In this document: positions 1 through 64,000 of the stretch, one piece after another
How the letters are laid out: every line of letters starts with the position of its first letter
How positions within the stretch are numbered: the stretch's first letter is position 1
Assembly: GCF_000801105.2 (NCBI RefSeq)
Contig: NC_079515.1
Span: 1,054,001-1,118,000 of the forward strand
Length of the DNA: 64,000 bases
Reading direction: 5' to 3'
Source of the DNA: Raphanus sativus
Lineage: Eukaryota; Streptophyta; Magnoliopsida; Brassicales; Brassicaceae
Notes under the pieces: model-generated
Seen by the model: only the letters and a program-made list of their open reading frames with translations
Database searches by the model: none
Told to the model about the DNA's origin: nothing
Made by a program: the position numbers and the translations under genes

Positions 1-828
1 CGTGAATATGATCGATATAGTAAGTTTGAGATGGTATTAAAACATCTTGGTATCAGTCACGGTTTCCCTTTTAATACTTAAACAGATGCTCTTCGAAAAC
101 GGATTCCGTAAAGCTGGTTGATCAGAGTTTGATTTGGTTAAACAAAACTTTAATTTTGTTACTACTAAGTTTGATTTTATCTTTTCTTCTAAAAAATGTC
201 AAAAAGTCGGAGGAAATAAAATCTTATGATGATAATCTTGCTTTTCGTGACAGTTCTATATTTCTTACATAAAATTTAAATGATATATTTATGTTTTCCT
301 TCAATTTTTAACCAATTAGCATGCTAACATTCAAATATCTAATTGTTATATTTGGACTTTATTTCTACCAGAAATTGAATAGATTAGAAACTTAAACATA
401 GCTTATATGACTTATTAATTTGTAATTTGCATTTCTAATGTCAATTATACAAAAGTCAACACCAAATTTTTTGCTTTTAATTAAATTAAATAAAACTTTG
501 GAATTTATGGAACTTTGCTAAATTGTTTTTTCGCTCACTTAAAAGGTTAGAAGTATTTTGATTTAGTGTGAAAGACATTTTTCCCCACTAATTATGTTTG
601 ATAATATTTAGATTCGTAAATGGGAATATCTTTTAAAAGTGTTGATGATTTTCATGTTTTAATATATAGAAAATTCACATTATAAAATCACTTAGCACAA
701 AATGATACTATGTATTAGTATGTTTACTATGATGGACTGGCCCGGTTGATTCTGAGGCCGGCCTATTGGAGGCTCCTATTGATTTGGTCTTGATAATTTA
801 TGAATTTGGTGAAGATCCCAAAATGTCA
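1..828. other. AT-rich intergenic DNA
   Basis: I see no open frame, splice-linked exon or clear terminal repeat here. A short GC-richer patch at about 735-780 (cccggttgattctgaggc) is unassigned. It could be an old element end or a gene remnant. Confidence 0.5.
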
Positions 829-1517
829 TCTATCTTATTAAAACAGAAACATTCTGTTGGACCTAACATTTATTTTGTAAGTTTTTAAATTAAATACACC
901 TTTATACTTTATAGTTAAACATACATTAAATCACTAATGTTCCTTTCTTTATACTACTATCCATGTTTCCAAACAATATACTTATTTTTTTATACTACTA
1001 TCAACATTTCCAAACAATATACTTATTTCTTTATACTACTATCAATGTTTCCAAACAATATATTTTTTTATACTACTATCAATGTTTCCAAATAATACAA
1101 TAATTAATCTTAATTATTTTATATCTATCATTTTCTCTTTAAAATTTTGTAGAAACGTCATAATTTCATAAATTGCAAAATAGTGAACTTTAAAATTTCG
1201 ATTATAAGATTACAAATTATGAAACTATTACAATTTAAATCCAATTAGATTACATATCAGTCATCCATCAGTTCAATCGGTTAATCTCGGGTTTTAGTGA
1301 TTTTTTAATATGAATATTTTAAAAACATAAATTGAATTGTCAGATCTCCGGATTAACCGGTATAATAACAATCGGGTTGAATTTAAAAATACTGATTTAA
1401 ATGCAAAAATATTTTAAATACACACTCTTTAAAAATTACCAAAATATTTGTTAAATTATTAGTGAAATTTTTCATGTTAAAATATCCCGCGCTTCAAAAG
1501 CGCGGGTCAAAATCTAG
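829..1517 (+). mobile_element. Non-autonomous Helitron, copy 1
   Basis: The element starts with TCTATCTTATTAAAACAG and ends with CTAG. Just before the end is a GC-rich hairpin, CCCGCGCTT-CAAA-AGCGCGGG, at about 1487-1505, followed by TCAAAATCTAG. It sits between A (828) and T (1518), the AT target typical of Helitrons, with no target duplication. It has no coding capacity, so any mobility would depend on RepHel protein from elsewhere. A nearly identical copy lies at 1883-2568. Confidence 0.85.
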
Positions 1518-1825
1518 TATAACTTATTTTAGGGTCCAATATATTATACAAGATTTTGAGACCCAAAGCGACGATCTCATCAACCACTCATCCACCAATG
1601 ATCTCGTGAGACGATGACTGAGATAGAGAGAAGAAAACACGTATACTCCTCAGGCCACATGCACAACTCTCGAACACAACACGCGTCAAAAGTGAATAAA
1701 GAGATATATAAGAAAATAAATCCTACATGGACCGACTTATACGTATAAACTTAAAGATCAAATATAGTATTAGATAAAAAATGAAGAATAAAAAAAAAAA
1801 CTCAAATGATTCGCTTGAGTCTCCC

Positions 1826-1832
1826 TATATAA
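1826..1832 (+). promoter_or_regulatory. TATA box of the split small-protein gene
   Basis: TATATAA lies about 50 bp upstream of the second Helitron. The stretch after it, which includes catcacaaaccaacaccat, looks like a plant 5' leader. It resumes after the Helitron at 2569 and leads to the ATG at 2642. This suggests the Helitron landed in the 5' leader of the gene. Confidence 0.5.
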
Positions 1833-1882
1833 TCATCACAAACCAACACCATATTCTCTACTCATATTCATACATCTTCACA

Positions 1883-2568
1883 TCTATCTTATTAAAACAG
1901 AAACATTATGTTGGACCTAACATTTATTTTGTAAGTTTTTAAATTAAATACACCTTTATACTTTATAGTTAAACATACATTAAATCACTAATGTTCATTT
2001 CTTTATACTACTATCCATGTTTCCAAACAATATACTTATTTCTTTATACTAATATCAATGTTGCCAAACAATATACTTATTTCTTTATAGTACTATTAAT
2101 GTTCCAAACAATATATTTTTATACTACTATCAATGTTTCCAAATAATACAATAATTAATCTTAGTTATTTTATATCTATCATTTTCTCTTTAAAATTTTG
2201 TAGAAACGTCATAATTTCATAAATTGCAAAATAGTGAACTTTAAAATTTCGATTATAAGATTACAAATTATGAAACTATTACAATTTAAATCTAATTAGA
2301 TTACATATCGGTCATCCATCAGTTGAATCGGTTAGTCTCGGGTTTTAGTGATTTTTTAATATGAATATTTTAAAAACATAAATTGAATTGTCAGATCTCC
2401 GGATTAACCGGTATAATCACAATCGGGTTGAATTTAAAAATACTGATTTAAATGCAAAAATATTTTAAATACACACTCTTTAAAAATTACCAAAATATTT
2501 GTTAAATTATTAGTGAAATTTTTCATCGTAAAATATCCCGCGCTTCAAAAGCGCGGGTCAAAATCTAG
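1883..2568 (+). mobile_element. Non-autonomous Helitron, copy 2, in a 5' leader
   Basis: It has the same start, hairpin (about 2537-2557) and CTAG end as the copy at 829-1517, differing by a few substitutions and small indels. It lies between A (1882) and T (2569). Upstream are a TATA box and leader-like DNA. Downstream, after about 70 bp, comes the ATG of a small gene. If the leader reading is right, any transcript of that gene now includes about 690 nt of Helitron. Confidence 0.85.
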
Positions 2569-2641
2569 TCTCTATTACATCAACAAACATTTGTACCTCT
2601 TTGATAACTTACGGTTTGTACATTCGAAGTTCACCACAAGG

Positions 2642-3111
2642 ATGATTCCTATATGCGTGCAGTGCGGAACGGGAGGAAACCCATGTAGATGCAAAGTGGT
2701 AGGACCAACGTTAGGGCTTGTGGCGTTTGCAGCAGCCGCAGTAGTGGAATGGCCGGTGGGAGCATTGGTTTATACTCCCTCCGTTTCGATATAGTTGATG
2801 TTTTAGAAGGATAATTTTGTTTCAAATTAGATGAAGTTTTGAGATTTTAAAGTTAACTTTAATTTTATTGGAAACTGTTCAACCAATTAGATTTAACTAT
2901 CTTTTTAATTATTGGTTAACTGATTCTAAAGTAATATTTTAAAAATATTTTTTTTAGAAAAATCTAGTTTTCTTAATCTTTGTGCAAGAAGGCAAAACAT
3001 CAAGTATTATGAAACAGATCGAGTATCTTTAAACACGCCAAAGGTCGACGCATTATGGGTCATCCGGCCACCCACGTGTATCCCAAAGTCACCTGTTCCA
3101 TTCCCATATGA
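2642..3111 (+). pseudogene. Small Cys-rich membrane-protein gene split by a MITE
   Basis: The first part (2642-2774) starts at ATG and encodes a CxxC...CxC head (MIPICVQCGTGGNPCRCK) and then a hydrophobic Ala/Val-rich stretch, a likely single membrane segment. A MITE interrupts it. After the MITE the same frame continues at 3026-3111, giving a basic segment (KHAKGRR) and a tail ending in SIPI before TGA. Without the insert and one copy of the TA target, the reading frame is continuous at about 72 codons. It resembles a family of very short uncharacterised plant proteins; I assign no function. As it stands, the frame leaves the gene inside the MITE and stops at 2792-2794, so the encoded protein loses its conserved basic tail. 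Splicing out the MITE cannot be excluded. Confidence 0.6.
2775..3023. mobile_element. Stowaway-like MITE inside the small gene
   Basis: The left end is CTCCCTCCGTTTCGATAT and the right end is a diverged inverted copy, GAAACAGATCGAG. TA duplications flank it at 2773-2774 and 3024-3025. It is about 250 bp, AT-rich and non-coding. The CTCCCTCCGTTTC terminus with a TA target is the classic plant Stowaway (Tc1/mariner-type) signature. Confidence 0.75.
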
Positions 3112-3682
3112 TTTCAAGATCACGTTCTTGAGGACTCGAGTAAGCTTACTACTATATTAGATGTTTTCTATGCATCTGTTATATTTGTCAAAGAAAATGT
3201 CATGCGTTTTCGTTTTCCTTTTTTTTTCTACAAACTGTATGTAATGCCTTCGGTTGCTGTACTCTAATATTCGCAAAATGCTAATAAATCTTCGTTCGTT
3301 ATCAGTTGGTTGAAATAATTCTAACGAATTTATGATTTGACATTCTACCCAGCTTGTACTTTTTATGTCTCATATATATATAGAACAGTTAAATTTGATT
3401 ACGCAGTTTTTGTGATTATCTTAAACCGGTAATAATTTGATTAATTCATTTTTTTTTGTAATTTACAATTCATAATTGTGAGCTAACAAAGTACATATAA
3501 GATTTTTAGAATATATTTTACATTTTTATAAATATATATTTTAAACCTTTTTTTTTAAGAAACGGAGGAGTATTTTTTTTTCCTTCTATTTTTATTAACA
3601 AATTTGCCATCCAGTTTATAAAATCTCTAAAACGTGTCCTCTCTTTCTTCTTCCCCATTGCTCTCCGAACCGAGAAAAAAAA
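3112..3682. other. Intergenic region and SDR copy 1 promoter
   Basis: This is AT-rich spacer between the split small gene and the first SDR gene. TATAAAA occurs near 3617, about 65 bp before the SDR ATG. The leader just before the ATG resembles those of the two downstream copies. No other gene is visible. Confidence 0.45.
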
Positions 3683-5882
3683 ATGCTGACTCTACTCTTC
3701 TCCTCTCTCGGACTCCTCCTTCTTCTCGGTCTTCTCCTCAAATTCGCATTCGCCGACGGTAATAACAACCTTAAGAGTTTTGAATTCAATGTGAACTACC
3801 TTACCTTTAACCTTCTCATATGTGGTTGCTATGGATAGATTATGTAGAACTGATCTGTCGCCTCCTCCTGTAGGGGATTTAACTCTGATCTCGAAGAAGC
3901 ATGTGAAGCGAGAAGCCATAGAAGGCAAGGTACTGGATTGGTAGATAGATAGATATGAATCTAAAATATCCGTTTTTTTTTCCAGATTTTTGATTGATTT
4001 GGTCTTTGCTCTCAGGTGGTTTGGATCACAGGGGCTAGCCGTGGAATTGGTAAGTATGAAAAAAGTCTCCGGCTTTTGATTTGATTGTGTGTCTGGGTTG
4101 GTGCAGCAAGCTCATGTTTATATGATTGAATTGATAGGGGAGGTTCTTGCTAAACAGTTTGCGAGTTTAGGTGCCAAGCTTATTCTCTCTGCCAGGAACG
4201 AAGCTGAGTTGTTTCGTGTTAAGAGTGAGCTCAAAGGTAGTAACTTTATGCAAAAAGTCTCCATTTTTGAAACTATAAAATATTTCTGTTTCGGTTTATT
4301 GATTGGTTAAGCTGTGTTACTACTCTTTAGGTAAGTATGCACCAGAAGATGTCAAGGTTTTGCCTTTAGATCTAGCTAGCGGCGAAGAGGGGCTCAAACA
4401 TGTTGTAGAGCAAGCGGTGTCGCTTTTCCCTGGGGCTGGTGTTGATTATTTGGTTCACAACGCTGCCTATGAGCGTCCGGTTAGTTACTTCCTTACTGTA
4501 TATACAGAGTCTTTTAGTTCAAAGCTATTATTTGTTGTTCAAGGGCGTGTGATCACCATACTCCTTTTCTTGCAGAAATCAAATGCAGTGGATGCCAGCG
4601 AAGAAAATCTTAAGGTATTGAATTTGATTTGTGGGTAAAATCTGTGGGAACTGTACTTGCTTTGTGTTTCTACAGCCAAGAGATTCACTAGCCTCATGTA
4701 TGGGTTTATTGACATATTGGTTAATCAAAATGAAACTTTTGGGTGCAGACTACATTCGAGGTTAATGTATTTGGGACCATATCTCTCACAAAGTTGGTAA
4801 CTCCTCATATGCTGAAACAAGGAGGCGGTCATTTTGTTGTGGTACGTGGATGGAGACTAATGACGTATGCATATACTTTTGGGACAATATCTCTTAATTT
4901 TTTCCATTTTCTTTGGTTAAGTCTCATTATTTAATAATTTAAATCTGTACTCAGATTAGCAGTGCCGCAGGGAAGGTACCATCACCTGGACAGGCTATAT
5001 ATGCCGCTTCAAAACATGCTCTGCAGGGCTACTTCCACAGCTTACGTTCTGAGGTATGTATGTTTGAAGTAAAGAAAGTTGCATAGGTCGCAAATATTAT
5101 TGGCAGTAAATCTTAACAGTTTGTTCAACCATCATGTGCGCATGGGATCAGTTATTTCAGAAGGGAATCAAGGTTACTGTTGTTTGTCCCGGTCCAATAG
5201 AGACCTCAAATGGTACAGGAACATCAACTTCGGAAGACAAGAAGTCTCCTGAGGTTGGTTAACTGATTGATTATGATCTGTTCTATTGCCGTTGCTTTTA
5301 ATCTTTGACTAGGCTTGTAGACACACATTGAAAACTGTTTCTCTTTTTTTTTTCTTTCTCAAGCATACTTTTCTCTTGCCATGCAGAAGCGTGTGTCATC
5401 TGAACGATGTGCAGAACTGACCATAATCGCTGCATCTCATAACTTAAAAGAAGCTTGGATTTCATATCAGGTACCCTTCAAAATCTCGCATTATGTTCCC
5501 ATTCAGTTAAGACGTCTGATATAATGTTTATTTGTGGTCTTTTATCAGCCAGTACTGCTCGTGATGTATCTAGTGCAGTACATGCCTTTCCTTGGCTTCT
5601 GGCTCATGGACAAGGTACTTTATTTATTATATATAATATATTCCATCTTCTTCATAAGTTACTGATGTGAGAAGCCTGTTATTTCCCATTACTATCATAT
5701 CACGTGAAAAAAACATTTGACCAAGAAAATTTCAAGATTGTTTTGGTTATAGGAGCCATTTGTTTAATTTAAGAAATGGAATGGGTTTGCAGGTTGGAGG
5801 GAAACGTGTGGAGGTTGCTGAGAAGAAAGGCAACACATACTCATGGAATTTGCTGTTCCAGAAGAAGACTAAAACAAACTGA
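3683..5882 (+). CDS. Short-chain dehydrogenase/reductase, DHRS7-like (copy 1, intact)
   Basis: Twelve exons give 328 aa: 3683-3758, 3874-3929, 4016-4049, 4138-4236, 4331-4479, 4576-4614, 4749-4841, 4955-5053, 5152-5253, 5387-5470, 5549-5614 and 5793-5882. All have GT-AG borders and the total divides by three. The protein starts with a Leu-rich signal anchor (residues about 1-25), which suggests an ER or endomembrane location. It has the NAD(P)-binding motif TGASRGIG, an NAA-type motif in HNAAYE, NVFGTISL, the catalytic Ser in ISSAAG and YxxxK as YAASK, then CPGPIET. This fits classical SDRs of the DHRS7 type; the Arabidopsis match by order and content is At3g03330. The substrate is unknown. 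It is the only one of the three tandem copies that keeps the original last exon (VGGKRVEVAEKKGN...). Confidence 0.88.
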
Positions 5883-6912
5883 AACTGATCTTCTAGAAAG
5901 TGTCTTTTGATAATAATGAGTTCCGAAGTCTTGTCAGTAGTTGTGGTTCGTGTTTGTGCTCAGCAAGACAGTTTGTTGCCTTGTTAATTACCAGCAGGAT
6001 AAGTTGGATTTTCTAGGCATTGGTTGTAAGAGTTGTTTCGTAGTTTACTGTGATGTTTAGTGAGATATAAGAACTGTTACTTCCTGAGTGGAATTCTTCA
6101 TGAAGAAACTAACTATCAGAACTTGCTGTTGAGTGGTAAAAGAGTTCAAAACTTTTTGAAACACATTCTTTTCGACAATTCTTCATGAAGCTTTGCCTGT
6201 GACCAAGTCCACTAATCCTGTTTAACATATTCTTTTTGACAATTCTTCATGAAGAAACTAACTATCAAAACTTGCTGTTGAGTGGTAAAAGAGTTCAATA
6301 CTCTTGTCTTGAGCAAACAAACATAACATCGGAATTTATTTCAGTATCAGAGTTAAAGAAAAGGAGACTGAAAACGTTGATCTTAGAAACACAACTCATC
6401 TTACTTAGCACTTAGAGGCCGTCTGGCACCGCAACCATCTGCTAACAAAATGTTTGGTGTTTTGCTACAATCACAAAAGACATACAAATGGTTTCAAACT
6501 GTCATGAATTTAGTGAAATGGTTGCAGTTAGATAAATAGATATAAATTTTTTTTTTTAATATTTAAAAATTTTAAATTAAAATTTTTAAATGGAAATATT
6601 ATAAATAAAGATATATATATTTTATATTTTAGTTTAAAAATTCACTTTATTTTCGCGAATCCTATAAAATAAAACCACAGCGTATTAAGAGAAAGACATG
6701 TCAGCGTCCAGAATTATTGAATTAATGATGCGGTGATCTTATGTGTGAGGAAACTCTACTTCATATATATAGATAGATATCTATATATATAGATAGATTG
6801 ATTTTACTCAGTTTGACCAAAAAGATATATTAAAAAGATAGATAGACTTTCCCCCCTAGTTTATAAAACTTGTCCTCACTTTTTTCCTAGCCGTTGCTCA
6901 AACCTAGAAAAA
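5883..6912. other. Spacer between SDR copies 1 and 2
   Basis: It holds the 3' region of copy 1. A direct repeat of about 57 bp follows (gaattcttcatgaagaaact and onward) at about 6092-6149 and 6240-6298. The stretch from about 6690, with GATA-type short repeats at 6768-6845, is duplicated upstream of SDR copy 3 (about 10085-10290), so it belongs to the tandem duplication unit and carries the copy 2 promoter. Confidence 0.6.
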
Positions 6913-9502
6913 ATGCTGAGTCTACTCTTCTTCTTCTTCTTCTCTCTTGGACTCCTCCTTCTTCTTGGTCTTCTCTTCAAATTCGCACATGCCGACGGTA
7001 ATAACTCCTTAAGAGTTTTGAATTCAATGTTAACTTCTGCTCATTTGTGTGGTTGTGATGGTTCATTCTGTATAACTGATTTGTTCTCTGCCTCCTGTAG
7101 GGGATTTAACTCTGATTTCAAAGAAGCATGTGAAGCAAGAAGCCATAGAAGGAAAGGTACTGGATTGATAGAAAGATAGATATGAATCTAAAATATCCGT
7201 TTTTTTTTCTTTTTCAGTTTTTTTATTGATTTGGTATTTGCTCAGGTGGTCTGGATCATAGGGGCTAACCGTGGGATTGGTAACGTCGAGTTTTAATGAT
7301 TATCCGTGAAGAAAAGTCTCCAATTTTTTTGTTTATTGTGGCTGCAGCAGCTTATGTGTTATGTCTTCGTTTATAGGGAAGGCTCTTGCTAAACAATTTG
7401 CAAGTTTAGGTGCCAAGCTTATTCTTTCTGATAGTAATGAAGCTGAGCTGGTTCGTCTTAAGAGTGAGCTCAAAGGTACTGACTTGATGCACAAGTCTCC
7501 AGTTTTGAACTATAATATTTCTGTTTATTGTGATTGACTAAGCAGTGTTCCTCTAGGTAAATATGCACCAGAACATGTCAAGGTTTTGCGTTTTGATTTA
7601 GGCAGCTACGAAGCGTTGCTCAAACGTGTTGTAGCGGAAGCAGTGTCTCTTTTCCCTGGGGATGGTGTTGATTATTTGATCCACAACGTTGCCTATGAGC
7701 TTCCGGTTAGTAATTTCCTTGCTATAAGTTTTGTTATCTACTCAATTGAGAGTCTTCTAGTTCAAAGCTATTATTTTTGTTGTTCAAGGCCGTGTCATCA
7801 CCATACTCTTTTTTTTTTCTTTCAAGAAATTAAACGCAGTGGATGCGAGTGAGGAAAATATTAAGGTATTACTTTAGTTCGGTAAAATCTGTAGACACGA
7901 TAGTTGCTTTGTGTTGCTTTTTATAGTTTTATTGACATATGGTTAATCAATGATCTTTTTGGGTGCAGACTGTATTCAAGGTTAATGTATTTGAGACAAT
8001 ATCTCTCACAAAGTTGGTAGTTCCTCATATGCTGAAACGAGGAGGCGGTCATTTTGTTGTGGTACGTGGAGACTAATGACCAATTGAGATACTTTTTTTG
8101 TTAACATCAATATGTCTAGTTTGTTTGATTGTCCATCAAGTCTCATGATTTAATAACTGAAAGTTAAATCTATAATCAGATTAGCAGTGCCGCAGGGAAG
8201 GTACCATCACCTGGACAGGCTATATATGCTGCTTCAAAACATGCTCTGCATGGCTACTTCCACACCTTACGTTCTGAGGTATGTATGTTTTAAGTAAAGA
8301 AAGTTGCAAATGTTATTGGCAGTAAATCTAACAGTTTGTTCAACCATCATGTGCGCATGGAATCAGTTCTTTCAGAAGGGAATCAAGGTTACTGTTGTTT
8401 GTCCCGGTCCAATTGAAACCTCAAAGGGTACAGGAACATCAACTTCGAAAGACAAGAAGTTTCCTGAGGTTGGTTAACTGATTGATTATGACCTGTTCAT
8501 TAAATTAACGTTGCTTTTAATCTTTGACTAGGCTTGTAGACACACATTGAATCCTCTTCTCTGTCTTTCTTTGAATCTCTGCTTTTATCTTGCCATGCAG
8601 AAGTGTGTGTCATCTGAACGATGTGCAGAACTGATCATAATCGCTGCATCTCATAACTTAAATGAAGCTTGGATTTCATATCAGGTAGGTACCCTTCAAA
8701 ATCTCGCATTATCAGACATCTGATATAATAAATATAATTTTTATTCGTGGTCTTTTATCAGCCAGTACTGCTCGTGATGTATCTAGTGCAGTACATGCCT
8801 TTCATTGGCTTCTGGCTCATGGACAAGGTACTTTATTTATTATATGGTCCATCTTTTTCATAAGTTACTGATATGAGATTCCTGTTATTTAATTTCTTTC
8901 CCATTATTATCATATCATGAAGACGAGAGCTTGTTCGACCTCAACGTACATTGACACTAACGAACTCTTTACAGAATTGAAGGAAAAGGTAAGAAGTAAT
9001 TGCTTGAACAGAGTTGTATGGTCTTTTTGTCTTGTCTTGATGTCCGGTTATGGTGCAGTGGGATGGTCTTGGGATCAAGACGACTGTGATTATATATGGA
9101 AGAGGAGCCATTGTTGCTGTTTGTTTATCTTCCATTCTTGTTTGGTTATCTTCCATTCTTGTTGGTGCCATCAACTCTGTTCCTATGGTAACAATCTTAG
9201 AAGATTAAAAAAAAAAAACCTTTTTGATATCAGAGAGAAGTGGAATGGTTTGACTTGAATGATGTTTGTTTGTTATGAGTGTGTAGCTTCCGAAAGTTTT
9301 AGAGCTTGTTGGTCTAGGGTTTACAGGATGGTTTGTCTACAGATACCTTCTCTTAAAGGTAACTAACTTATCCTAATCTATAGAAGCATCAATGATCTGA
9401 CATGAATGAAAATGTCTATGTTTCTTGTTCTTTCAGTCAAGCAGAAAGGAGTTGGCTGAGGATATTGGTTCCTTGAAGAAGAAGATCACAGGGACCGAAT
9501 AG
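6913..9502 (+). CDS. Chimeric SDR-CURT1 gene (copy 2)
   Basis: Fifteen exons give 412 aa. SDR part: 6913-6997, 7101-7156, 7246-7279, 7377-7475, 7557-7705, 7827-7865, 7969-8061, 8180-8278, 8367-8468, 8601-8684, 8762-8827. CURT1 part: 8923-8988, 9059-9187, 9287-9358, 9437-9502. The first 302 residues match copy 1 up to GFWLMDK. The normal last exon is replaced by about 110 residues of CURVATURE THYLAKOID 1 type: IDTNELFTELKEK, WDGL, TTVIIYG, two hydrophobic helices, then SSRKELAEDIGSLKKK. Known CURT1 proteins are thylakoid four-helix proteins; here the transit peptide is missing and an SDR signal anchor leads instead. The fusion keeps phase 0 and the total divides by three. In the SDR part the cofactor motif reads IGANRGIG (T lost) and NVFG has become NVFE, while YAASK is kept. 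Fusion at the RNA level is inferred; an alternative is separate expression from the ATG at 8917. Confidence 0.7.
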
Positions 9503-10322
9503 ATTCTTTTCATAAAAATAAATAAACAAGCTTCCTTTCTTTGTGTTTTTTCTTTCTGTAATGTGGTTATTATACAATGTGTCTGTTTCAACAATGTATC
9601 TTCTTCAGTCAGTTGCTCAAAAAAAAAAGTCTTCTTCAGTCTCAAACTATTATATTAGATTTACTGGCATCACCGAAACCTATTTAAGATCTGACCGGTG
9701 TAATTACAGTGGTTGTGGACGTTTGCAGATGTAGATGGTTGCGTTTTAAATGTTTTTAAGAGATTTGCATTACTGATACAACGTAAAAAAAATGTCGCAT
9801 TTGCGATGATTGATTAATTACTAAATATAGTCGTGGTAAATAATAAATTAACAATAATTATATTTTATATAAATATAAAGTTTTTAAATTTATAATATTA
9901 TAGTAAATATAAAAATCATATTTATAAAATTTTACTATTAGTTTTTTTGGAAAATATAGAAAATACATTTGTTTTAAAGTTTTATACTATAAATTAAAAT
10001 ATAATATATACATTTTGCTATTTCTATTATTTCAATTTAAAATTGAATATTTTTAGTTTTACATTTTTATTTTAAATGTATTAAAAGAAAAACATATGTC
10101 AACGTTCAGAATTATTGAATTGATGACGTTGTGATCTTATGTGAAGAAACTCTACTTCATATATATAGATAGATATCTGTATATATATAGATAGATTTTA
10201 CACCTGGTTGACCAAAAAAATACTAAAAAGATAGATAGATTCCCCCCACCCCCCCCAGCTTATAAAAACTCTAAAACTTGTCCTCTGTTTCTTATTAGCC
10301 GTTGCTCTCCAAGCCGAGAAAA
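9503..10322. other. 3' region of copy 2 and duplicated promoter of copy 3
   Basis: The first 120 bp match the sequence after the stop of copy 3, so the 3' region is part of the duplicated unit. About 9740-10080 is AT-rich and featureless. About 10085-10290 repeats the promoter block upstream of copy 2 (GATA-type short repeats, then a C-rich run at 10243-10258 and a TATAAAA box). Confidence 0.55.
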
Positions 10323-13300
10323 ATGCTGACTCTACTCTTCTTCTTCTTCTTCTCTCTCGGACTCCTCCTTCTTCTTGGTCTTCTCCTCAAACTCGCATAT
10401 GCCGACGGTAATAACTCCTTACAGAGTTTTGAATTCAATGTTAACTACCTTACCTTCTCATTTATGGTTATAGATTCTGTAGAACTGATTTGTTCTCTGC
10501 CTACTCCTGTAGGGGATTTAACTCTGATTTTGAAGAAGCATGTGAAGCGAGAAGCCATACAAGGAAAGGTACTGGATAGATAGATAGATAAGAATCGAAA
10601 ATATCCGTTTTTTTTCTTTCAGATTTGTGATTGATTTGGTATTTGCTCAGGTGGTCTGGATCACAGTGGCTAACCGTGGGATTGGTAAGTCAAGTTTTAA
10701 TGAAAAGTCTCCAACTTTATATATTGTGGCTGCAGCAGCTCATGTGTTATGTCTTCGTTTATGATTGAATTTTAGGGCAAGCTCTTGCTAAACAGTTTGC
10801 AAGTTTAGGTGCCAAGCTTATTCTTTCTGTTAGGACTGAAGATGAGCTAGTTCGTCTTAAGAGTGAGCTCAAAGGTACTAACTTCAAGAAAAAGTCTCCA
10901 GTTTTTAACTATTGAGCACTCTGTTTACTGTGATTGACTAAGCAGTGTTCCTCTAGGTAAATATGCACCAGAACATGTCAAGGTTTTGCGTTTAAATTAT
11001 GCTACCGGCGAAACGTGGCTCAAAAATGATGTAGAGCAAGCGCTGTCGCTTTTCCCTGGGGCTGGTGTTGATTATTTGATCCACAACGCTGCCTATGAGC
11101 TTCCGGTTAGTAACTTCCTTGCTATAAGTTTTGCATCTACTCAAGAGAGAGTCTTTTAGTTCAAAGCTATTTTTTTTTCTTTTTTTGTTGTTCAAGGGCG
11201 TGTCACTTCATTCTCCTTTTCTTGCAGAAATCAAATGCAGTGGATGCGAGTGAGGAAAATCTTAAGGTATTACATTAGTTGGGTAAAATCTGTAGGCACG
11301 ATAGTTACTTTGTGTTGCTTTATGTTATTCTTATAGATTTATTGACATATGGTTAATCAATGATTTTTGGGTGCAGACTATATTCAAGGTTAATGTATTT
11401 GAGACAATATCTCTCACAAAGTTTGTAATTCCTCATATGCTGAAAAAAGGAGGCGGTCATTTTGTTGTGGTACGTGGATACTAATGACCAGTTGATATAC
11501 TTTTTTTTGTTAACATCAATGTCTAGTGCTCTTAGTTTTGTGAAGCTTCACATAATCACTTTTTGTTAACATATATACTATTAAAGCAGGATATTATTGG
11601 TTTTTTTACTAAAAATACTCATTTATTTAATAACATTGCATATTTAATTAAGGGTAATCAAGTAATATTAATAACAAATCTATAGTGGGTCATTTTTTTT
11701 TTAAATCCAGCCCATTGCCCACATCATCTCTTTTGGGCCATTTGGGCCGAATAACAAATCAGATTCAATTTTTATTTTTTTCGGATTGGGTTCGAGTTGG
11801 ATCTTTCCGGATCCGGGTGGGTTCGGTTCTCATGCATAAGAACCTGAAAAATAACCAAATAACCAAAATATCTAAAACGGGTTCGGTTATTTATACTCAG
11901 AGTAACCAAAGTATCCGATTCGGTTCAATTTTTTGTATCCAAATTACTCAAAAGTAACCAAAAGTAACCAAAAATATCAATTCTATACAGTTTTTTGGAT
12001 AAACTTTTATCCAAACTATCATATTTTATCCAAAAATACTCAAAAGTACTAAAAATGACTACTATAGTTAACTTATGATATTAATTTAAAATATTAAAAT
12101 AATTATAAATATAATTATAACATATATTTTTAGATATATATTCACATTTCGGGTATCTTCGAGTACTCATTTGATTCTCGGTTTGGATAGGGTTCGGATC
12201 GGTTCTTCGGATATAGCAATTTAGAATTCATTCGGATATTTACCCCGGGTCTGATCGGGTTCGGAACCCTGATTTTTGGGTTGGTTCTTCGGGTCCGGAT
12301 ATTGTGATCAGGCCTATACTCATTTAAAATGAAACACGATAAAAAAAGATAAAAAGCTTAAGTTTTTTATAAAAAAAACAAATATATGAAAATATGACAT
12401 TTATTAAATATTTGTCAATTTTAAAAAAAAATAAAGGAAAATAAACCCGCGCTTTAAAAGCGCGGGTCAAAATCTAGTCAATGTCTTATAATCTAAGGTT
12501 CTTAGGATATATAGATTTGTTCATTTACTCTCAGGATTAATAATTGAAAGTTAAATCTATAATCAGATTAGCAGTGCTGCAGGGAAGATACCATCACCTG
12601 GACAGGCTATATATGCTGCTTCAAAACATGCTCTGCAAGGCTACTTCCACACCTTACGTTCCGAGGTATTGTATGTTTTAAGTAAAGAAACTAGGTGGTT
12701 ACCCATGATTCGCGGATATAAATATTATATGTAAATATATATATCATGTATTGAATGTCATAAAATTTCCATAAATTTGATAAAAATAACTGATGAATAT
12801 TTAGTAACAACAAATACTTGTGAAGTTATACATGTAATTATCACATTAACTTCCTCAACACATATTATGCATTTTTTTGAATTTTTGAATTCTTTCTGTT
12901 ATTATTTTTTTATTTAAAATTTTTTCTAATGTTTTTTTAATTTTTTAAATATTTTCTGCTAAATATTTATTTTTCTCTCTAAATAGTAATAAATGAACCA
13001 AAAATCAATTTTATAATTGTTTTCAATCATAACATTACCTTATTTAGCAGAAAATATTACCTTATTTAACATTACCTTATTTATCACATTAACTTCCTCA
13101 ACACATATTATGCATTTTTTTGAATTTTTGAATTCTTTCTGTTATTTTTTTTTTATTTAAAATTTTTTCTAATGTTTTTTTTAATTTTTTAAATATTTCT
13201 GCTAAATATTTATTTTTCTCTCTAAATAGTAATAAATGAACCAAAAATCAATTTTATAATTGTTTTCAATCATAACATTACCTTATTCACTTTATTATTT

Positions 13301-14052
13301 GATTTAAATGTAAAACTTTTTAAATCAAAATTCTCGCATGTTCCGTTAATATAATTCGCTCAATCTTTAAAGCCTAATTATTTATAAAGCATATATGGAC
13401 AGTATAAGAGATTAATAACTATTATAAATATGATTATATTGTTTATTTGAACATATATACACACTGTACTTTAAATACAATATAAATAATTTGAAATTTT
13501 TTGTTTGATAATATAGATTAGATTAGATTAGATTAGGTAATTCTACGATGAGTTTCCTTTAAAAAAACTTAATTAAATAAGTGAAAATTCAAATACCAAC
13601 AACCAAACAAACTAAGAGAATTAATTCTAAACTTCACTTATGAATAACACATAAGCAAAATCCACTTAAATGACTTATCAACTAATACATATGAGGATTT
13701 TTAATTGTACATTATAATTAATCTTTTTATTGATTAATTTTACTTTTAAACCACTTACCATATAATTTTATTATAATCAAAGCTATATGAATTATATTAA
13801 TAGAGTATTAACTCTAGTCTCATATTAGTATAATATTCCGTTTTAAAAATTTTATATTATAATAAACTTGTTAATTTAATACTATTATTTTAAAGGACTT
13901 ACCTTTATAATTTCATATTTTTAAATATACAAATACTTTAATCATTTCTGAAAGTGATAACTCAACCATTTCATCAACATTTGTCATTTAAAAATGACCG
14001 AATTTTTTAAAAGATGTATATTTGACAGTTTTGCATTTATTGGATATATCTT

Positions 14053-14091
<39 letters not shown>

Positions 14092-15800
14092 TGCATAAGA
14101 AATATTATTAGGTTTAAGTTAATTAGTTTTCTGGAACAAAATATTTTTTTGGATTCACTATTAATAAAATAATTAACAAAATATGTTTAAAACTGTTATA
14201 AATTAATTTTAAAATATCATATGTATTTATATGTATATTATAAATATCTTTAATGAAACTTTTGACAAAAAAATATTTTAAAAAAGAAACTTTTGATATT
14301 TAATTGTTTCCATAATCAAATTATTTTAATTCATCTATATTTAAGATGTTTAATAATTTGTTGGTAATATATATAGATTATATTAGGTAATTCTAAGATT
14401 AGTTTCCTTTAAAAAATTTAATTAAATAAATGAAACTTCAAATACCAACAACCAATCAAATTATAAAAATTAATTCTAAACTTCACATATAAATGACACA
14501 TAAGTAAAATTCATTTAAATGATTTCTCAATTAATATATAGGAGGATTGCATGCTAGCTAATATTTTGGCAATAAATCTAACAGTTTGTTCAACCATTAT
14601 GTTCGCATTGAATCAGTTCTATCAGAAGGGAATCAAGGTTACTGTTGTTTGTCCCGGTCCAATAGAAACCTCAAAGGGTACAGGAACATCAACTTCGAAA
14701 GACAAGAAGTCTCCTGAGGTTGGTTAACTGATTGATTGTGATCTGTTCATTAAATTGTCAGCACTTTTTTAAGTACTTTTGCCGTTGAATCCTCTGCTCT
14801 ATCAACTTTTTTTTGGATCTTCTATCTCTTTCTTTTTCTCTTTTAGTTTGTTTTTCTCAAGAATCTAAGTCTCTACGTTTCTCTTGACATGCAGAAGCGT
14901 ATGTCATCTGAAAGATGTGCAGAACTGATCGTAATCGCTGCATCTCATAACTTAAAAGAAGCTTGGATTTCATATCAGGTACCCTTCAAAATCTCGCATT
15001 ATGTTCCACTCAGTTCACACGTCTGATATAATGTTTATAAGGTTTATTTGTGGTCTTTTATCAGCCAGTACTGCTCGTGATGTATCTAGTGCAGTACATG
15101 CCTTTCCTTGGCTTCTGGCTCATGGACAAGGTACTTTATTTATTATATATTCTATCTTCTTCATAAGTTACTGATATGAGAAGTCCTGTTATTTCTTTCC
15201 CATTATTATCATATCATGAAGACGAGAGCTTGTTCGACCTCAACGTACATTGACACCAACGAACTCTTTACAGAAATGAAGGAAAAGGTAAGAAGTAATT
15301 TCTTGAAACAGAGTTGTATGGTCTTTTTGTCTTTGTCTTGATGTCCGGTTATGGTGCAGTGGGATGGTCTTGAGATCAAGACGACTGTGATTATATATGG
15401 AGGAGGAGCCATTATTGCTGTTTGTTTATCTTCCATTCTTGTTTGGTTATCTTCCATTCTTGTTGGTGCCATCAACTCTGTTCCTCTGGTAACAATCTTA
15501 TAAGATAAGAAAAAAACCTTTTTGATATCAGAGAGAAGTGGAATGGTTTTGACTTGAATGATGTTTGTTTGTTTGTTATGAGTGTGTAGCTTCCGAAAGT
15601 TTTGGAGGTTGTTGGTCTCGGGTGCACAGGATGGTTTGTCTACAGATACCTTCTCTTAAAGGTAACTAACTTATCCTAATCTATAGAAGCATCAATGATC
15701 TGACATGAATTGAAAATGTCTATGTTTCTTGTTCTTTCAGTCAAGCAGAAAGGAGTTGGCTGAGGATATTGGTTCCTTGAAGAAGAAGAGGGCCGAATAG
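10323..15800 (+). CDS. Chimeric SDR-CURT1 gene with Helitron-enlarged introns (copy 3)
   Basis: Fifteen exons give 410 aa: 10323-10407, 10513-10568, 10651-10684, 10776-10874, 10957-11105, 11228-11266, 11377-11469, 12567-12665, 14617-14718, 14895-14978, 15065-15130 (SDR), then 15222-15287, 15360-15488, 15590-15661, 15741-15800 (CURT1-like). The layout is the same as copy 2, and all borders are GT-AG with a total divisible by three. The SDR nucleotide motif reads TVANRGIG, so the first Gly of TGxxxGxG is lost, and NVFG is NVFE; the active-site YAASK remains. Introns 7 and 8 are 1.1 and 1.95 kb because of Helitrons, against roughly 0.1 kb each in copies 1 and 2. The tail ends KKKRAE rather than KKKITGTE. 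Catalytic activity is doubtful; the open frame suggests a recent origin or continued constraint. Confidence 0.68.
11572..12477 (+). mobile_element. Helitron in intron 7 of SDR-CURT1 copy 3
   Basis: It starts near TATATACTATTAAAGCAGG (a TC-to-TA variant of the usual start) and ends with the hairpin CCCGCGCTTTAAAAGCGCGGG plus TCAAAATCTAG, inserted between A and T. The empty site TTGTTAACATCAATGTCT can be read across the junction and also occurs uninterrupted just upstream at about 11508. The interior holds degenerate GGTTCGG/TTCGGGT arrays (11780-12300). Confidence 0.75.
12691..14546 (-). mobile_element. Reverse-oriented composite Helitron in intron 8 of copy 3
   Basis: The block is absent from the same intron of copies 1 and 2. 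It begins with CTAG after an A, and next to it is an imperfect hairpin (read on the minus strand CCGCGAATCATGG). It ends with GA before T; the minus-strand start reads TCCTCCTATATATTAATTGAG. A similar 5'-end-like stretch recurs inside at about 13600-13700, so two related elements may be joined. It also holds an internal duplication at 12841-13287 and a (TA)n run at about 14055-14088. Confidence 0.5.
12841..13287. repeat. Tandem duplication inside the intronic Helitron
   Basis: A unit of about 204 bp beginning TCACATTAACTTCCTCAACA occurs at 12841-13045 and again at 13084-13287, a period of 243 bp, with only small length changes in T runs. A duplication this well conserved must be recent. Confidence 0.8.
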
Positions 15801-15996
15801 ATTCTTTTCATAAAAATAAATAAACAAGCTTTCTTTCCTTCTGGAGTTTTTTTTTTGTAATGTGATTATTATACAATGTCTCTGTTTCAACAATGTATCT
15901 TCTTCAGTCTCAAAATTTATTTGACACTGTCAGAGTTTAAAAAGAGATCTTAGAAACACACTCATTTTACTTAGCACATAGTAAGATTATCTGCTC

Positions 15997-17500
15997 TCAA
16001 AGATCTTCACATGTAACTCGTCCTGTATAGTCATCCAACAAACCTTTGATCCCAGTGAACTTGAGTTCCTACAAAAGAACACCATAAAAAAGAGAAACTT
16101 CATGTGGTGGCCGGTAATGAAAAACTAGTGCAAGGCATTTGACGTCAGAAACTCACAGACAATACTACTGCCAGAGCTGCATACGGCTGATCAACTGGTT
16201 TTACAACACGAATTGCGACAACACCGTTCATTTTTTCCTTCTCTTCAGGGTAAAAGTTTCGGTAAACTCCGACACCTGCAGATAGAAGAGCTAACCAGGT
16301 TAGAACCACCAAGTCCACATAGCAAAAGAGATGCTTTCTAAAATGTTGTGTCTAAGTAACTTGGTAAAAAACATCTTCAAACCTTCTTCTATAGTCTCAA
16401 CTCCAGGAAGAACTTTTGCAAGACCTTCACCTCTCAGCATTTCTGAGAATGAAGTATAATAGCAAACGTCCTGCTATCCCCAAAAAAATGTTGATAAGAA
16501 AATGAAAACTGCTTGAATCTCTCAAGTCACAATGAAGAACTCAAAAGAGATACAATGATCAGTGACTACCTGAACTTCAAGCAGCAAGCATTTATTGAAC
16601 AAAATAAAAGCTCCTGAACTAATCCTGAGGGAGGACACACAAAACTAACATAGTTAAGTATATAGACTAAACCAATTACGAAGTCAATAAGATAAATCTA
16701 ATGTAATTTGTATTATTCTTAAAAAAATAGTGTAATTGTATAATTCTAGATATAAATAGTTGCAGGTTCATCAACAAAGGTTTAAAGAAGTAGACGACCT
16801 CATGTAGTCTCCTACTGCACACCTTCCTTCAGTAGTTTTGAGACCATCTGGTGAATGAGAGTGGCACCAGGGAATTACAAAATGAGATCGACCAAACAAA
16901 CTTGGAATCAAGTAAACAGAGACGGTTACCTTTCAACTGTGTGAAATAAGGCTCCTGGACATGAAGCTCAAAGTTTACCTTCTTCAACATCTGACATAAG
17001 AACAGATCTTTTATTAAATTTCCAAAACTTTTTCCTGATCCAATAAGTAGATAAGAAGGAGTTCTTTTTTTTTTCTTTCCATTGGTACATATATTTACCA
17101 AGTCATGTCCCAAACCATGAAACAAGTTGCTATACTTTTCAAAGTTTGAACCTTTGTCAACGGATAAACTCTTCTCCTCGGAAGTAAGACACTCAGACAA
17201 AGCCCTTGCTAGAATCTTGTACCTCGCAGGTTTTTCTGTGAAAACAGAGCCGTTTCTAAGTAAGTTCAGTTATTGTCTATGATCCTTAGATAGACAGACA
17301 AATAAGAATCTGATAACTTAACCTGTTGAATCTGTATCTTCCTCCTCCTCCAGGAGATGGAGGCAGAGATCTCGAGGTAGTTCAAGGTCGAGACTTGGAA
17401 CTGTTTCATCCAAATGAGAGCGCAGTGTAAACCGTAATAGTGGTTCCATGGTTTCTCCGATCTCCACTGACTTCGTTCCCGGCGACTGTGGCTGTTCCAT
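15997..17500 (-). CDS. ASCH-domain putative RNA-binding protein
   Basis: Eight exons on the minus strand give 252 aa: 17500-17323, 17235-17099, 16990-16930, 16847-16799, 16624-16570, 16470-16383, 16275-16157, 16068-15997. The N-terminal half is acidic and Leu-rich (PLLRFTLRSHLDET..., LELPRDLCLHLLEEEED). The C-terminal half fits an ASCH (PUA-like) fold: KVNFELHVQEPYFTQLK, then DGLKTTEGRCAVGDYMR, ISSGAFILFNKCLLLEVQ, then a helical tail. ASCH domains are thought to bind RNA. The Arabidopsis counterpart by order is At3g03320, next to the SDR gene. I chose the ATG at 17500; an in-frame ATG at 17584 would add 28 hydrophobic or basic residues. It converges on SDR-CURT1 copy 3, with about 200 bp between stop codons. 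Confidence 0.8.
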
Positions 17501-18695
17501 CCTCTCGGACAGTGTCTGTCTCCTGCTAAAGTCAACGTAGGGCCAAAGTGAGGATAATAAAAAAATTCTCTTGAAGAGTTGCATTAAGATCCCTAAATCT
17601 TATAAATATCACAAGATGTTCCAACAAAATTCAGAAGTTGAAGACAAGACCTTTCTCTTCTTCCGTGCAATGTGACGGAGTTTTTTTTTTTATGATACGT
17701 GTCAAGAGCAAGTGCACACACAGTTAATATTTTACTAACTCCGTTAGTTAATCTTTATAAGACGGAAAGTAAGAAACGTCTGTCGTTTGTCGAATGGTTG
17801 GTAACTATCATCTTTAACTAGAAGGTGTTATACTTCAAGCAAGTCAAAACAATTCATAACCATCATCTGAAAATGACATTACTGGTTCAAGCTCAAAATG
17901 CAACAACAACGCACATTCATGTTTCATGCATTCTACATGTTGTATGTTGTATGGAACATATTTTCCACCACTTTTATCAAAAAGTAATATATGAATTGAT
18001 CGGTATATTTTCTGTTTCAGAATCAAATCAGTCATCCAAGTTAATACTCTCACTGCCAACCAAATGAACATACAAAAATGCTTTAAATCAGTTGCAAAAA
18101 GAAATGCTCACAAAAAAAATGTTTACAAAAGACCTTTTTAAACCAAAAATACATCACATCCCGCCTTCTACGGGCTTACCCTAGTTAACATATATAGCAA
18201 TCTTGAACTTCAATAACAATTATCATAACTACGCTTTCACACAGATTTTAATGATCAGATATAAAGTCTGAACGCATATACCATCAGTTTGGTGGATATA
18301 TCATTAAGCCCCCCTTTTATACAAACACAACTTGCTCCACGTATATTTTTGTTTTGTGGTGGTAGTTAAACCCCTTGCTTTCATCAAATAACCAGTTCAG
18401 GTTAAGAAACAAACAAATGGCCAAAGTTTGAAACTCTGGACGTTAAGACATTTCTTTCATGAGATGTGAAAATAGAAAATTTAATAGTGATGGTTTACTA
18501 TCCGTGGAAAACTTAAGGAGGAAGATATTTTATACCACATAGTAGTCAAAATAGCACATGAAAACTCTCCTCTTTAAATATTTGCATTAAACATCAAATT
18601 AGTTTCATCATCTTTTTATAAGCTAAACACCTGAAAACTTTCAAGAGCCTTTTCTTTTCTCAGAAAGCAAAAGCACCTTTTTAGAGCTACAAGAT
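17501..18695. other. Intergenic DNA with a Helitron 3' end
   Basis: No gene is visible. At 18160-18185 a short hairpin, CCCG-CCTTCTA-CGGG, followed by CTTACCCTAG and then T, looks like a Helitron 3' terminus. I could not find its 5' end. The stretch just before 18696 is the promoter of the HMA gene (tttttataagctaaacacc near 18613). Confidence 0.4.
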
Positions 18696-19175
18696 ATGGA
18701 GCGAAAGGTACAAGTTCGTTTCCTTTTTCTTTTTTCATTCCCTTTTTTGATCAAATCATGCATCACTTCATTATTTAAGACGAGTTTTTGGCTATGTGAT
18801 CAGCAAACCATTGTGCTGAATGTTAAAATAGCCGATGACAAATACAGGATCAAAGCGATGAAGATTGCAGCAGGAACAAAAGGTAAATTTAAACAATCAA
18901 ACAAAACAACATCACAAAAAAAAAACACAAGCCTGATGAAAAATAATCATACGTTTTCAGGAGTTACGTTGGTGCAGTTTGAGAAAAAACAAGATAAGCT
19001 TAAGGTGGAAGGAGAGGCTGTGGATTTAGGTGCGCTTCTCCAAACTCTGAAGAAGAAAGTAGGCGAAACTATTGTCTCCGGATTTTTTCCTGGTTTTAAC
19101 GTTTCACAGCCCAGAAACCGTAATTTGGGAAGCACACCTGACACTCCAGTTTCCGAACCTGACACTCCAGTCTAA
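18696..19175 (+). CDS. Small HMA-fold protein lacking the metal-binding CxxC
   Basis: Three exons give 101 aa: 18696-18707 (only ATG GAG CGA AAG), 18804-18882 and 18961-19175. The protein reads MERK-QTIVLNVKIADDKYRIKAMK, then IAAGTKGVTLVQFEKKQ, DKLKVEGEAVDLGALLQTLK and KKVGETIV. This is the beta-alpha-beta-beta-alpha-beta pattern of heavy-metal-associated domains. The usual CxxC metal ligands are absent (the loop has no Cys), as in many plant HMA-like proteins with protein-binding rather than metal roles. The tail carries two copies of a TPVSEPDTPV-like acidic Pro/Thr motif and has no CaaX box. The tiny first exon is typical of this family. I do not recognise a specific name. Confidence 0.75.
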   Translation: MERKVQVRFLFLFSFPFLIKSCITSLFKTSFWLCDQQTIVLNVKIADDKYRIKAMKIAAGTKGKFKQSNKTTSQKKNTSLMKNNHTFSGVTLVQFEKKQDKLKVEGEAVDLGALLQTLKKKVGETIVSGFFPGFNVSQPRNRNLGSTPDTPVSEPDTPV

Positions 19176-19600
19176 TCCCTTTTTACACACCTCTACCCTT
19201 ATATCTAATTCTAAGTGGTTTTCTGGTTTAATAATGATGTGTTCTTGGGGGCAACATTTGACATGCTTTTCTATTTCGTTGGCGTTTCCGGTTTCTAGTT
19301 TTTTTATGGATATTATTTCACTTGTTTGAAAATCACTAGATTTACAGTTTGCTATCTGTTGTTGAATAAACTGTGTTGCATGATGAAAGTTGCAGATTTA
19401 TGAACATTTCAATAGCAATGGTTAAACTTTACATTAAAAAATGTTGTTATGACAGCATTAGATCATATACAACACCGCATTTACTTGGATCATGCCCAAC
19501 AAAAAAAAAATACTAAACCAACCAAAACGATCTTTACTACTACTATGCTTGGATCTTAGATTTAACAATGCAGTTTATTCATTATCTTAACTCCCTTAAG
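19176..19600. other. 3' flank and spacer
   Basis: This is the 3' region of the HMA gene followed by A-rich spacer. I see no coding signal. Confidence 0.5.
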
Positions 19601-19678
19601 CTAGCAGATCTTTTGAGCCTTGGATAACTTTGTCAATGCCTCTTCTAAGGGCTTACTGATGATCTCGTCTTTCCTACC
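19601..19678 (-). CDS. Possible terminal exon of an unrecognised gene (partial)
   Basis: The minus-strand frame GRKDEIISKPLEEALTKL-SKAQKIC ends at TAG (19601-19603). It is preceded by an AG acceptor and a loose pyrimidine tract. The composition is protein-like, but the expected upstream exon would lie in or beyond the gap at 19876-19975. I do not recognise the family and the call could be spurious. Confidence 0.3.
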   Translation of the reverse strand, partial: GRKDEIISKPLEEALTKLSKAQKIC

Positions 19679-19875
19679 CTTGGATAAAATCCCACAAAGC
19701 AATTAAGCAAACAAAGCAAACAAACTCAGATTCGGTTTTGATAAAAAAAAATTCAGGATGAAAACGGAAAAATATACACATAATTTATAAGAAACCAGCT
19801 TCAGATCCTGATGGCACTAATGCATACATTCATCGATGAGTGGTTTAAGTATGAGAGTGAGTTCCATCTTGTTTT

Positions 19876-19975
19876 NNNNNNNNNNNNNNNNNNNNNNNNN
19901 NNNNNNNNNNNNNNNNNNNNNNNNNNNNNNNNNNNNNNNNNNNNNNNNNNNNNNNNNNNNNNNNNNNNNNNNNNN
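19876..19975. other. Assembly gap (100 N)
   Basis: Exactly 100 N, a conventional unknown-size scaffold gap. Confidence 0.99.
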
Positions 19976-20100
19976 TTTTTTACTTTTTATTGAGCCAAAT
20001 GTAACTCTCTGCTTCGACGCTTTTGTAAACACTATTCTTCTTCCATTTTTTTGGGTATATATTCAACATTTTATATTAAAAAAAAAAAAGAAGCTCTCTT

Positions 20101-20234
20101 GCAATACAAGATGCACTTTTCCACTTGGAACCTTCTTGTCCAGCTAGAGTGTCAGATGAACAAGTGTTCTCTGAAACCTCCGGTTCTAGCAGAAGCTCCT
20201 CAAAGCGACAAGGTTTTACCAAGCTCTGCAGTGG
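20101..20234 (+). other. Possible coding fragment cut by a gap
   Basis: A frame without stops reads QDALFHLEPSCPARVSDEQV and then a Ser-rich stretch ending at the next gap. Base composition is less AT-rich than the surroundings. I do not recognise it. It may belong to the same lost gene as the putative exon at 19601-19678, but they lie on opposite strands, so this is weak. Confidence 0.25.
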
Positions 20235-20334
20235 NNNNNNNNNNNNNNNNNNNNNNNNNNNNNNNNNNNNNNNNNNNNNNNNNNNNNNNNNNNNNNNNNN
20301 NNNNNNNNNNNNNNNNNNNNNNNNNNNNNNNNNN
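20235..20334. other. Assembly gap (100 N)
   Basis: Exactly 100 N. Only about 260 bp separate it from the previous gap, so the islet between the gaps has uncertain placement. Confidence 0.99.
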
Positions 20335-20564
20335 ATCTTTCATGGTATGTAGGAGTCATTCTAAATTTTAAATATTTAGTCCACTCAAATTTCATATACC
20401 ACCTAAATTAGTGGAATTAGCATTATAAAATCTTCATTATCTAGAGAAACGGAGACAATAGAGGTTTTCAACTCTTTGACCATCATCTTATGTCAGTGCT
20501 CGATGAAAATATACACTAAAACTAGATTTTCATATATTTGAAATTGTAAAATCAAATGTTACAA

Positions 20565-21290
20565 TTCCCATGGGCTTTTCCTTTTCATAATGGATCATTT
20601 CAAATGTTAAAATTTTAATATTATTTTGTTATCCTGTTATTTTTTTGTAAATAATTTAAATTTATTAGAATTATAATATCTACAATTTTGTTTTACGAAG
20701 GTTTACATATTAATGGATGATGAGGACATCAAATCAGTATCAACAATGGAAAAAGAAATCAGGAGAAAACCAGTTGAAAACATGAAGTTAAGAAGAGCTA
20801 AAGTCGCAGATCATGACATATGTGCAATCAAAATGTCATATCTTACAAACCAGGAAGAATTTATTCGTGAAACCAGTTTTTCTGGATTCTACACTCAACA
20901 AGAGCATCAAATCAAAGGAGACCCCACTTACCTTATTTGGAAGATCATGAGCATATACTATGTCAACCTCATTATTGGCATCCAGACTACTTTTTGATAC
21001 TTTTAGAAGCACTCCACAACTCCTTAAGAGGCACCAGCACACACTGGATCAGGCGGATCCTTTAAGAATACCATCAAATAGAATGTTGTAATTCTCATGG
21101 GCTTTTCCTTTTCGTAGTGGATCATTTCAAATGTTAAAATTTTAATATTATTTTGTTATCCTGTTATTTTTTGTCAAAAATTAATAATTTAGAAAATTAT
21201 AATATCTATAAGTTTATTTTATGAAGGTTAGCATATAATGGATGATGATGATATCAAATCAGCATCAACCATTGAGAAAGAAATCAAGAT
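20565..21290. repeat. Direct repeat of about 190 bp, two copies
   Basis: The block from CATGGGCTTTTCCTTTTC through ATGGATGATGAGGACATC occurs at about 20569-20765 and again at about 21098-21285, with scattered substitutions and small indels. Each copy ends in a short open stretch encoding MDDxDIKSxSTxEKEI. Between the copies is about 330 bp of AT-rich DNA. It may be an old LTR pair, a tandem duplication, or two pieces of one gene remnant; no PBS or terminal TG...CA is clear. Confidence 0.6.
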
Positions 21291-22088
21291 TAGAGCTGTA
21301 AACTGGGTCACCCACATCGCTTAGCCCATGTTCATTTTTCTATTTATTGTTTATGAACAAAGAGTGAGTATGTTTATTAGAAACCATGTCCATTAATGAT
21401 TAGACCCACTAACACTCATGTTTACCTAGACGGCCATGGATCCATAATGGACCATATAAGAAAAGTTTAAGTTTCAGTTTATAAGTCTACAAATACAAAT
21501 AGAAGTTCATAAGACTAAAACTCATAAATTCATAATTACAACAATAATAAGTAAGTATACAACAATACAACACGGTTTTGGCGAAAAAAATGGATTTTGT
21601 GGTTTTTGCGGAAAAAAATAATCAATTTTCTGATTTTGGCGGAAAAAACTCGATTTTGCGGTTTTGGCGGAGAAAAAAATCGATTTTCCGATTTTGGTGG
21701 AAAAACTCGATTTCCAGTTTTGGCGTCAGAAAAATTTTTGGATTTGGAGAAAAAAAAATTGATTTTCCAATTTTGACGGAAAAACTTAATTTTATTATTT
21801 TGGCGGAAAAACTCTATATTAAGATTTTAGCAGAAAAAAAAATCTAATTTGCGATTGTAACGGAAAAAATCAAATTTTAGAAACCTTAGCTTTTTGTGAT
21901 CATTGGACCGACTGCATCCACATAGTCCAAATTTACTAATGCCATTATCCATTGGTCTTGTGATTCTTGTCCATTTTAATCCGCTTGTCCATTTATAATC
22001 CGCATAGAAAAATGTGTGTCATCAAAATAGACCTATTTATTTTTGGATATGGGCAACCAGTGGTCAGCCCGCCCATTTTACTGCTATA
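21291..22088. mobile_element. hAT-like element with internal GGCGGAAAA array
   Basis: The left end TAGAGCTGTAAACTGGGT and the inverted right end TATAGCAGTAAAATGGGC match each other and the ends of the hAT element at 30557-31628. Between them is a degenerate array of TTTTGGCGGAAAA-type units of about 20-30 bp (21570-21870). I see no clear 8-bp target duplication, so the element is old or one edge is rearranged. The long open frame across the array (21578-21847) is an effect of the repeat, not a gene. Confidence 0.6.
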
Positions 22089-22400
22089 GCAATGAGAGAA
22101 GTTCTTTTCAAGTGTAAGGAGTTAGGGATTAAGAAGATTCTCTGAAGTCCGACTCATCACAACTCTGTTTTCATCCATCAATTCAGGCGATCCACTCCGT
22201 GAAATATATGGAATCATCTCTGATGTTATTGATCTTTCGTTTCATATTGATGTAATCTCTTTCATGTGGATCTCAAGAGAGAAAAACAAGGCTGCTGATA
22301 ATGTTAGCTAAACTTTGTCTGGTTGGGGTAGAGGCCTTTATGGCTGCACCTAACTAAACTGCTTTGCATTAATATAAGCTGTGTTTCAAAAAAAAAAAGA
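22089..22400 (+). mobile_element. 3' end of a LINE-type retrotransposon (remnant)
   Basis: The plus strand holds a broken RNase H-like reading: AMREVLFKCKELGIKKI, then a frame shift, then EIYGIISDVIDLSFHIDVIS and FMWISREKNKAADN. The last part matches the end of plant LINE/RNase H domains. A short 3' tail and poly-A run follow at about 22388-22400. The hAT element at 21291-22088 abuts its 5' side. Stops and frameshifts show it is dead. Confidence 0.65.
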
Positions 22401-22626
22401 GAATACAATGCCACAAAGAAATACTGTTTCCTTTTGCTCAAAATAATCAGCTGAGAAAGTATTTTATAAGATTTCTAGTAACAAAGTTTTTGGTGCAAAA
22501 ACATATGATTGATTTGACTCTGATGTATCTTCATTTGAAAACGCTATTGCTTATGTTATCCTTTGTTTATAGACTGATTCTACATTTAATCTCCAATGGA
22601 AACTCTCCATCTGTAAAAAGAACTAT

Positions 22627-25263
22627 TCACCACCGATCATTGCAGCTACAAGTCCCGTCTTTGAAGAGATGGAACCGATTAGCATCCCTAACTAATATCT
22701 CACGTCCTACAATCTTCGATATCAGCTTCGTGACTTCATGACAGTCACCACAGACACGAAGGTTCTTCATCACTTGCAGTGGAGTCCCTGGTTCTGTGTT
22801 CAACAGTCCAAACGCAATCGCTAGCCTCTCACTGTGACCACATACTAAACGTCTCTTCTCTTCCTCTTCCTCTAGATTCTGCGACACGCCCCGTGGATCA
22901 GGAACATACCCTTCTTTAGCCATCAGACTGTAAAGCATCTCCAATGACTCGTGTATGGCTTCGAACTGAGGAGCTGAAACATCTCCTGCACTGAACACAT
23001 GAACTTTTTTACTCACTTCAATCCAGCTATATCCAGGGTTCTTCTTTCTTTCTTTATCTTTAAGGGATTTTCGGATTAGGCTCACTTTGTCCCACTTTCT
23101 CAACGCTGCATACGCATTTGACGCTAGAATCGAGTAGCCTGGATCATCCGGGTTCAGTTCAACGATCTTCTTAGACACTCTTTCCGCAGTCTCCATGTCC
23201 CCGCTTGTTCTACAAGCTCGTAGCAGAGATGCCCATACACTAGCATCAGGTTTTACCGGCATCGCTTGAATAAACTCCTCGGCTTTCGAAATCTTCTGAG
23301 ACCTTGACAACAAATCCACCACACAAGCGTAGTGTTCCATCACCGGTTCGATCTTGTACTGAGTTTTCATTTTCTCGAAGCAAGCCAACCCTTCTTCCAC
23401 CAAACCAGAGTGGCTGCAAGCGTAGATGATGGCAATGAAGACAACATCATCCGGAACAACACCGGCTTTTTCCATATCGGCGAAAGCTGCAAGAGCATTC
23501 TCGCCTTCGCCGTACATTCCGTATGCGTAGATCATCCCTGTCCATGTCACAACATCTCTTCTACTCATATGTTCGAAGACTTTTAAGGAACTCTTTAAAC
23601 AACCACATTTTGAGTACATTTCAATCAGTGCATTCCCTATTGGCAACTCTGATTCATACCCAAACCTTAACAGACAACAGTGGATCTCCTTGCCTAGTCG
23701 TTTAGCAGCAAGTGAAGCACACATTGGCAATATAACTAAGAAAGTAGCCATATCAGGCACCACTCCACTGTTCCTCATCTGTGTAGTTACCTGCAAACCA
23801 CTTGCGAAATCTCCAGAACGAACACACGCTGAAATAACCATGTTCCATGTTACTGTATCTCGAGTTTCCATGCTATTGAATATCTGCAGAGAATCTCCTC
23901 CTTCTCCGCACTTAGCATACATATCAATCAGAGCATTACTAACAGAAACATCTGAACTAATACCAGATTTTGTCGCGTTGGAGTGTAGCCCTCTGCCAAA
24001 TTTCAAGTCTGCTAAACGAGTTGAGACAGATAAAAGCATCAAGTAAGTGACATGATCCGCTTGCTCGTCCATCATCATCATCATCTTAAAGAGTCTCATA
24101 GCTTCCAAAAGATCTCCGCTTTGTATATACCCATTGATTATCGAGTTCCACGAAACAGTATCCTTACATTCCATGCTCTTGAACACATCTCTTGCCGCCA
24201 TCACATCACCACACTTTGCGTACACATCGATCAGAATGTTACCCACAGTAGTTCCAAACAAAAATTCACCTCTTATCATGTATTCATGAACGTACTTAAC
24301 TAAGCTTAAGTCTCCCAAGTGTCCACATGCACGGAGAATAGAGCTAACCGTTAAAATATCAGCCTTGAACTGATCCAAATCCTCCGAAAACATCCGCACA
24401 GATTCTTCATACATCTCTAAGTTGAAGTACCCACAGATCATAGTATTATAACTGACGGAATCTCGCACAACCATCCCATCAAAAACTCGTCTCGCATCCC
24501 TTGGTCTGCTTAGTTTCAAGTACATCGAGAGCAGCCCATTGTTAACCACCACGACGGAGCCAACACCAGACTTCACAACAAAACCATGAAGCCCCTGTCC
24601 TTCTTTAACAACCCGCAGATTCCCAAACGCAGACAGAACACTAGTCACCGTAAACGAATCCGGCGCAATCGAATAACTTCTCAGTTCACGATAGAGCTCC
24701 ACAGCTTCCTCGTAGTAACCATGAGAGCTAAACCCGGAGATCAAACTGTTCCAAGAAACGACATCTCTCACAGGCATTTCGTCGAACACCTTCCGCGCTC
24801 TGCCCAACAACCCCATCCTCGAGTACATATCAACAACCGCATTGCCAACATACAAATCAGATCCAAACCCTAATTCGATTATCCGTTCGTAAACCGAATC
24901 TCCCATCTCCTTATCGAACAGCCCCGCGCAGGCTCTGACGACGGGAGGGAACGTGTACTTATCAGGCGAAACCTCGGATTCGCGGAGCTTCCCGTAAAAG
25001 TCGAGAGCTTTGGAGAACAAACCGTTCCGAGAAAGCGCTCTGATGATCGAGTTCCAGAGGTAGACATTCTTCGCCGGGGAAACTCGTTGGAAAACGGAGA
25101 GGGAGGAGTGGGGCTCCCGGAGATGGGAGTATTTGTCGATGAGCTTGCCGGAGAAGAAGTCCGAGCGTTCGAGGCCTAGAGAGATGACGAGGGCGTGGAT
25201 TCGGCGAAGGTCTTTGAGGTTGGATGATGATGAAAGAGCTTTCGAGATGGCAGCTGACACCAT
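22627..25263 (-). CDS. MEF26: PLS-class DYW pentatricopeptide-repeat RNA-editing factor
   Basis: A single intronless frame of 878 aa starts at ATG (25263) and follows a weakly hydrophobic N terminus suited to organelle targeting. About 20 PPR units follow, for example SWNSLISGFSSHGYYEEAVE and WTGMIYAYGMYGEGENALAA. Then come the E/E+ region (PDASVWASLLRACRTSGD, YSWIEVSKKVHVFSAGD) and a DYW deaminase-like domain with HSERLAIAFGLL (HxE), CGDCH (CxxCH) and the ending CSCNDRW. DYW domains supply the C-to-U editing activity. Its position beside SWIB, RPS2 and ELMO genes matches Arabidopsis At3g03580, known as MEF26, a mitochondrial editing factor; the length is close to that of MEF26. The last tripeptide is DRW, not DYW, a tolerated variant. 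The symbol rests on synteny and architecture. Confidence 0.85.
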   Translation of the reverse strand: MVSAAISKALSSSSNLKDLRRIHALVISLGLERSDFFSGKLIDKYSHLREPHSSLSVFQRVSPAKNVYLWNSIIRALSRNGLFSKALDFYGKLRESEVSPDKYTFPPVVRACAGLFDKEMGDSVYERIIELGFGSDLYVGNAVVDMYSRMGLLGRARKVFDEMPVRDVVSWNSLISGFSSHGYYEEAVELYRELRSYSIAPDSFTVTSVLSAFGNLRVVKEGQGLHGFVVKSGVGSVVVVNNGLLSMYLKLSRPRDARRVFDGMVVRDSVSYNTMICGYFNLEMYEESVRMFSEDLDQFKADILTVSSILRACGHLGDLSLVKYVHEYMIRGEFLFGTTVGNILIDVYAKCGDVMAARDVFKSMECKDTVSWNSIINGYIQSGDLLEAMRLFKMMMMMDEQADHVTYLMLLSVSTRLADLKFGRGLHSNATKSGISSDVSVSNALIDMYAKCGEGGDSLQIFNSMETRDTVTWNMVISACVRSGDFASGLQVTTQMRNSGVVPDMATFLVILPMCASLAAKRLGKEIHCCLLRFGYESELPIGNALIEMYSKCGCLKSSLKVFEHMSRRDVVTWTGMIYAYGMYGEGENALAAFADMEKAGVVPDDVVFIAIIYACSHSGLVEEGLACFEKMKTQYKIEPVMEHYACVVDLLSRSQKISKAEEFIQAMPVKPDASVWASLLRACRTSGDMETAERVSKKIVELNPDDPGYSILASNAYAALRKWDKVSLIRKSLKDKERKKNPGYSWIEVSKKVHVFSAGDVSAPQFEAIHESLEMLYSLMAKEGYVPDPRGVSQNLEEEEEKRRLVCGHSERLAIAFGLLNTEPGTPLQVMKNLRVCGDCHEVTKLISKIVGREILVRDANRFHLFKDGTCSCNDRW

Positions 25264-25744
25264 TGAGCTTATGTTTGCGCGTTATTCTTCTTTTTTATTA
25301 TATAGTTTCCGTTAAAAATTCAAATTTTTAAATTTTTATAACAGAAAAATAGAGTTTTACACCTTAAAATAATTAACTGATTTAAGGATTTTGTGAAAAT
25401 CCGCTTTAATTACTGGTTCATTTCCAATAAAAAAAAAAGAAAATCAGAAAAACGAATTACATACACAAATTAATATTAACTTTATTTTAAAAACTAATCC
25501 AATATTTGTAGTGATTTTTATAATTTGCAATAGAATAATAAAAGAAATGTTAATGAAAAGTAAGTAATTGATGATTACTTGATTAACATTAATAGTCTGC
25601 AAATTTGATGCCAAAACAAAATACTACAAGTTAAACCATGTTTGCGATCTTTTTTTTTTAACAGACACTAAAGAGTTAAATAGATTATTTGACAACGTTA
25701 CTTAACAACGAGAACAAGAGCTTCCATCATGTTGAGCTGATAAG
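25264..25744. other. Spacer upstream of the PPR gene
   Basis: AT-rich DNA between the PPR start and the SWIB stop codon. It holds the PPR promoter (cttttttattatatag near 25292) and the 3' region of the SWIB gene. No further gene is visible. Confidence 0.5.
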
Positions 25745-26678
25745 TCAAGCAGTCTTCACGAAGTGAGTGGACAAGAGCTTTGTGACCTCCAGAAACCCGA
25801 CCTTGTCTTTGCCTTCGAAGATTTGCTTCAGCTTCTCGTCGCAGAAGATCTCCCTCTTGTCAGCAGGATTCTGTTAACAAACCAACATTTCACCACCGTG
25901 ATTAATCGGTGATCACTGATCCATACATCAATCAAGCTTCTCTACCAACTTCATCAACCGGATATAATTGAATGCATCAAGTTCGATTTCACATTTACCC
26001 CTAAAAGATTGTGTTTTCCTTGCTATTTTTAGGTTCATAAAGCAAGAAAGACAAAGGCTTTGATGACTTCAACCATCTCTCCCAGACAGGTTATAACAAT
26101 GGAGTTGTAGCAAAGACACATAAACATAACTGAGAGCGAGCAAATTAGATAGAACCCCTAAAGACTCTATAAGCACAGTAGATAAGAGACTCGAGAAATA
26201 AACTTTTTTTCAGCAGAACAACAAGACCAAATCAAACTTCGCTACGAACTACATCAAGTAAAAATGTCCCAACGAAACCCTATTTTTTCCTCGACATGCA
26301 AGATTCAAACTTTACACACACAAAAGTGCAGAGAAAAGGAGATTAAGAGTAAACCTGAAGGTCGTGGGACTTGACATAGGTCCAAACCTCTTTGACGGCG
26401 TCGGTGCGTGTGGTTTCACCAGTACCGAGGAACTGAGCGAGAGCGGGAGAGACAGGGGTGGCCTTGAAGATTCCGGTAGTCCTCGGCGTCTTCTTCTTCG
26501 CCGGAGAGTCTGGTTTCGACTTTGGCTTAGGTTTCGCCGCCGACTTCTTGGTGCCTCCGGCGGTGACAGTGGTTAAGCTCCTCGAGGAAGAGAGCAGGGA
26601 AGAGGTGGCGGCGGCTCGAGACGCAGGAGCTAGAAGCGTTCTGCATCCCCTGAAAACCCTAGCTGCAACGGAAGACAT
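25745..26678 (-). CDS. SWIB/MDM2-domain protein, organelle-targeted
   Basis: Two exons, 26678-26355 and 25870-25745, give 149 aa. The N terminus (MSSVAARVFRGCRTLLAPAS...) is rich in Arg, Ser and Ala and lacks acidic residues, typical of a mitochondrial or plastid presequence. A basic linker (KKSAAKPKPKSKPDSPAKKK) follows. The rest is a stand-alone SWIB domain: VSPALAQFLGTGETTRTDAV, VWTYVKSHDLQ, NPADKREIFCDEKLKQIFEG and FLEVTKLLSTHFVKTA. In plants such small SWIB proteins bind organelle nucleoids or chromatin. The order matches Arabidopsis At3g03590. The intron lies between LQ and NP, a common position in this family. Confidence 0.87.
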
Positions 26679-27483
26679 CTCTCGCTATTTTCTTAGGGTT
26701 TCTCTCTGCTTTCTCTCCTTAGTACAGAACAGTGTGTGTGTGTCTGATTTTGGAGAATTTATGTAAGAAGGTATTTGGGGAAAAAGGTTTGACCTTTGAC
26801 TCTTCCACGTGTCGCTTTCTAAAGTATGAAACTTGCTTCCTTGATACCAAAGATTTAAACTTTCAAATCTATCAGGGGAAAGTTTTGAACTTCCTCTCGA
26901 GTCATCATCTCTCATGTCTCATTGATTGGAATGAGTACCTCTATGGGTCTGATGTCAATGGATCTTGGAAGAGGCAATGGGTGGGGTTGAGAAAATCTAT
27001 GGTTGCTATACATCTTTTACAACCCTCTCCTCTCTACGTTTCAAGCCCATTGCTTCTTAGACTATCCCCAGTAATCATCTCCAGTTACATTGTCTAACAT
27101 TGCAAACAAGGGTTGCAGAAACATCTCCAGCTACAATGTTATATACGTCTTTACAACCATCTCTCATCTACGTTTGAAACTAATTGCTTAATTAGACAAT
27201 GGACCAGACATGGTAACAAAAGTCTACATGAGGAAACCATCTCCAGGGGAAGAGCCAAGACATCTACAAAACTCCTACACCAACCCTAACATGTTTCTTA
27301 CAAATAATATATATAACATTCCAAGAAATGAACAATCTTCCACAGTGGGGAGCAACAATATTACGAGCAAAAATCATCCAATTGTGTAACAAAAAAAAAC
27401 ACTCAGAATCTCGGTTTCTGAAGAACAATTATTCCATTAACTATAAAAAAAAGTTTCAAACTTTGTTACCAATAATAACCAAA
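26679..27483. other. Spacer between SWIB and RPS2 genes
   Basis: Holds the SWIB promoter (an AAACCCTAGC telo-box-like motif lies just inside the coding start at about 26664) and the RPS2 3' region. A diverged local repeat of about 110 bp (acaaccctctcctctctacg / acaaccatctctcatctacg) occurs at about 27018-27085 and 27150-27215. No gene is visible. Confidence 0.45.
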
Positions 27484-28143
27484 TCATTCAGCCAAGTCCT
27501 TGACCACATCATCCATACTCCCATCATTAATCCCCATCTTCATCTGCTCCGCCACAAAGCACTTTGTGATCACATTACAAAACAAATACACAAACTTCAC
27601 CGAGTCACGTGCCGGCACAGGATACGTAATCTTCTCAAAGAACTCCAACGGCACATTCGGATCCACGATCGCCACCACCGGAATCTGAAGCTTCGCCGCC
27701 TCAAGTATCACCGAGCTCTTCCTCTCGGTATCAAACACAACCACACAATCAGGCATCGTCGTCGGCCCAAAGCAAAGCTTCTTGTGCCTGGACCGGAACT
27801 TCTTGGGGCTGTAGCTGTTGGTCAGGAACCCTCCCATCTTCCAGAGGTTCGTCGAGCGGTTGTGGTTGTACGCGTCGCCCTGGATGCGGCGCGAGGTGAG
27901 CTCGACGATCTCGTCGAAGAGCGGGTTCGTGTTGACGAATAAGATGTTCCCTTTCATGTGAGCGAGGTTGGCCACGAAGTTAGCGGCGCTGCGGAGGCAG
28001 ATCAGGGTTTTGTCGGAGTCGATGATGGTCATCCCGTTGCGTGTCCCGTAGGCGTATTGCTTGAAATGGTGCTCGGCGGCGCGGCGGCCGAGGTGGGAGC
28101 CCGTGTTGAGAAGCTTCTGGATTACCGCCGCGTGGAGAGTCAT
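27484..28143 (-). CDS. RPS2: Mitochondrial small-subunit ribosomal protein S2 (nuclear copy)
   Basis: A single exon of 219 aa. It opens with MTLHAAVIQKLLNTGSHLGR and continues with AYGTRNGMTIIDSDKTLICL, RSAANFVANLAHMKGNILFV, GGFLTNSYSPKKFRS, MPDCVVVFDTERKSSVILEA and IPVVAIVDPNVPLEF, the hallmarks of bacterial-type S2. The neighbours match Arabidopsis At3g03600, the nuclear-encoded mitochondrial RPS2, which has the same length. There is no obvious cleavable presequence, so targeting must lie in the N-terminal part of the mature protein. Codon use is GC-richer than in the neighbours. It is divergent to the ELMO gene, sharing an 820-bp upstream region. Confidence 0.93.
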   Translation of the reverse strand: MTLHAAVIQKLLNTGSHLGRRAAEHHFKQYAYGTRNGMTIIDSDKTLICLRSAANFVANLAHMKGNILFVNTNPLFDEIVELTSRRIQGDAYNHNRSTNLWKMGGFLTNSYSPKKFRSRHKKLCFGPTTMPDCVVVFDTERKSSVILEAAKLQIPVVAIVDPNVPLEFFEKITYPVPARDSVKFVYLFCNVITKCFVAEQMKMGINDGSMDDVVKDLAE

Positions 28144-28966
28144 TGATTTTGATCGGAGAAGGTTACCGGAGATGGCTTGTAGGGTTTACTTTACTGATTG
28201 GATTTTAGATCTGGTGGAGAGTGAGTGAGAGGTGGTGAAAATGGATGGATCTGGGCCAAATCGGGTCTCGTTGGGCCGGGCCAGGTAGATTAATAAATAT
28301 TAGCCCATTAATGTATACCGATAATTAAACCGGGTCCTTAACCGGATCAACTTAAGAAATTAAATCCTGGAAACTCTGCCGTTGCCGGCGACTGTTTCTT
28401 TTGGATATCGTTGAGTTATATTCCTACCTTTCTCTCCAAGGAAGCTCTCATCTTTCACTTGAGATCACGTCCCCTGTAAGCTAACCTATCAAACCCAATT
28501 TTCTAGATTTGTATATTGTTCTTCTTTCAATCTTATCTTAGATTCCTACAAATTTGGATAAAGCTTCCTGATTTGAAAGGTCGAATTTTGAATTTGGGTT
28601 TTCGCTGTTGTGATTGAAAATTAGGGTTTGTGACAGGAGCTCTGTTTTTGATGTTCTGAGTTTTGTAAACGATTCAATGGTTGGTGATTTTGTGCAGTTG
28701 CATCGGTGTGTAGTTTGCTAGATCGAAAAAGGTCCTTGTTGAATTAGTCTCACGTGTTTTGGTTTCCGTTTGAAGCTTATTAGGGTTCGTTTTCTCAGAT
28801 TGGTCTCTGTTTTGCACGGTTCTGTTCTGTGTCTTGTCTTTATTTATTAGGGTCTAGTGTGTAAGAAATTTTCATGTTTTTTTTTCTGCTGTTGTTGTTG
28901 TTTGCTTGGTCTGATTAATGATATATTATGCAGGGGCTGATTCGCTTCTGTGTGTTGCTTTACAAG
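28144..28966. promoter_or_regulatory. Bidirectional promoter of RPS2 and ELMO genes
   Basis: On the RPS2 side are a telo box (TAGGGTTT at 28180-28187) and several TGGGCC (site II-type) motifs at 28252-28257, 28272-28277 and next to them, plus GCCCATTA near 28302. Telo box plus site II motifs are the known signature of plant genes for ribosomal and mitochondrial proteins. The ELMO leader follows, with a likely leader intron ending at the CAG at 28931-28933. Confidence 0.6.
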
Positions 28967-31732
28967 ATGGCATCTGCGACTCTTAGGAGACGGCTTCATC
29001 ACGGGGATGTAGATGGGAGAAAGTATGAACGTTACGATGCAACTGACTCCGAAACATTAAGCGAGCCCTTGTTGGGAAGTAGTAGCGATAGTAAAGATAC
29101 CTACAATGAGGTTAGTTTTTCTTTTTATTTCCAGAGGAACCCTTTTTGTCACTATTATCATCTGTGATGCGTCTCTTAGGAGCATACTCTGGAGGATACC
29201 TGGGAAGAAGAACGGAAGAGACAGCAAGTTCACTGGACGCTAATCTTTTCTCAGTTGATTGCACAATGGGCTCAGTGGATAGGTTTGGTGTGGCTGTCTT
29301 GTTGTTTATTGATTGTTTAAAAGAGGCAACTATCACATATCAACTTGGTTTTGCAGCGAAAATTGTCTTTGGATCTGGCTCGCTTTTTGGGAGGTTCCTT
29401 TCTCTGTCTCATATAGGTTCTGGTCGAAGGCTTCTACCTCCGCCTCTTAGTATGTTGCAGGTATATTTAAAGCATTGCGGTCACCATATATCAAATGGTA
29501 CTTTTAAGAGAAGTATAATTGCTTATCATGTAACATATATGTTATCTCTACAAAGATCACATTCTGTATTTGATTACCTCTTTATAGGAAGAAAGGCTGA
29601 GAAACATTAAGAGAAGAATAGAAATACCCTTTGATGGATCTCGAATGGAGCATCAAGTAACTTGTTTTCATTGACTCTCTCTGTTTGCAATATTAATTCC
29701 GCATTTCCAAAGTTTTGTCAAGATTTATGTAATTTGCATGATTCACAGGATGCTCTGAGACAACTCTGGAGGTTAGCGTATCCACAAAGAGAACTACCAC
29801 CTCTTAAATCCGAACTCTGGAAGGAGATGGGATGGCAAGGAACAGACCCTTCGACGGATTTTCGGTACACCCAATAGTGTATATATAAATGCTTGGTTGG
29901 ATCTTCTTCATCACTAGTCATTTTACTGACGATGAGTTTCATAAAAATGATTTGTAGAGGTGGAGGATATATATCACTGGAGAATCTAATCTTCTTTGCC
30001 AAGACTTATCCGGTTTGTGATGCCTTTTTGACAGGAAATGCCAAAGTTACTGACTTCATACGGTATAGAGTCTGTCTTCTGATTTGTTACGATTCTAACG
30101 AGGGTCTGTCTTTTCATCATGATAGGAAGCATTCCATAGATTGTTACATAAACAAGATGGAACAAGAGCCGAATGGGAATATCCTTTTGCGGTCGCTGGC
30201 ATCAATATCTCATTCATGCTAGCACAAATGTTAGATCTGCAATCAGGTAAATTGCTATAAAAAAAAACAAGTAAAAACCCGATCAAACTGTGGATATGTG
30301 TCCGTATTTGTGTTTCTTGTCAGGTAAACCATCAACGCTAGCTGGGATAAGATTCTTGGAGTTTCTGGAGGAAGACGAAATGGCGTTTGATAATCTCTAC
30401 TGTCTAGCTTTCCAAATGATGGATGCACAATGGCTTGCCAGACGAGCTTCTTACATGGAATTCAATGTGAATATTATCTTTGAACCAAACTTGTTTACCA
30501 TTTGGAATTTTCGGTTTTGCTATGTGTTTAACCGGTATATCTTTCTTTGGCAGGACTATAGATGTCAATTGGGCGGGCCGGGCGGGTTTGGGCGTGTCCG
30601 AATGGGCTTTATTTTTTTACTGGACATATTTGGTCGAAGCCCAAATAGAACCATGTCCAAATGAGACCAAAACCAAATAAGACCATGATTTATTACATTT
30701 GTTGGGCTGTCCATGGGCCTATATGACCACTTAATGTAAACAACACAATTTTTCAGTTTTAATAAGTAAAATTCATACAAGTTCTAAACTTCATGTTCTA
30801 GACTTCATAAAAACACACAAGTTCACAAAAGATAAATTGCGTTTTCTATTTTGGCAAGAAATTACGTTTTTCCGGTTTTTGCGAGAAATTGTATTTTCCG
30901 GTCTTGGCAAAAAATTGTGTTTTTCCAATTTTTGCGAGAAATTATGTTTTCGGTTTTGGCGGGAAATTGTGTGTTTTCTGGTTTTACGGGAAATAGTGTT
31001 TTCTGGTTTTTGCAGAAAATTGTGTTTCCAGTTTTAGCGAAAATTTATGTTTTTTTTCTTCTGGTTTTGGCAGGAAATTGCGTTTTTTCGGTTTTGGCGG
31101 GAAATTGAATTATTCAGTTTTGGTGGGAAATTGGGTTTTTCGGTTTTGGTAGAAATTGATTTTTCCGATTTTGACGGGAAATTGTATTTTTGGTTATGGC
31201 GGAAAATTTGGTTTTTCGGTTTTGGCGGGAAATTTGATTTTTCGATTTTAGCAGAAAATTGTATTTTTTGGTTTTGGCAGACAACTATATTTTTTCCGGC
31301 TTTGGCGGAAAATTATGTTTTTCAGTTTTGGCAGAAATTATGTTTTCCATAACAAAAATCACACACAAACAGTTATAAATCAAACCTTTAGGCTTCAGGA
31401 AAATGTCGAAAAAAATATTGAGTTTTTCCCAATTTGCTAAACCTAGACATTTTAGATTTTTGGGCCGCCCATTGTCCAAATGGTTAAGTCCAGTATTGTC
31501 CATGATATAATTGGGTTTGTCCATGTGGACAAAAATTTAGTTACGGGCCAAAATGGACCTGCCCATTTTAGACCATATCAATTTGGACACGGGCCGCCCA
31601 TTTTTATCCCGCCCATTTGACATCTCTAGGCAGGACGTTCTGAAATCAACGAGAGCACAGTTGGAGCATGAGCTGACGCTGGAGGATGTTTCGAGCATTA
31701 AAGATTTGCCTGCTTTCAAATTATTGTACTAA
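28967..31732 (+). CDS. ELMO/CED-12 domain protein
   Basis: Nine exons give 317 aa: 28967-29110, 29180-29282, 29357-29460, 29588-29656, 29749-29864, 29958-30012, 30126-30246, 30324-30466 and 31634-31732. An N-terminal acidic or Ser-rich region (SETLSEPLLGSSSDSKD) precedes WEEERKRQQVHWTLIFSQLI and a hydrophobic segment. The ELMO domain runs from about residue 120: LRQLWRLAYPQRELPPLKSE, WKEMGWQGTDPSTDFRGGGY, NLIFFAKTYP, EWEYPFAVAGINISFMLAQM, FDNLYCLAFQMMDAQWLARR. In animals ELMO acts with DOCK proteins on Rac; the plant role is unknown. Synteny points to Arabidopsis At3g03610. The last intron contains a 1.07-kb hAT element whose target duplication includes the 3' splice site. An upstream in-frame ATG (28928) overlaps the probable leader-intron acceptor, so I start at 28967. 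Confidence 0.88.
30557..31628. mobile_element. hAT-type element inserted at a splice acceptor
   Basis: Inverted ends are TATAGATGTCAATTGGGC and, on the opposite strand, TAGAGATGTCAAATGGGC. A perfect 8-bp target duplication, GGCAGGAC, flanks it at 30549-30556 and 31629-31636. The interior (about 30840-31350) is an array of TTTTGGCGGGAAATTG-type units, about 20-30 bp each, with no transposase. The duplicated 8 bp are CAG|GAC with its flank, the 3' splice site of the last ELMO exon, so two acceptor sites now exist. Confidence 0.92.
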
Positions 31733-31984
31733 TAAATATTTGTATTTACTTTAGATTTTCCTGTAATTTCTATCTGTGTGTTTATACAATAATTTGACAA
31801 ATTCAGTGCAATGAATATTCAATGTTTTTGCTGAAATTGCTTGGCAAATTATTAATTTTTCTACTCGATAGAAGAAAAAAATGTAACGCTACATGACCTT
31901 GCTAAATAGCAACGAGAGTTGCATTAGTAGCCTCCAAAAATATTTACATACATTGAAAAAGGAAACAACCTTATACAACACTTC

Positions 31985-34155
31985 TCACTTCCTCTCAACA
32001 TCTATTATAGGATTCGACTCTTCATGAGATGGCTTCAGGCTCCACGCTTTCATACGTTCGCTTGTTCTTTTAACCTACAAAAACAAAATATTTCAAGAAT
32101 TTTCATATTCACGTCTCCGTTTCCAAGAAGAACAACAAATGTAATAACTCACTTCTAACTCCCAGTCAGTTCTGTAAATGATATAACACAGTATTGCTGT
32201 TTGGATGGCAATACCAGCCAACATTCCAGACCATAGTCCCTACATATCAGACAATGAAGTGTCACTGGATACTTAAACAATAACAACCCTACATTTTAAT
32301 TAGTACTAAGCAACATTAAGAAAGGAAAACGTTACCTTAACACCGAGATCGAAAACATAAGTAAGGATGAGACCCAGAGGTATACCAACTGCATAGTATG
32401 AAACTAAGTTCACAACTGCCACTATACTCTGCATCCCTGCTCCTACTGCCACACCTGTTTTTTCAACATTTCAAATTTATCTAGTAGTCAATTACTAGAC
32501 ATGCAAACAGAATCAAATCTATGGTTAAGTATATTTATTGTGACCTGAGAGTATAGGTTGAATGCTGTTGAGTAAGATTGACACGGCAAGGATCATCGAT
32601 AGATCATCCACTGCACGCGAGACTTCTTTGCTATTGGTGAACAAATACGATATCTGACCGCTAAATGCTAAAAACAGAACAGAGAATATCACTCCCATGA
32701 TTGTTGATACTGTGAGTATCACTCTGATAGAGAATCTCACTGCAGATGCATCTCCTTTCCCCAACTCATTAGCCACTCGGACGCTACAGTATCATTAGTT
32801 ACATATGCGTATAAGAAACTATTACAGTATTACCTATCATTTAATATAAACTAATGAAGATTATGAGATTATCCATTTTATAAACTTGTGAGCATTACCA
32901 AGCCGCACCCAAGAAGCCTAGGCATATGTTGAGTTCCCAAGTATATATGTATTGGCTGCAATTTTTCAAGATTATTTATCTCAGATAACATATCTTTTGA
33001 ATAAAATTCAGATAAAAAATGGTAGGAAGATTTTGAATTTACCATATTGAGAAAGCAGAGATTGCAGTATTAGCATCTTTTGTATAACCAGCCATTAAGA
33101 CAAGGATGCTCAAGTACCAATACTCTAAGCTGTTGGAAAATAAAAGAAAACAAATGATTAGAAGCATTAACATTTCCATAACATTTGTATTATATAAAAA
33201 ATAATTAAGTTGCTCATATATATATACACACTAAAATCTTAGTAACTACCAGATCATGAGTCCTGAAGAAATGGAGAGCTTGAGCGTAGGAACTAGGTCA
33301 ACAAAAGCCGCAGTGCTAAACCCAGTCCAAGTGAACGGACACCACCCACCAAAAACGTACACAAACTCAGCTAGAACCAAAGTCCACGAGCTCACATTAA
33401 GCCCGAGGAGCGCACCACCAATCCCCATCCCCATGAAACTCACACACCACCACGTGACCAGGATGTCAAGCGCCAAGGACAAGGTCGAGAGAACACCTAC
33501 AATAGCGTTCTTCATTTGCGCTTGAAGGTACATTTGCATAGTCATAGTGAAGATCAAGCTGTAGACATAAGGGATCATCCAAGGATATATCTCATCAATG
33601 GTCCTAGTGATCGCAACATTCTGGCCAAGTAGACGGAGAATGGGACCAGCGAATACGATAAACGGTAGAAACAAAGTGGTCACGGCTATGTCAACAATCC
33701 ATGAACGTTGTAGATATATCCCCATAGTTTGGTACTGTTCTGCACCGTATGCTTGCCCGCATAAAGTCTCCGTTGCACTTGACATACCGCCCTATATATT
33801 AACACCATAAAGACAAAAAAGACTACTTCCATTATCAAAATGTAGATTAAGAACTGAGACTGGTGGCAGTTCTATATACCGTTAAACCGTAGAGAAAGCG
33901 GATGAATGTGCTTTGAAGTAGAGCGTAAGCAGCTAGACCCAACTTAGAGGAGTGGCCGATGAAGGCTTGAGCCACAATGATGCTACCAAAGGAAGTCATG
34001 CGGAATAAAGAGGAAGGTAATGCTATCCTCCACATTTTGCATACTTCGTTCCAAACCTTTGCTCTCAGATAGAGGCTCTCTATACTGTTGCTTTGGCCCT
34101 TAGCGTCTGATCCTACACGAAGTAGCCTCTCCTCCATTTCTCCTTCAGTGCTCAT
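31985..34155 (-). CDS. MATE-family efflux transporter (DTX type)
   Basis: Eight exons on the minus strand give 498 aa: 34155-33880, 33791-33250, 33129-33043, 32955-32899, 32783-32545, 32454-32336, 32239-32153 and 32074-31985. All borders are GT-AG and the total divides by three. Motifs include the N-lobe start (WRIALPSSLFRMTSFG), the MATE signature ETLCGQAYGAEQYQTMGIYL, QRSWI, LLGLNVSSW, SGLMICLEYWYLSILVLMAG, ELNICLGFLGAA, VRVANELGKGDASAVRF and QPILSGVAVGAGMQ, with twelve predicted membrane helices. MATE/DTX proteins export organic compounds using proton or sodium gradients, usually at the plasma membrane or vacuole. Its position fits Arabidopsis At3g03620. It converges with the ELMO gene, leaving about 250 bp between stop codons. 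The substrate cannot be told from sequence. Confidence 0.88.
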
Positions 34156-34842
34156 TTTTTCTTGTTTCCTTCTTTGGATCTTTAATCTGAAATAATCAAT
34201 ACAAAAACAGTTACTTGTTTTAGACAAAAGAAAACAATTACTATAATCATCGAAAATGTTTAATGAATACACCAGAAGTTTGTGGAGTGTAAACTACAAT
34301 CCTAGAGTATAAATTCAATAATATAAAACGAGCTAACAAAGGTTTCTCCAAACTCATCTCTTGCTCTAGGATTCACTGTATACACAGACAAACTTATGCT
34401 GTATGTATCTAACGAATCTATGAAGTGTCGAGCGAGAAATTACTTATTTCAAGAGAGGATACGGAAAAGTCAAGAAAAATATAGAAGCCAGCGAAACAGA
34501 GCTCGGTGAAATGATCAACAAACAAAAAGATCACAGAAAATAATGAAGAAATGAAAAACAAATTAGAGACTGATATTTACCTTTTTCTTTTCTCTTTAGG
34601 AGAATTTGTCAGAATAGAACTGAAACTTCTAGGGATCTACACGTATAGACATGTAGAGATGGAAACGAGTATCCTTGGCTTATGTATCTGTTTACATATA
34701 CTCGGATATGAACAAGAGTAAAAACCGACTTTGTCAACCTGTCGGTGTTTAATAGATATACACAAATTATTAGTTTTCTTCTTCTAAATATGAACATATG
34801 CATCGTTCTTAGTTATTATAACGCAGTTGACATAAAAAGAAA
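34156..34842. other. MATE upstream region
   Basis: Holds the MATE 5' leader and promoter, with a possible leader intron (donor-like and acceptor-like signals near 34190 and 34580). No coding signal is visible. Confidence 0.4.
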
Positions 34843-34900
34843 CTAGATTTTGACCCGCACGCCCGTGCGGGTGTATATTTTTACAAAATATGTTGTTTTT
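34843..34900 (-). mobile_element. Helitron 3' end, reverse orientation
   Basis: ACTAGATTTTGACCCGCACG followed by CCCGTGCGGGTG is the reverse complement of a Helitron 3' terminus (hairpin plus CTAGT). The element extends to the right, but I could not identify its 5' end. Degenerate CCGAACCCGAA-type sequence follows at 34920-35560, like the arrays inside the Helitron at 11572-12477. Confidence 0.65.
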
Positions 34901-37900
34901 CATGTCAATATTAGAGTTTGGCAAAAAATCCGAATCTAAAAAACTGAAATGATCCCGATCCAAAAAGAAGTATAAAACCCGAACCGAAATTGATTAAATA
35001 TCAAAATTTTGGTATTTAGAGAACTGAAACCGATTCCGATCCGAACCGAAGTATTTCAGATACCTGAATGTATTTGAAATAGATTTATATACTTGTATAT
35101 ATTATTTTTAGACTTAATGTATATAAAAACATCTAGAATATATATGGTACTTATAAGTTGGTTTAAATAATTGAAAATATATATGAATAGTCAAATGTAA
35201 AAATCTAAAATAGTTAAAGTATACTCAAATCACCAAAAATACTTAACATAATTATTGATTCTCTATCCAAATATTTAAATCAAAACAATTTATATGTTAA
35301 GTTCAGGTATTCTAATATATGTTATTCAAATTTATGTGTAATATATTATTTTTTTATATATTTTGAGAAACTTAAAGTATATAATGAATTTAAATGAGTT
35401 ATCCGAACATGAACAAACCCACAAAGACCCGAATTTAAATCCAAACATAAATTTATAAATATCCGAATGAAATTGAAATTTTTGACCCCGAAAACCCAAA
35501 AAATCCAAACAGACCTAAAACGAACTCGAATGGGTACCCGAATTCCCACCCCTAATTCACAATCTATTTTTTTCCTTTAAAAACACATCAAACATATAAT
35601 TAATAGTATTTTATACGTACTATCATATAAATAATCACATATATTATATTTTCAATAATCACATATATTGAAAACATTTTTATAATGATTATTGGAAAAT
35701 ATTTTAGTACAAATAACTTTTTGAATATATGTATATTTTAAATCAATTTTTGATATAAATCAACTTTAAATAATTATTGTGATTTGAAATATGTATATAA
35801 AGTTTAAATTTTGTTTTATGATTATTTTAGATAAATGATATTTTTTGATAATTAGATTAGCTCTTTTTCGTATATTTTAAATTTGACACAAATATATAGT
35901 TTCTCATAATATAATAGATTTCTAAATTTTCTTAATAACATAACTATAAATGCAATGGAATCAGCCAATCAGGTCATTAGTAGCCAACAATTTAATCAAT
36001 GATTTATTTATGCTCCATATTTTAGTTATTGTCAGAGATTGTGCATATCTACTGAGATTTTGTTTTGAAATTTAAGGTAACTAATATTTAAAAAAATATT
36101 TCATTAATTATATTTTATTTCCAATTTTATTAAAAGAATAGTTAATATTAATGGCACAAGTTGGTAAATATAAAGAAGAATTAAAGGTGAATTTTTATTT
36201 GTATTTCATTTTTAATAAAATATAGATTGTCTTTTCCCAAAAAAAAATACTTAACGTTGTACTCGCGAACTGGTTTTGTAGGTTTCATCTCCTTAAGAAA
36301 AACAAAACTTTGGTTGGTGCCATACTACCTTATTGTTTTTTTGTCTGTTCTGTAAGTAGAAGAAATGTAAATATATAAGGCTGTGACTCGTGCGTATCAA
36401 TATGGAACATTATTATTTTTGTATTTAATAGTTAGATTTTGTGGAGTGTATCATGCAAGAGATCTAGATTGTAAGCATATATATGTAAATTAGTTGATAC
36501 AGCTTAGAATATTCCCTTTCTTGTTTATAACCGAGTGATAACAACAATGCATAACGTAAGGAAAGTAATGTTCAACGAATTAATGATGTAGCGAAATTAT
36601 AATTTAGATAGGCAATGAATATAAAACGGCTGTTTAATGACAATGGCATTAGAATGTAATTTTTGTGCAACTGTAAGGGCTAATTTCTTTTTGTACTTCA
36701 GCCTTAATAGTTTAGATAGTTATTATTAACGCAACGCCAATCCTTCTTAATCCTCTAAGAAAGTTCCATTCAATATGAAATTAACATCCTACATATGCAT
36801 AGTCATTAGTTATTTATCACATAATACCAAAACTAATAACCCTCTAAAAGGATTTTCACATTAATCTGAAAATGCCATACTATCTTTTTGGAAATTAGAT
36901 AATTATTAACCTGTTTTAAAATTAAATTAGACTGGTTAAAATCAAATCATTCTTTCTTATTTTAACAGGGAGAAATATAAAAAAATATTAGACCATCTTC
37001 AATCGTTTACTCTATTTTTATTTAAAATATAACCGAAATGATTTATACTATAATAATACTATATTAAAAAAATGATGAACAATAAATAGAAAATATATTC
37101 TATTTATGTAGTAACTTATTCTCTATCCTACGAGTAAAAGTAAAATATTATTAAAATATATTTATTCTAAATTCTATTTTAAAATTAAACAATAGAGTAT
37201 TATTTGAGGTGCTCTTGTAACCAGCTTCCCCTTTGTCATAGAGTACAATCATATTAAGTTGTTCGTGCTGGATGCAAACGAGGCCATTCGATCATTGGGT
37301 ATTACTTATTGCAGGCACCGTTCGATCGCTAGATATTATATTCTTCTGCTGTTATTAAGTACTACTTCTTACGTTTCAGAATAATTCATGTTTTAAAACA
37401 AAAATTATTTCTAAAAAATTCATACTTTACATTTTCAATTATGTAATAGTAGTAAAATGTAAATTTTAAAAATATTAATTATGTTTACTAATTTTGATTG
37501 GTTAAAAATATAGAAAATAGTTAAACGAATAAAATAATGTACTTATGTCAAAAAAATTCTTATTTTCTTAAGAATTGTAACATTTTTTTCAAGCAGGGGG
37601 AGTAATAATTTTTGTTTTATGCTAAAACATCTAATTATATAACATTTAGATAAGTGAAACGGTTAATATAATACACCAAGTGAGTGAAGCAGTTGAGTTG
37701 AAGTGGTGAATAATTTACCATGTAGATCGGATACTACCAATAATGTTCTATTAAGTCACTAGCAAACAAATATTCGTTTATTATGTTATTCGTTCAAAAT
37801 ATTTGCATCTCTACGTTTCTATTTACTTAATGAACAAGTACAGATTTGCACGTTGTTTTCTACGATCTCAACCTAAACGGATAAATGGTGGGACCTAGGG

Positions 37901-38067
37901 AGACTCCACGTTATTCAAGTATGGAGACAGACGCATGCACAACCCATGCAGTGATCTTCCATGTGTTATCTCTTGTCCCTTTGAAAATGCACTCGTGTCT
38001 CGCTCCTTCTTGAATAAACCAAAATAAATATATTTCCGTAATATTTTCTGATTATGAGAGTGTTAAA
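34901..38067. other. AT-rich spacer with degenerate repeats
   Basis: Apart from the CCGAA-type degenerate repeats up to about 35560, I see only AT-rich DNA. In Arabidopsis, the cysteine synthase gene CS26 (At3g03630, from memory) lies between the MATE and beta-glucosidase genes; no trace of it is visible here. Confidence 0.45.
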
Positions 38068-38823
38068 TCTATACTATTATTTATGAAGTAATTTTGTTGA
38101 TTTGTTACATTTTTCTTGATTTTAACTAATTTTGCTTATTTGTCAAGTTTTTATTAGGTTTTAGCTAAATTATTGATTTATTATTTGTTTTTATCTAAGT
38201 TACTAATTTATTAATTTAAAAAACACCCTTAATGAATCTATATATATTAAAAACGAATTTTATTTTAATAATATTAATTTTATATGTTATATTAAAATTT
38301 AGTTAGTTTTATTATCATATTTTATTAGGTTTTAAACTTTAACTAGGTTATTTATTTATTATTATTATTAGTTTGAATCGCTAATTTATTAATTTAAACA
38401 ATACCCTTAATAAATTTATATATAATTAAAAATAAATTTAATACGATAATTGATTTTAAAATAATATAATAACTTATCAAAAATTTTAAAATACCATAAT
38501 TCTTATATATATTGTGTTGCTACTTGAAATAATATTTTTATTATAAAATTCAAAAATGAAGATTAAAAATTTTATAATTAAATATTAGTCAAGAAAAAAT
38601 ATTTATATAAAAATATTTTCTAAACTAATTCTAAGATATGAGTGTTTTAAAAAGTCTAACACAATAATAAGTATATATTTCGATAAAAAAATATTTGAGA
38701 TGTAAAAATACTTTGATGTTTAATTTAACTATTTGAAAACTGATTTTAGACTAACAAAACATAAACTAATAAGTATTGATAAGAAGATTATGTCCGGCCC
38801 CCATGTGCGGGCAAAACACCTGG
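38068..38823 (+). mobile_element. Helitron-like element ending in CTGG
   Basis: It starts TCTATACTATTATTTATGAAG after an A. It ends with a GC-rich hairpin-like CCCCATGTGCGGGC, then AAAACACCTGG followed by T, which fits the CTRR Helitron end. It is 756 bp, AT-rich and non-coding. An internal repeat (TTATTAGGTTTTAGCTAAATT and variants) is present at about 38150-38400. Confidence 0.65.
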
Positions 38824-38844
38824 TTAGTATTATTTTTAGCCGTA

Positions 38845-39032
38845 GAGTTGGGCTGCATGCCTGCATTGAACTTTTGTTTATTTAGTTTGTCGGCCTTATG
38901 CATGCGAATCTATGTTTTATTCTTTTTATTTGGACAAAGAGTTGGGCTGCATGCCTGCATTGAACTTTTGTTTATTTAGTTTGTCGGCCTTATGCATGCG
39001 AATCCATGTTTTATTCTTTTTATTTGGACAAC
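38845..39032. repeat. 94-bp tandem repeat, two copies
   Basis: GAGTTGGGCTGCATGCCTGC through TTTTTATTTGGACAA is repeated with a 94-bp period (38845-38938, 38939-39032), differing at one or two bases. The start of a third copy (CCATGTTTTATTCT) follows at about 39034. It encodes nothing recognisable. Confidence 0.9.
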
Positions 39033-39140
39033 CCATGTTTTATTCTAGTTGAGATAAATGGACGTGAGAACCCAGTGAAACAAAGAGTGCAAAATGGACC
39101 ACAAGCCCACAAGTCCTCACCCAATTTCACTGTTTGTTTC

Positions 39141-39546
39141 GTAAGGTAGTATAGCTCATCTCAAGGCATTATATGGAGCAGTCTGGTGAGTCTTTTTCTC
39201 ACAGTTTCCAAAAAGACTTTGTTTCTACTTCTTCTACATATCTTGTTGATGGGCTTGGTGACAAAAAGATTGCTTGTATGTTGTTTTTGTAGCGATGACA
39301 AGGTTAATGCTAAATGTTACTTTGTGTGGTCGCTTATGGATGGACTAGAGTGGGAAGATGGATACAAGACGAGGTCTGGACTCTACTATGTAGATTATGC
39401 ACACAATCTGGAGAGGCACTTGAAACAATCTGCCAAGTGAATTTAGCAAAAAAAAAAAAGAAACAATCTGCCAAGTGGCTCCCCAAGCTCATTGAGAAAG
39501 TCTCGATTCAGCCTAAGGTAGATTTAGAATCAATGAATGAGTTATA
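39141..39546 (+). pseudogene. GH1 beta-glucosidase remnant (BGLU25-like last exons)
   Basis: Two pieces of a glycoside hydrolase family 1 gene survive. About 39147-39184 encodes an [14 protein letters not shown] stretch ending at a GT donor. 39293-39546 encodes [48 protein letters not shown] and a tail ending in SMNEL. FVWSLMDxxEW is the GH1 C-terminal signature, and the NEL end suggests an ER-retention-like tail. The catalytic core is missing, so the gene is dead. A 20-bp insertion flanked by an 18-bp duplication adds a stop codon. In Arabidopsis, GLUC/BGLU25 (At3g03640) lies in this interval, so this is probably its relic. Confidence 0.7.
39440..39459 (+). mobile_element. Minute retroposed insertion with poly-A
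   Basis: AATTTAGC plus a run of 12 A lies between two perfect copies of GAAACAATCTGCCAAGTG (39422-39439 and 39460-39477). An 18-bp duplication with a poly-A tail is the mark of LINE-driven target-primed reverse transcription, here a nearly empty insert. It breaks the beta-glucosidase frame with an in-frame TGA. Confidence 0.7.
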
Positions 39547-39762
39547 AATGATGAGCAAGAAAATAAAACACCCTTTCCACGGCTCTCATGTAATAGTTAA
39601 GTAACTTACGGCACAAGTTAGATCTAAACAAGAAAAAGTTGCTGAAACTGATGTGAGCAAACATGAGAAGATTTTTTAGACTGAGAAAGAGTGTACCACT
39701 GGTGCTAGGTTAACACACTCCACAATGGTTGAACTGAAACTATATTTCATTATACTTCTACA

Positions 39763-41399
39763 CTAAATCAAAAAAGGCCTTGTAAACCTCTGAAACCTAT
39801 GAACCTTCATCTTCACCAAAGGAGCTTTCCTCGCCACAGCTTTCCAAATCATCTGAACTCCATAGTCTCCATCATCATCCTTCCCCGGAAAACGAAAATC
39901 AAAGTACCTCTCAACCTCCTTTAACCGCCGCCACATCTTGTTCCACTCTTCTCTCCCAATACTCCTCACAAGACCCAACAGAAACCCTTTCTTCAAAGCA
40001 TCTGATGCTCGGACGAAGATGCAGAACTCGTTGTAGTTTAGAACATCCTCGTAAGGCAACTCAATGTCATCGCTGATGATCACGGGAATACAATGGCTAG
40101 CTATAGCGTCAAAGAGACGGTTCGAAGAGGGAGTATCTCCAGCGATGTTGAGACAGAACTTAGACGATCTCATTCCTTCTCCCGCTTTGCTTATGCCGTG
40201 GTTTTGCACACTTCCGAAGGAGAAGTGAACGTCTTTTTCTTCTTTCAGAAGGTAATATAGCTCTTGTCTCACAAATCCACCCTAACAAGATTAGGGTTAG
40301 TCTAGGTTTTACAATATTACTTGTGCAGCAAGCAAACACTCACAGCTTTACGGTAGATGGCTCCTTGGAAGTATAGCAAGACGGGACGTGAATCAAAGCC
40401 TGATGTGTCGTTAGCGTACGATGGTACAAGGTGTTTGTACGGAGCCACAATGTCTTTATCAACATTAGCTACACGTGGCGAGTATCTACCGAAGTCAGCG
40501 ACCACAAACATAGCTGGATATAGCTTATGCCTCGCCGTGGACATGCTGTTAGGATGGTGCGCCATTATCACATGATCTTTCCCTCCTGAGTGCTTCCACT
40601 CCTCCTGTGCCGTCACGAACTTCACCACCTTGTCCTGTCGGAACAAAGACATCAGGTTTTTGAACAAAAAATGGACAAAAAGGTTTTGTTTAGTAGTAAC
40701 CTGTAGTTCTCTGTCTCGGCTCTGCTTCTGCTTTTGGTTAACTTTAGAGAATCTGTTGTAGCTCAATGAGGAGAAGAATGGCACGAAGACTACATCAGCT
40801 TCTGTATAGTTCTTGACGCGTATCGCGGCACGAGAGATTCTAGTATCTTCAGGAAGCTCGGAGAATAGAAGATCTAGTGTTAGCCAATACTCAACACTGT
40901 GCTGCAAGTTAAGCCCACCTGGATGGTGAGGAACATTGACTCTGATGTCAGGCCATACGACGCCGTTTCTCTCAGGCTTCCAACCTAATAACCCGAAGTG
41001 AAACTCTGGACTCATATCATACATGTAGACTTTCAACGGCCTCGGAGGAGGAGGAGAGACCTTCTGGATGCATTGGAGGGTTTCTTTGACCTCCTCTGTT
41101 TTTCCCTCTCCTCTGTTTTTAGGGTGTGGAGATTCAGCGTTTCCTTGGGGAGACTTCTCTGAGCTCCTGATGATTATGACAGGGGAATCACTAGGTCCTG
41201 AGACTGACTTGTGATCAAGAACTCGGTTAGGGTTTGTGGAAGAGAGGATCAAGAACCAGGAGAGGACGGAGAGGATCGATATTAACAAGAAGATCATTGA
41301 TATTCTGGTGATGAACATCCTCCCGTGATACCGTGTGTTTGATCTCTCAAACATCTCTGGTAAACTAAAACAAGAGACTGGAGATACAGACTTTTTCAT
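39763..41399 (-). CDS. EDA5: Exostosin-family (GT47) glycosyltransferase, EDA5-like
   Basis: Three exons, 41399-40701, 40634-40344 and 40281-39763, give 502 aa. It is a type II membrane protein: a short basic cytosolic tail, one hydrophobic anchor (ISMIFLLISILSVLSWFLIL), a Pro/Lys-rich stem, then the GT47 domain. That domain starts PPPRPLKVYMYDMSPEFHFG, includes HPGGLNLQHSVEYWLTLDLL, ADVVFVPFFSSLSYNRFSK, HHPNSMSTARHKLYPAMFVV, KDIVAPYKHLVPSY and RPVLLYFQGAIYRKAGGFVR. It continues with MRSSKFCLNIAGDTPSSNRL and the nucleotide-sugar site FDAIASHCIPVIISDDIELP. Such enzymes work in the Golgi on cell-wall polysaccharides. The gene lies next to a WOX11-type gene as in Arabidopsis (At3g03650, EDA5, embryo sac development arrest). 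I start at the ATG 41399, not at the upstream in-frame TTG. Confidence 0.87.
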
Positions 41400-43627
41400 A
41401 GAAACTAACAAGGAGAAGAATCATATATCAAGAATCTGAAAAAAAAAAAAGTAAGATAGAACAGATTCGTAGAAAAGGAAGAAAGATTGTGTACATCCAA
41501 AACCCAGGAGAGAAAATCTCTGTAAAGAAGTGATGAGAAGTTTTTTTTTTTTTTGAGGTAGATGAGAAACGATGATAACGCCGAAGAGACAGTATACAAC
41601 ACGCTCTTTGTTCTCTCTCTCTCTCTTTCGCTCGCTTGTGTAGGAAGAAACTGAGTCGTCGACCTTGATCTTTAGACGCGGGGCAATTAAAACCATATTA
41701 CAATTTAATTACCACCAATAGAAAATCATGTAACTTTCATAGAAATCTAATCCAATGAAGATATGAACTCCATTAAAATTTGATGTTATTCACACAAAAA
41801 AAAAATCCTTCTAATAGACCCTTAAAAAATCCTTATATTCAAAAGATTTTTTAATCATAGTATATGGGACTAATCATTTTTAAAGAAACAAATCTTCAAA
41901 AAATAGTATAAATTCTACAGTTAATGGTAGTCAGAGTTATAGTAAATGGTCAAATGTTATGAGTGATTCAATTTGACTGAAGATAAAAAACGTAATGATC
42001 ATAGATGGATTTTTTTTCACCAAAGTATATACTCACAAATTTCAACCTTTGTTTAAGTAAATTCTGAATATGAAATAAAAACAGTATTAAAATATATCTC
42101 CTTTGGTATTCAACTATTCATTTAAACGTAGCGTTGATGGCCACTTATGAGTAATTAATCTCTAAATTGATATTTGACTCAAAATACATACTTATATATC
42201 TGATTAAGCGTACACTAAATTAAATGTGAAAATCTTACCGTCGGTTGGTCTGTCAAGGTTTACGTGGGATGAATGAAACCTGACAGCTCTTTCTGAATTT
42301 GATTTTTAACTACGTTGCGTGTGGCCTAATCAAATCGATATTAATTTCCAAACTTTAACTACTAAAAATATCAAAATTAGCACGCAGTTTTTGAGATCCG
42401 AAGACTTGGGAATCGTGGAAATTCTTCAACAAATACCTAAATATAAAATATTAAACCGAACCTTGAATTGACAAAATCTAAACGACGATCTAATTTTGAA
42501 TCAGATAAAATAATGATTAGATGACTGGCTACGTTCATCCAAAACGAAGAACAAGCCAACATATACCGAAGCCTACAATAATTGGGCTACATTATTCTGG
42601 CCCAACATCAAAAGCCCAGATACGATATCTGACATTACAAAATTAACTTGGGCTACGCGTTACGTCTGGTTGCCACTGGGGTTGATTTAGGTTTCATGTT
42701 TGTAAGCTTAGCATGAGTTCGTTTACGCAACTAGTAAACCTGTAGCTGAGTCGAATATACCAGATTTTGAAAGAAGCAGAGAAACCTCAAAGATTACACC
42801 GGTGAGATGCATATAAAACTTTAGGTTTGTGCAAGATTAATAAGATGCACCTATTATAAATGGTTTGGGGGAGTTGTGAGTTCAGGGAAGTCGATGAGGT
42901 CATGAGGTAGACATAATGGTCACCGGTGAAGGCGATGATAGGCATAGGATATGTGGGAACTGGGAAGCTTCGAATGCAAAAGGTAGTGTTTCCTGAATAG
43001 TATAATATAGTAGTAGCAAAAAAGAAAAAAGGGTCGGTAAAAGTAAGGTTAATTAATAATCCACATGGTAGCCAATAGGAAACTGTGAGTGAGTGAGTTT
43101 GAATAGATCCATAAGGTAAGTCTCAAATACATATGCTTTTGAGTTCAAAATTCAAGAATTAACCAAACATGCGTCTTCTACTCACTGGCTACAGTGGTCG
43201 GTCTTGTCGCCTAGTGGCTTTATTTTATTTTTGCATTGTTCGACTGTTAACATATACTGTATAAATAATCGTATTCTCTCGTTATACGGAATACTTTTAT
43301 AAGGTTCAAGACAATTTTTATTCAGTTTTCTAGCTTTGTTTATGTTTGATATCTCTTCTAACCAAATTAATTCTAACCACCCAATTGTATATTTTTGTTA
43401 CCGATTAAAATGTGTTTATATAAATAGTAGTATTTTAAAAAAAAAAAACTGATCTGATAATTAAAAATGTAAAATAATAAAATTGGACTAAATATAGTTT
43501 ATAAAACAGAAAGTTAATATGACTTCTTTGTGAAATAGCCAAGAGAAAAAAAAAGAAAATGGTTTTGTAGAGAGAGGAGAGAGGGAGATAGGACGAGAAA
43601 AGACATGAGAAAGTGTTATTTTGGTTA
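41400..43627. other. EDA5 upstream region and AT-rich spacer
   Basis: The first 250 bp are the EDA5 leader and promoter, with a CT-rich tract at about 41610-41635. The remainder up to the hAT element is AT-rich with no coding signal or recognisable element ends. Confidence 0.45.
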
Positions 43628-43635
43628 GTGAATGA

Positions 43636-44307
43636 TAGGCCTGGGCATCCGGGTCTTCGGGTCGGATTCGGGTCGGATTTTGTCGGGTCCGGGTCTTTCG
43701 GGTCCTCGGAATTTAGACCCATATGGGTATTTATAATTTTCGGGTCGGTTACGGGTCGGGTCTTGTCGGGTCCGGGTCGGTTCGGGTCTAGAATTTCAGT
43801 ACCCGTAAAACACCTATAATATTCGGGTATTGTTCGGATCCGAGTCGGTTCGGGTATATAAAACCCCAAAAAACTCGAAATACCCAAACTGGACCCGAAA
43901 ACTCGAAAAGTACCCGAAAAACCGTAAAAGTACCTGAATATTTACCTAAAATCAGACCTGAAAACTCAAAAAATATCTGAATACCCAAATTATATTTTCT
44001 GAAAATCCAAAATTACACTCAAAATTTGAAATTATACCCGAAAATACGAACCTAAAACTTAAAAAAAGATTAGAAATACCAAAAATATACTCAGTCACCC
44101 AAATATACCTAATATATAAAATAAATCTTGGGTATTTCGGGTACCCGATCGGGTCTCGGTTCGGGTCCGGGTCTTACCCGAGACCCGCGGATCCAAAATA
44201 AAAAGATCCATATGAGTACTTATAATTTTTCGGGTCGGTTCCGGATCGGGTATTTTCGGGTCGGTTCCGGGTCGGATCCTCGGGTCCGGGTAAAATGCCC
44301 AGGCCTA
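43636..44307. mobile_element. hAT-type non-autonomous element with GGGTCGG array
   Basis: Inverted ends TAGGCCTGGGCATCCGGGT and, on the other strand, TAGGCCTGGGCATTTTACCC are flanked by a perfect 8-bp target duplication GTGAATGA (43628-43635, 44308-44315). The interior is an inverted pair of GGGTCGGTT/ACCCGAAAA arrays, so the two halves are complementary over long stretches. It has no transposase. Long open frames on either strand are artefacts of the array. Confidence 0.92.
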
Positions 44308-44315
44308 GTGAATGA

Positions 44316-46668
44316 ATTTTGTTTTTTTTTTTGGTGTTATACCACCCAATTTTCCAAGTTAATAAAAGTTCTTCAATTTGTTTATCTAGAATTTCGTTTT
44401 CTGGATATGCATAGGTTTTGTCCTCGAAATATTGAGTGAATATTCAATACTTGTAAACTTTCACTTGATGTTTACAAGGTTAGATCTAGTGGCAGAATTT
44501 GGATTTACAAAAAAAAAAAAAGATTTTTGTCTTCACTATTGGTTATATTAAGATCTTGCTTCGAGTTGTTAACTAAGGTTTGTGTTCCGGAGAGCAGGAA
44601 TCGACAAGAATAGATTTTCTGACGAACCCAGCTGTGTTATGCTCTTCCATTTTTTTTTTCTTTATATAACAAAGTATAATGTATTGACAATGCCAATTCT
44701 GAATTCCGTTTACAATTAAAACACACTAATTAAAGCGTTGTGTTAATTCCTTTACGACCAACGATAATCTTATACCAATTATTTGCATAGCCCATGTTCA
44801 TTAGAAGATATATGTGAGCCATCTTGTTAAGATATTTTTTTCAATATGTATATTTTTATTTTATATGGTTGTGTAGGTTGATATGCATTTGAGCTAATTA
44901 ATTACTTGTTTTGCTGAGAATTTGCTATTAGTTTTAACGTGTGGCTTACAGTGTTAAAGTTTCATAGTAGAAATGAGATTCACATATAGTATAAAATATA
45001 AAATTCATTAATTTTATACCAGATTGTATTATGGCTTAGAATTTGTATAATCAGTTTCTTTGAGAAACTGTAATCCGTATTAGTTTCTAATTATCTAATC
45101 TATTAAAAGTAAAGTACAAATTTAAAATAACCCAGATTTTTCCTAAAGAATTACAAGTGAATGTCATTTTCTTTTTTTACTCTTAATCATAAATAATTTT
45201 AATAAATAAAATTACAAAATACATAATAGATATTGTTTCTTTAAAATATCATATGTGTTACACCAGGTTACCTAATATTTAACTAACATAAAAGATTGAA
45301 ATCTTTCATTTCCTAAACAAATATAAATCATAAAAACAAAAATCTGCAACAAAATTATGTTGTAGGAGTATGTTTTCCAAGATTTTAATGTTTGGTAAAT
45401 AATACTTACTTTAATTTTGGGGTGATTTTCTGATTTTTATAATATGAGTCGGTTTGAAATGTATATTTTTCAAAATATTGATTCGAATACGAATTAAAAA
45501 TGTTAAATTATTTATCAAAGTATTTAGAAGTGTGTCTTTAATATTTTCATTCAACTAAGTAATAAACAGACGTGTTATTATTAAAAAAAGTTGAAAAAAA
45601 TTATTTTCAATTCATATGGAATATGGAGATTAAAAAAAATGAAAACATGAAATATGAACAAATATTTAGAAACAACATTGTGATACATCTTTCTTCTATG
45701 GTTTTGGTATTTATGATATTTTATCTAAAATTCTTTTCTTTTCGATTGAGTAGTTTAAATATGTAAACATAACAAAAGAATTTTGAAATTAAATTTAAAA
45801 ATAGTAGTATCAGTAAGAAACATAAAATAGATATCTTAAAATGAGAAACTCTAATGTGATATTGATCAATAAACCCCAAATTTCTGTTTTTGAAGTTAAT
45901 AAAAGGAGAACAAAACATAAAAGATTAGATTGTACAATTAATATTCGACATTTTTTTAAATAAGACGTATCATTTGATGTAAAATGTATCGTTTAGAGAG
46001 GTGCTTGATGTATCACTAATGGGTATCGTTCACCAGCGAACTAGAGGAGTTTGAATCTGTTTTGAAATAAGGTTAAGTATAAATCAATAAGTTTTGAAAT
46101 AAGGAGAACTAGCTGCGATGGACTAATCAAGACATCATTGCCATGGCTCGACTCGTTGATAAAACACACAAAGAGTATAAATATCGACAACAAGTACACC
46201 GTACTTAACAAATGGTACACTCTTATTTTAGTGATAGCTCAAGCCAAAAGATCTACTTAGTAGATGCAATCTTGTAGAACATTAATTAAATGTATTAACT
46301 GGAAAGTGTTCAACGCAACTAGTAGACTTCGATTGTTTTTCTACTTCCAATAAAATTCATTACTCTGCACACGAACTAGCTTGATGATCCCTAGACACAA
46401 AATTTATTGTAAAAGAAATACTTATTTTCCATCTAAATCACAAAAAAACTGATACAAATCCTAAATCTCTTCGTTTCAGAAGAGCTTTTGACTTCATTTA
46501 GTATTTTATTTAATTAAATTACAAAACTAAGAGACAACAGAAGAAACTTTTATTACACGATAGATTCATAAAGAAAAGGAAAAAAATGGATGGACCGCAG
46601 CCATAGAGACTAAGGTAGAATAACAAGGCATCTGTTGAATCACCACATAACACAAGAGTAAAGCCAGT
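44316..46668. other. AT-rich spacer
   Basis: I see no gene, RNA or terminal repeats. The last few hundred bases would be the 3' region of the WOX11 gene if the terminal exon at 46669-46686 is right. Confidence 0.4.
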
Positions 46669-46686
46669 TCATGTCGGTCTTGGAAC
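46669..46686 (-). CDS. WOX11: Probable 18-nt last exon of WOX11
   Basis: On the minus strand, CGACAG|GTTCCAAGACCGACATGA encodes V-P-R-P-T-stop. WOX11/12 proteins end YFLVPRQT (from memory), and the preceding exon (48034-48209 or its twin at 50068-50243) ends YFL at a phase-0 GT donor (TTCCTG|GTAATG). The join gives YFLVPRPT. The intron would be about 1.35 kb and contains the GA microsatellite. The exon is tiny, so the call rests on phase and ending. Confidence 0.6.
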   Translation of the reverse strand, partial: VPRPT

Positions 46687-47883
46687 CTGTCGATAACAAA
46701 ATCAAAACAACAAATAACAAAAATAAAACGATCTTTTAAAAAGGAAAATATAAAAGCAGATTAATTGATGTAAGATCTCTTTAGGATTCCAAGAAATTCG
46801 AATTATTTCAAGGAAAGAAAGAGAGAAACAGATGAACCCTAATGCCAAATCAGCTTTTCAGACTTCAGAGAACCATGAGAAGATAGAGAGTGTATGTGTG
46901 AGAGAGGAATAGATTTCCCATTTGCCAATGAACTCAATAAAATAATTCAAATCGCCATTATATACTGTTAAAGTTTACCCCAAGACAAGTAATTGTACTT
47001 TTAGAAGAAAACAACAAATTAATAATGAAGTTTGGATTTAGAAAGGGACTTAAAACAACAATATATATGAGACATATGTCACTCAACTCACAACAATCCA
47101 TTTCAAGTGACAAATACATGAAATTTAACAATATAGGATATTTAATTTCATAAACAGTTGTACACATAATTAAATATTAACTGTAGATTTCATTTCCTTT
47201 TTTATTTAGCAGAAATAGTGAACATACACACATTTGACATTATAAGTGCTGCGAAAACAAAATAATTCTCCTTCTATTCTGAAAAGATATATGTTTAGAA
47301 AAAAGTTGCTTCAAATAGATATTTTTTTACATTTTCATTACATTAATTAATAGTATATTATAAACTTCAAAATAGATTCATGTTTATTAAATTTATTGGT
47401 TAAAAGTTATGGATAATAGTTAATTACGAAAAATTATATATTGGAAACTAAAATTTATATTTTTTAATAAATGTGAAAAATCTAAAATATACATATTTAC
47501 TGAAACCACATTTTATAAAAATAGTGATTCTTTTACATGGTTATGCAAATATATCATCTCATTTTTTTCAGTCAAATGTGAACAAAAGATTCATTAATAA
47601 AAAAAACTCATTAACTTTTTTAATTCAATGTGAAAAACCTCGTCACAAATATTCAGTTACATAAACTGTCTTAAAGAAAGATATCATTTACTGTACAAAC
47701 CGACACTCAACAAATAGCATTATACTGTATTATGTTTCTATCTTACGAAAGAATTTATATTACTTTGTTATGATGATTAGAATATATTGTAGAAGACAAT
47801 TTAAGACTTTACCCCAATTGGGCTCCATCTCATGTCCTATTTTCAACATATCTATCTATCTATTATATATATATATATATATG

Positions 47884-48008
<125 letters not shown>

Positions 48009-48033
48009 ATATATATGAGATTTGAACCATTAC

Positions 48034-49413
48034 CAGGAAATAAGCTTCACCATGTTGTAAGCTATGCATTCAAAAACCCAAACTGATCAGTAGGAAGAGA
48101 AACACCTGAGGAATTCACCAAAACCAATCTTCTCCAAATGTTGCTTTCATATCAATACCTCCGCTCGTCACTTCTGTTGGAACTCCGTTTATAAACACCA
48201 TTATAGACCCTGAATTTCAAAATATATCTAATAATATGTAAAACATCAGCTTATTGCCTATCAAGATCGAGATTAGGCAATATTGGAGGAGCAATTAACC
48301 TAATAGTCCAAGAAGGCGGTTCTTTGGGTGAAACTCATCTGAAATTTGATTCCCTCCCCCTCTTTAAAATAGCTTTTATAGTAAAATTATGAGATCTAGA
48401 GAGTTTTTTGCTATCTAGAAGAACAGAAAATAACTTCAGGTATATAAGAAAAAAATAGACAATAGAACTTGCTCCCAAATACAAAATGTTAGGTAGTATC
48501 GGAAATATAATTAACAAAAGCTACTTATCAATTAAATTACCACATAAAAATCGGTTATTTGGTTGAAACCCACCCAGAATTGTTTTCTCCTACGTTTAAA
48601 CAGCTTTACAATTTTAAAATGTTACTTTAATAGTCTTTCTGGGGAAAGAAAGAGGGTTTAGAGGAGAAAGCACTTCAGTTTACAAAGAAAAAAAAGAGGC
48701 ATGCAAATTATTCATTTTGTTTACCTTGTTGGTAGTGATAATTGGAGCTTTGATCAGATGGGCACAAAATCGATTCGACATTTGAGCTATGATAATTATA
48801 GTGATGCTGATTAGCTCATGGTAACCATTTGACCAGACATTGTTAAGAGATTCTCCATGCCATTATTGCTATGATCATCACATCCAGCGCCATAAGAAGA
48901 GCTAGCTGAAGAAGTGGAAGAGGAGCTTTAACAGGAAGGAGGATATAAGAAGAAAGAAATACAAAGAAAGAAGGAAGGAACTTGAAAATGACCACCAAAT
49001 AAGTAATTAGAAGTGCTACAACCTCCAAACCCAAATCACTTCCACTATGTTCTGGCAAGTTGTTGCTCACCATCATGGTCTGGTCACAAGTGTTGGTGAC
49101 TGTGGCCGCTTCTGCTGCTGCAGCCTGGAGTTGCCGCTGCCTTCGGCGAGATCTTGACCGCCGGTTTTGAAACCAGTAGAAGACATTTGCATCTCCCACC
49201 TTTCCGAATTTCTCCAGCATCTTTCGTATCCTTACCGTCTCTTCTTTGGGAGGGTTAACCATAACACTGTTGAAGATTGACTCAAGTATGAGTATTTGTT
49301 CCGGCTTAGGTGACCATCGTGAGCGAACTGTTTCGTTTGAGGTGGACCGGAAGCGGAGGAAGAAGGAGAGTGGCTATGGCCGGTTGTGCTATGTGGTTTT
49401 TTTCTTTGTCCAT
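48034..49413 (-). pseudogene. Extra WOX11 copy with frame errors (probable assembly duplicate)
   Basis: This segment repeats 50068-51453 almost exactly, including flanks from the GA tract to AAGCTCAAAAA just before the gap. It differs mostly by single-base insertions or deletions: one base missing in the Ser-rich N terminus (GTGGACCGG versus GTGGAACCGG), one in the variable region (GGTGGTCATTTTC versus GGTGGGTCATTTC), and an added T in the last-but-one exon. These break the frame several times. The homeobox itself (49.1-49.3 kb) is intact. The pattern suits an unmerged contig overlap or a poorly polished haplotype better than a real tandem gene. Confidence 0.7.
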
Positions 49414-49904
49414 TGTTTTCAAAAAAAAAATTGAAATTGTTTAGTTGATTCTTTTTTTTTTGTTGTTGCGTAATAAAAGAGAGAAAATGTTTTGTATGTT
49501 TATGACTTTGTGAGGTGTTTGACTATGTGTAAACCCATGAATTTATAGGAGGGAAGATTTCTTAAAATAATAGTTATATTTTTTTCCTTGTTTACTAAGT
49601 TACAATGTGGTTTTATCTTTATCTTTTAGAGGTTTTTGTTTAGAATATTACTTGAAATGTGTTTTTTACATATATTATGTTTTGCTATACCGCTAGGTGT
49701 ACAAATATTAGACTATAAGTGTTAACGCGTACTTGGAGTAGATCTGCTTTGCAGGTGAAGATATAGCAAATATGCAAATCATATTTGAGCTTGGTCAGTA
49801 TGGAATAGTCGTAGAATGTGTACAAAAGGTTTACAGTATTCCGTTTCCGTGTTGATTTGCATGGGCCAATTAAATTCACTATATGCATGTTCCAAGCTCA
49901 AAAA

Positions 49905-50004
49905 NNNNNNNNNNNNNNNNNNNNNNNNNNNNNNNNNNNNNNNNNNNNNNNNNNNNNNNNNNNNNNNNNNNNNNNNNNNNNNNNNNNNNNNNNNNNNNNN
50001 NNNN
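49905..50004. other. Assembly gap (100 N)
   Basis: Exactly 100 N separate the two WOX11 segments. The left contig ends at a point that matches 51942 in the right contig, and the right contig begins inside the GA tract that the left contig holds at 47886-48008, so the contig ends overlap by about 2 kb. Confidence 0.99.
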
Positions 50005-50046
<42 letters not shown>

Positions 50047-50067
50047 ATATGAGATTTGAACCATTAC

Positions 50068-51453
50068 CAGGAAATAAGCTTCACCATGTTGTAAGCTATG
50101 CATCAAAAACCCAAACTGATCAGTAGGAAGAGAAACACCTGAGGAATTCACCAAAACCAAATCTTCTCCAAATGTTGCTTTCATATCAATACCTCCGCTC
50201 GTCACTTCTGTTGGAACTCCGTTTATAAACACCATTATAGACCCTGAATTTCAAAATATATCTAATAATATGTAAAACATCAGCTTATTGCCTATCAAGA
50301 TCGAGATTAGGCAATATTGGAGGAGCAATTAACCTAATAGTCCAAGAAGGCGGTTCTTTGGGTGAAACTCATCTGAAATTTGATTCCCTCCCCCTCTTTA
50401 AAATAGCTTTTATAGTAAAATTATGAGATCTAGAGAGTTTTTTGCTATCTAGAAGAACAGAAAATAACTTCAGGTATATAAGAAAAAAATAGACAATAGA
50501 ACTTGCTCCCAAATACAAAATGTTAGGTAGTATCGGAAATATAATTAACAAAAGCTACTTATCAATTAAATTACCACATAAAAATCGGTTATTTGGTTGA
50601 AACCCACCCAGAATTGTTTTCTCCTACGTTTAAAACAGCTTTACAATTTTAAAATGTTACTTTAATAGTCTTTCTGGGGAAAGAAAGAGGGTTTAGAGGA
50701 GAAAGCACTTCAGTTTACAAAGAAAAAAAAGAGGCATGCAAATTATTCATTTTGTTTACCTTGTTGGTAGTGATAATTGGAGCTTTGATCAGATGGGCAC
50801 AAAATCGATTCGACATTTGAGCTATGATAATTATAGTGATGCTGATTAGCTTCATGGTAACCCATTTGACCAGACATTGTTAAGAGATTCTCCATGCCAT
50901 TATTGCTATGATCATCACATCCAGCGCCATAAGAAGAGCTAGCTGAAGAAGTGGAAGAGGAGCTTTAACAGGAAGGAGGATATAAGAAGAAAGAAATACA
51001 AAGAAAGAAGGAAGGAACTTGAAATGACCCACCAAATAAGTAATTAGAAGTGCTACAACCTCCAAACCCCAAATCACTTCCACTATGTTCTGGCAAGTTG
51101 TTGCTCACCATCATGGTCTGGTCACAAGTGTTGGTGACTGTGGCCGCTTCTGCTGCTGCAGCCTGGAGTTGCCGCTGCCTTCGGCGAGATCTTGACCGCC
51201 GGTTTTGAAACCAGTAGAAGACATTTGCATCTCCCACCTTTCCGAATTTCTCCAGCATCTTTCGTATCCTTACCGTCTCTTCTTTGGGAGGGTTAACCAT
51301 ACCACTGTTGAAGATTGACTCAAGTATGAGTATTTGTTCCGGCTTAGGTGACCATCGTGAGCGAACTGTTTCGTTTGAGGTGGAACCGGAAGCGGAGGAA
51401 GAAGGAGAGTGGCTATGGCCGGTTGTGCTATGTGGTTTTTGTTCTTTGTCCAT
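50068..51453 (-). CDS. WOX11: WUSCHEL-related homeobox protein, WOX11 type
   Basis: The first block is 51453-50760 and the next exon 50243-50068; the last exon is probably 46686-46669. A Ser-rich N terminus ([15 protein letters not shown]) leads to a WUS-type homeodomain: [40 protein letters not shown] and [20 protein letters not shown]. The C terminus has [20 protein letters not shown] and [16 protein letters not shown], specific to WOX11/12. In Arabidopsis WOX11 drives root founder-cell and crown-root formation. The neighbour EDA5 supports WOX11 (At3g03660). An in-frame TAA occurs at 50965-50967. Splicing a 66-nt GT-AG segment (51028-50963) would remove it and give about 273 aa, close to the 268 aa I recall for WOX11; otherwise the protein is cut off after the homeodomain. 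Confidence 0.8.
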
Positions 51454-52152
51454 TGTTTTCAAAAAAAAAATTGAAATTGTTTAGTTGATTCTTTTTTTTT
51501 TGTTGCTTATGCGTAATAAAAGAGAGGAAAATGTTTTTGTATGTTTATGACTTTGTGAGGTGTTGACTATGTGTAAACCCATGAATTTATAGGAGGAAGA
51601 TTTCTAAAATAATAGTATATTTTTTTCCTTGTTTACTAAGTTACATGTGGTTTTATCTTTATCTTTTAGAGGTTTTTGTTAGAATATACTTGAAATGTGT
51701 TTTTAACATATATTATGTTTTGCTATACCGCTAGGTGTACAAATATTAGACTATAAGTGTTAACGCGTACTTGGAGTAGAATCTGCTTTGCAGGTGAAGA
51801 TATAGCAAATATGCAAATCACATTTGAGCTTGGTCAGTATGGATAGTCGTAGAATGTGTACAAAAGGTTTACAGTATTCCGTTTCCGTGTTGATTTGCAT
51901 GGGCAATTAAATTCACTATATGCATGTTCCAAGCTCAAAAATATCAAATTTGCGGTAATGGTACCTTAAAAGGTTAGCTATGGATTATCATTTTTAATCT
52001 AGTCTAACAAACAACAACAAAAATGCACTTGCAAACAAGTTCAGTCTAGTTATTTGAATGCAGTTGTGTCAGACGGGTTAGGCCGGTTCTGCTCAATCGG
52101 AATCCAGCTCCATGTGAAATTTAATAGTCGGTTGATGCAAATCTTTAGTGAT
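51454..52152. other. WOX11 upstream region
   Basis: Leader and promoter of WOX11. The stretch to 51942 is the part duplicated left of the gap; unique sequence follows. No other coding signal is visible. Confidence 0.45.
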
Positions 52153-52155
52153 TTA

Positions 52156-52962
52156 GGCTTTGATTGGTGACATGAGTTAGAGTTGATTAAGTTTGATTTA
52201 AGAGTATAACTCAAAAATGTTACCAATCATGAGTTAGTTTTAATGTTCTGACTTAATGCTTGAGTTAGAATGTGTTATTATTGAGTTACAATTTTGACTT
52301 ACCCCTTTGAAAAAAATGATAACTCAACTCTTAATTCAACATCAAACAAAATTCAATGTATTAGAAGTTGAGTTAATAATTTTTTGTGTTAAGTTAGTTA
52401 TCCTACGTTTATTTTAGTTTTTAACAATTTAAATTTTTTTAAATGCACCCACTATCTCACGTTAAGATGTTGGAATTCATAAAATGTTTTCAAAAAAACC
52501 TAAATTCCTATTTACTCACTAGTCAAAAGATGTTTATAAGCAATTATTTCTATTTGAATTAGTAAAACAAAAATGTTCATATTATTTTAGTTGCTAATTC
52601 TGTTTAATGGCTAAAATTTTACAAACATAAAATATTATATATAAATATATAGGTACTTTTAGAATATACACAAAGTATATTTCCTTCATTTTTTAATATA
52701 ATATATTTTGTAAATTATTTTATCAAATTTATAATAAACATTCTTATTATTGTATTCATTATTTTTAAAATTAAACATACTACAATTTATACATCAAAAA
52801 TGTTACCAGTCAAAAATTTTAAAATTATAGTAACTCATATTTTTACTGCGAACTCACTACATAAATCTACAGTTTATACCACATAATTTTTACTGCGACT
52901 TACATCAGATCGTAACTTTTATTGTAACTCAACTCTAATTCAACATATCACCAATCGGAGCC
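52156..52962. mobile_element. PIF/Harbinger-type MITE (Tourist-like)
   Basis: Ends GGCTTTGATTGGTGACATGA and, inverted, GGCTCCGATTGGTGATATGT are flanked by TTA on both sides (52153-52155, 52963-52965). A 3-bp TTA target is typical of PIF/Harbinger. It is 807 bp and AT-rich, with internal copies of AACTCAA/TTGAGTT, and has no transposase. Confidence 0.8.
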
Positions 52963-53301
52963 TTAATACTTTAATGTCGGCTAAGTCCGTCCTAAAATCG
53001 GAGGTTTTATAAATATGGACTTAACTAACACAAATATACTAAATGATTACAGTTTTCCCTACAGTAATAATAACTGGCGACAATAAAAATGGATACCAGA
53101 CTACATGATAAATCTAGACTCTAAATATATTAGTATTACATTAATGGATTTCCGATGAACCTCTCATTATTATATTTTTATTTCGGAAAGGTAGGAAAAG
53201 ATTAAATAAGAAATTATGAAACGTTTGTGAGAAACTTATATAACATGTATCTGTATATAATAGTTTGAACTTTTTAAATATGAAATTTTAGTTATATATT
53301 T

Positions 53302-54109
53302 TGTAACATTCCGGTTCGTGGTATATGAAAAATGCTTAAGAAAATTGATTTGATACTACGTCACAAAAATTGATTTACATTTTCAATCATACATCCTTGA
53401 GCTAGAATTAGTAGAAGACGAATGATCTATTAGGAAATGATTCACGATGCTATGCAAATAAGGTCAAAGTACGGAGGAAGACGGGGGAAGAAAAAGGTAA
53501 TGTGATGATTTAAAAATCAGTAAACAATGATTTGGAGTCTTCGAAAAAACTAACGGATCGATCATCGGATGGAATAGAACCCACAGACCGAGAAAGTGGA
53601 TGTGGTGGTCCATTAGGCGTGGTGGTCCATTAGTCGTGGGCGGTCGGGGAATTACAAGTGGTATCAAAGCTGGTTAGCCATCTCAGTTCTGACCCGAAAA
53701 ACGTCTTGAGACTTGTCGTGGGATGCAAAAAGAACATTGCATTCTTTGAGAGGGAGTGAATTGTAACATCCCGATTTGTGGTATATGAAAAGGCTTAAGA
53801 GAATTGATTTGGCTACCTATGTCACCAAAGTTGACTTACATTTTTCGTCACATATCTATTTATAATTCCGGATCAGTAGCGTGTTTGAACTAAAGTAGTG
53901 AAATGATAGATGACCTATCGGAAAGTGATTCGCTATACCATACAACTAAGGCCGAAACACAGAAAAATGTCGGGTGGTGATTGTAAAGTCAGTAAAAAAT
54001 AATTTTGAATCTTTAAAAGAATTAACAAACTGACCTTTAGACGGGATAGAGTCCATGGACCGAAAAAGACATTAATAGCCCATTAACCGTGAACAACCGA
54101 GACGTTACA
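53302..54109 (+). mobile_element. TRIM-type LTR retrotransposon, complete
   Basis: The two LTRs are 53302-53656 and 53762-54109, both starting TGTAACAT and ending TTACA, with clear similarity but many differences. Just after the left LTR is TGGTATCAAAGC (53659-53670), a primer-binding site for initiator Met tRNA. A purine-rich tract, GAGAGGGAGTGAA (about 53748-53760), precedes the right LTR. The internal region is only about 105 bp and non-coding. A perfect 5-bp duplication TATTT flanks the element (53297-53301, 54110-54114). This is the definition of a terminal-repeat retrotransposon in miniature. Confidence 0.92.
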
Positions 54110-54114
54110 TATTT

Positions 54115-56420
54115 ATCAGTAAATATACTATTATGTTAATATAGCGATTCCAAACACACACACACGTTACATATTTATATATATATATATATATTACATA
54201 AAGATAATCGTTTGAAGATGTTTATTTGTTTCAAAAGATAATAGTTTTGTGCGTTAAATACAATTTTAGTTTTCATTTATTTTATCCGTATAAATTAAGA
54301 CAATTACTACTTATAATAACTTGTTTTGTAATTAATGTATTAGAATAAAGTCTTTTGGTATTATAATTTTATCATTAAAGTCATGAAAACTTTAAACTTA
54401 TAATTTTTCTGAAGACGGAGGGAGAGTTTGTAATGTGGAAATATGGAGATACAAATTAATTGAACTGTCCACCTGAAAATAATTAATCAAGGATGCCCTC
54501 GGTTATGATTGTCCCTCTTTCGGCAGTATAAATCATCAGAGATATAAATATTAAGCTAATATTCTTTGTTTTTGTGAAGCAATAATTCGGATAGCTTAAC
54601 AATCGGGTTCTATGAATACATAATCCCGACATATGTTTGTACAATGGTTTCGGGTCAAAATTAAAAAAAAAAACATTCAATTTTATAATAACGTCTCCCA
54701 AACATGTACCTCGCAAAATTGAAATATGCTGCTTCTTTAGTAAAATCGTTTGAATCCTGATAAAAGTATTGGAATTCTTAAATTTCTTTAATTAGCATTG
54801 TAGATATTTCCTCAGAACCAACCACTTCCATATCATTTACCTAGTTCACTAGTTTGTATTTTCTTCGTGAATTAGACTATTTTGGCGTCATGCAACAGAG
54901 ACGTCTAAAAAGTTTTTTTGCCACTTCCACGAAAGAAATCAAAACGTTTTTCTTTGTCACTAAGATTTCAAAACTTTTGAGTTTTGAAAATGAGTAAATT
55001 CTTTGTAGGGATAGTTTCCTAAGAAGAGTTTTTTTTAACGTTTGTAATTCAAAAAGTTCTTACAACATTTAGCCAAACTGGCTAGTAATAAAATGAATAT
55101 TTTAAGTTACATAATAAGTAAGTCATAAATTTGATTTTTCGTCAACTTGATAAAATTAAATATTGAAAAACCAGCTGAGACCGTAGTCCTGATAATAATA
55201 TTTAAAAATAATAATTATAAAACTTTTATGATGATGGTATACTATTCTCTTAGATTATTTTGAATATTGTTTATAGCATGATATCTAAATTTCTCTACAT
55301 ACATAAAGTGTAGTATATTAACTGAACTAAAATATTCAATTTAGTACTGTGTCAGAAAAATAGATGTATTTAGTCAGAATTTTATAGCATCTTTATCAAA
55401 AGTATTTCAATTGTATTTAACCTATTTTATTTCAATATTGACTGAACTAATTATTTAACAAAGAATAATATACGTACTAATTAAGAAGGACGATCCAAAC
55501 CGAAGGTCAAGAAGGAACCGTGCAATTATTTATCACACGCATGACATTAGGGAAACATGGCTTACAGTGGGTAGCCACTCAATTTTATTTTGTACGTGCA
55601 AATTAAGACTTTAATTTCTAATGGGCACTCCATACTTTCTATTAGATTTGACAGTTAACATGTGATTGTGCTATTCCTGTAATTTATATTTATTATCATG
55701 TTTTTTTCTTTTTGCTTAAATTTGGTGCAATTTTTTCTTTTATTTTATTGTTATGTTGGTTTTATTCCTATGATAGCCCTGGATTGTCATTTTATTTTGG
55801 TGCACGGATAATATGTTTTTGGAAATATCAGACTTTGGTCAAGATTCATGACTCCAGCAAAAAATATTAATAAATATTTAATCCATTTCTAAATAAAAAT
55901 TTATTGTTTTGTTTCGCAAATATTGAGAAAATATATTAAATATTGATTATGTCATTTTGTGTTTAGCTATTTTCATAAGTTTAAAGCAAGAATATTTGAA
56001 TAATTAAAATTATTTTGGATTTACAATATACAATTATTAATTACTAAAAATTCCATAAAAGTATAAAGTAACACGTTTAAAACTTAATTTCATTTTAAAA
56101 CATTTATATTTTAGAGAGATAGAAAGTATATGTTTGTCATAGTTGATCGAAGATGTATAATGATATAAAATGATGAGAAATAGATATTTAGTTTCTCAAG
56201 GTCGCCTTGGTTTTGTGACAGATTTTTGATCAAGTCTCTAAATATAAAAATGAGAGAATTTAATACTAATTTCATTTTCTTCTTCACAGAGTCGAGGCAT
56301 TAAGAGCAATCCAATAAAGAATTCTCATAAAAAGTTTTAAAAGGGAAGATAAAAGGAAAGTGGAAAAGGTGGATAAAAGAAAGATTTAAAGAAAAAAAAA
56401 GTGTATTTCTCTTACAAAAC
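54115..56420. other. AT-rich spacer
   Basis: Only short microsatellites (CA at about 54153-54164, TA at about 54176-54195) and AT-rich DNA. No gene is visible. Confidence 0.45.
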
Positions 56421-56423
56421 TTA

Positions 56424-57125
56424 GAGCATCTCCAAAAGCACTCTCTATTTTAGAGTTTACAAAACTTTAAATTTGAAGTTTTAATGTGTTTTTCTCTAAA
56501 AGAAAAACTTCAAACCTAACTTCAAAATTATTTATATTTTACACTATGATCCCTATATTTGTTATAATTAATATAAATCCATAAAACTTATAAATAACTA
56601 GCACATATATAAAAATATCACATTAATATTAATTAATAAAATGTTACAGTAAATATATAAATTATAAATATAAATATATAACTAAATATTAAACTACAAT
56701 AAAAAACACTATATTTTGAAGCTTGAAAAACTTCATATTTGAAGTTTAAAAATGTTTTTAAACTTCATATTTGAAGTCTAAAGATGTTTTTAAACCTTAA
56801 AACTTTTTATTTTAAATTTTATATGTAGTTTTATGTGTAAAACTAAAATTTATAAAAAAATAAGAAATATTATATGATATGATTTTTTAAAGATTAAAGT
56901 GATAAACAACAAAATATTTAAAAATCATAAAATGTAATATGTAATTGTAATTAAGGACCAAAATGCAAATAAAAATGTGAAACTTCAAATTTGAAGTTTT
57001 GAGTTGTGACACTCTATATTTGAAGTTTCACTATTAAAAACTTCAAATTTGAAGTTTTAAAGTTTCTTTTTGGAGAACAAAAAACTTTAAATATGAAGTT
57101 ATAGAGTGTCTTTTGGAGATGCTTT
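56424..57125. mobile_element. PIF/Harbinger-type MITE with AACTTCAAATTTGAAGTT units
   Basis: The left end is GAGCATCTCCAAAAGCACTC and the right end its inverted match, GAGTGTCTTTTGGAGATGCT. TTA flanks both ends (56421-56423, 57126-57128). The interior repeats the palindrome-rich unit CTTCAAATTTGAAGTTT and variants. It is 702 bp with no transposase. The terminus is shared with the gene-carrying element at 61707-63695. Confidence 0.85.
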
Positions 57126-57128
57126 TAG

Positions 57129-58960
57129 AGTGAAACTGTTCGTGTGTTTTTCTCTTTTTGATACGGAGATTAGCCGAAAAGATCAAAAAATATTAGTTAA
57201 CTTGAATGGTTAAGTTTTGGCTGAATTTAAAGTAAAGTTAAATGCTGAGTAAATATTTACTCTATCTATGCTAGACCGTCAAAAATCAAAATAAAATATT
57301 TTAATCAAATATTCTTTAGGATTCTTAGAATTAATGACAAATTTTTCTAAAAATGTTTCTAAAATATTTTAAATTATAATAATTTTTTCTAACCACCATT
57401 TTGATTTTACATAATTTTGAAAGAAAAAGTATAGGATAAGCATTACGGATGTTTTAAAGATATGATTGTATGACAGTTTTGGCGCAATTTATAGGCTGAA
57501 AACATTTTTACTCTTGTTCTCTGACAAGTAGCCAATCAAGTGAAATTGATTTTTTTTTCATTTGCTCTCTGCACTGTTTAAACAGAAGAAAATATATAGA
57601 CAATATTACTCTATGTTCAGCTAGATTAAAATTATTTTCTCCTTTTACCTCTCTTTCTCACTTTTATGTTTTCTTCTCATTTACTTTTATTTTGTTCTGA
57701 GTTACTCTACTATTAACCAATCAAATCCTAAAACAATTTGTAGCCAAATAAAGGAACAAGTCATTTGTTCGACCCATCAGTTCAGTCTAATTTTTTTTTT
57801 CTTTTTGTAAACTTAGTTCAGTCTAATTTTCAAAAAGAAAATGTAACTAATATGTTACATAATAATGTAATACATATCTTTGAAAGCAAATACGATATCT
57901 GAATAGCAGAAAATCGAACTTGAAACGTATCTGTGTTTCAGACCCGTTTAGTACCATTTGACCGTTAGGCCATTCTGCATATCTATATTTTTTAGTCAAA
58001 AAATACGATATTTGAGTAATAAAGTAATAATATATTAAAACTATATAATAACAATAATAAACGAAAAGAAAAACGCACATTGATGCTCGTCCCGCACCAT
58101 AATTCTAAGATTTTTACTGTATGTGCGGTTTTGTAAAAAGAAGAAGAAACCAAAAAAAAAGTTTTTTGTTCTTTTAGACAAGTGCGTTATGATGTCAAAA
58201 AGACAAGTGCGATATTTTTTTCAGTTATGTTTTGTTAATCTGAATTTTCTTGAACGGTGACAAATACGTTATTTCTCTCTCCTAAACATAAAAACGCCTC
58301 GCTTTATGGTTACCATTCTCAACCTCAGTGTATAATGGTGTCTTAGAAATCAAAATAGTATTTTCTTTCTTTTTTCTAGGAAGAATGTATGCAACTTAAA
58401 ACGGCAATAAAAATAGCCTGTACATAGGTGAGTGTGCAAATGAATACGTATGCAAAAGGCAGAGTGTAGAAAGACACAGTAGGAGACAACTTGCTTCTTT
58501 CGGATGCCCTCTGTTTTTGCCTGTATTTGTAGAGATGTTCTGTTTTTACACACCATAGATAATTACGTAAAAAATGAAAAGTCGGTTTCTTTTTTTCAAA
58601 GAAAAGTGCAGTCTATGGATGAAATTGCTATAAGGATATACAAAAAGACATTACCCATATTCATGTAGATATTCAAAAATATGACTTGATTTTCCCTAGT
58701 ATGTGGATCAAAACCTAACACATTTTCAACCATGCATTACTTAATTTATTATTATATACCTAACAAAATTTTCTCTTATATTATAGAATTCAATTTAATA
58801 TATTTTAACCGAAAATAGATAAAAATACTTAAAAGATTATTATTTAGATATAAACACATATATATATTATTAAATAAAAATTTAAGTAAAAATATTTATT
58901 TATCTTAATTTTAAATATAATTAAACTAATATAATAAATCTTAAAATTAACAAACAATTA
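57129..58960. other. AT-rich spacer
   Basis: No gene, RNA or element end that I can support. Short open frames are isolated and AT-driven. Confidence 0.4.
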
Positions 58961-59060
58961 NNNNNNNNNNNNNNNNNNNNNNNNNNNNNNNNNNNNNNNN
59001 NNNNNNNNNNNNNNNNNNNNNNNNNNNNNNNNNNNNNNNNNNNNNNNNNNNNNNNNNNNN
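58961..59060. other. Assembly gap (100 N)
   Basis: Exactly 100 N. The flanks show no obvious overlap, unlike the gap at 49905. Confidence 0.99.
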
Positions 59061-59605
59061 TATATGAAATGGACGAGGCTTCACAAAAAAGAGAAGAAGA
59101 AACCTGTATCTGCTGCACTTTTTCGAAAAAAAAACAGGAGAGGAGAAGCCCTAGTTGTTAACTTTTTTTTTTTTGAAAAACCCTAGTCTATAGCATATAG
59201 TTCTGTGTGGTCCTGAAATACCCAAATCTTGTAAGGCTTCTAAATTTGTTCATCCAGAAACCATAGATGTCATGTGGTCCTCTCTGTGACATGTACGGAC
59301 TATATACTTACAAGTTACAAGTATATAATGTTCAGTAGTGTAAGAGATGATAGATTCAGATGATGACGTAATTAATAATATCACTATCTATATACATTGT
59401 TTTTAGGGTTATAGCCTGTTCAAAAAAAAAGAAGCCTGATCAGAGTTATGTATTCTCTAGGTCCAACAGAAACACTTTAGAGTCTATTGTCATATGTAAT
59501 CTGATCGTTCAAAGTAACTTTTATAATATATAGTAAGGGGTCTCACCACCACACATTTATTATGAAATCATTTATATGTTAACAAGAAAATTTCAAGAAA
59601 TCTCG
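59061..59605. other. Spacer between gap and hAT MITE
   Basis: AT-rich. AAACCCTAG-like motifs occur at about 59146 and 59179. No coding signal is visible. Confidence 0.4.
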
Positions 59606-59613
59606 TTCGTAGG

Positions 59614-59777
59614 CAGTGGCGGAGGCAGAAAAAAATATTATTGGGGGCAGGCATAGACAAAGGTATGGGAAAAAATATGAATGGGGGCATAATATAAATT
59701 TGGCTTTAAATTACACTAAATTTTTTAATCTTGCTGGGTTCATTGCCCCCATGTTATTGCATGTACCTCCGCCACTG
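59614..59777. mobile_element. 164-bp hAT MITE
   Basis: Ends CAGTGGCGGAGGCA and, inverted, CAGTGGCGGAGGTACATG are flanked by a perfect 8-bp duplication TTCGTAGG (59606-59613, 59778-59785). The sub-terminal ATTGGGGGCA/TGCCCCCAT also pairs. It is non-coding and well preserved, so probably young. Confidence 0.92.
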
Positions 59778-59785
59778 TTCGTAGG

Positions 59786-61703
59786 GCTTATCCAGCAATA
59801 AGATAAAACTGATATACAATTAACATAGGGGGGTCTCTTGGGGTTGACAACGTCGACTTAACTTTCCAATTCCATTAACAACAACGGTATATGGGTTTGG
59901 TGCTGACAAAAAACATACCCAAGATACGGCGGAACTGATTTTAAAAACAAATTTCTTTCGATTTTTTTTATAAAGAAAATATTCCTTCAGCTGTCCAAGT
60001 GACTCTGATGTGTCCCGCACATGAACGCTTCGCCATCACAAAAGAGCCAAAAGACTAAAGCTCTATACTTTTCATTTTTATTTATTTAAACTAATAAAAA
60101 TATATGTAGTGATCAGATAATAGCTTGGCAGATTCATGCATATATGTTAAGTTAATTCTAAATATAAATTTACGTACTAAAGATAAATTAATCATCATTC
60201 GCCGGCACTATGTTTGGCATTTGTTAAGACAAATGGCAATGTTGTTGTGAAAAGGACATGTGAACTAAACAAAGACAACATCTTTCCTAATGTCACACAC
60301 GAGCACAAAACATCACCATCCAATTTTTCAATTATTACTATCATTGTGACAAGATTATAAATAAACTCTAGTTAGTTATGACAATTTTTCCTACTTATGT
60401 ACGCGTGTGATTGTCTATTAAAGGGGATGTTAGAGATACTTTACAGCAATTTATCTCTCTCTAATTATGCACTGCGCCCGTGAAAGGGGAGTGTCGAATT
60501 TGAAGTCCTACTTATATATTAATAAATAAACCTTTTGTATTATGGCCTAGGGCCCTTGGCAAGACTTTTTTTTGTTTTGTTTTTTTTTGGCAGCAGTGAG
60601 ACTTAACTTATTATGTTCTTTAATCAAGGACTTAGTTGTTTATATACTCGTGTTGAACCTGCAGTTTGTGTTTAATTAGGGGTTTTATATTTAACTGCAA
60701 TCGTTTGACCATGCAACAACAAAAATTGTTAATCACGTAAGAAAGTCTACATATATCCATCTCAACAAAAGAATCCAAAATTTTAGAAGTTTCTTTCTCA
60801 ATTGGTAAAACTAGAAAAACTCAAAAAAAGTAATGAAAATGTTCAAAACAAACAAGAAAAGGTAGGAAAATGCGATTCAACCTTCACTACATGGACCAAT
60901 TAAATACGCAGTAGTAAAAATATAGTGAAACTCACATTGCTGATCTGAAGCCTCAAGCCCGCTCGTTTAGAATAATGGGCTAGGCCTAGATAAAATATTT
61001 CTACCGGACTGACCCAATCCAATTAAGTCAGACCTGATTGACATGAAAAACCTAACAAATTGTATTTAACACTTTCTTTCAATGAAACCCCATAAGAAAA
61101 ATAAACAAAGAAAAATATTTTTTTCTACAAAATTAATACTGATTATCAATTTCTTTAACACTGATATCTGTTAACTCATTTTAAAATTTGAAAGTGTATT
61201 AAAACATGTATATTTACAATATGATAACAACCACAAGACCATTCACACATTAAAAGTAACTATATCAAATAAACAGTAAACCAGTTGTACTTTTTGGTGT
61301 ATAAGTTTATAGTTCATACTATGTAATCTAGTTATCTAGGTACTATATATATTGGTACTATATATAAGGTAAATAAAAGAAATCCACTCGTAATCGTTTT
61401 CAAGTGAGGATGTTTGAGTTGGTAATTATAACGAATTCCACTTTACCTAATTTGTCTATTTGGTTTAGGTATTGAGTTGTATGTTTTCTAGGATAGTAAG
61501 CAATCCATCTGGACTAACCTCACCATTAACGATGATATATCTTCTCTAATAATTAATCAAAATTTAATTTAATTTATTTATTTATACTTGTCTTGTCAAT
61601 TCATATAAAGCATGGTAAACAAAAGGCATAAAGGAAAAAACATAAAGTAGCTAGAAGTTGAACTGAACAAACGTATTTGTTACGCATTTCTTTTGTCTAC
61701 TCG
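59786..61703. other. AT-rich spacer
   Basis: Contains no gene I can support. A patch at 60950-61040 (TTGGGCTAGGCC-like words) is GC-richer and unassigned. Confidence 0.4.
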
Positions 61704-62024
61704 TTAGAGCATCTCCAATGGTGTTATCCACCATTGGAATCCTTAGTAATAAAATATTTTTTTTTTTTGCTTTTTGAATATTTAAGGATTTTACACTAAA
61801 ATGTATGTACAATGGTGTTACTCAATATAGAGTCCTTAGGAAATTTTTTTTTCATACAGAAAATGTTCAATTCCATTCATTTATTTAGAAGTCTGATGAA
61901 TACTAAAACATACTATTGATGATGACCATGTAATAAAACAGAGAATGAGATGCTCTGTTTTGCTATACAAACACACAGAGAATGGGATTCTCTTTAACTG
62001 AGTTAAGAAAGTATCAAAAGTTAC

Positions 62025-62115
62025 CGTAGTTGTTATGATGAAAGACATGAAGACACAAATCAGAACCAACTCTCCATAACCGAACTGTCTTGTCTTTAGA
62101 AGCTGAAAGAAGCAA
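62025..62115 (-). pseudogene. Captured WD40-repeat exon
   Basis: One exon with an AG acceptor (TTTGCAG|TTGC) and a GT donor (CTACG|GTAAC). In the matching frame it reads LLSASKDKTVRLWRVGSDLC and then LHVFHHNNY, one blade of a plant WD40/transducin family protein. Nothing else of that gene is present. It lies inside the PIF/Harbinger-type element, so it is a captured fragment. Confidence 0.75.
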
Positions 62116-62448
62116 CTGCAAACACACAATCTTCCTCATCAGACACTATTTTGTTTGTTTAGTGTCCTAAAACCTGCATCCCCAAAAAAAAAAAAAGAGA
62201 AGCAGCCATCAAACATTGCAATAGCATAGTTGTTAATTAACACACAAGGTATGTGTACATATTCATAAAAAACCAGTGTCAAGTTAGTAGCATCATTATT
62301 GGAAGATATTAAACGATATAGAATCCTAAAACCATGACAATTTGTTTACTCCTTGAGACATTAGGGATTAGTAAGAAAGAAAAAAAAGACACTACAGAGT
62401 TTGGCTAGAATTAGAAAGCAAAGTTTAAATCATTAGAAATCAGATTCC

Positions 62449-63493
62449 TTATGTACCCTCCTGCCAATTCTCTGCAACTTGCTTCTTCTCTGCATTGAAT
62501 CGAACACCCTTGGCAATCATAGAATTGCAGCCACCACACCATATATTATAGGGCATCTCGAACCTGGGAAAAAAAAAGAAAAGCAAGACCACATATGAAA
62601 ATTTCAACCAAAGTAAGAGTACCCTCTTGCCAATTCAAAACACAAAAAAGAAGCAAAGATTCTGATCGATCAACACAATGTACAGTAGCAGGGAAAAACA
62701 CATTTGCCAACAACTGAAGCCTAATACACACTGTCTCAAACTTTTGACCATCATTCTTTATTAGGGAAGTAGCAGGAATGAACTAATAACATAGTATTTG
62801 ATTTGATTATTAGTACCTTATGATCAAAATCCCCTCGCCTAGTTTCTTTGCCCTCTCTCTGAGAGGATGCTGTCCTTGAAACTTGTTCAAGGAACCTTGA
62901 TCCGGTGTCCATTCTGGTGGGTAGTAAAAGTTATCTGCCCTGGCAGCTGAAAGAGTCGACTGCAAACAAAACAAACAAACAAACAGTTGAAACTTTGAGT
63001 TTATATGATACAGAACACAAGAAACTGAATTTGATTAGCAGAGTCACACAGGAACGACACATGAAAATAAACCCACCAGTAAGCAATTGATCTGATTTAG
63101 CTGAAACAGATACAAAATATCGATAACAAGCTAAAAGGCTGTAAATTTTTCAACATGTCGATAACAAAGAATGATGGGATCAATACAAAAACCTCAAAAA
63201 TTTATCTGTGAACCATATGCTAACCTATTGATAATACAATCAAGTTAAAGATATAAGCATTCTGAATGATTCGTGAACGAGCCCTAAACCCAAATCTCAG
63301 CCACCGAAAACACAAAATCTCCGAAACTAATCCAAATTGATCACAAAATAAAAATCAATCTTAGGGCTTTGGAGATCAGTTCCAATAAAAAAAAACACGA
63401 TATCCCCAATTTACCACAGAAGAGAAATCAATCGATGAAAATACAGAGCAGTTATTTTAAGGATCGATTGAGAAGACAAACACCACGTACCAT
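62449..63493 (-). pseudogene. Captured 5' part of a CCDC130/YJU2-like splicing-factor gene
   Basis: Exon 1 carries only the ATG (63493-63491, CTTCTTCTTCTATCG leader on the plus strand). Exon 2 (62959-62817) reads STLSAARADNFYYPPEWTPD, QGSLNKFQGQHPLRERAKKL and GEGILIIR. Exon 3 begins at 62563: FEMPYNIWCGGCNSMIAKGV, RFNAEKKQV, then leaves the family sequence (AENWQEGT) and stops at 62449. These match the start of the CWC16 family (CCDC130/YJU2), including the first CxxC of its zinc site. The full protein is about 300 aa, so about two thirds is missing. All exon borders are intact, so the fragment could be transcribed as a short open frame of about 85 codons. Confidence 0.8.
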
Positions 63494-63698
63494 CTTCTTC
63501 TTCTATCGAGATTGATCAAATCGTTCTTTCAATCGAGAGCCAGTAGTTGAGTGCCAGCACATTAAGGATTTGATCCTTAATGACCTTAGCTAAGGACTCA
63601 TCCTTAGCTACAGTTAAATATTTAATCATATAATATTGTTCTAAACCTAAGGATTTCACTAAGGATTCGCCTAAGACGCCGCGTTGCGGATGCTCTTA

Positions 63699-64000
63699 GT
63701 CGTTTTCTTACGTGAAAACAATAAAATTTCATCTATTGCTACGCATTACGTAAAACTCTCCCATTATATTCATGATTCCATATGTATAATAAGCTAAAAC
63801 AGGGACAAATTTTAGCAAATAATAAAACAGGGATAATCGTTTTTTCAAATGTTATTATTTTCCACAAAAAATAATTTAAATATTTTTTCATGTGGACATC
63901 TCATCATACATAAATAAATAAATCAGATTGTAATTTCACGAGAAAATGTTTTTACAATACCGAGCAAAGGTTACACATCTATTTTGCCTGTCATCATACA
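63699..64000. other. AT-rich flank
   Basis: No coding signal or element end is visible before the window stops. Confidence 0.4.

Follow-up and report, generated by a model that had tools for sequence, protein, structure and literature searches.

Two tandem SDR-CURT1 chimeric gene models of Raphanus sativus with a kept reading frame and no detectable amino-acid constraint

The locus studied here raises the question of whether two tandem gene models, in which SDR exons run into exons of a CURT1 gene, are real fused genes, neighbouring units read as one, or decaying duplicates. The DNA examined was a 64,000-nt window (the whole stretch analysed) of Raphanus sativus NC_079515.1 from one assembly (GCF_000801105.2), in which the exon models were rebuilt from the DNA and searched with Pfam. 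Copy 1 (3683..5882, + strand) was found to contain 12 exons encoding an SDR of 328 aa, including its own exon 12 at 5793-5882, and CAAD was not listed for it, in agreement with the initial annotation of this copy as unfused. Copy 2 (6913..9502, + strand) and copy 3 (10323..15800, + strand) were each found to contain 15 exons as fused SDR-CURT1 models. The first 11 SDR exons were common to copies 1, 2, and 3, followed in copies 2 and 3 by the in-phase presence of four CURT1 exons; the claimed products of 412 and 410 aa, respectively, and the claimed junctions 8827|8923 and 15130|15222 were reproduced exactly. All introns of the three copies were GT-AG and no internal stops were found. Introns 7 (11470-12566) and 8 (12666-14616) of copy 3 (+ strand) were larger through inserted DNA, as seen in the exon model and by blastn.

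In copy 2, the final SDR exon, exon 11 (8762..8827, +), contained a hydrophobic segment and ended in phase 0. It was followed by a chimeric intron 11 (8828..8922, +), composed of SDR intron to about 8917 and then of 5-6 nt of former CURT1 exon (ATGAAG, 8917-8922), which gives the AAG acceptor. Exon 12 (8923..8988, +) is the rest of a CURT1 exon cut mid-way and contained the amphipathic-helix part, followed by exon 13 (9059..9187, +) with membrane helix 1 and a 21-nt in-frame tandem duplication (array 9118-9163), exon 14 (9287..9358, +) with membrane helix 2, and exon 15 (9437..9502, +) with the C-terminal helix and the stop; the labels of exons 12 and 14 were given by family comparison. The captured CURT1 3′ UTR and 3′ flank of copy 2 were located at 9503..9686 (+), where homology to the native CURT1 gene on C9 was followed to 9686. 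Copy 3 contained a chimeric intron 11 at 15131..15221 (+), with its breakpoint at 15216 equal to that of copy 2, followed by CURT1 exons 12-15 (15222..15800, +) at 15222-15287, 15360-15488, 15590-15661, and 15741-15800, and by the CURT1 3′ UTR at 15801..15913 (+). Past about 15913, homology to copy 1 resumed, at about 6335 in its 3′ flank.

By blastn, the homology to copy 1 was found to end at 5702, equivalent to 8917 and 15216, within intron 11, and the break was found to have SDR intron 11 on one side and the interior of a CURT1 exon on the other. A query of 5616-6340 (copy 1 intron 11, exon 12, and 3′ flank), searched against the window at E up to 0.01, matched only itself, the repeats within it, and the beginning of intron 11, which the copies have in common. 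SDR exon 12 and the 3′ UTR were absent from copies 2 and 3 in this search and no second exon 12 was found in the window, as expected from the claimed loss of the last SDR exon. The initial annotation had proposed either a new fusion protein or a read-through of two neighbours. A fusion at the gene level was found in two copies, whereas a read-through beyond a retained SDR terminator into an entire adjoining gene did not stand, because neither the last SDR exon nor its 3′ UTR is left; a read-through into a complete CURT1 neighbour was likewise rejected, as the fragment begins within a CURT1 exon. Each of the four CURT1 exons begins in phase 0 and has a length divisible by three, so the in-phase fusion is not very surprising.

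The acceptor of exon 12 (8922/15221) was found to score lowest, below all 37 other acceptors in these genes, and a weak acceptor was also found at exon 6 of copy 2. The reading frame would also be kept if exon 12 were skipped (exon 11 to exon 13), and retention of intron 11 would end the ORF after 11 added residues in both fused copies, giving 313 aa. The ATG at 8917/15216 is in frame with CURT1 and is an internal Met codon in the native gene. In the exon model of the native C9 gene made in this analysis, an AAG was likewise present at the intron before exon 13.

The part after the breakpoint aligned to native CURT1 loci elsewhere in the genome; a search of its 433 Mb gave five matches, namely the two window copies and three native loci, on C9, C2, and C3. 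The unrooted five-sequence tree separated copies 2, 3, and C9 from C2 and C3 with a support of 100. The dS to C9 was 0.143 and 0.090 for the two fused copies, followed by values of 0.20-0.35 to C2/C3, and among the native CURT1 genes the captured fragment is, as far as these sequences go, closest to that on C9. Exon 1 of the C9 gene together with the 300 nt before the breakpoint had no counterpart anywhere in the window (E up to 0.1), which bears out the claimed absence of the transit-peptide exon; judged by sequence comparison, the fused copies were thus found without the transit peptide of plant CURT1. Retroposition as the route of fusion was rejected, as the CURT1 part retains its introns. 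Helitron capture was considered, and one end motif (at most 2 mismatches) was found at 1496-1518, 2547-2569, and 12456-12478, with none at the fragment border. The CURT1 part gave 0 matches against the PDB at E up to 1 and 0 confirmed matches against bacterial and viral contigs among 141 and 46 pattern matches, respectively.

In the encoded proteins, Pfam adh_short was found with 168.2, 156.7, and 142.2 bits in copies 1, 2, and 3, respectively (cut-off 26.6), and CAAD (PF14159) with 83.5 and 76.7 bits in copies 2 and 3 (cut-off 30.7). The SDR motif comprises Tyr-x-x-x-Lys and an upstream Ser, and TGxxxGxG is the cofactor motif. SSAAGK and YAASK (the upstream Ser and the Tyr-x-x-x-Lys) were present in all three copies, and the glycine-rich cofactor region was found to contain TGASRGIG in copy 1, IGANRGIG in copy 2 (T52I), and TVANRGIG in copy 3 (G53V). 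Four helical parts are described for CurT homologues (PMC12462475), and all four of the CURT1 part were aligned to the native genes, with the C-terminus of copy 3 shortened. Helix 1 contained a 7-residue duplication common to both fused copies, preceded in copy 2 by an Arg just before the helix where C9, C2, C3, and copy 3 contained Gly. In the hydropathy profile, helix 1 was flagged and helix 2 was below the threshold, as it also was (0.94) in the Arabidopsis protein.

In the SDR part, the dS from copy 1 to copies 2 and 3 was 0.146 and 0.132, respectively, and the dS between copies 2 and 3 was 0.067 in the SDR part and 0.054 in the CURT1 part (difference p=0.79). These synonymous distances appear compatible with the claimed order of duplication, fusion, and second duplication, but the distances for the first two events overlap (0.13-0.15 vs 0.09-0.14). 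Between copies 2 and 3, the CURT1 introns differed at 3/244 sites and the SDR introns at 83/722 sites (intron 9 excluded). The history of the tail may therefore be a separate one, and the far greater likeness of the CURT1 introns suggests that the tail may have undergone gene conversion later. The drop in divergence toward the tail was not abrupt, the windows at 8182-8481 being already just 4-5% different, and the 3′ UTRs differed at 9/114 sites. The idea that the tail is younger than the SDR duplication by a factor of about ten was rejected as the main reading on the similar dS of the two parts, the 3′ UTR differences, and the low SDR divergence just upstream; a partial gene conversion of the tail may have taken place.

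Between copies 2 and 3, the SDR exons contained no indels in 906 nt, whereas the SDR introns contained 21 indels in 854 nt, 15 of them not multiples of three (introns 7 and 8 excluded; exon-intron p=2e-5). Compared with the native genes, the CURT1 exons were found to contain a 21-nt insertion and a 9-nt deletion, with a further 6 nt in copy 3, so that all three indels after capture are multiples of three. The CURT1 introns contained 9 indels from C9 to copy 2 (7 non-multiples of three) and 7 from C9 to copy 3 (6 non-multiples), and the exon-intron difference in indel rate gave p=0.002; one exon count covered exons 12-14 (267 nt), with the 6-nt gap of exon 15 added separately, and the comparison of rates used 327 nt of CURT1 exon. 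No frameshift was found in either half where the intron indel rates predict several, an expected number that is inflated as the intron indels lie partly in T/A runs. In the SDR half, 2.4 stops were expected and none was seen (P about 0.10), so the lack of stops alone is not telling. The earlier remark that all exons had stayed open was therefore weak by itself and became real evidence once set against the intron indels.

After capture, the CURT1 half of the fusion lineage gained 14 N : 4 S changes, against 8 N : 16 S in the native tips (p=0.006; excluding 7 middle-branch changes, 2 N : 5 S, as well as 5 multi-state sites and 1 homoplasic site). In the SDR half, the tips of copies 2 and 3 contained 45 N : 13 S, where neutrality gives 73% N (p=0.55; 3 ambiguous sites excluded, and two codons with two changes each counted twice). 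Copy 3 introns 7 and 8 (inserted DNA) and gapped columns were left out of the counts, as was copy 1 exon 12 in one copy comparison. The N : S comparison of each half, which the initial annotation had suggested, thus gave a neutral ratio, and by these counts amino-acid constraint appears not to be detectable in either half of the fused copies.

The fused pair is read here as real, probably translated, fast-changing chimeric genes, with a probability of about 0.6 for the explanation as a whole. A CURT1 piece nearest to C9, without its first, transit-peptide exon and with its introns and 3′ end kept, was fused to a tandem SDR copy within intron 11, as the sequence shows, and replaced the last exon and 3′ UTR of the recipient. 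From the distances, the fused gene was probably then duplicated into copies 2 and 3, followed by some homogenisation of the tail. The transcripts most likely run through, with exon 11 spliced to exon 12 or, where the weak acceptor is skipped, to exon 13, because no gene 3′ end other than that of CURT1 can be recognised beyond the SDR exons. The predicted product is an SDR with an N-terminal hydrophobic anchor and a CURT1 membrane region, and its synthesis would take place at the ER rather than in the chloroplast. Since the frame is kept while amino acids change at a neutral ratio in both halves, translation of this protein is probable, and the protein is probably either tolerated or diverging; a role in membrane bending is not supported.

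Copies 2 and 3 may instead be drifting pseudogenes which are open by chance and in which a useless CURT1 tail merely gave a 3′ end. The neutral N : S of both halves agrees with such decay, as do the two changes in the cofactor motif, the weak acceptors of exon 12 and, in copy 2, of exon 6, and the Gly-to-Arg change of copy 2, whereas the indel-free 906 nt of SDR exons beside 15 frame-breaking intron indels, the CURT1 exon indels confined to multiples of three, and the YAASK and full-length adh_short match of all copies argue against it; this reading is considered doubtful. The solved structure of DHRS4, an active SDR, was also found by alignment to contain Ala at the position of the copy 3 Val. 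A division into two transcription units is considered quite improbable; one would give an SDR cut short in intron 11, the other a short CURT1 protein read from the ATG at 8917/15216. The early stop in the retained intron of both copies and the in-frame, formerly internal Met codon are consistent with this division, but the C9 first exon and the 300 nt before the breakpoint are unmatched in the window, copies 2 and 3 lack the last exon and 3′ UTR of the SDR, and the short form would require a new promoter and would have no transit peptide.

Least probable of these readings, and very unlikely, is a new function in which the CURT1 domain bends or clusters ER-type membrane round the SDR, with the fast change being due to positive selection. 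The retained sequence of all four helical parts, the kept frame, and the direction of protein by CAAD to a non-thylakoid membrane in E. coli (PMC4893482) speak for it, whereas the N : S is not above neutrality and the 7-residue insertion in helix 1, the Gly-to-Arg change of copy 2, and the short C-terminus of copy 3 are unlike a conserved bending domain. An ER-type membrane enzyme with a chloroplast curvature domain, duplicated, kept open by selection while its residues diversify, and independent of the cyanobacterial enzyme-CAAD fusions, is regarded as unlikely. The locus offers a datable example of a new multidomain plant gene, for which the nearest native donor, the unfused sister copy, and the breakpoint are all found within a single genome. 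It would tell if a domain for thylakoid curvature can anchor or shape membrane on another organelle, and what becomes of a fusion with a poor splice site.

The SDR half presumably belongs to the family of the plant SDR34C gene At3g03330 (DHRS7-like), a placement taken from Arabidopsis gene order. The SDR34C label of At3g03330 is found in a table of PMC3541173, and unlike At3g03330, copies 2 and 3 were found without the last exon. In the literature searched, judged by titles and abstract openings, no report of an SDR-CURT1 fusion was found. To our knowledge, neither an enzyme-CAAD fusion in plants nor a protein of SDR plus CURT1 is known. The claim of an unprecedented architecture stands for this combination, of which no other case is known to us, but not for an enzyme with a CAAD/CURT1 domain. 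Such enzymes are described in cyanobacteria, where ValRS, LeuRS, IleRS, and GluRS acquired the CAAD domain more than once as aminoacyl-tRNA synthetases; the domain also sends a protein to the E. coli plasma membrane (PMC4893482). Plant chimeric genes from captured gene pieces are described as Pack-MULE, Helitron, and retroposed chimeras (PMC13317346), in which, as in the fused copies, pieces of one gene are joined to another; unlike in retroposed chimeras, the introns were kept, and the Helitron-like end motif searched for was absent from the fragment borders. Compared with native CURT1 on C9, C2, and C3, the fused fragment contained the same exon pattern and 3′ end without the first exon. The fused copies differ from the cyanobacterial enzymes in their host, a plant SDR (adh_short), in the intron-bearing gene, in the C-terminal position of the domain, in an enzyme already provided with a hydrophobic N-terminus, and in that no constraint was seen, and resemble them, as far as these are described in PMC4893482, as an enzyme with an acquired CURT1/CAAD membrane domain.

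Exon-by-exon rebuilding of the three tandem SDR genes (DHRS7-like dehydrogenases), all on the + strand, gave copy 1 (3683-5882) 12 exons and 328 aa, copy 2 (6913-9502) 15 exons and 412 aa, and copy 3 (10323-15800) 15 exons and 410 aa. Every intron was found to be GT-AG, and no internal stop was present. The Pfam domain adh_short was found in all three copies, whereas CAAD (PF14159, the CURT1 domain) was limited to copies 2 and 3, with scores far over the Pfam cut-off. The coordinates, lengths and open exons given in the initial annotation for two SDR-CURT1 chimeras were thus reproduced, and copy 1 was confirmed as unfused (12 exons, adh_short without CAAD). On sequence comparison, copies 2 and 3 are a real chimeric gene pair, for which the nearest native donor and the unfused sister were identified. 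Intron 7 of copy 3 hosts the third of three elements (827-1518, 1881-2569 and ~11575-12478; starts taken by eye or from repeats) with the identical terminal sequence AAAAGCGCGGGTCAAAATCTAGT, presumably a Helitron-like 3′ end, and intron 8 contains two 210-nt direct repeats (12835-13287; 96% identity, spacing 243 nt).

The homology of copies 2 and 3 to copy 1 was found by blastn to span exon 11 and part of intron 11 and to end at one common base (5702 = 8917 = 15216), followed by CURT1 sequence. The letters ATGAAGACGAGAGC lie within an exon of the native CURT1 gene on C9 and are present right after the SDR intron in the fused copies, one junction base being attributable to either side. The AAG acceptor of the fused model therefore derives from CURT1 coding sequence, and the possible start considered in the initial annotation, the ATG at 8917, was once an internal Met codon. 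A search with 5616-6340, which covers the end of copy 1, found no second SDR exon 12 or 3′ UTR in the window. The CURT1 3′ UTR of copy 3 returns to copy 1-flank homology near 15913 (6335 in copy 1), and in copy 2 the homology to the C9 gene extends to 9686 (56 nt, 77%). The missing SDR end and the CURT1 3′ end in its place indicate that the SDR 3′ end was replaced by that of CURT1. Transcription probably runs through the SDR into the CURT1 part, the window search having detected no other 3′ end for the SDR. The 3′ flank of copy 1 contains a 65-nt direct repeat (6092-6305; 95%, starts 149 nt apart).

In the radish 433-Mb assembly, 8917-9502 had at least five matches, comprising both copies in the window and one native CURT1 locus each on C9 (79% identity), C2 (74%) and C3 (73%). 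Among the native loci, C9 had the smallest distance to the captured fragment, and an unrooted tree of five sequences separated copies 2, 3 and C9 from C2 and C3 with support 100. An upstream exon in the native loci resembles the transit peptide of Arabidopsis CURT1A. C9 exon 1 had no match in the window, and the 300 bases preceding the breakpoint had none either, in agreement with the earlier proposal that the fused genes lack a transit peptide. The copy 1 protein had at least 59 genome matches; among those listed, three close ones lay beyond the window, all pieces, found on C2 (exons 3-5; L022 3100-3653), C4 (exon-5 region; L023 3506-3822) and C6 (last exon; L021 4645-4955), and the others beyond the window had 27-35% identity. 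The C2 piece is 82% identical to copy 2 and 71% to copy 1; the C6 piece contains the exon absent from copies 2 and 3.

Downstream of the SDR genes, the gene order at 22627-51462 (eight ORFs scanned) was PPR-DYW, SWIB, ribosomal S2, MATE, exostosin GT47 and homeodomain, which we take to resemble the Arabidopsis stretch At3g03330-At3g03660. A ~2.03-kb tandem duplication at 48120-51462 (98-100% identity across four blocks: 48120/50154, 48595/50630, 48825/50862 and 49027/51065), either recent or an assembly artefact, contains two pieces of one homeodomain gene, presumably WOX11-type.

The synonymous distances of the SDR part were 0.146 (copy 1 to copy 2) and 0.132 (copy 1 to copy 3), and those from C9 to the captured CURT1, an upper limit for the capture, were 0.143 (copy 2) and 0.090 (copy 3); between copies 2 and 3 they were 0.067 (SDR) and 0.054 (CURT1; difference p=0.79). 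The order proposed initially, duplication, fusion and a second duplication, is compatible with these values, although the duplication and capture distances overlap. Against so simple a history, copies 2 and 3 are far more alike in their CURT1 introns (3/244 sites differing) than in their SDR introns (83/722, poorly aligned intron 9 excluded), and with the 3′ UTR included (12/358) the contrast persists (p=3e-6). No sharp drop in divergence was found at the junction, the windows at 8182-8481 being already at 4-5%. A likely explanation for the low divergence of the 3′ part would be gene conversion.

Nonsynonymous (N) and synonymous (S) changes were counted in each half, the initial annotation having suggested a dN/dS comparison. 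With copy 1 as outgroup and three ambiguous sites dropped, the SDR half contained 25 N : 8 S private changes in copy 2 and 20 N : 5 S in copy 3, so that no amino-acid constraint was detected (p=0.55 against 73% N, expected without constraint), whereas the changes dividing copy 1 from both showed constraint (21 N : 20 S, p=0.004). The CURT1 half (six sites dropped) contained 14 N : 4 S on the fusion lineage (stem 7:1, copy 2 3:3, copy 3 4:0) against 8 N : 16 S on the three native tips (p=0.006), and pairwise dN/dS among native genes was 0.12-0.14, compared with 0.45 and 0.65 for the two fused copies against C9. On these ratios, both halves are under little or no amino-acid constraint.

The conservation of the reading frame points the opposite way. 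Between copies 2 and 3, the SDR exons contained no indels in 906 nt and the introns 21 in 854 nt, 15 of the 21 not being multiples of three (p=2e-5). Since capture, the CURT1 exons gained three indels (9, 21 and 6 nt), each a multiple of three, whereas 7/9 (copy 2) and 6/7 (copy 3) of the intron indels against C9 were not (exon and intron rates, p=0.002); copies 2 and 3 alone gave 5/244 in introns and 0/327 in exons (p=0.014). These p values are optimistic because the intron indels lie partly within simple runs. Among 58 SDR changes, ~2.4 stops were expected and none was found (P ~0.10). The chimeric pair is probably translated; comparison of the fused sequences gave no sign that the CURT1 part retains a CURT1 role.

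The fusion needed little luck to be in phase, as SDR intron 11 is of phase 0 and all CURT1 exons are multiples of three. In a small matrix built from the remaining 37 acceptors in these genes, that of exon 12 scored -2.04, lower than any of the 37, and the acceptors of exons 13-15 scored 5.6-9.7. Splicing from exon 11 to exon 13 would be in frame because exon 12 is 66 nt long and of phase 0; the products, of 390 and 388 aa, would lack the amphipathic part. Retention of intron 11 would terminate both SDRs after 11 further residues (313 aa). Copy 2 contains another weak splice site at exon 6 (7817-7827), its acceptor there being AAG and that of copies 1 and 3 CAG.

Hydropathy analysis marked two hydrophobic regions in all copies, one an N-terminal anchor and the other in exon 11, followed in copies 2 and 3 by CURT1 helix 1. 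This helix is extended by a 21-nt tandem repeat that none of the three native genes contains. Helix 2 was below threshold in copies 2 and 3 and in the Arabidopsis protein; the number of membrane passes therefore depends on the family description in PMC12462475. As no transit peptide is present, the fused protein would likely be located in the ER or a membrane derived from it. Both fused copies retain the YAASK Tyr and Lys; in the cofactor motif, copy 2 contains Ile for Thr and copy 3 Val for the first Gly. The residue at the position of this Val is Ala in DHRS4, an SDR with a PDB structure, so the copy 3 enzyme is not certain to be inactive.

According to PMC4893482, CAAD directs ValRS to the plasma membrane of E. 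coli, which would make insertion of the CURT1 part into a membrane other than the thylakoid plausible by analogy. The same paper describes cyanobacterial aminoacyl-tRNA synthetases that repeatedly gained CAAD as a membrane anchor, catalysis being little affected in ValRS without it. These CAAD-bearing synthetases are the closest known kind to the SDR-CURT1 fusion.
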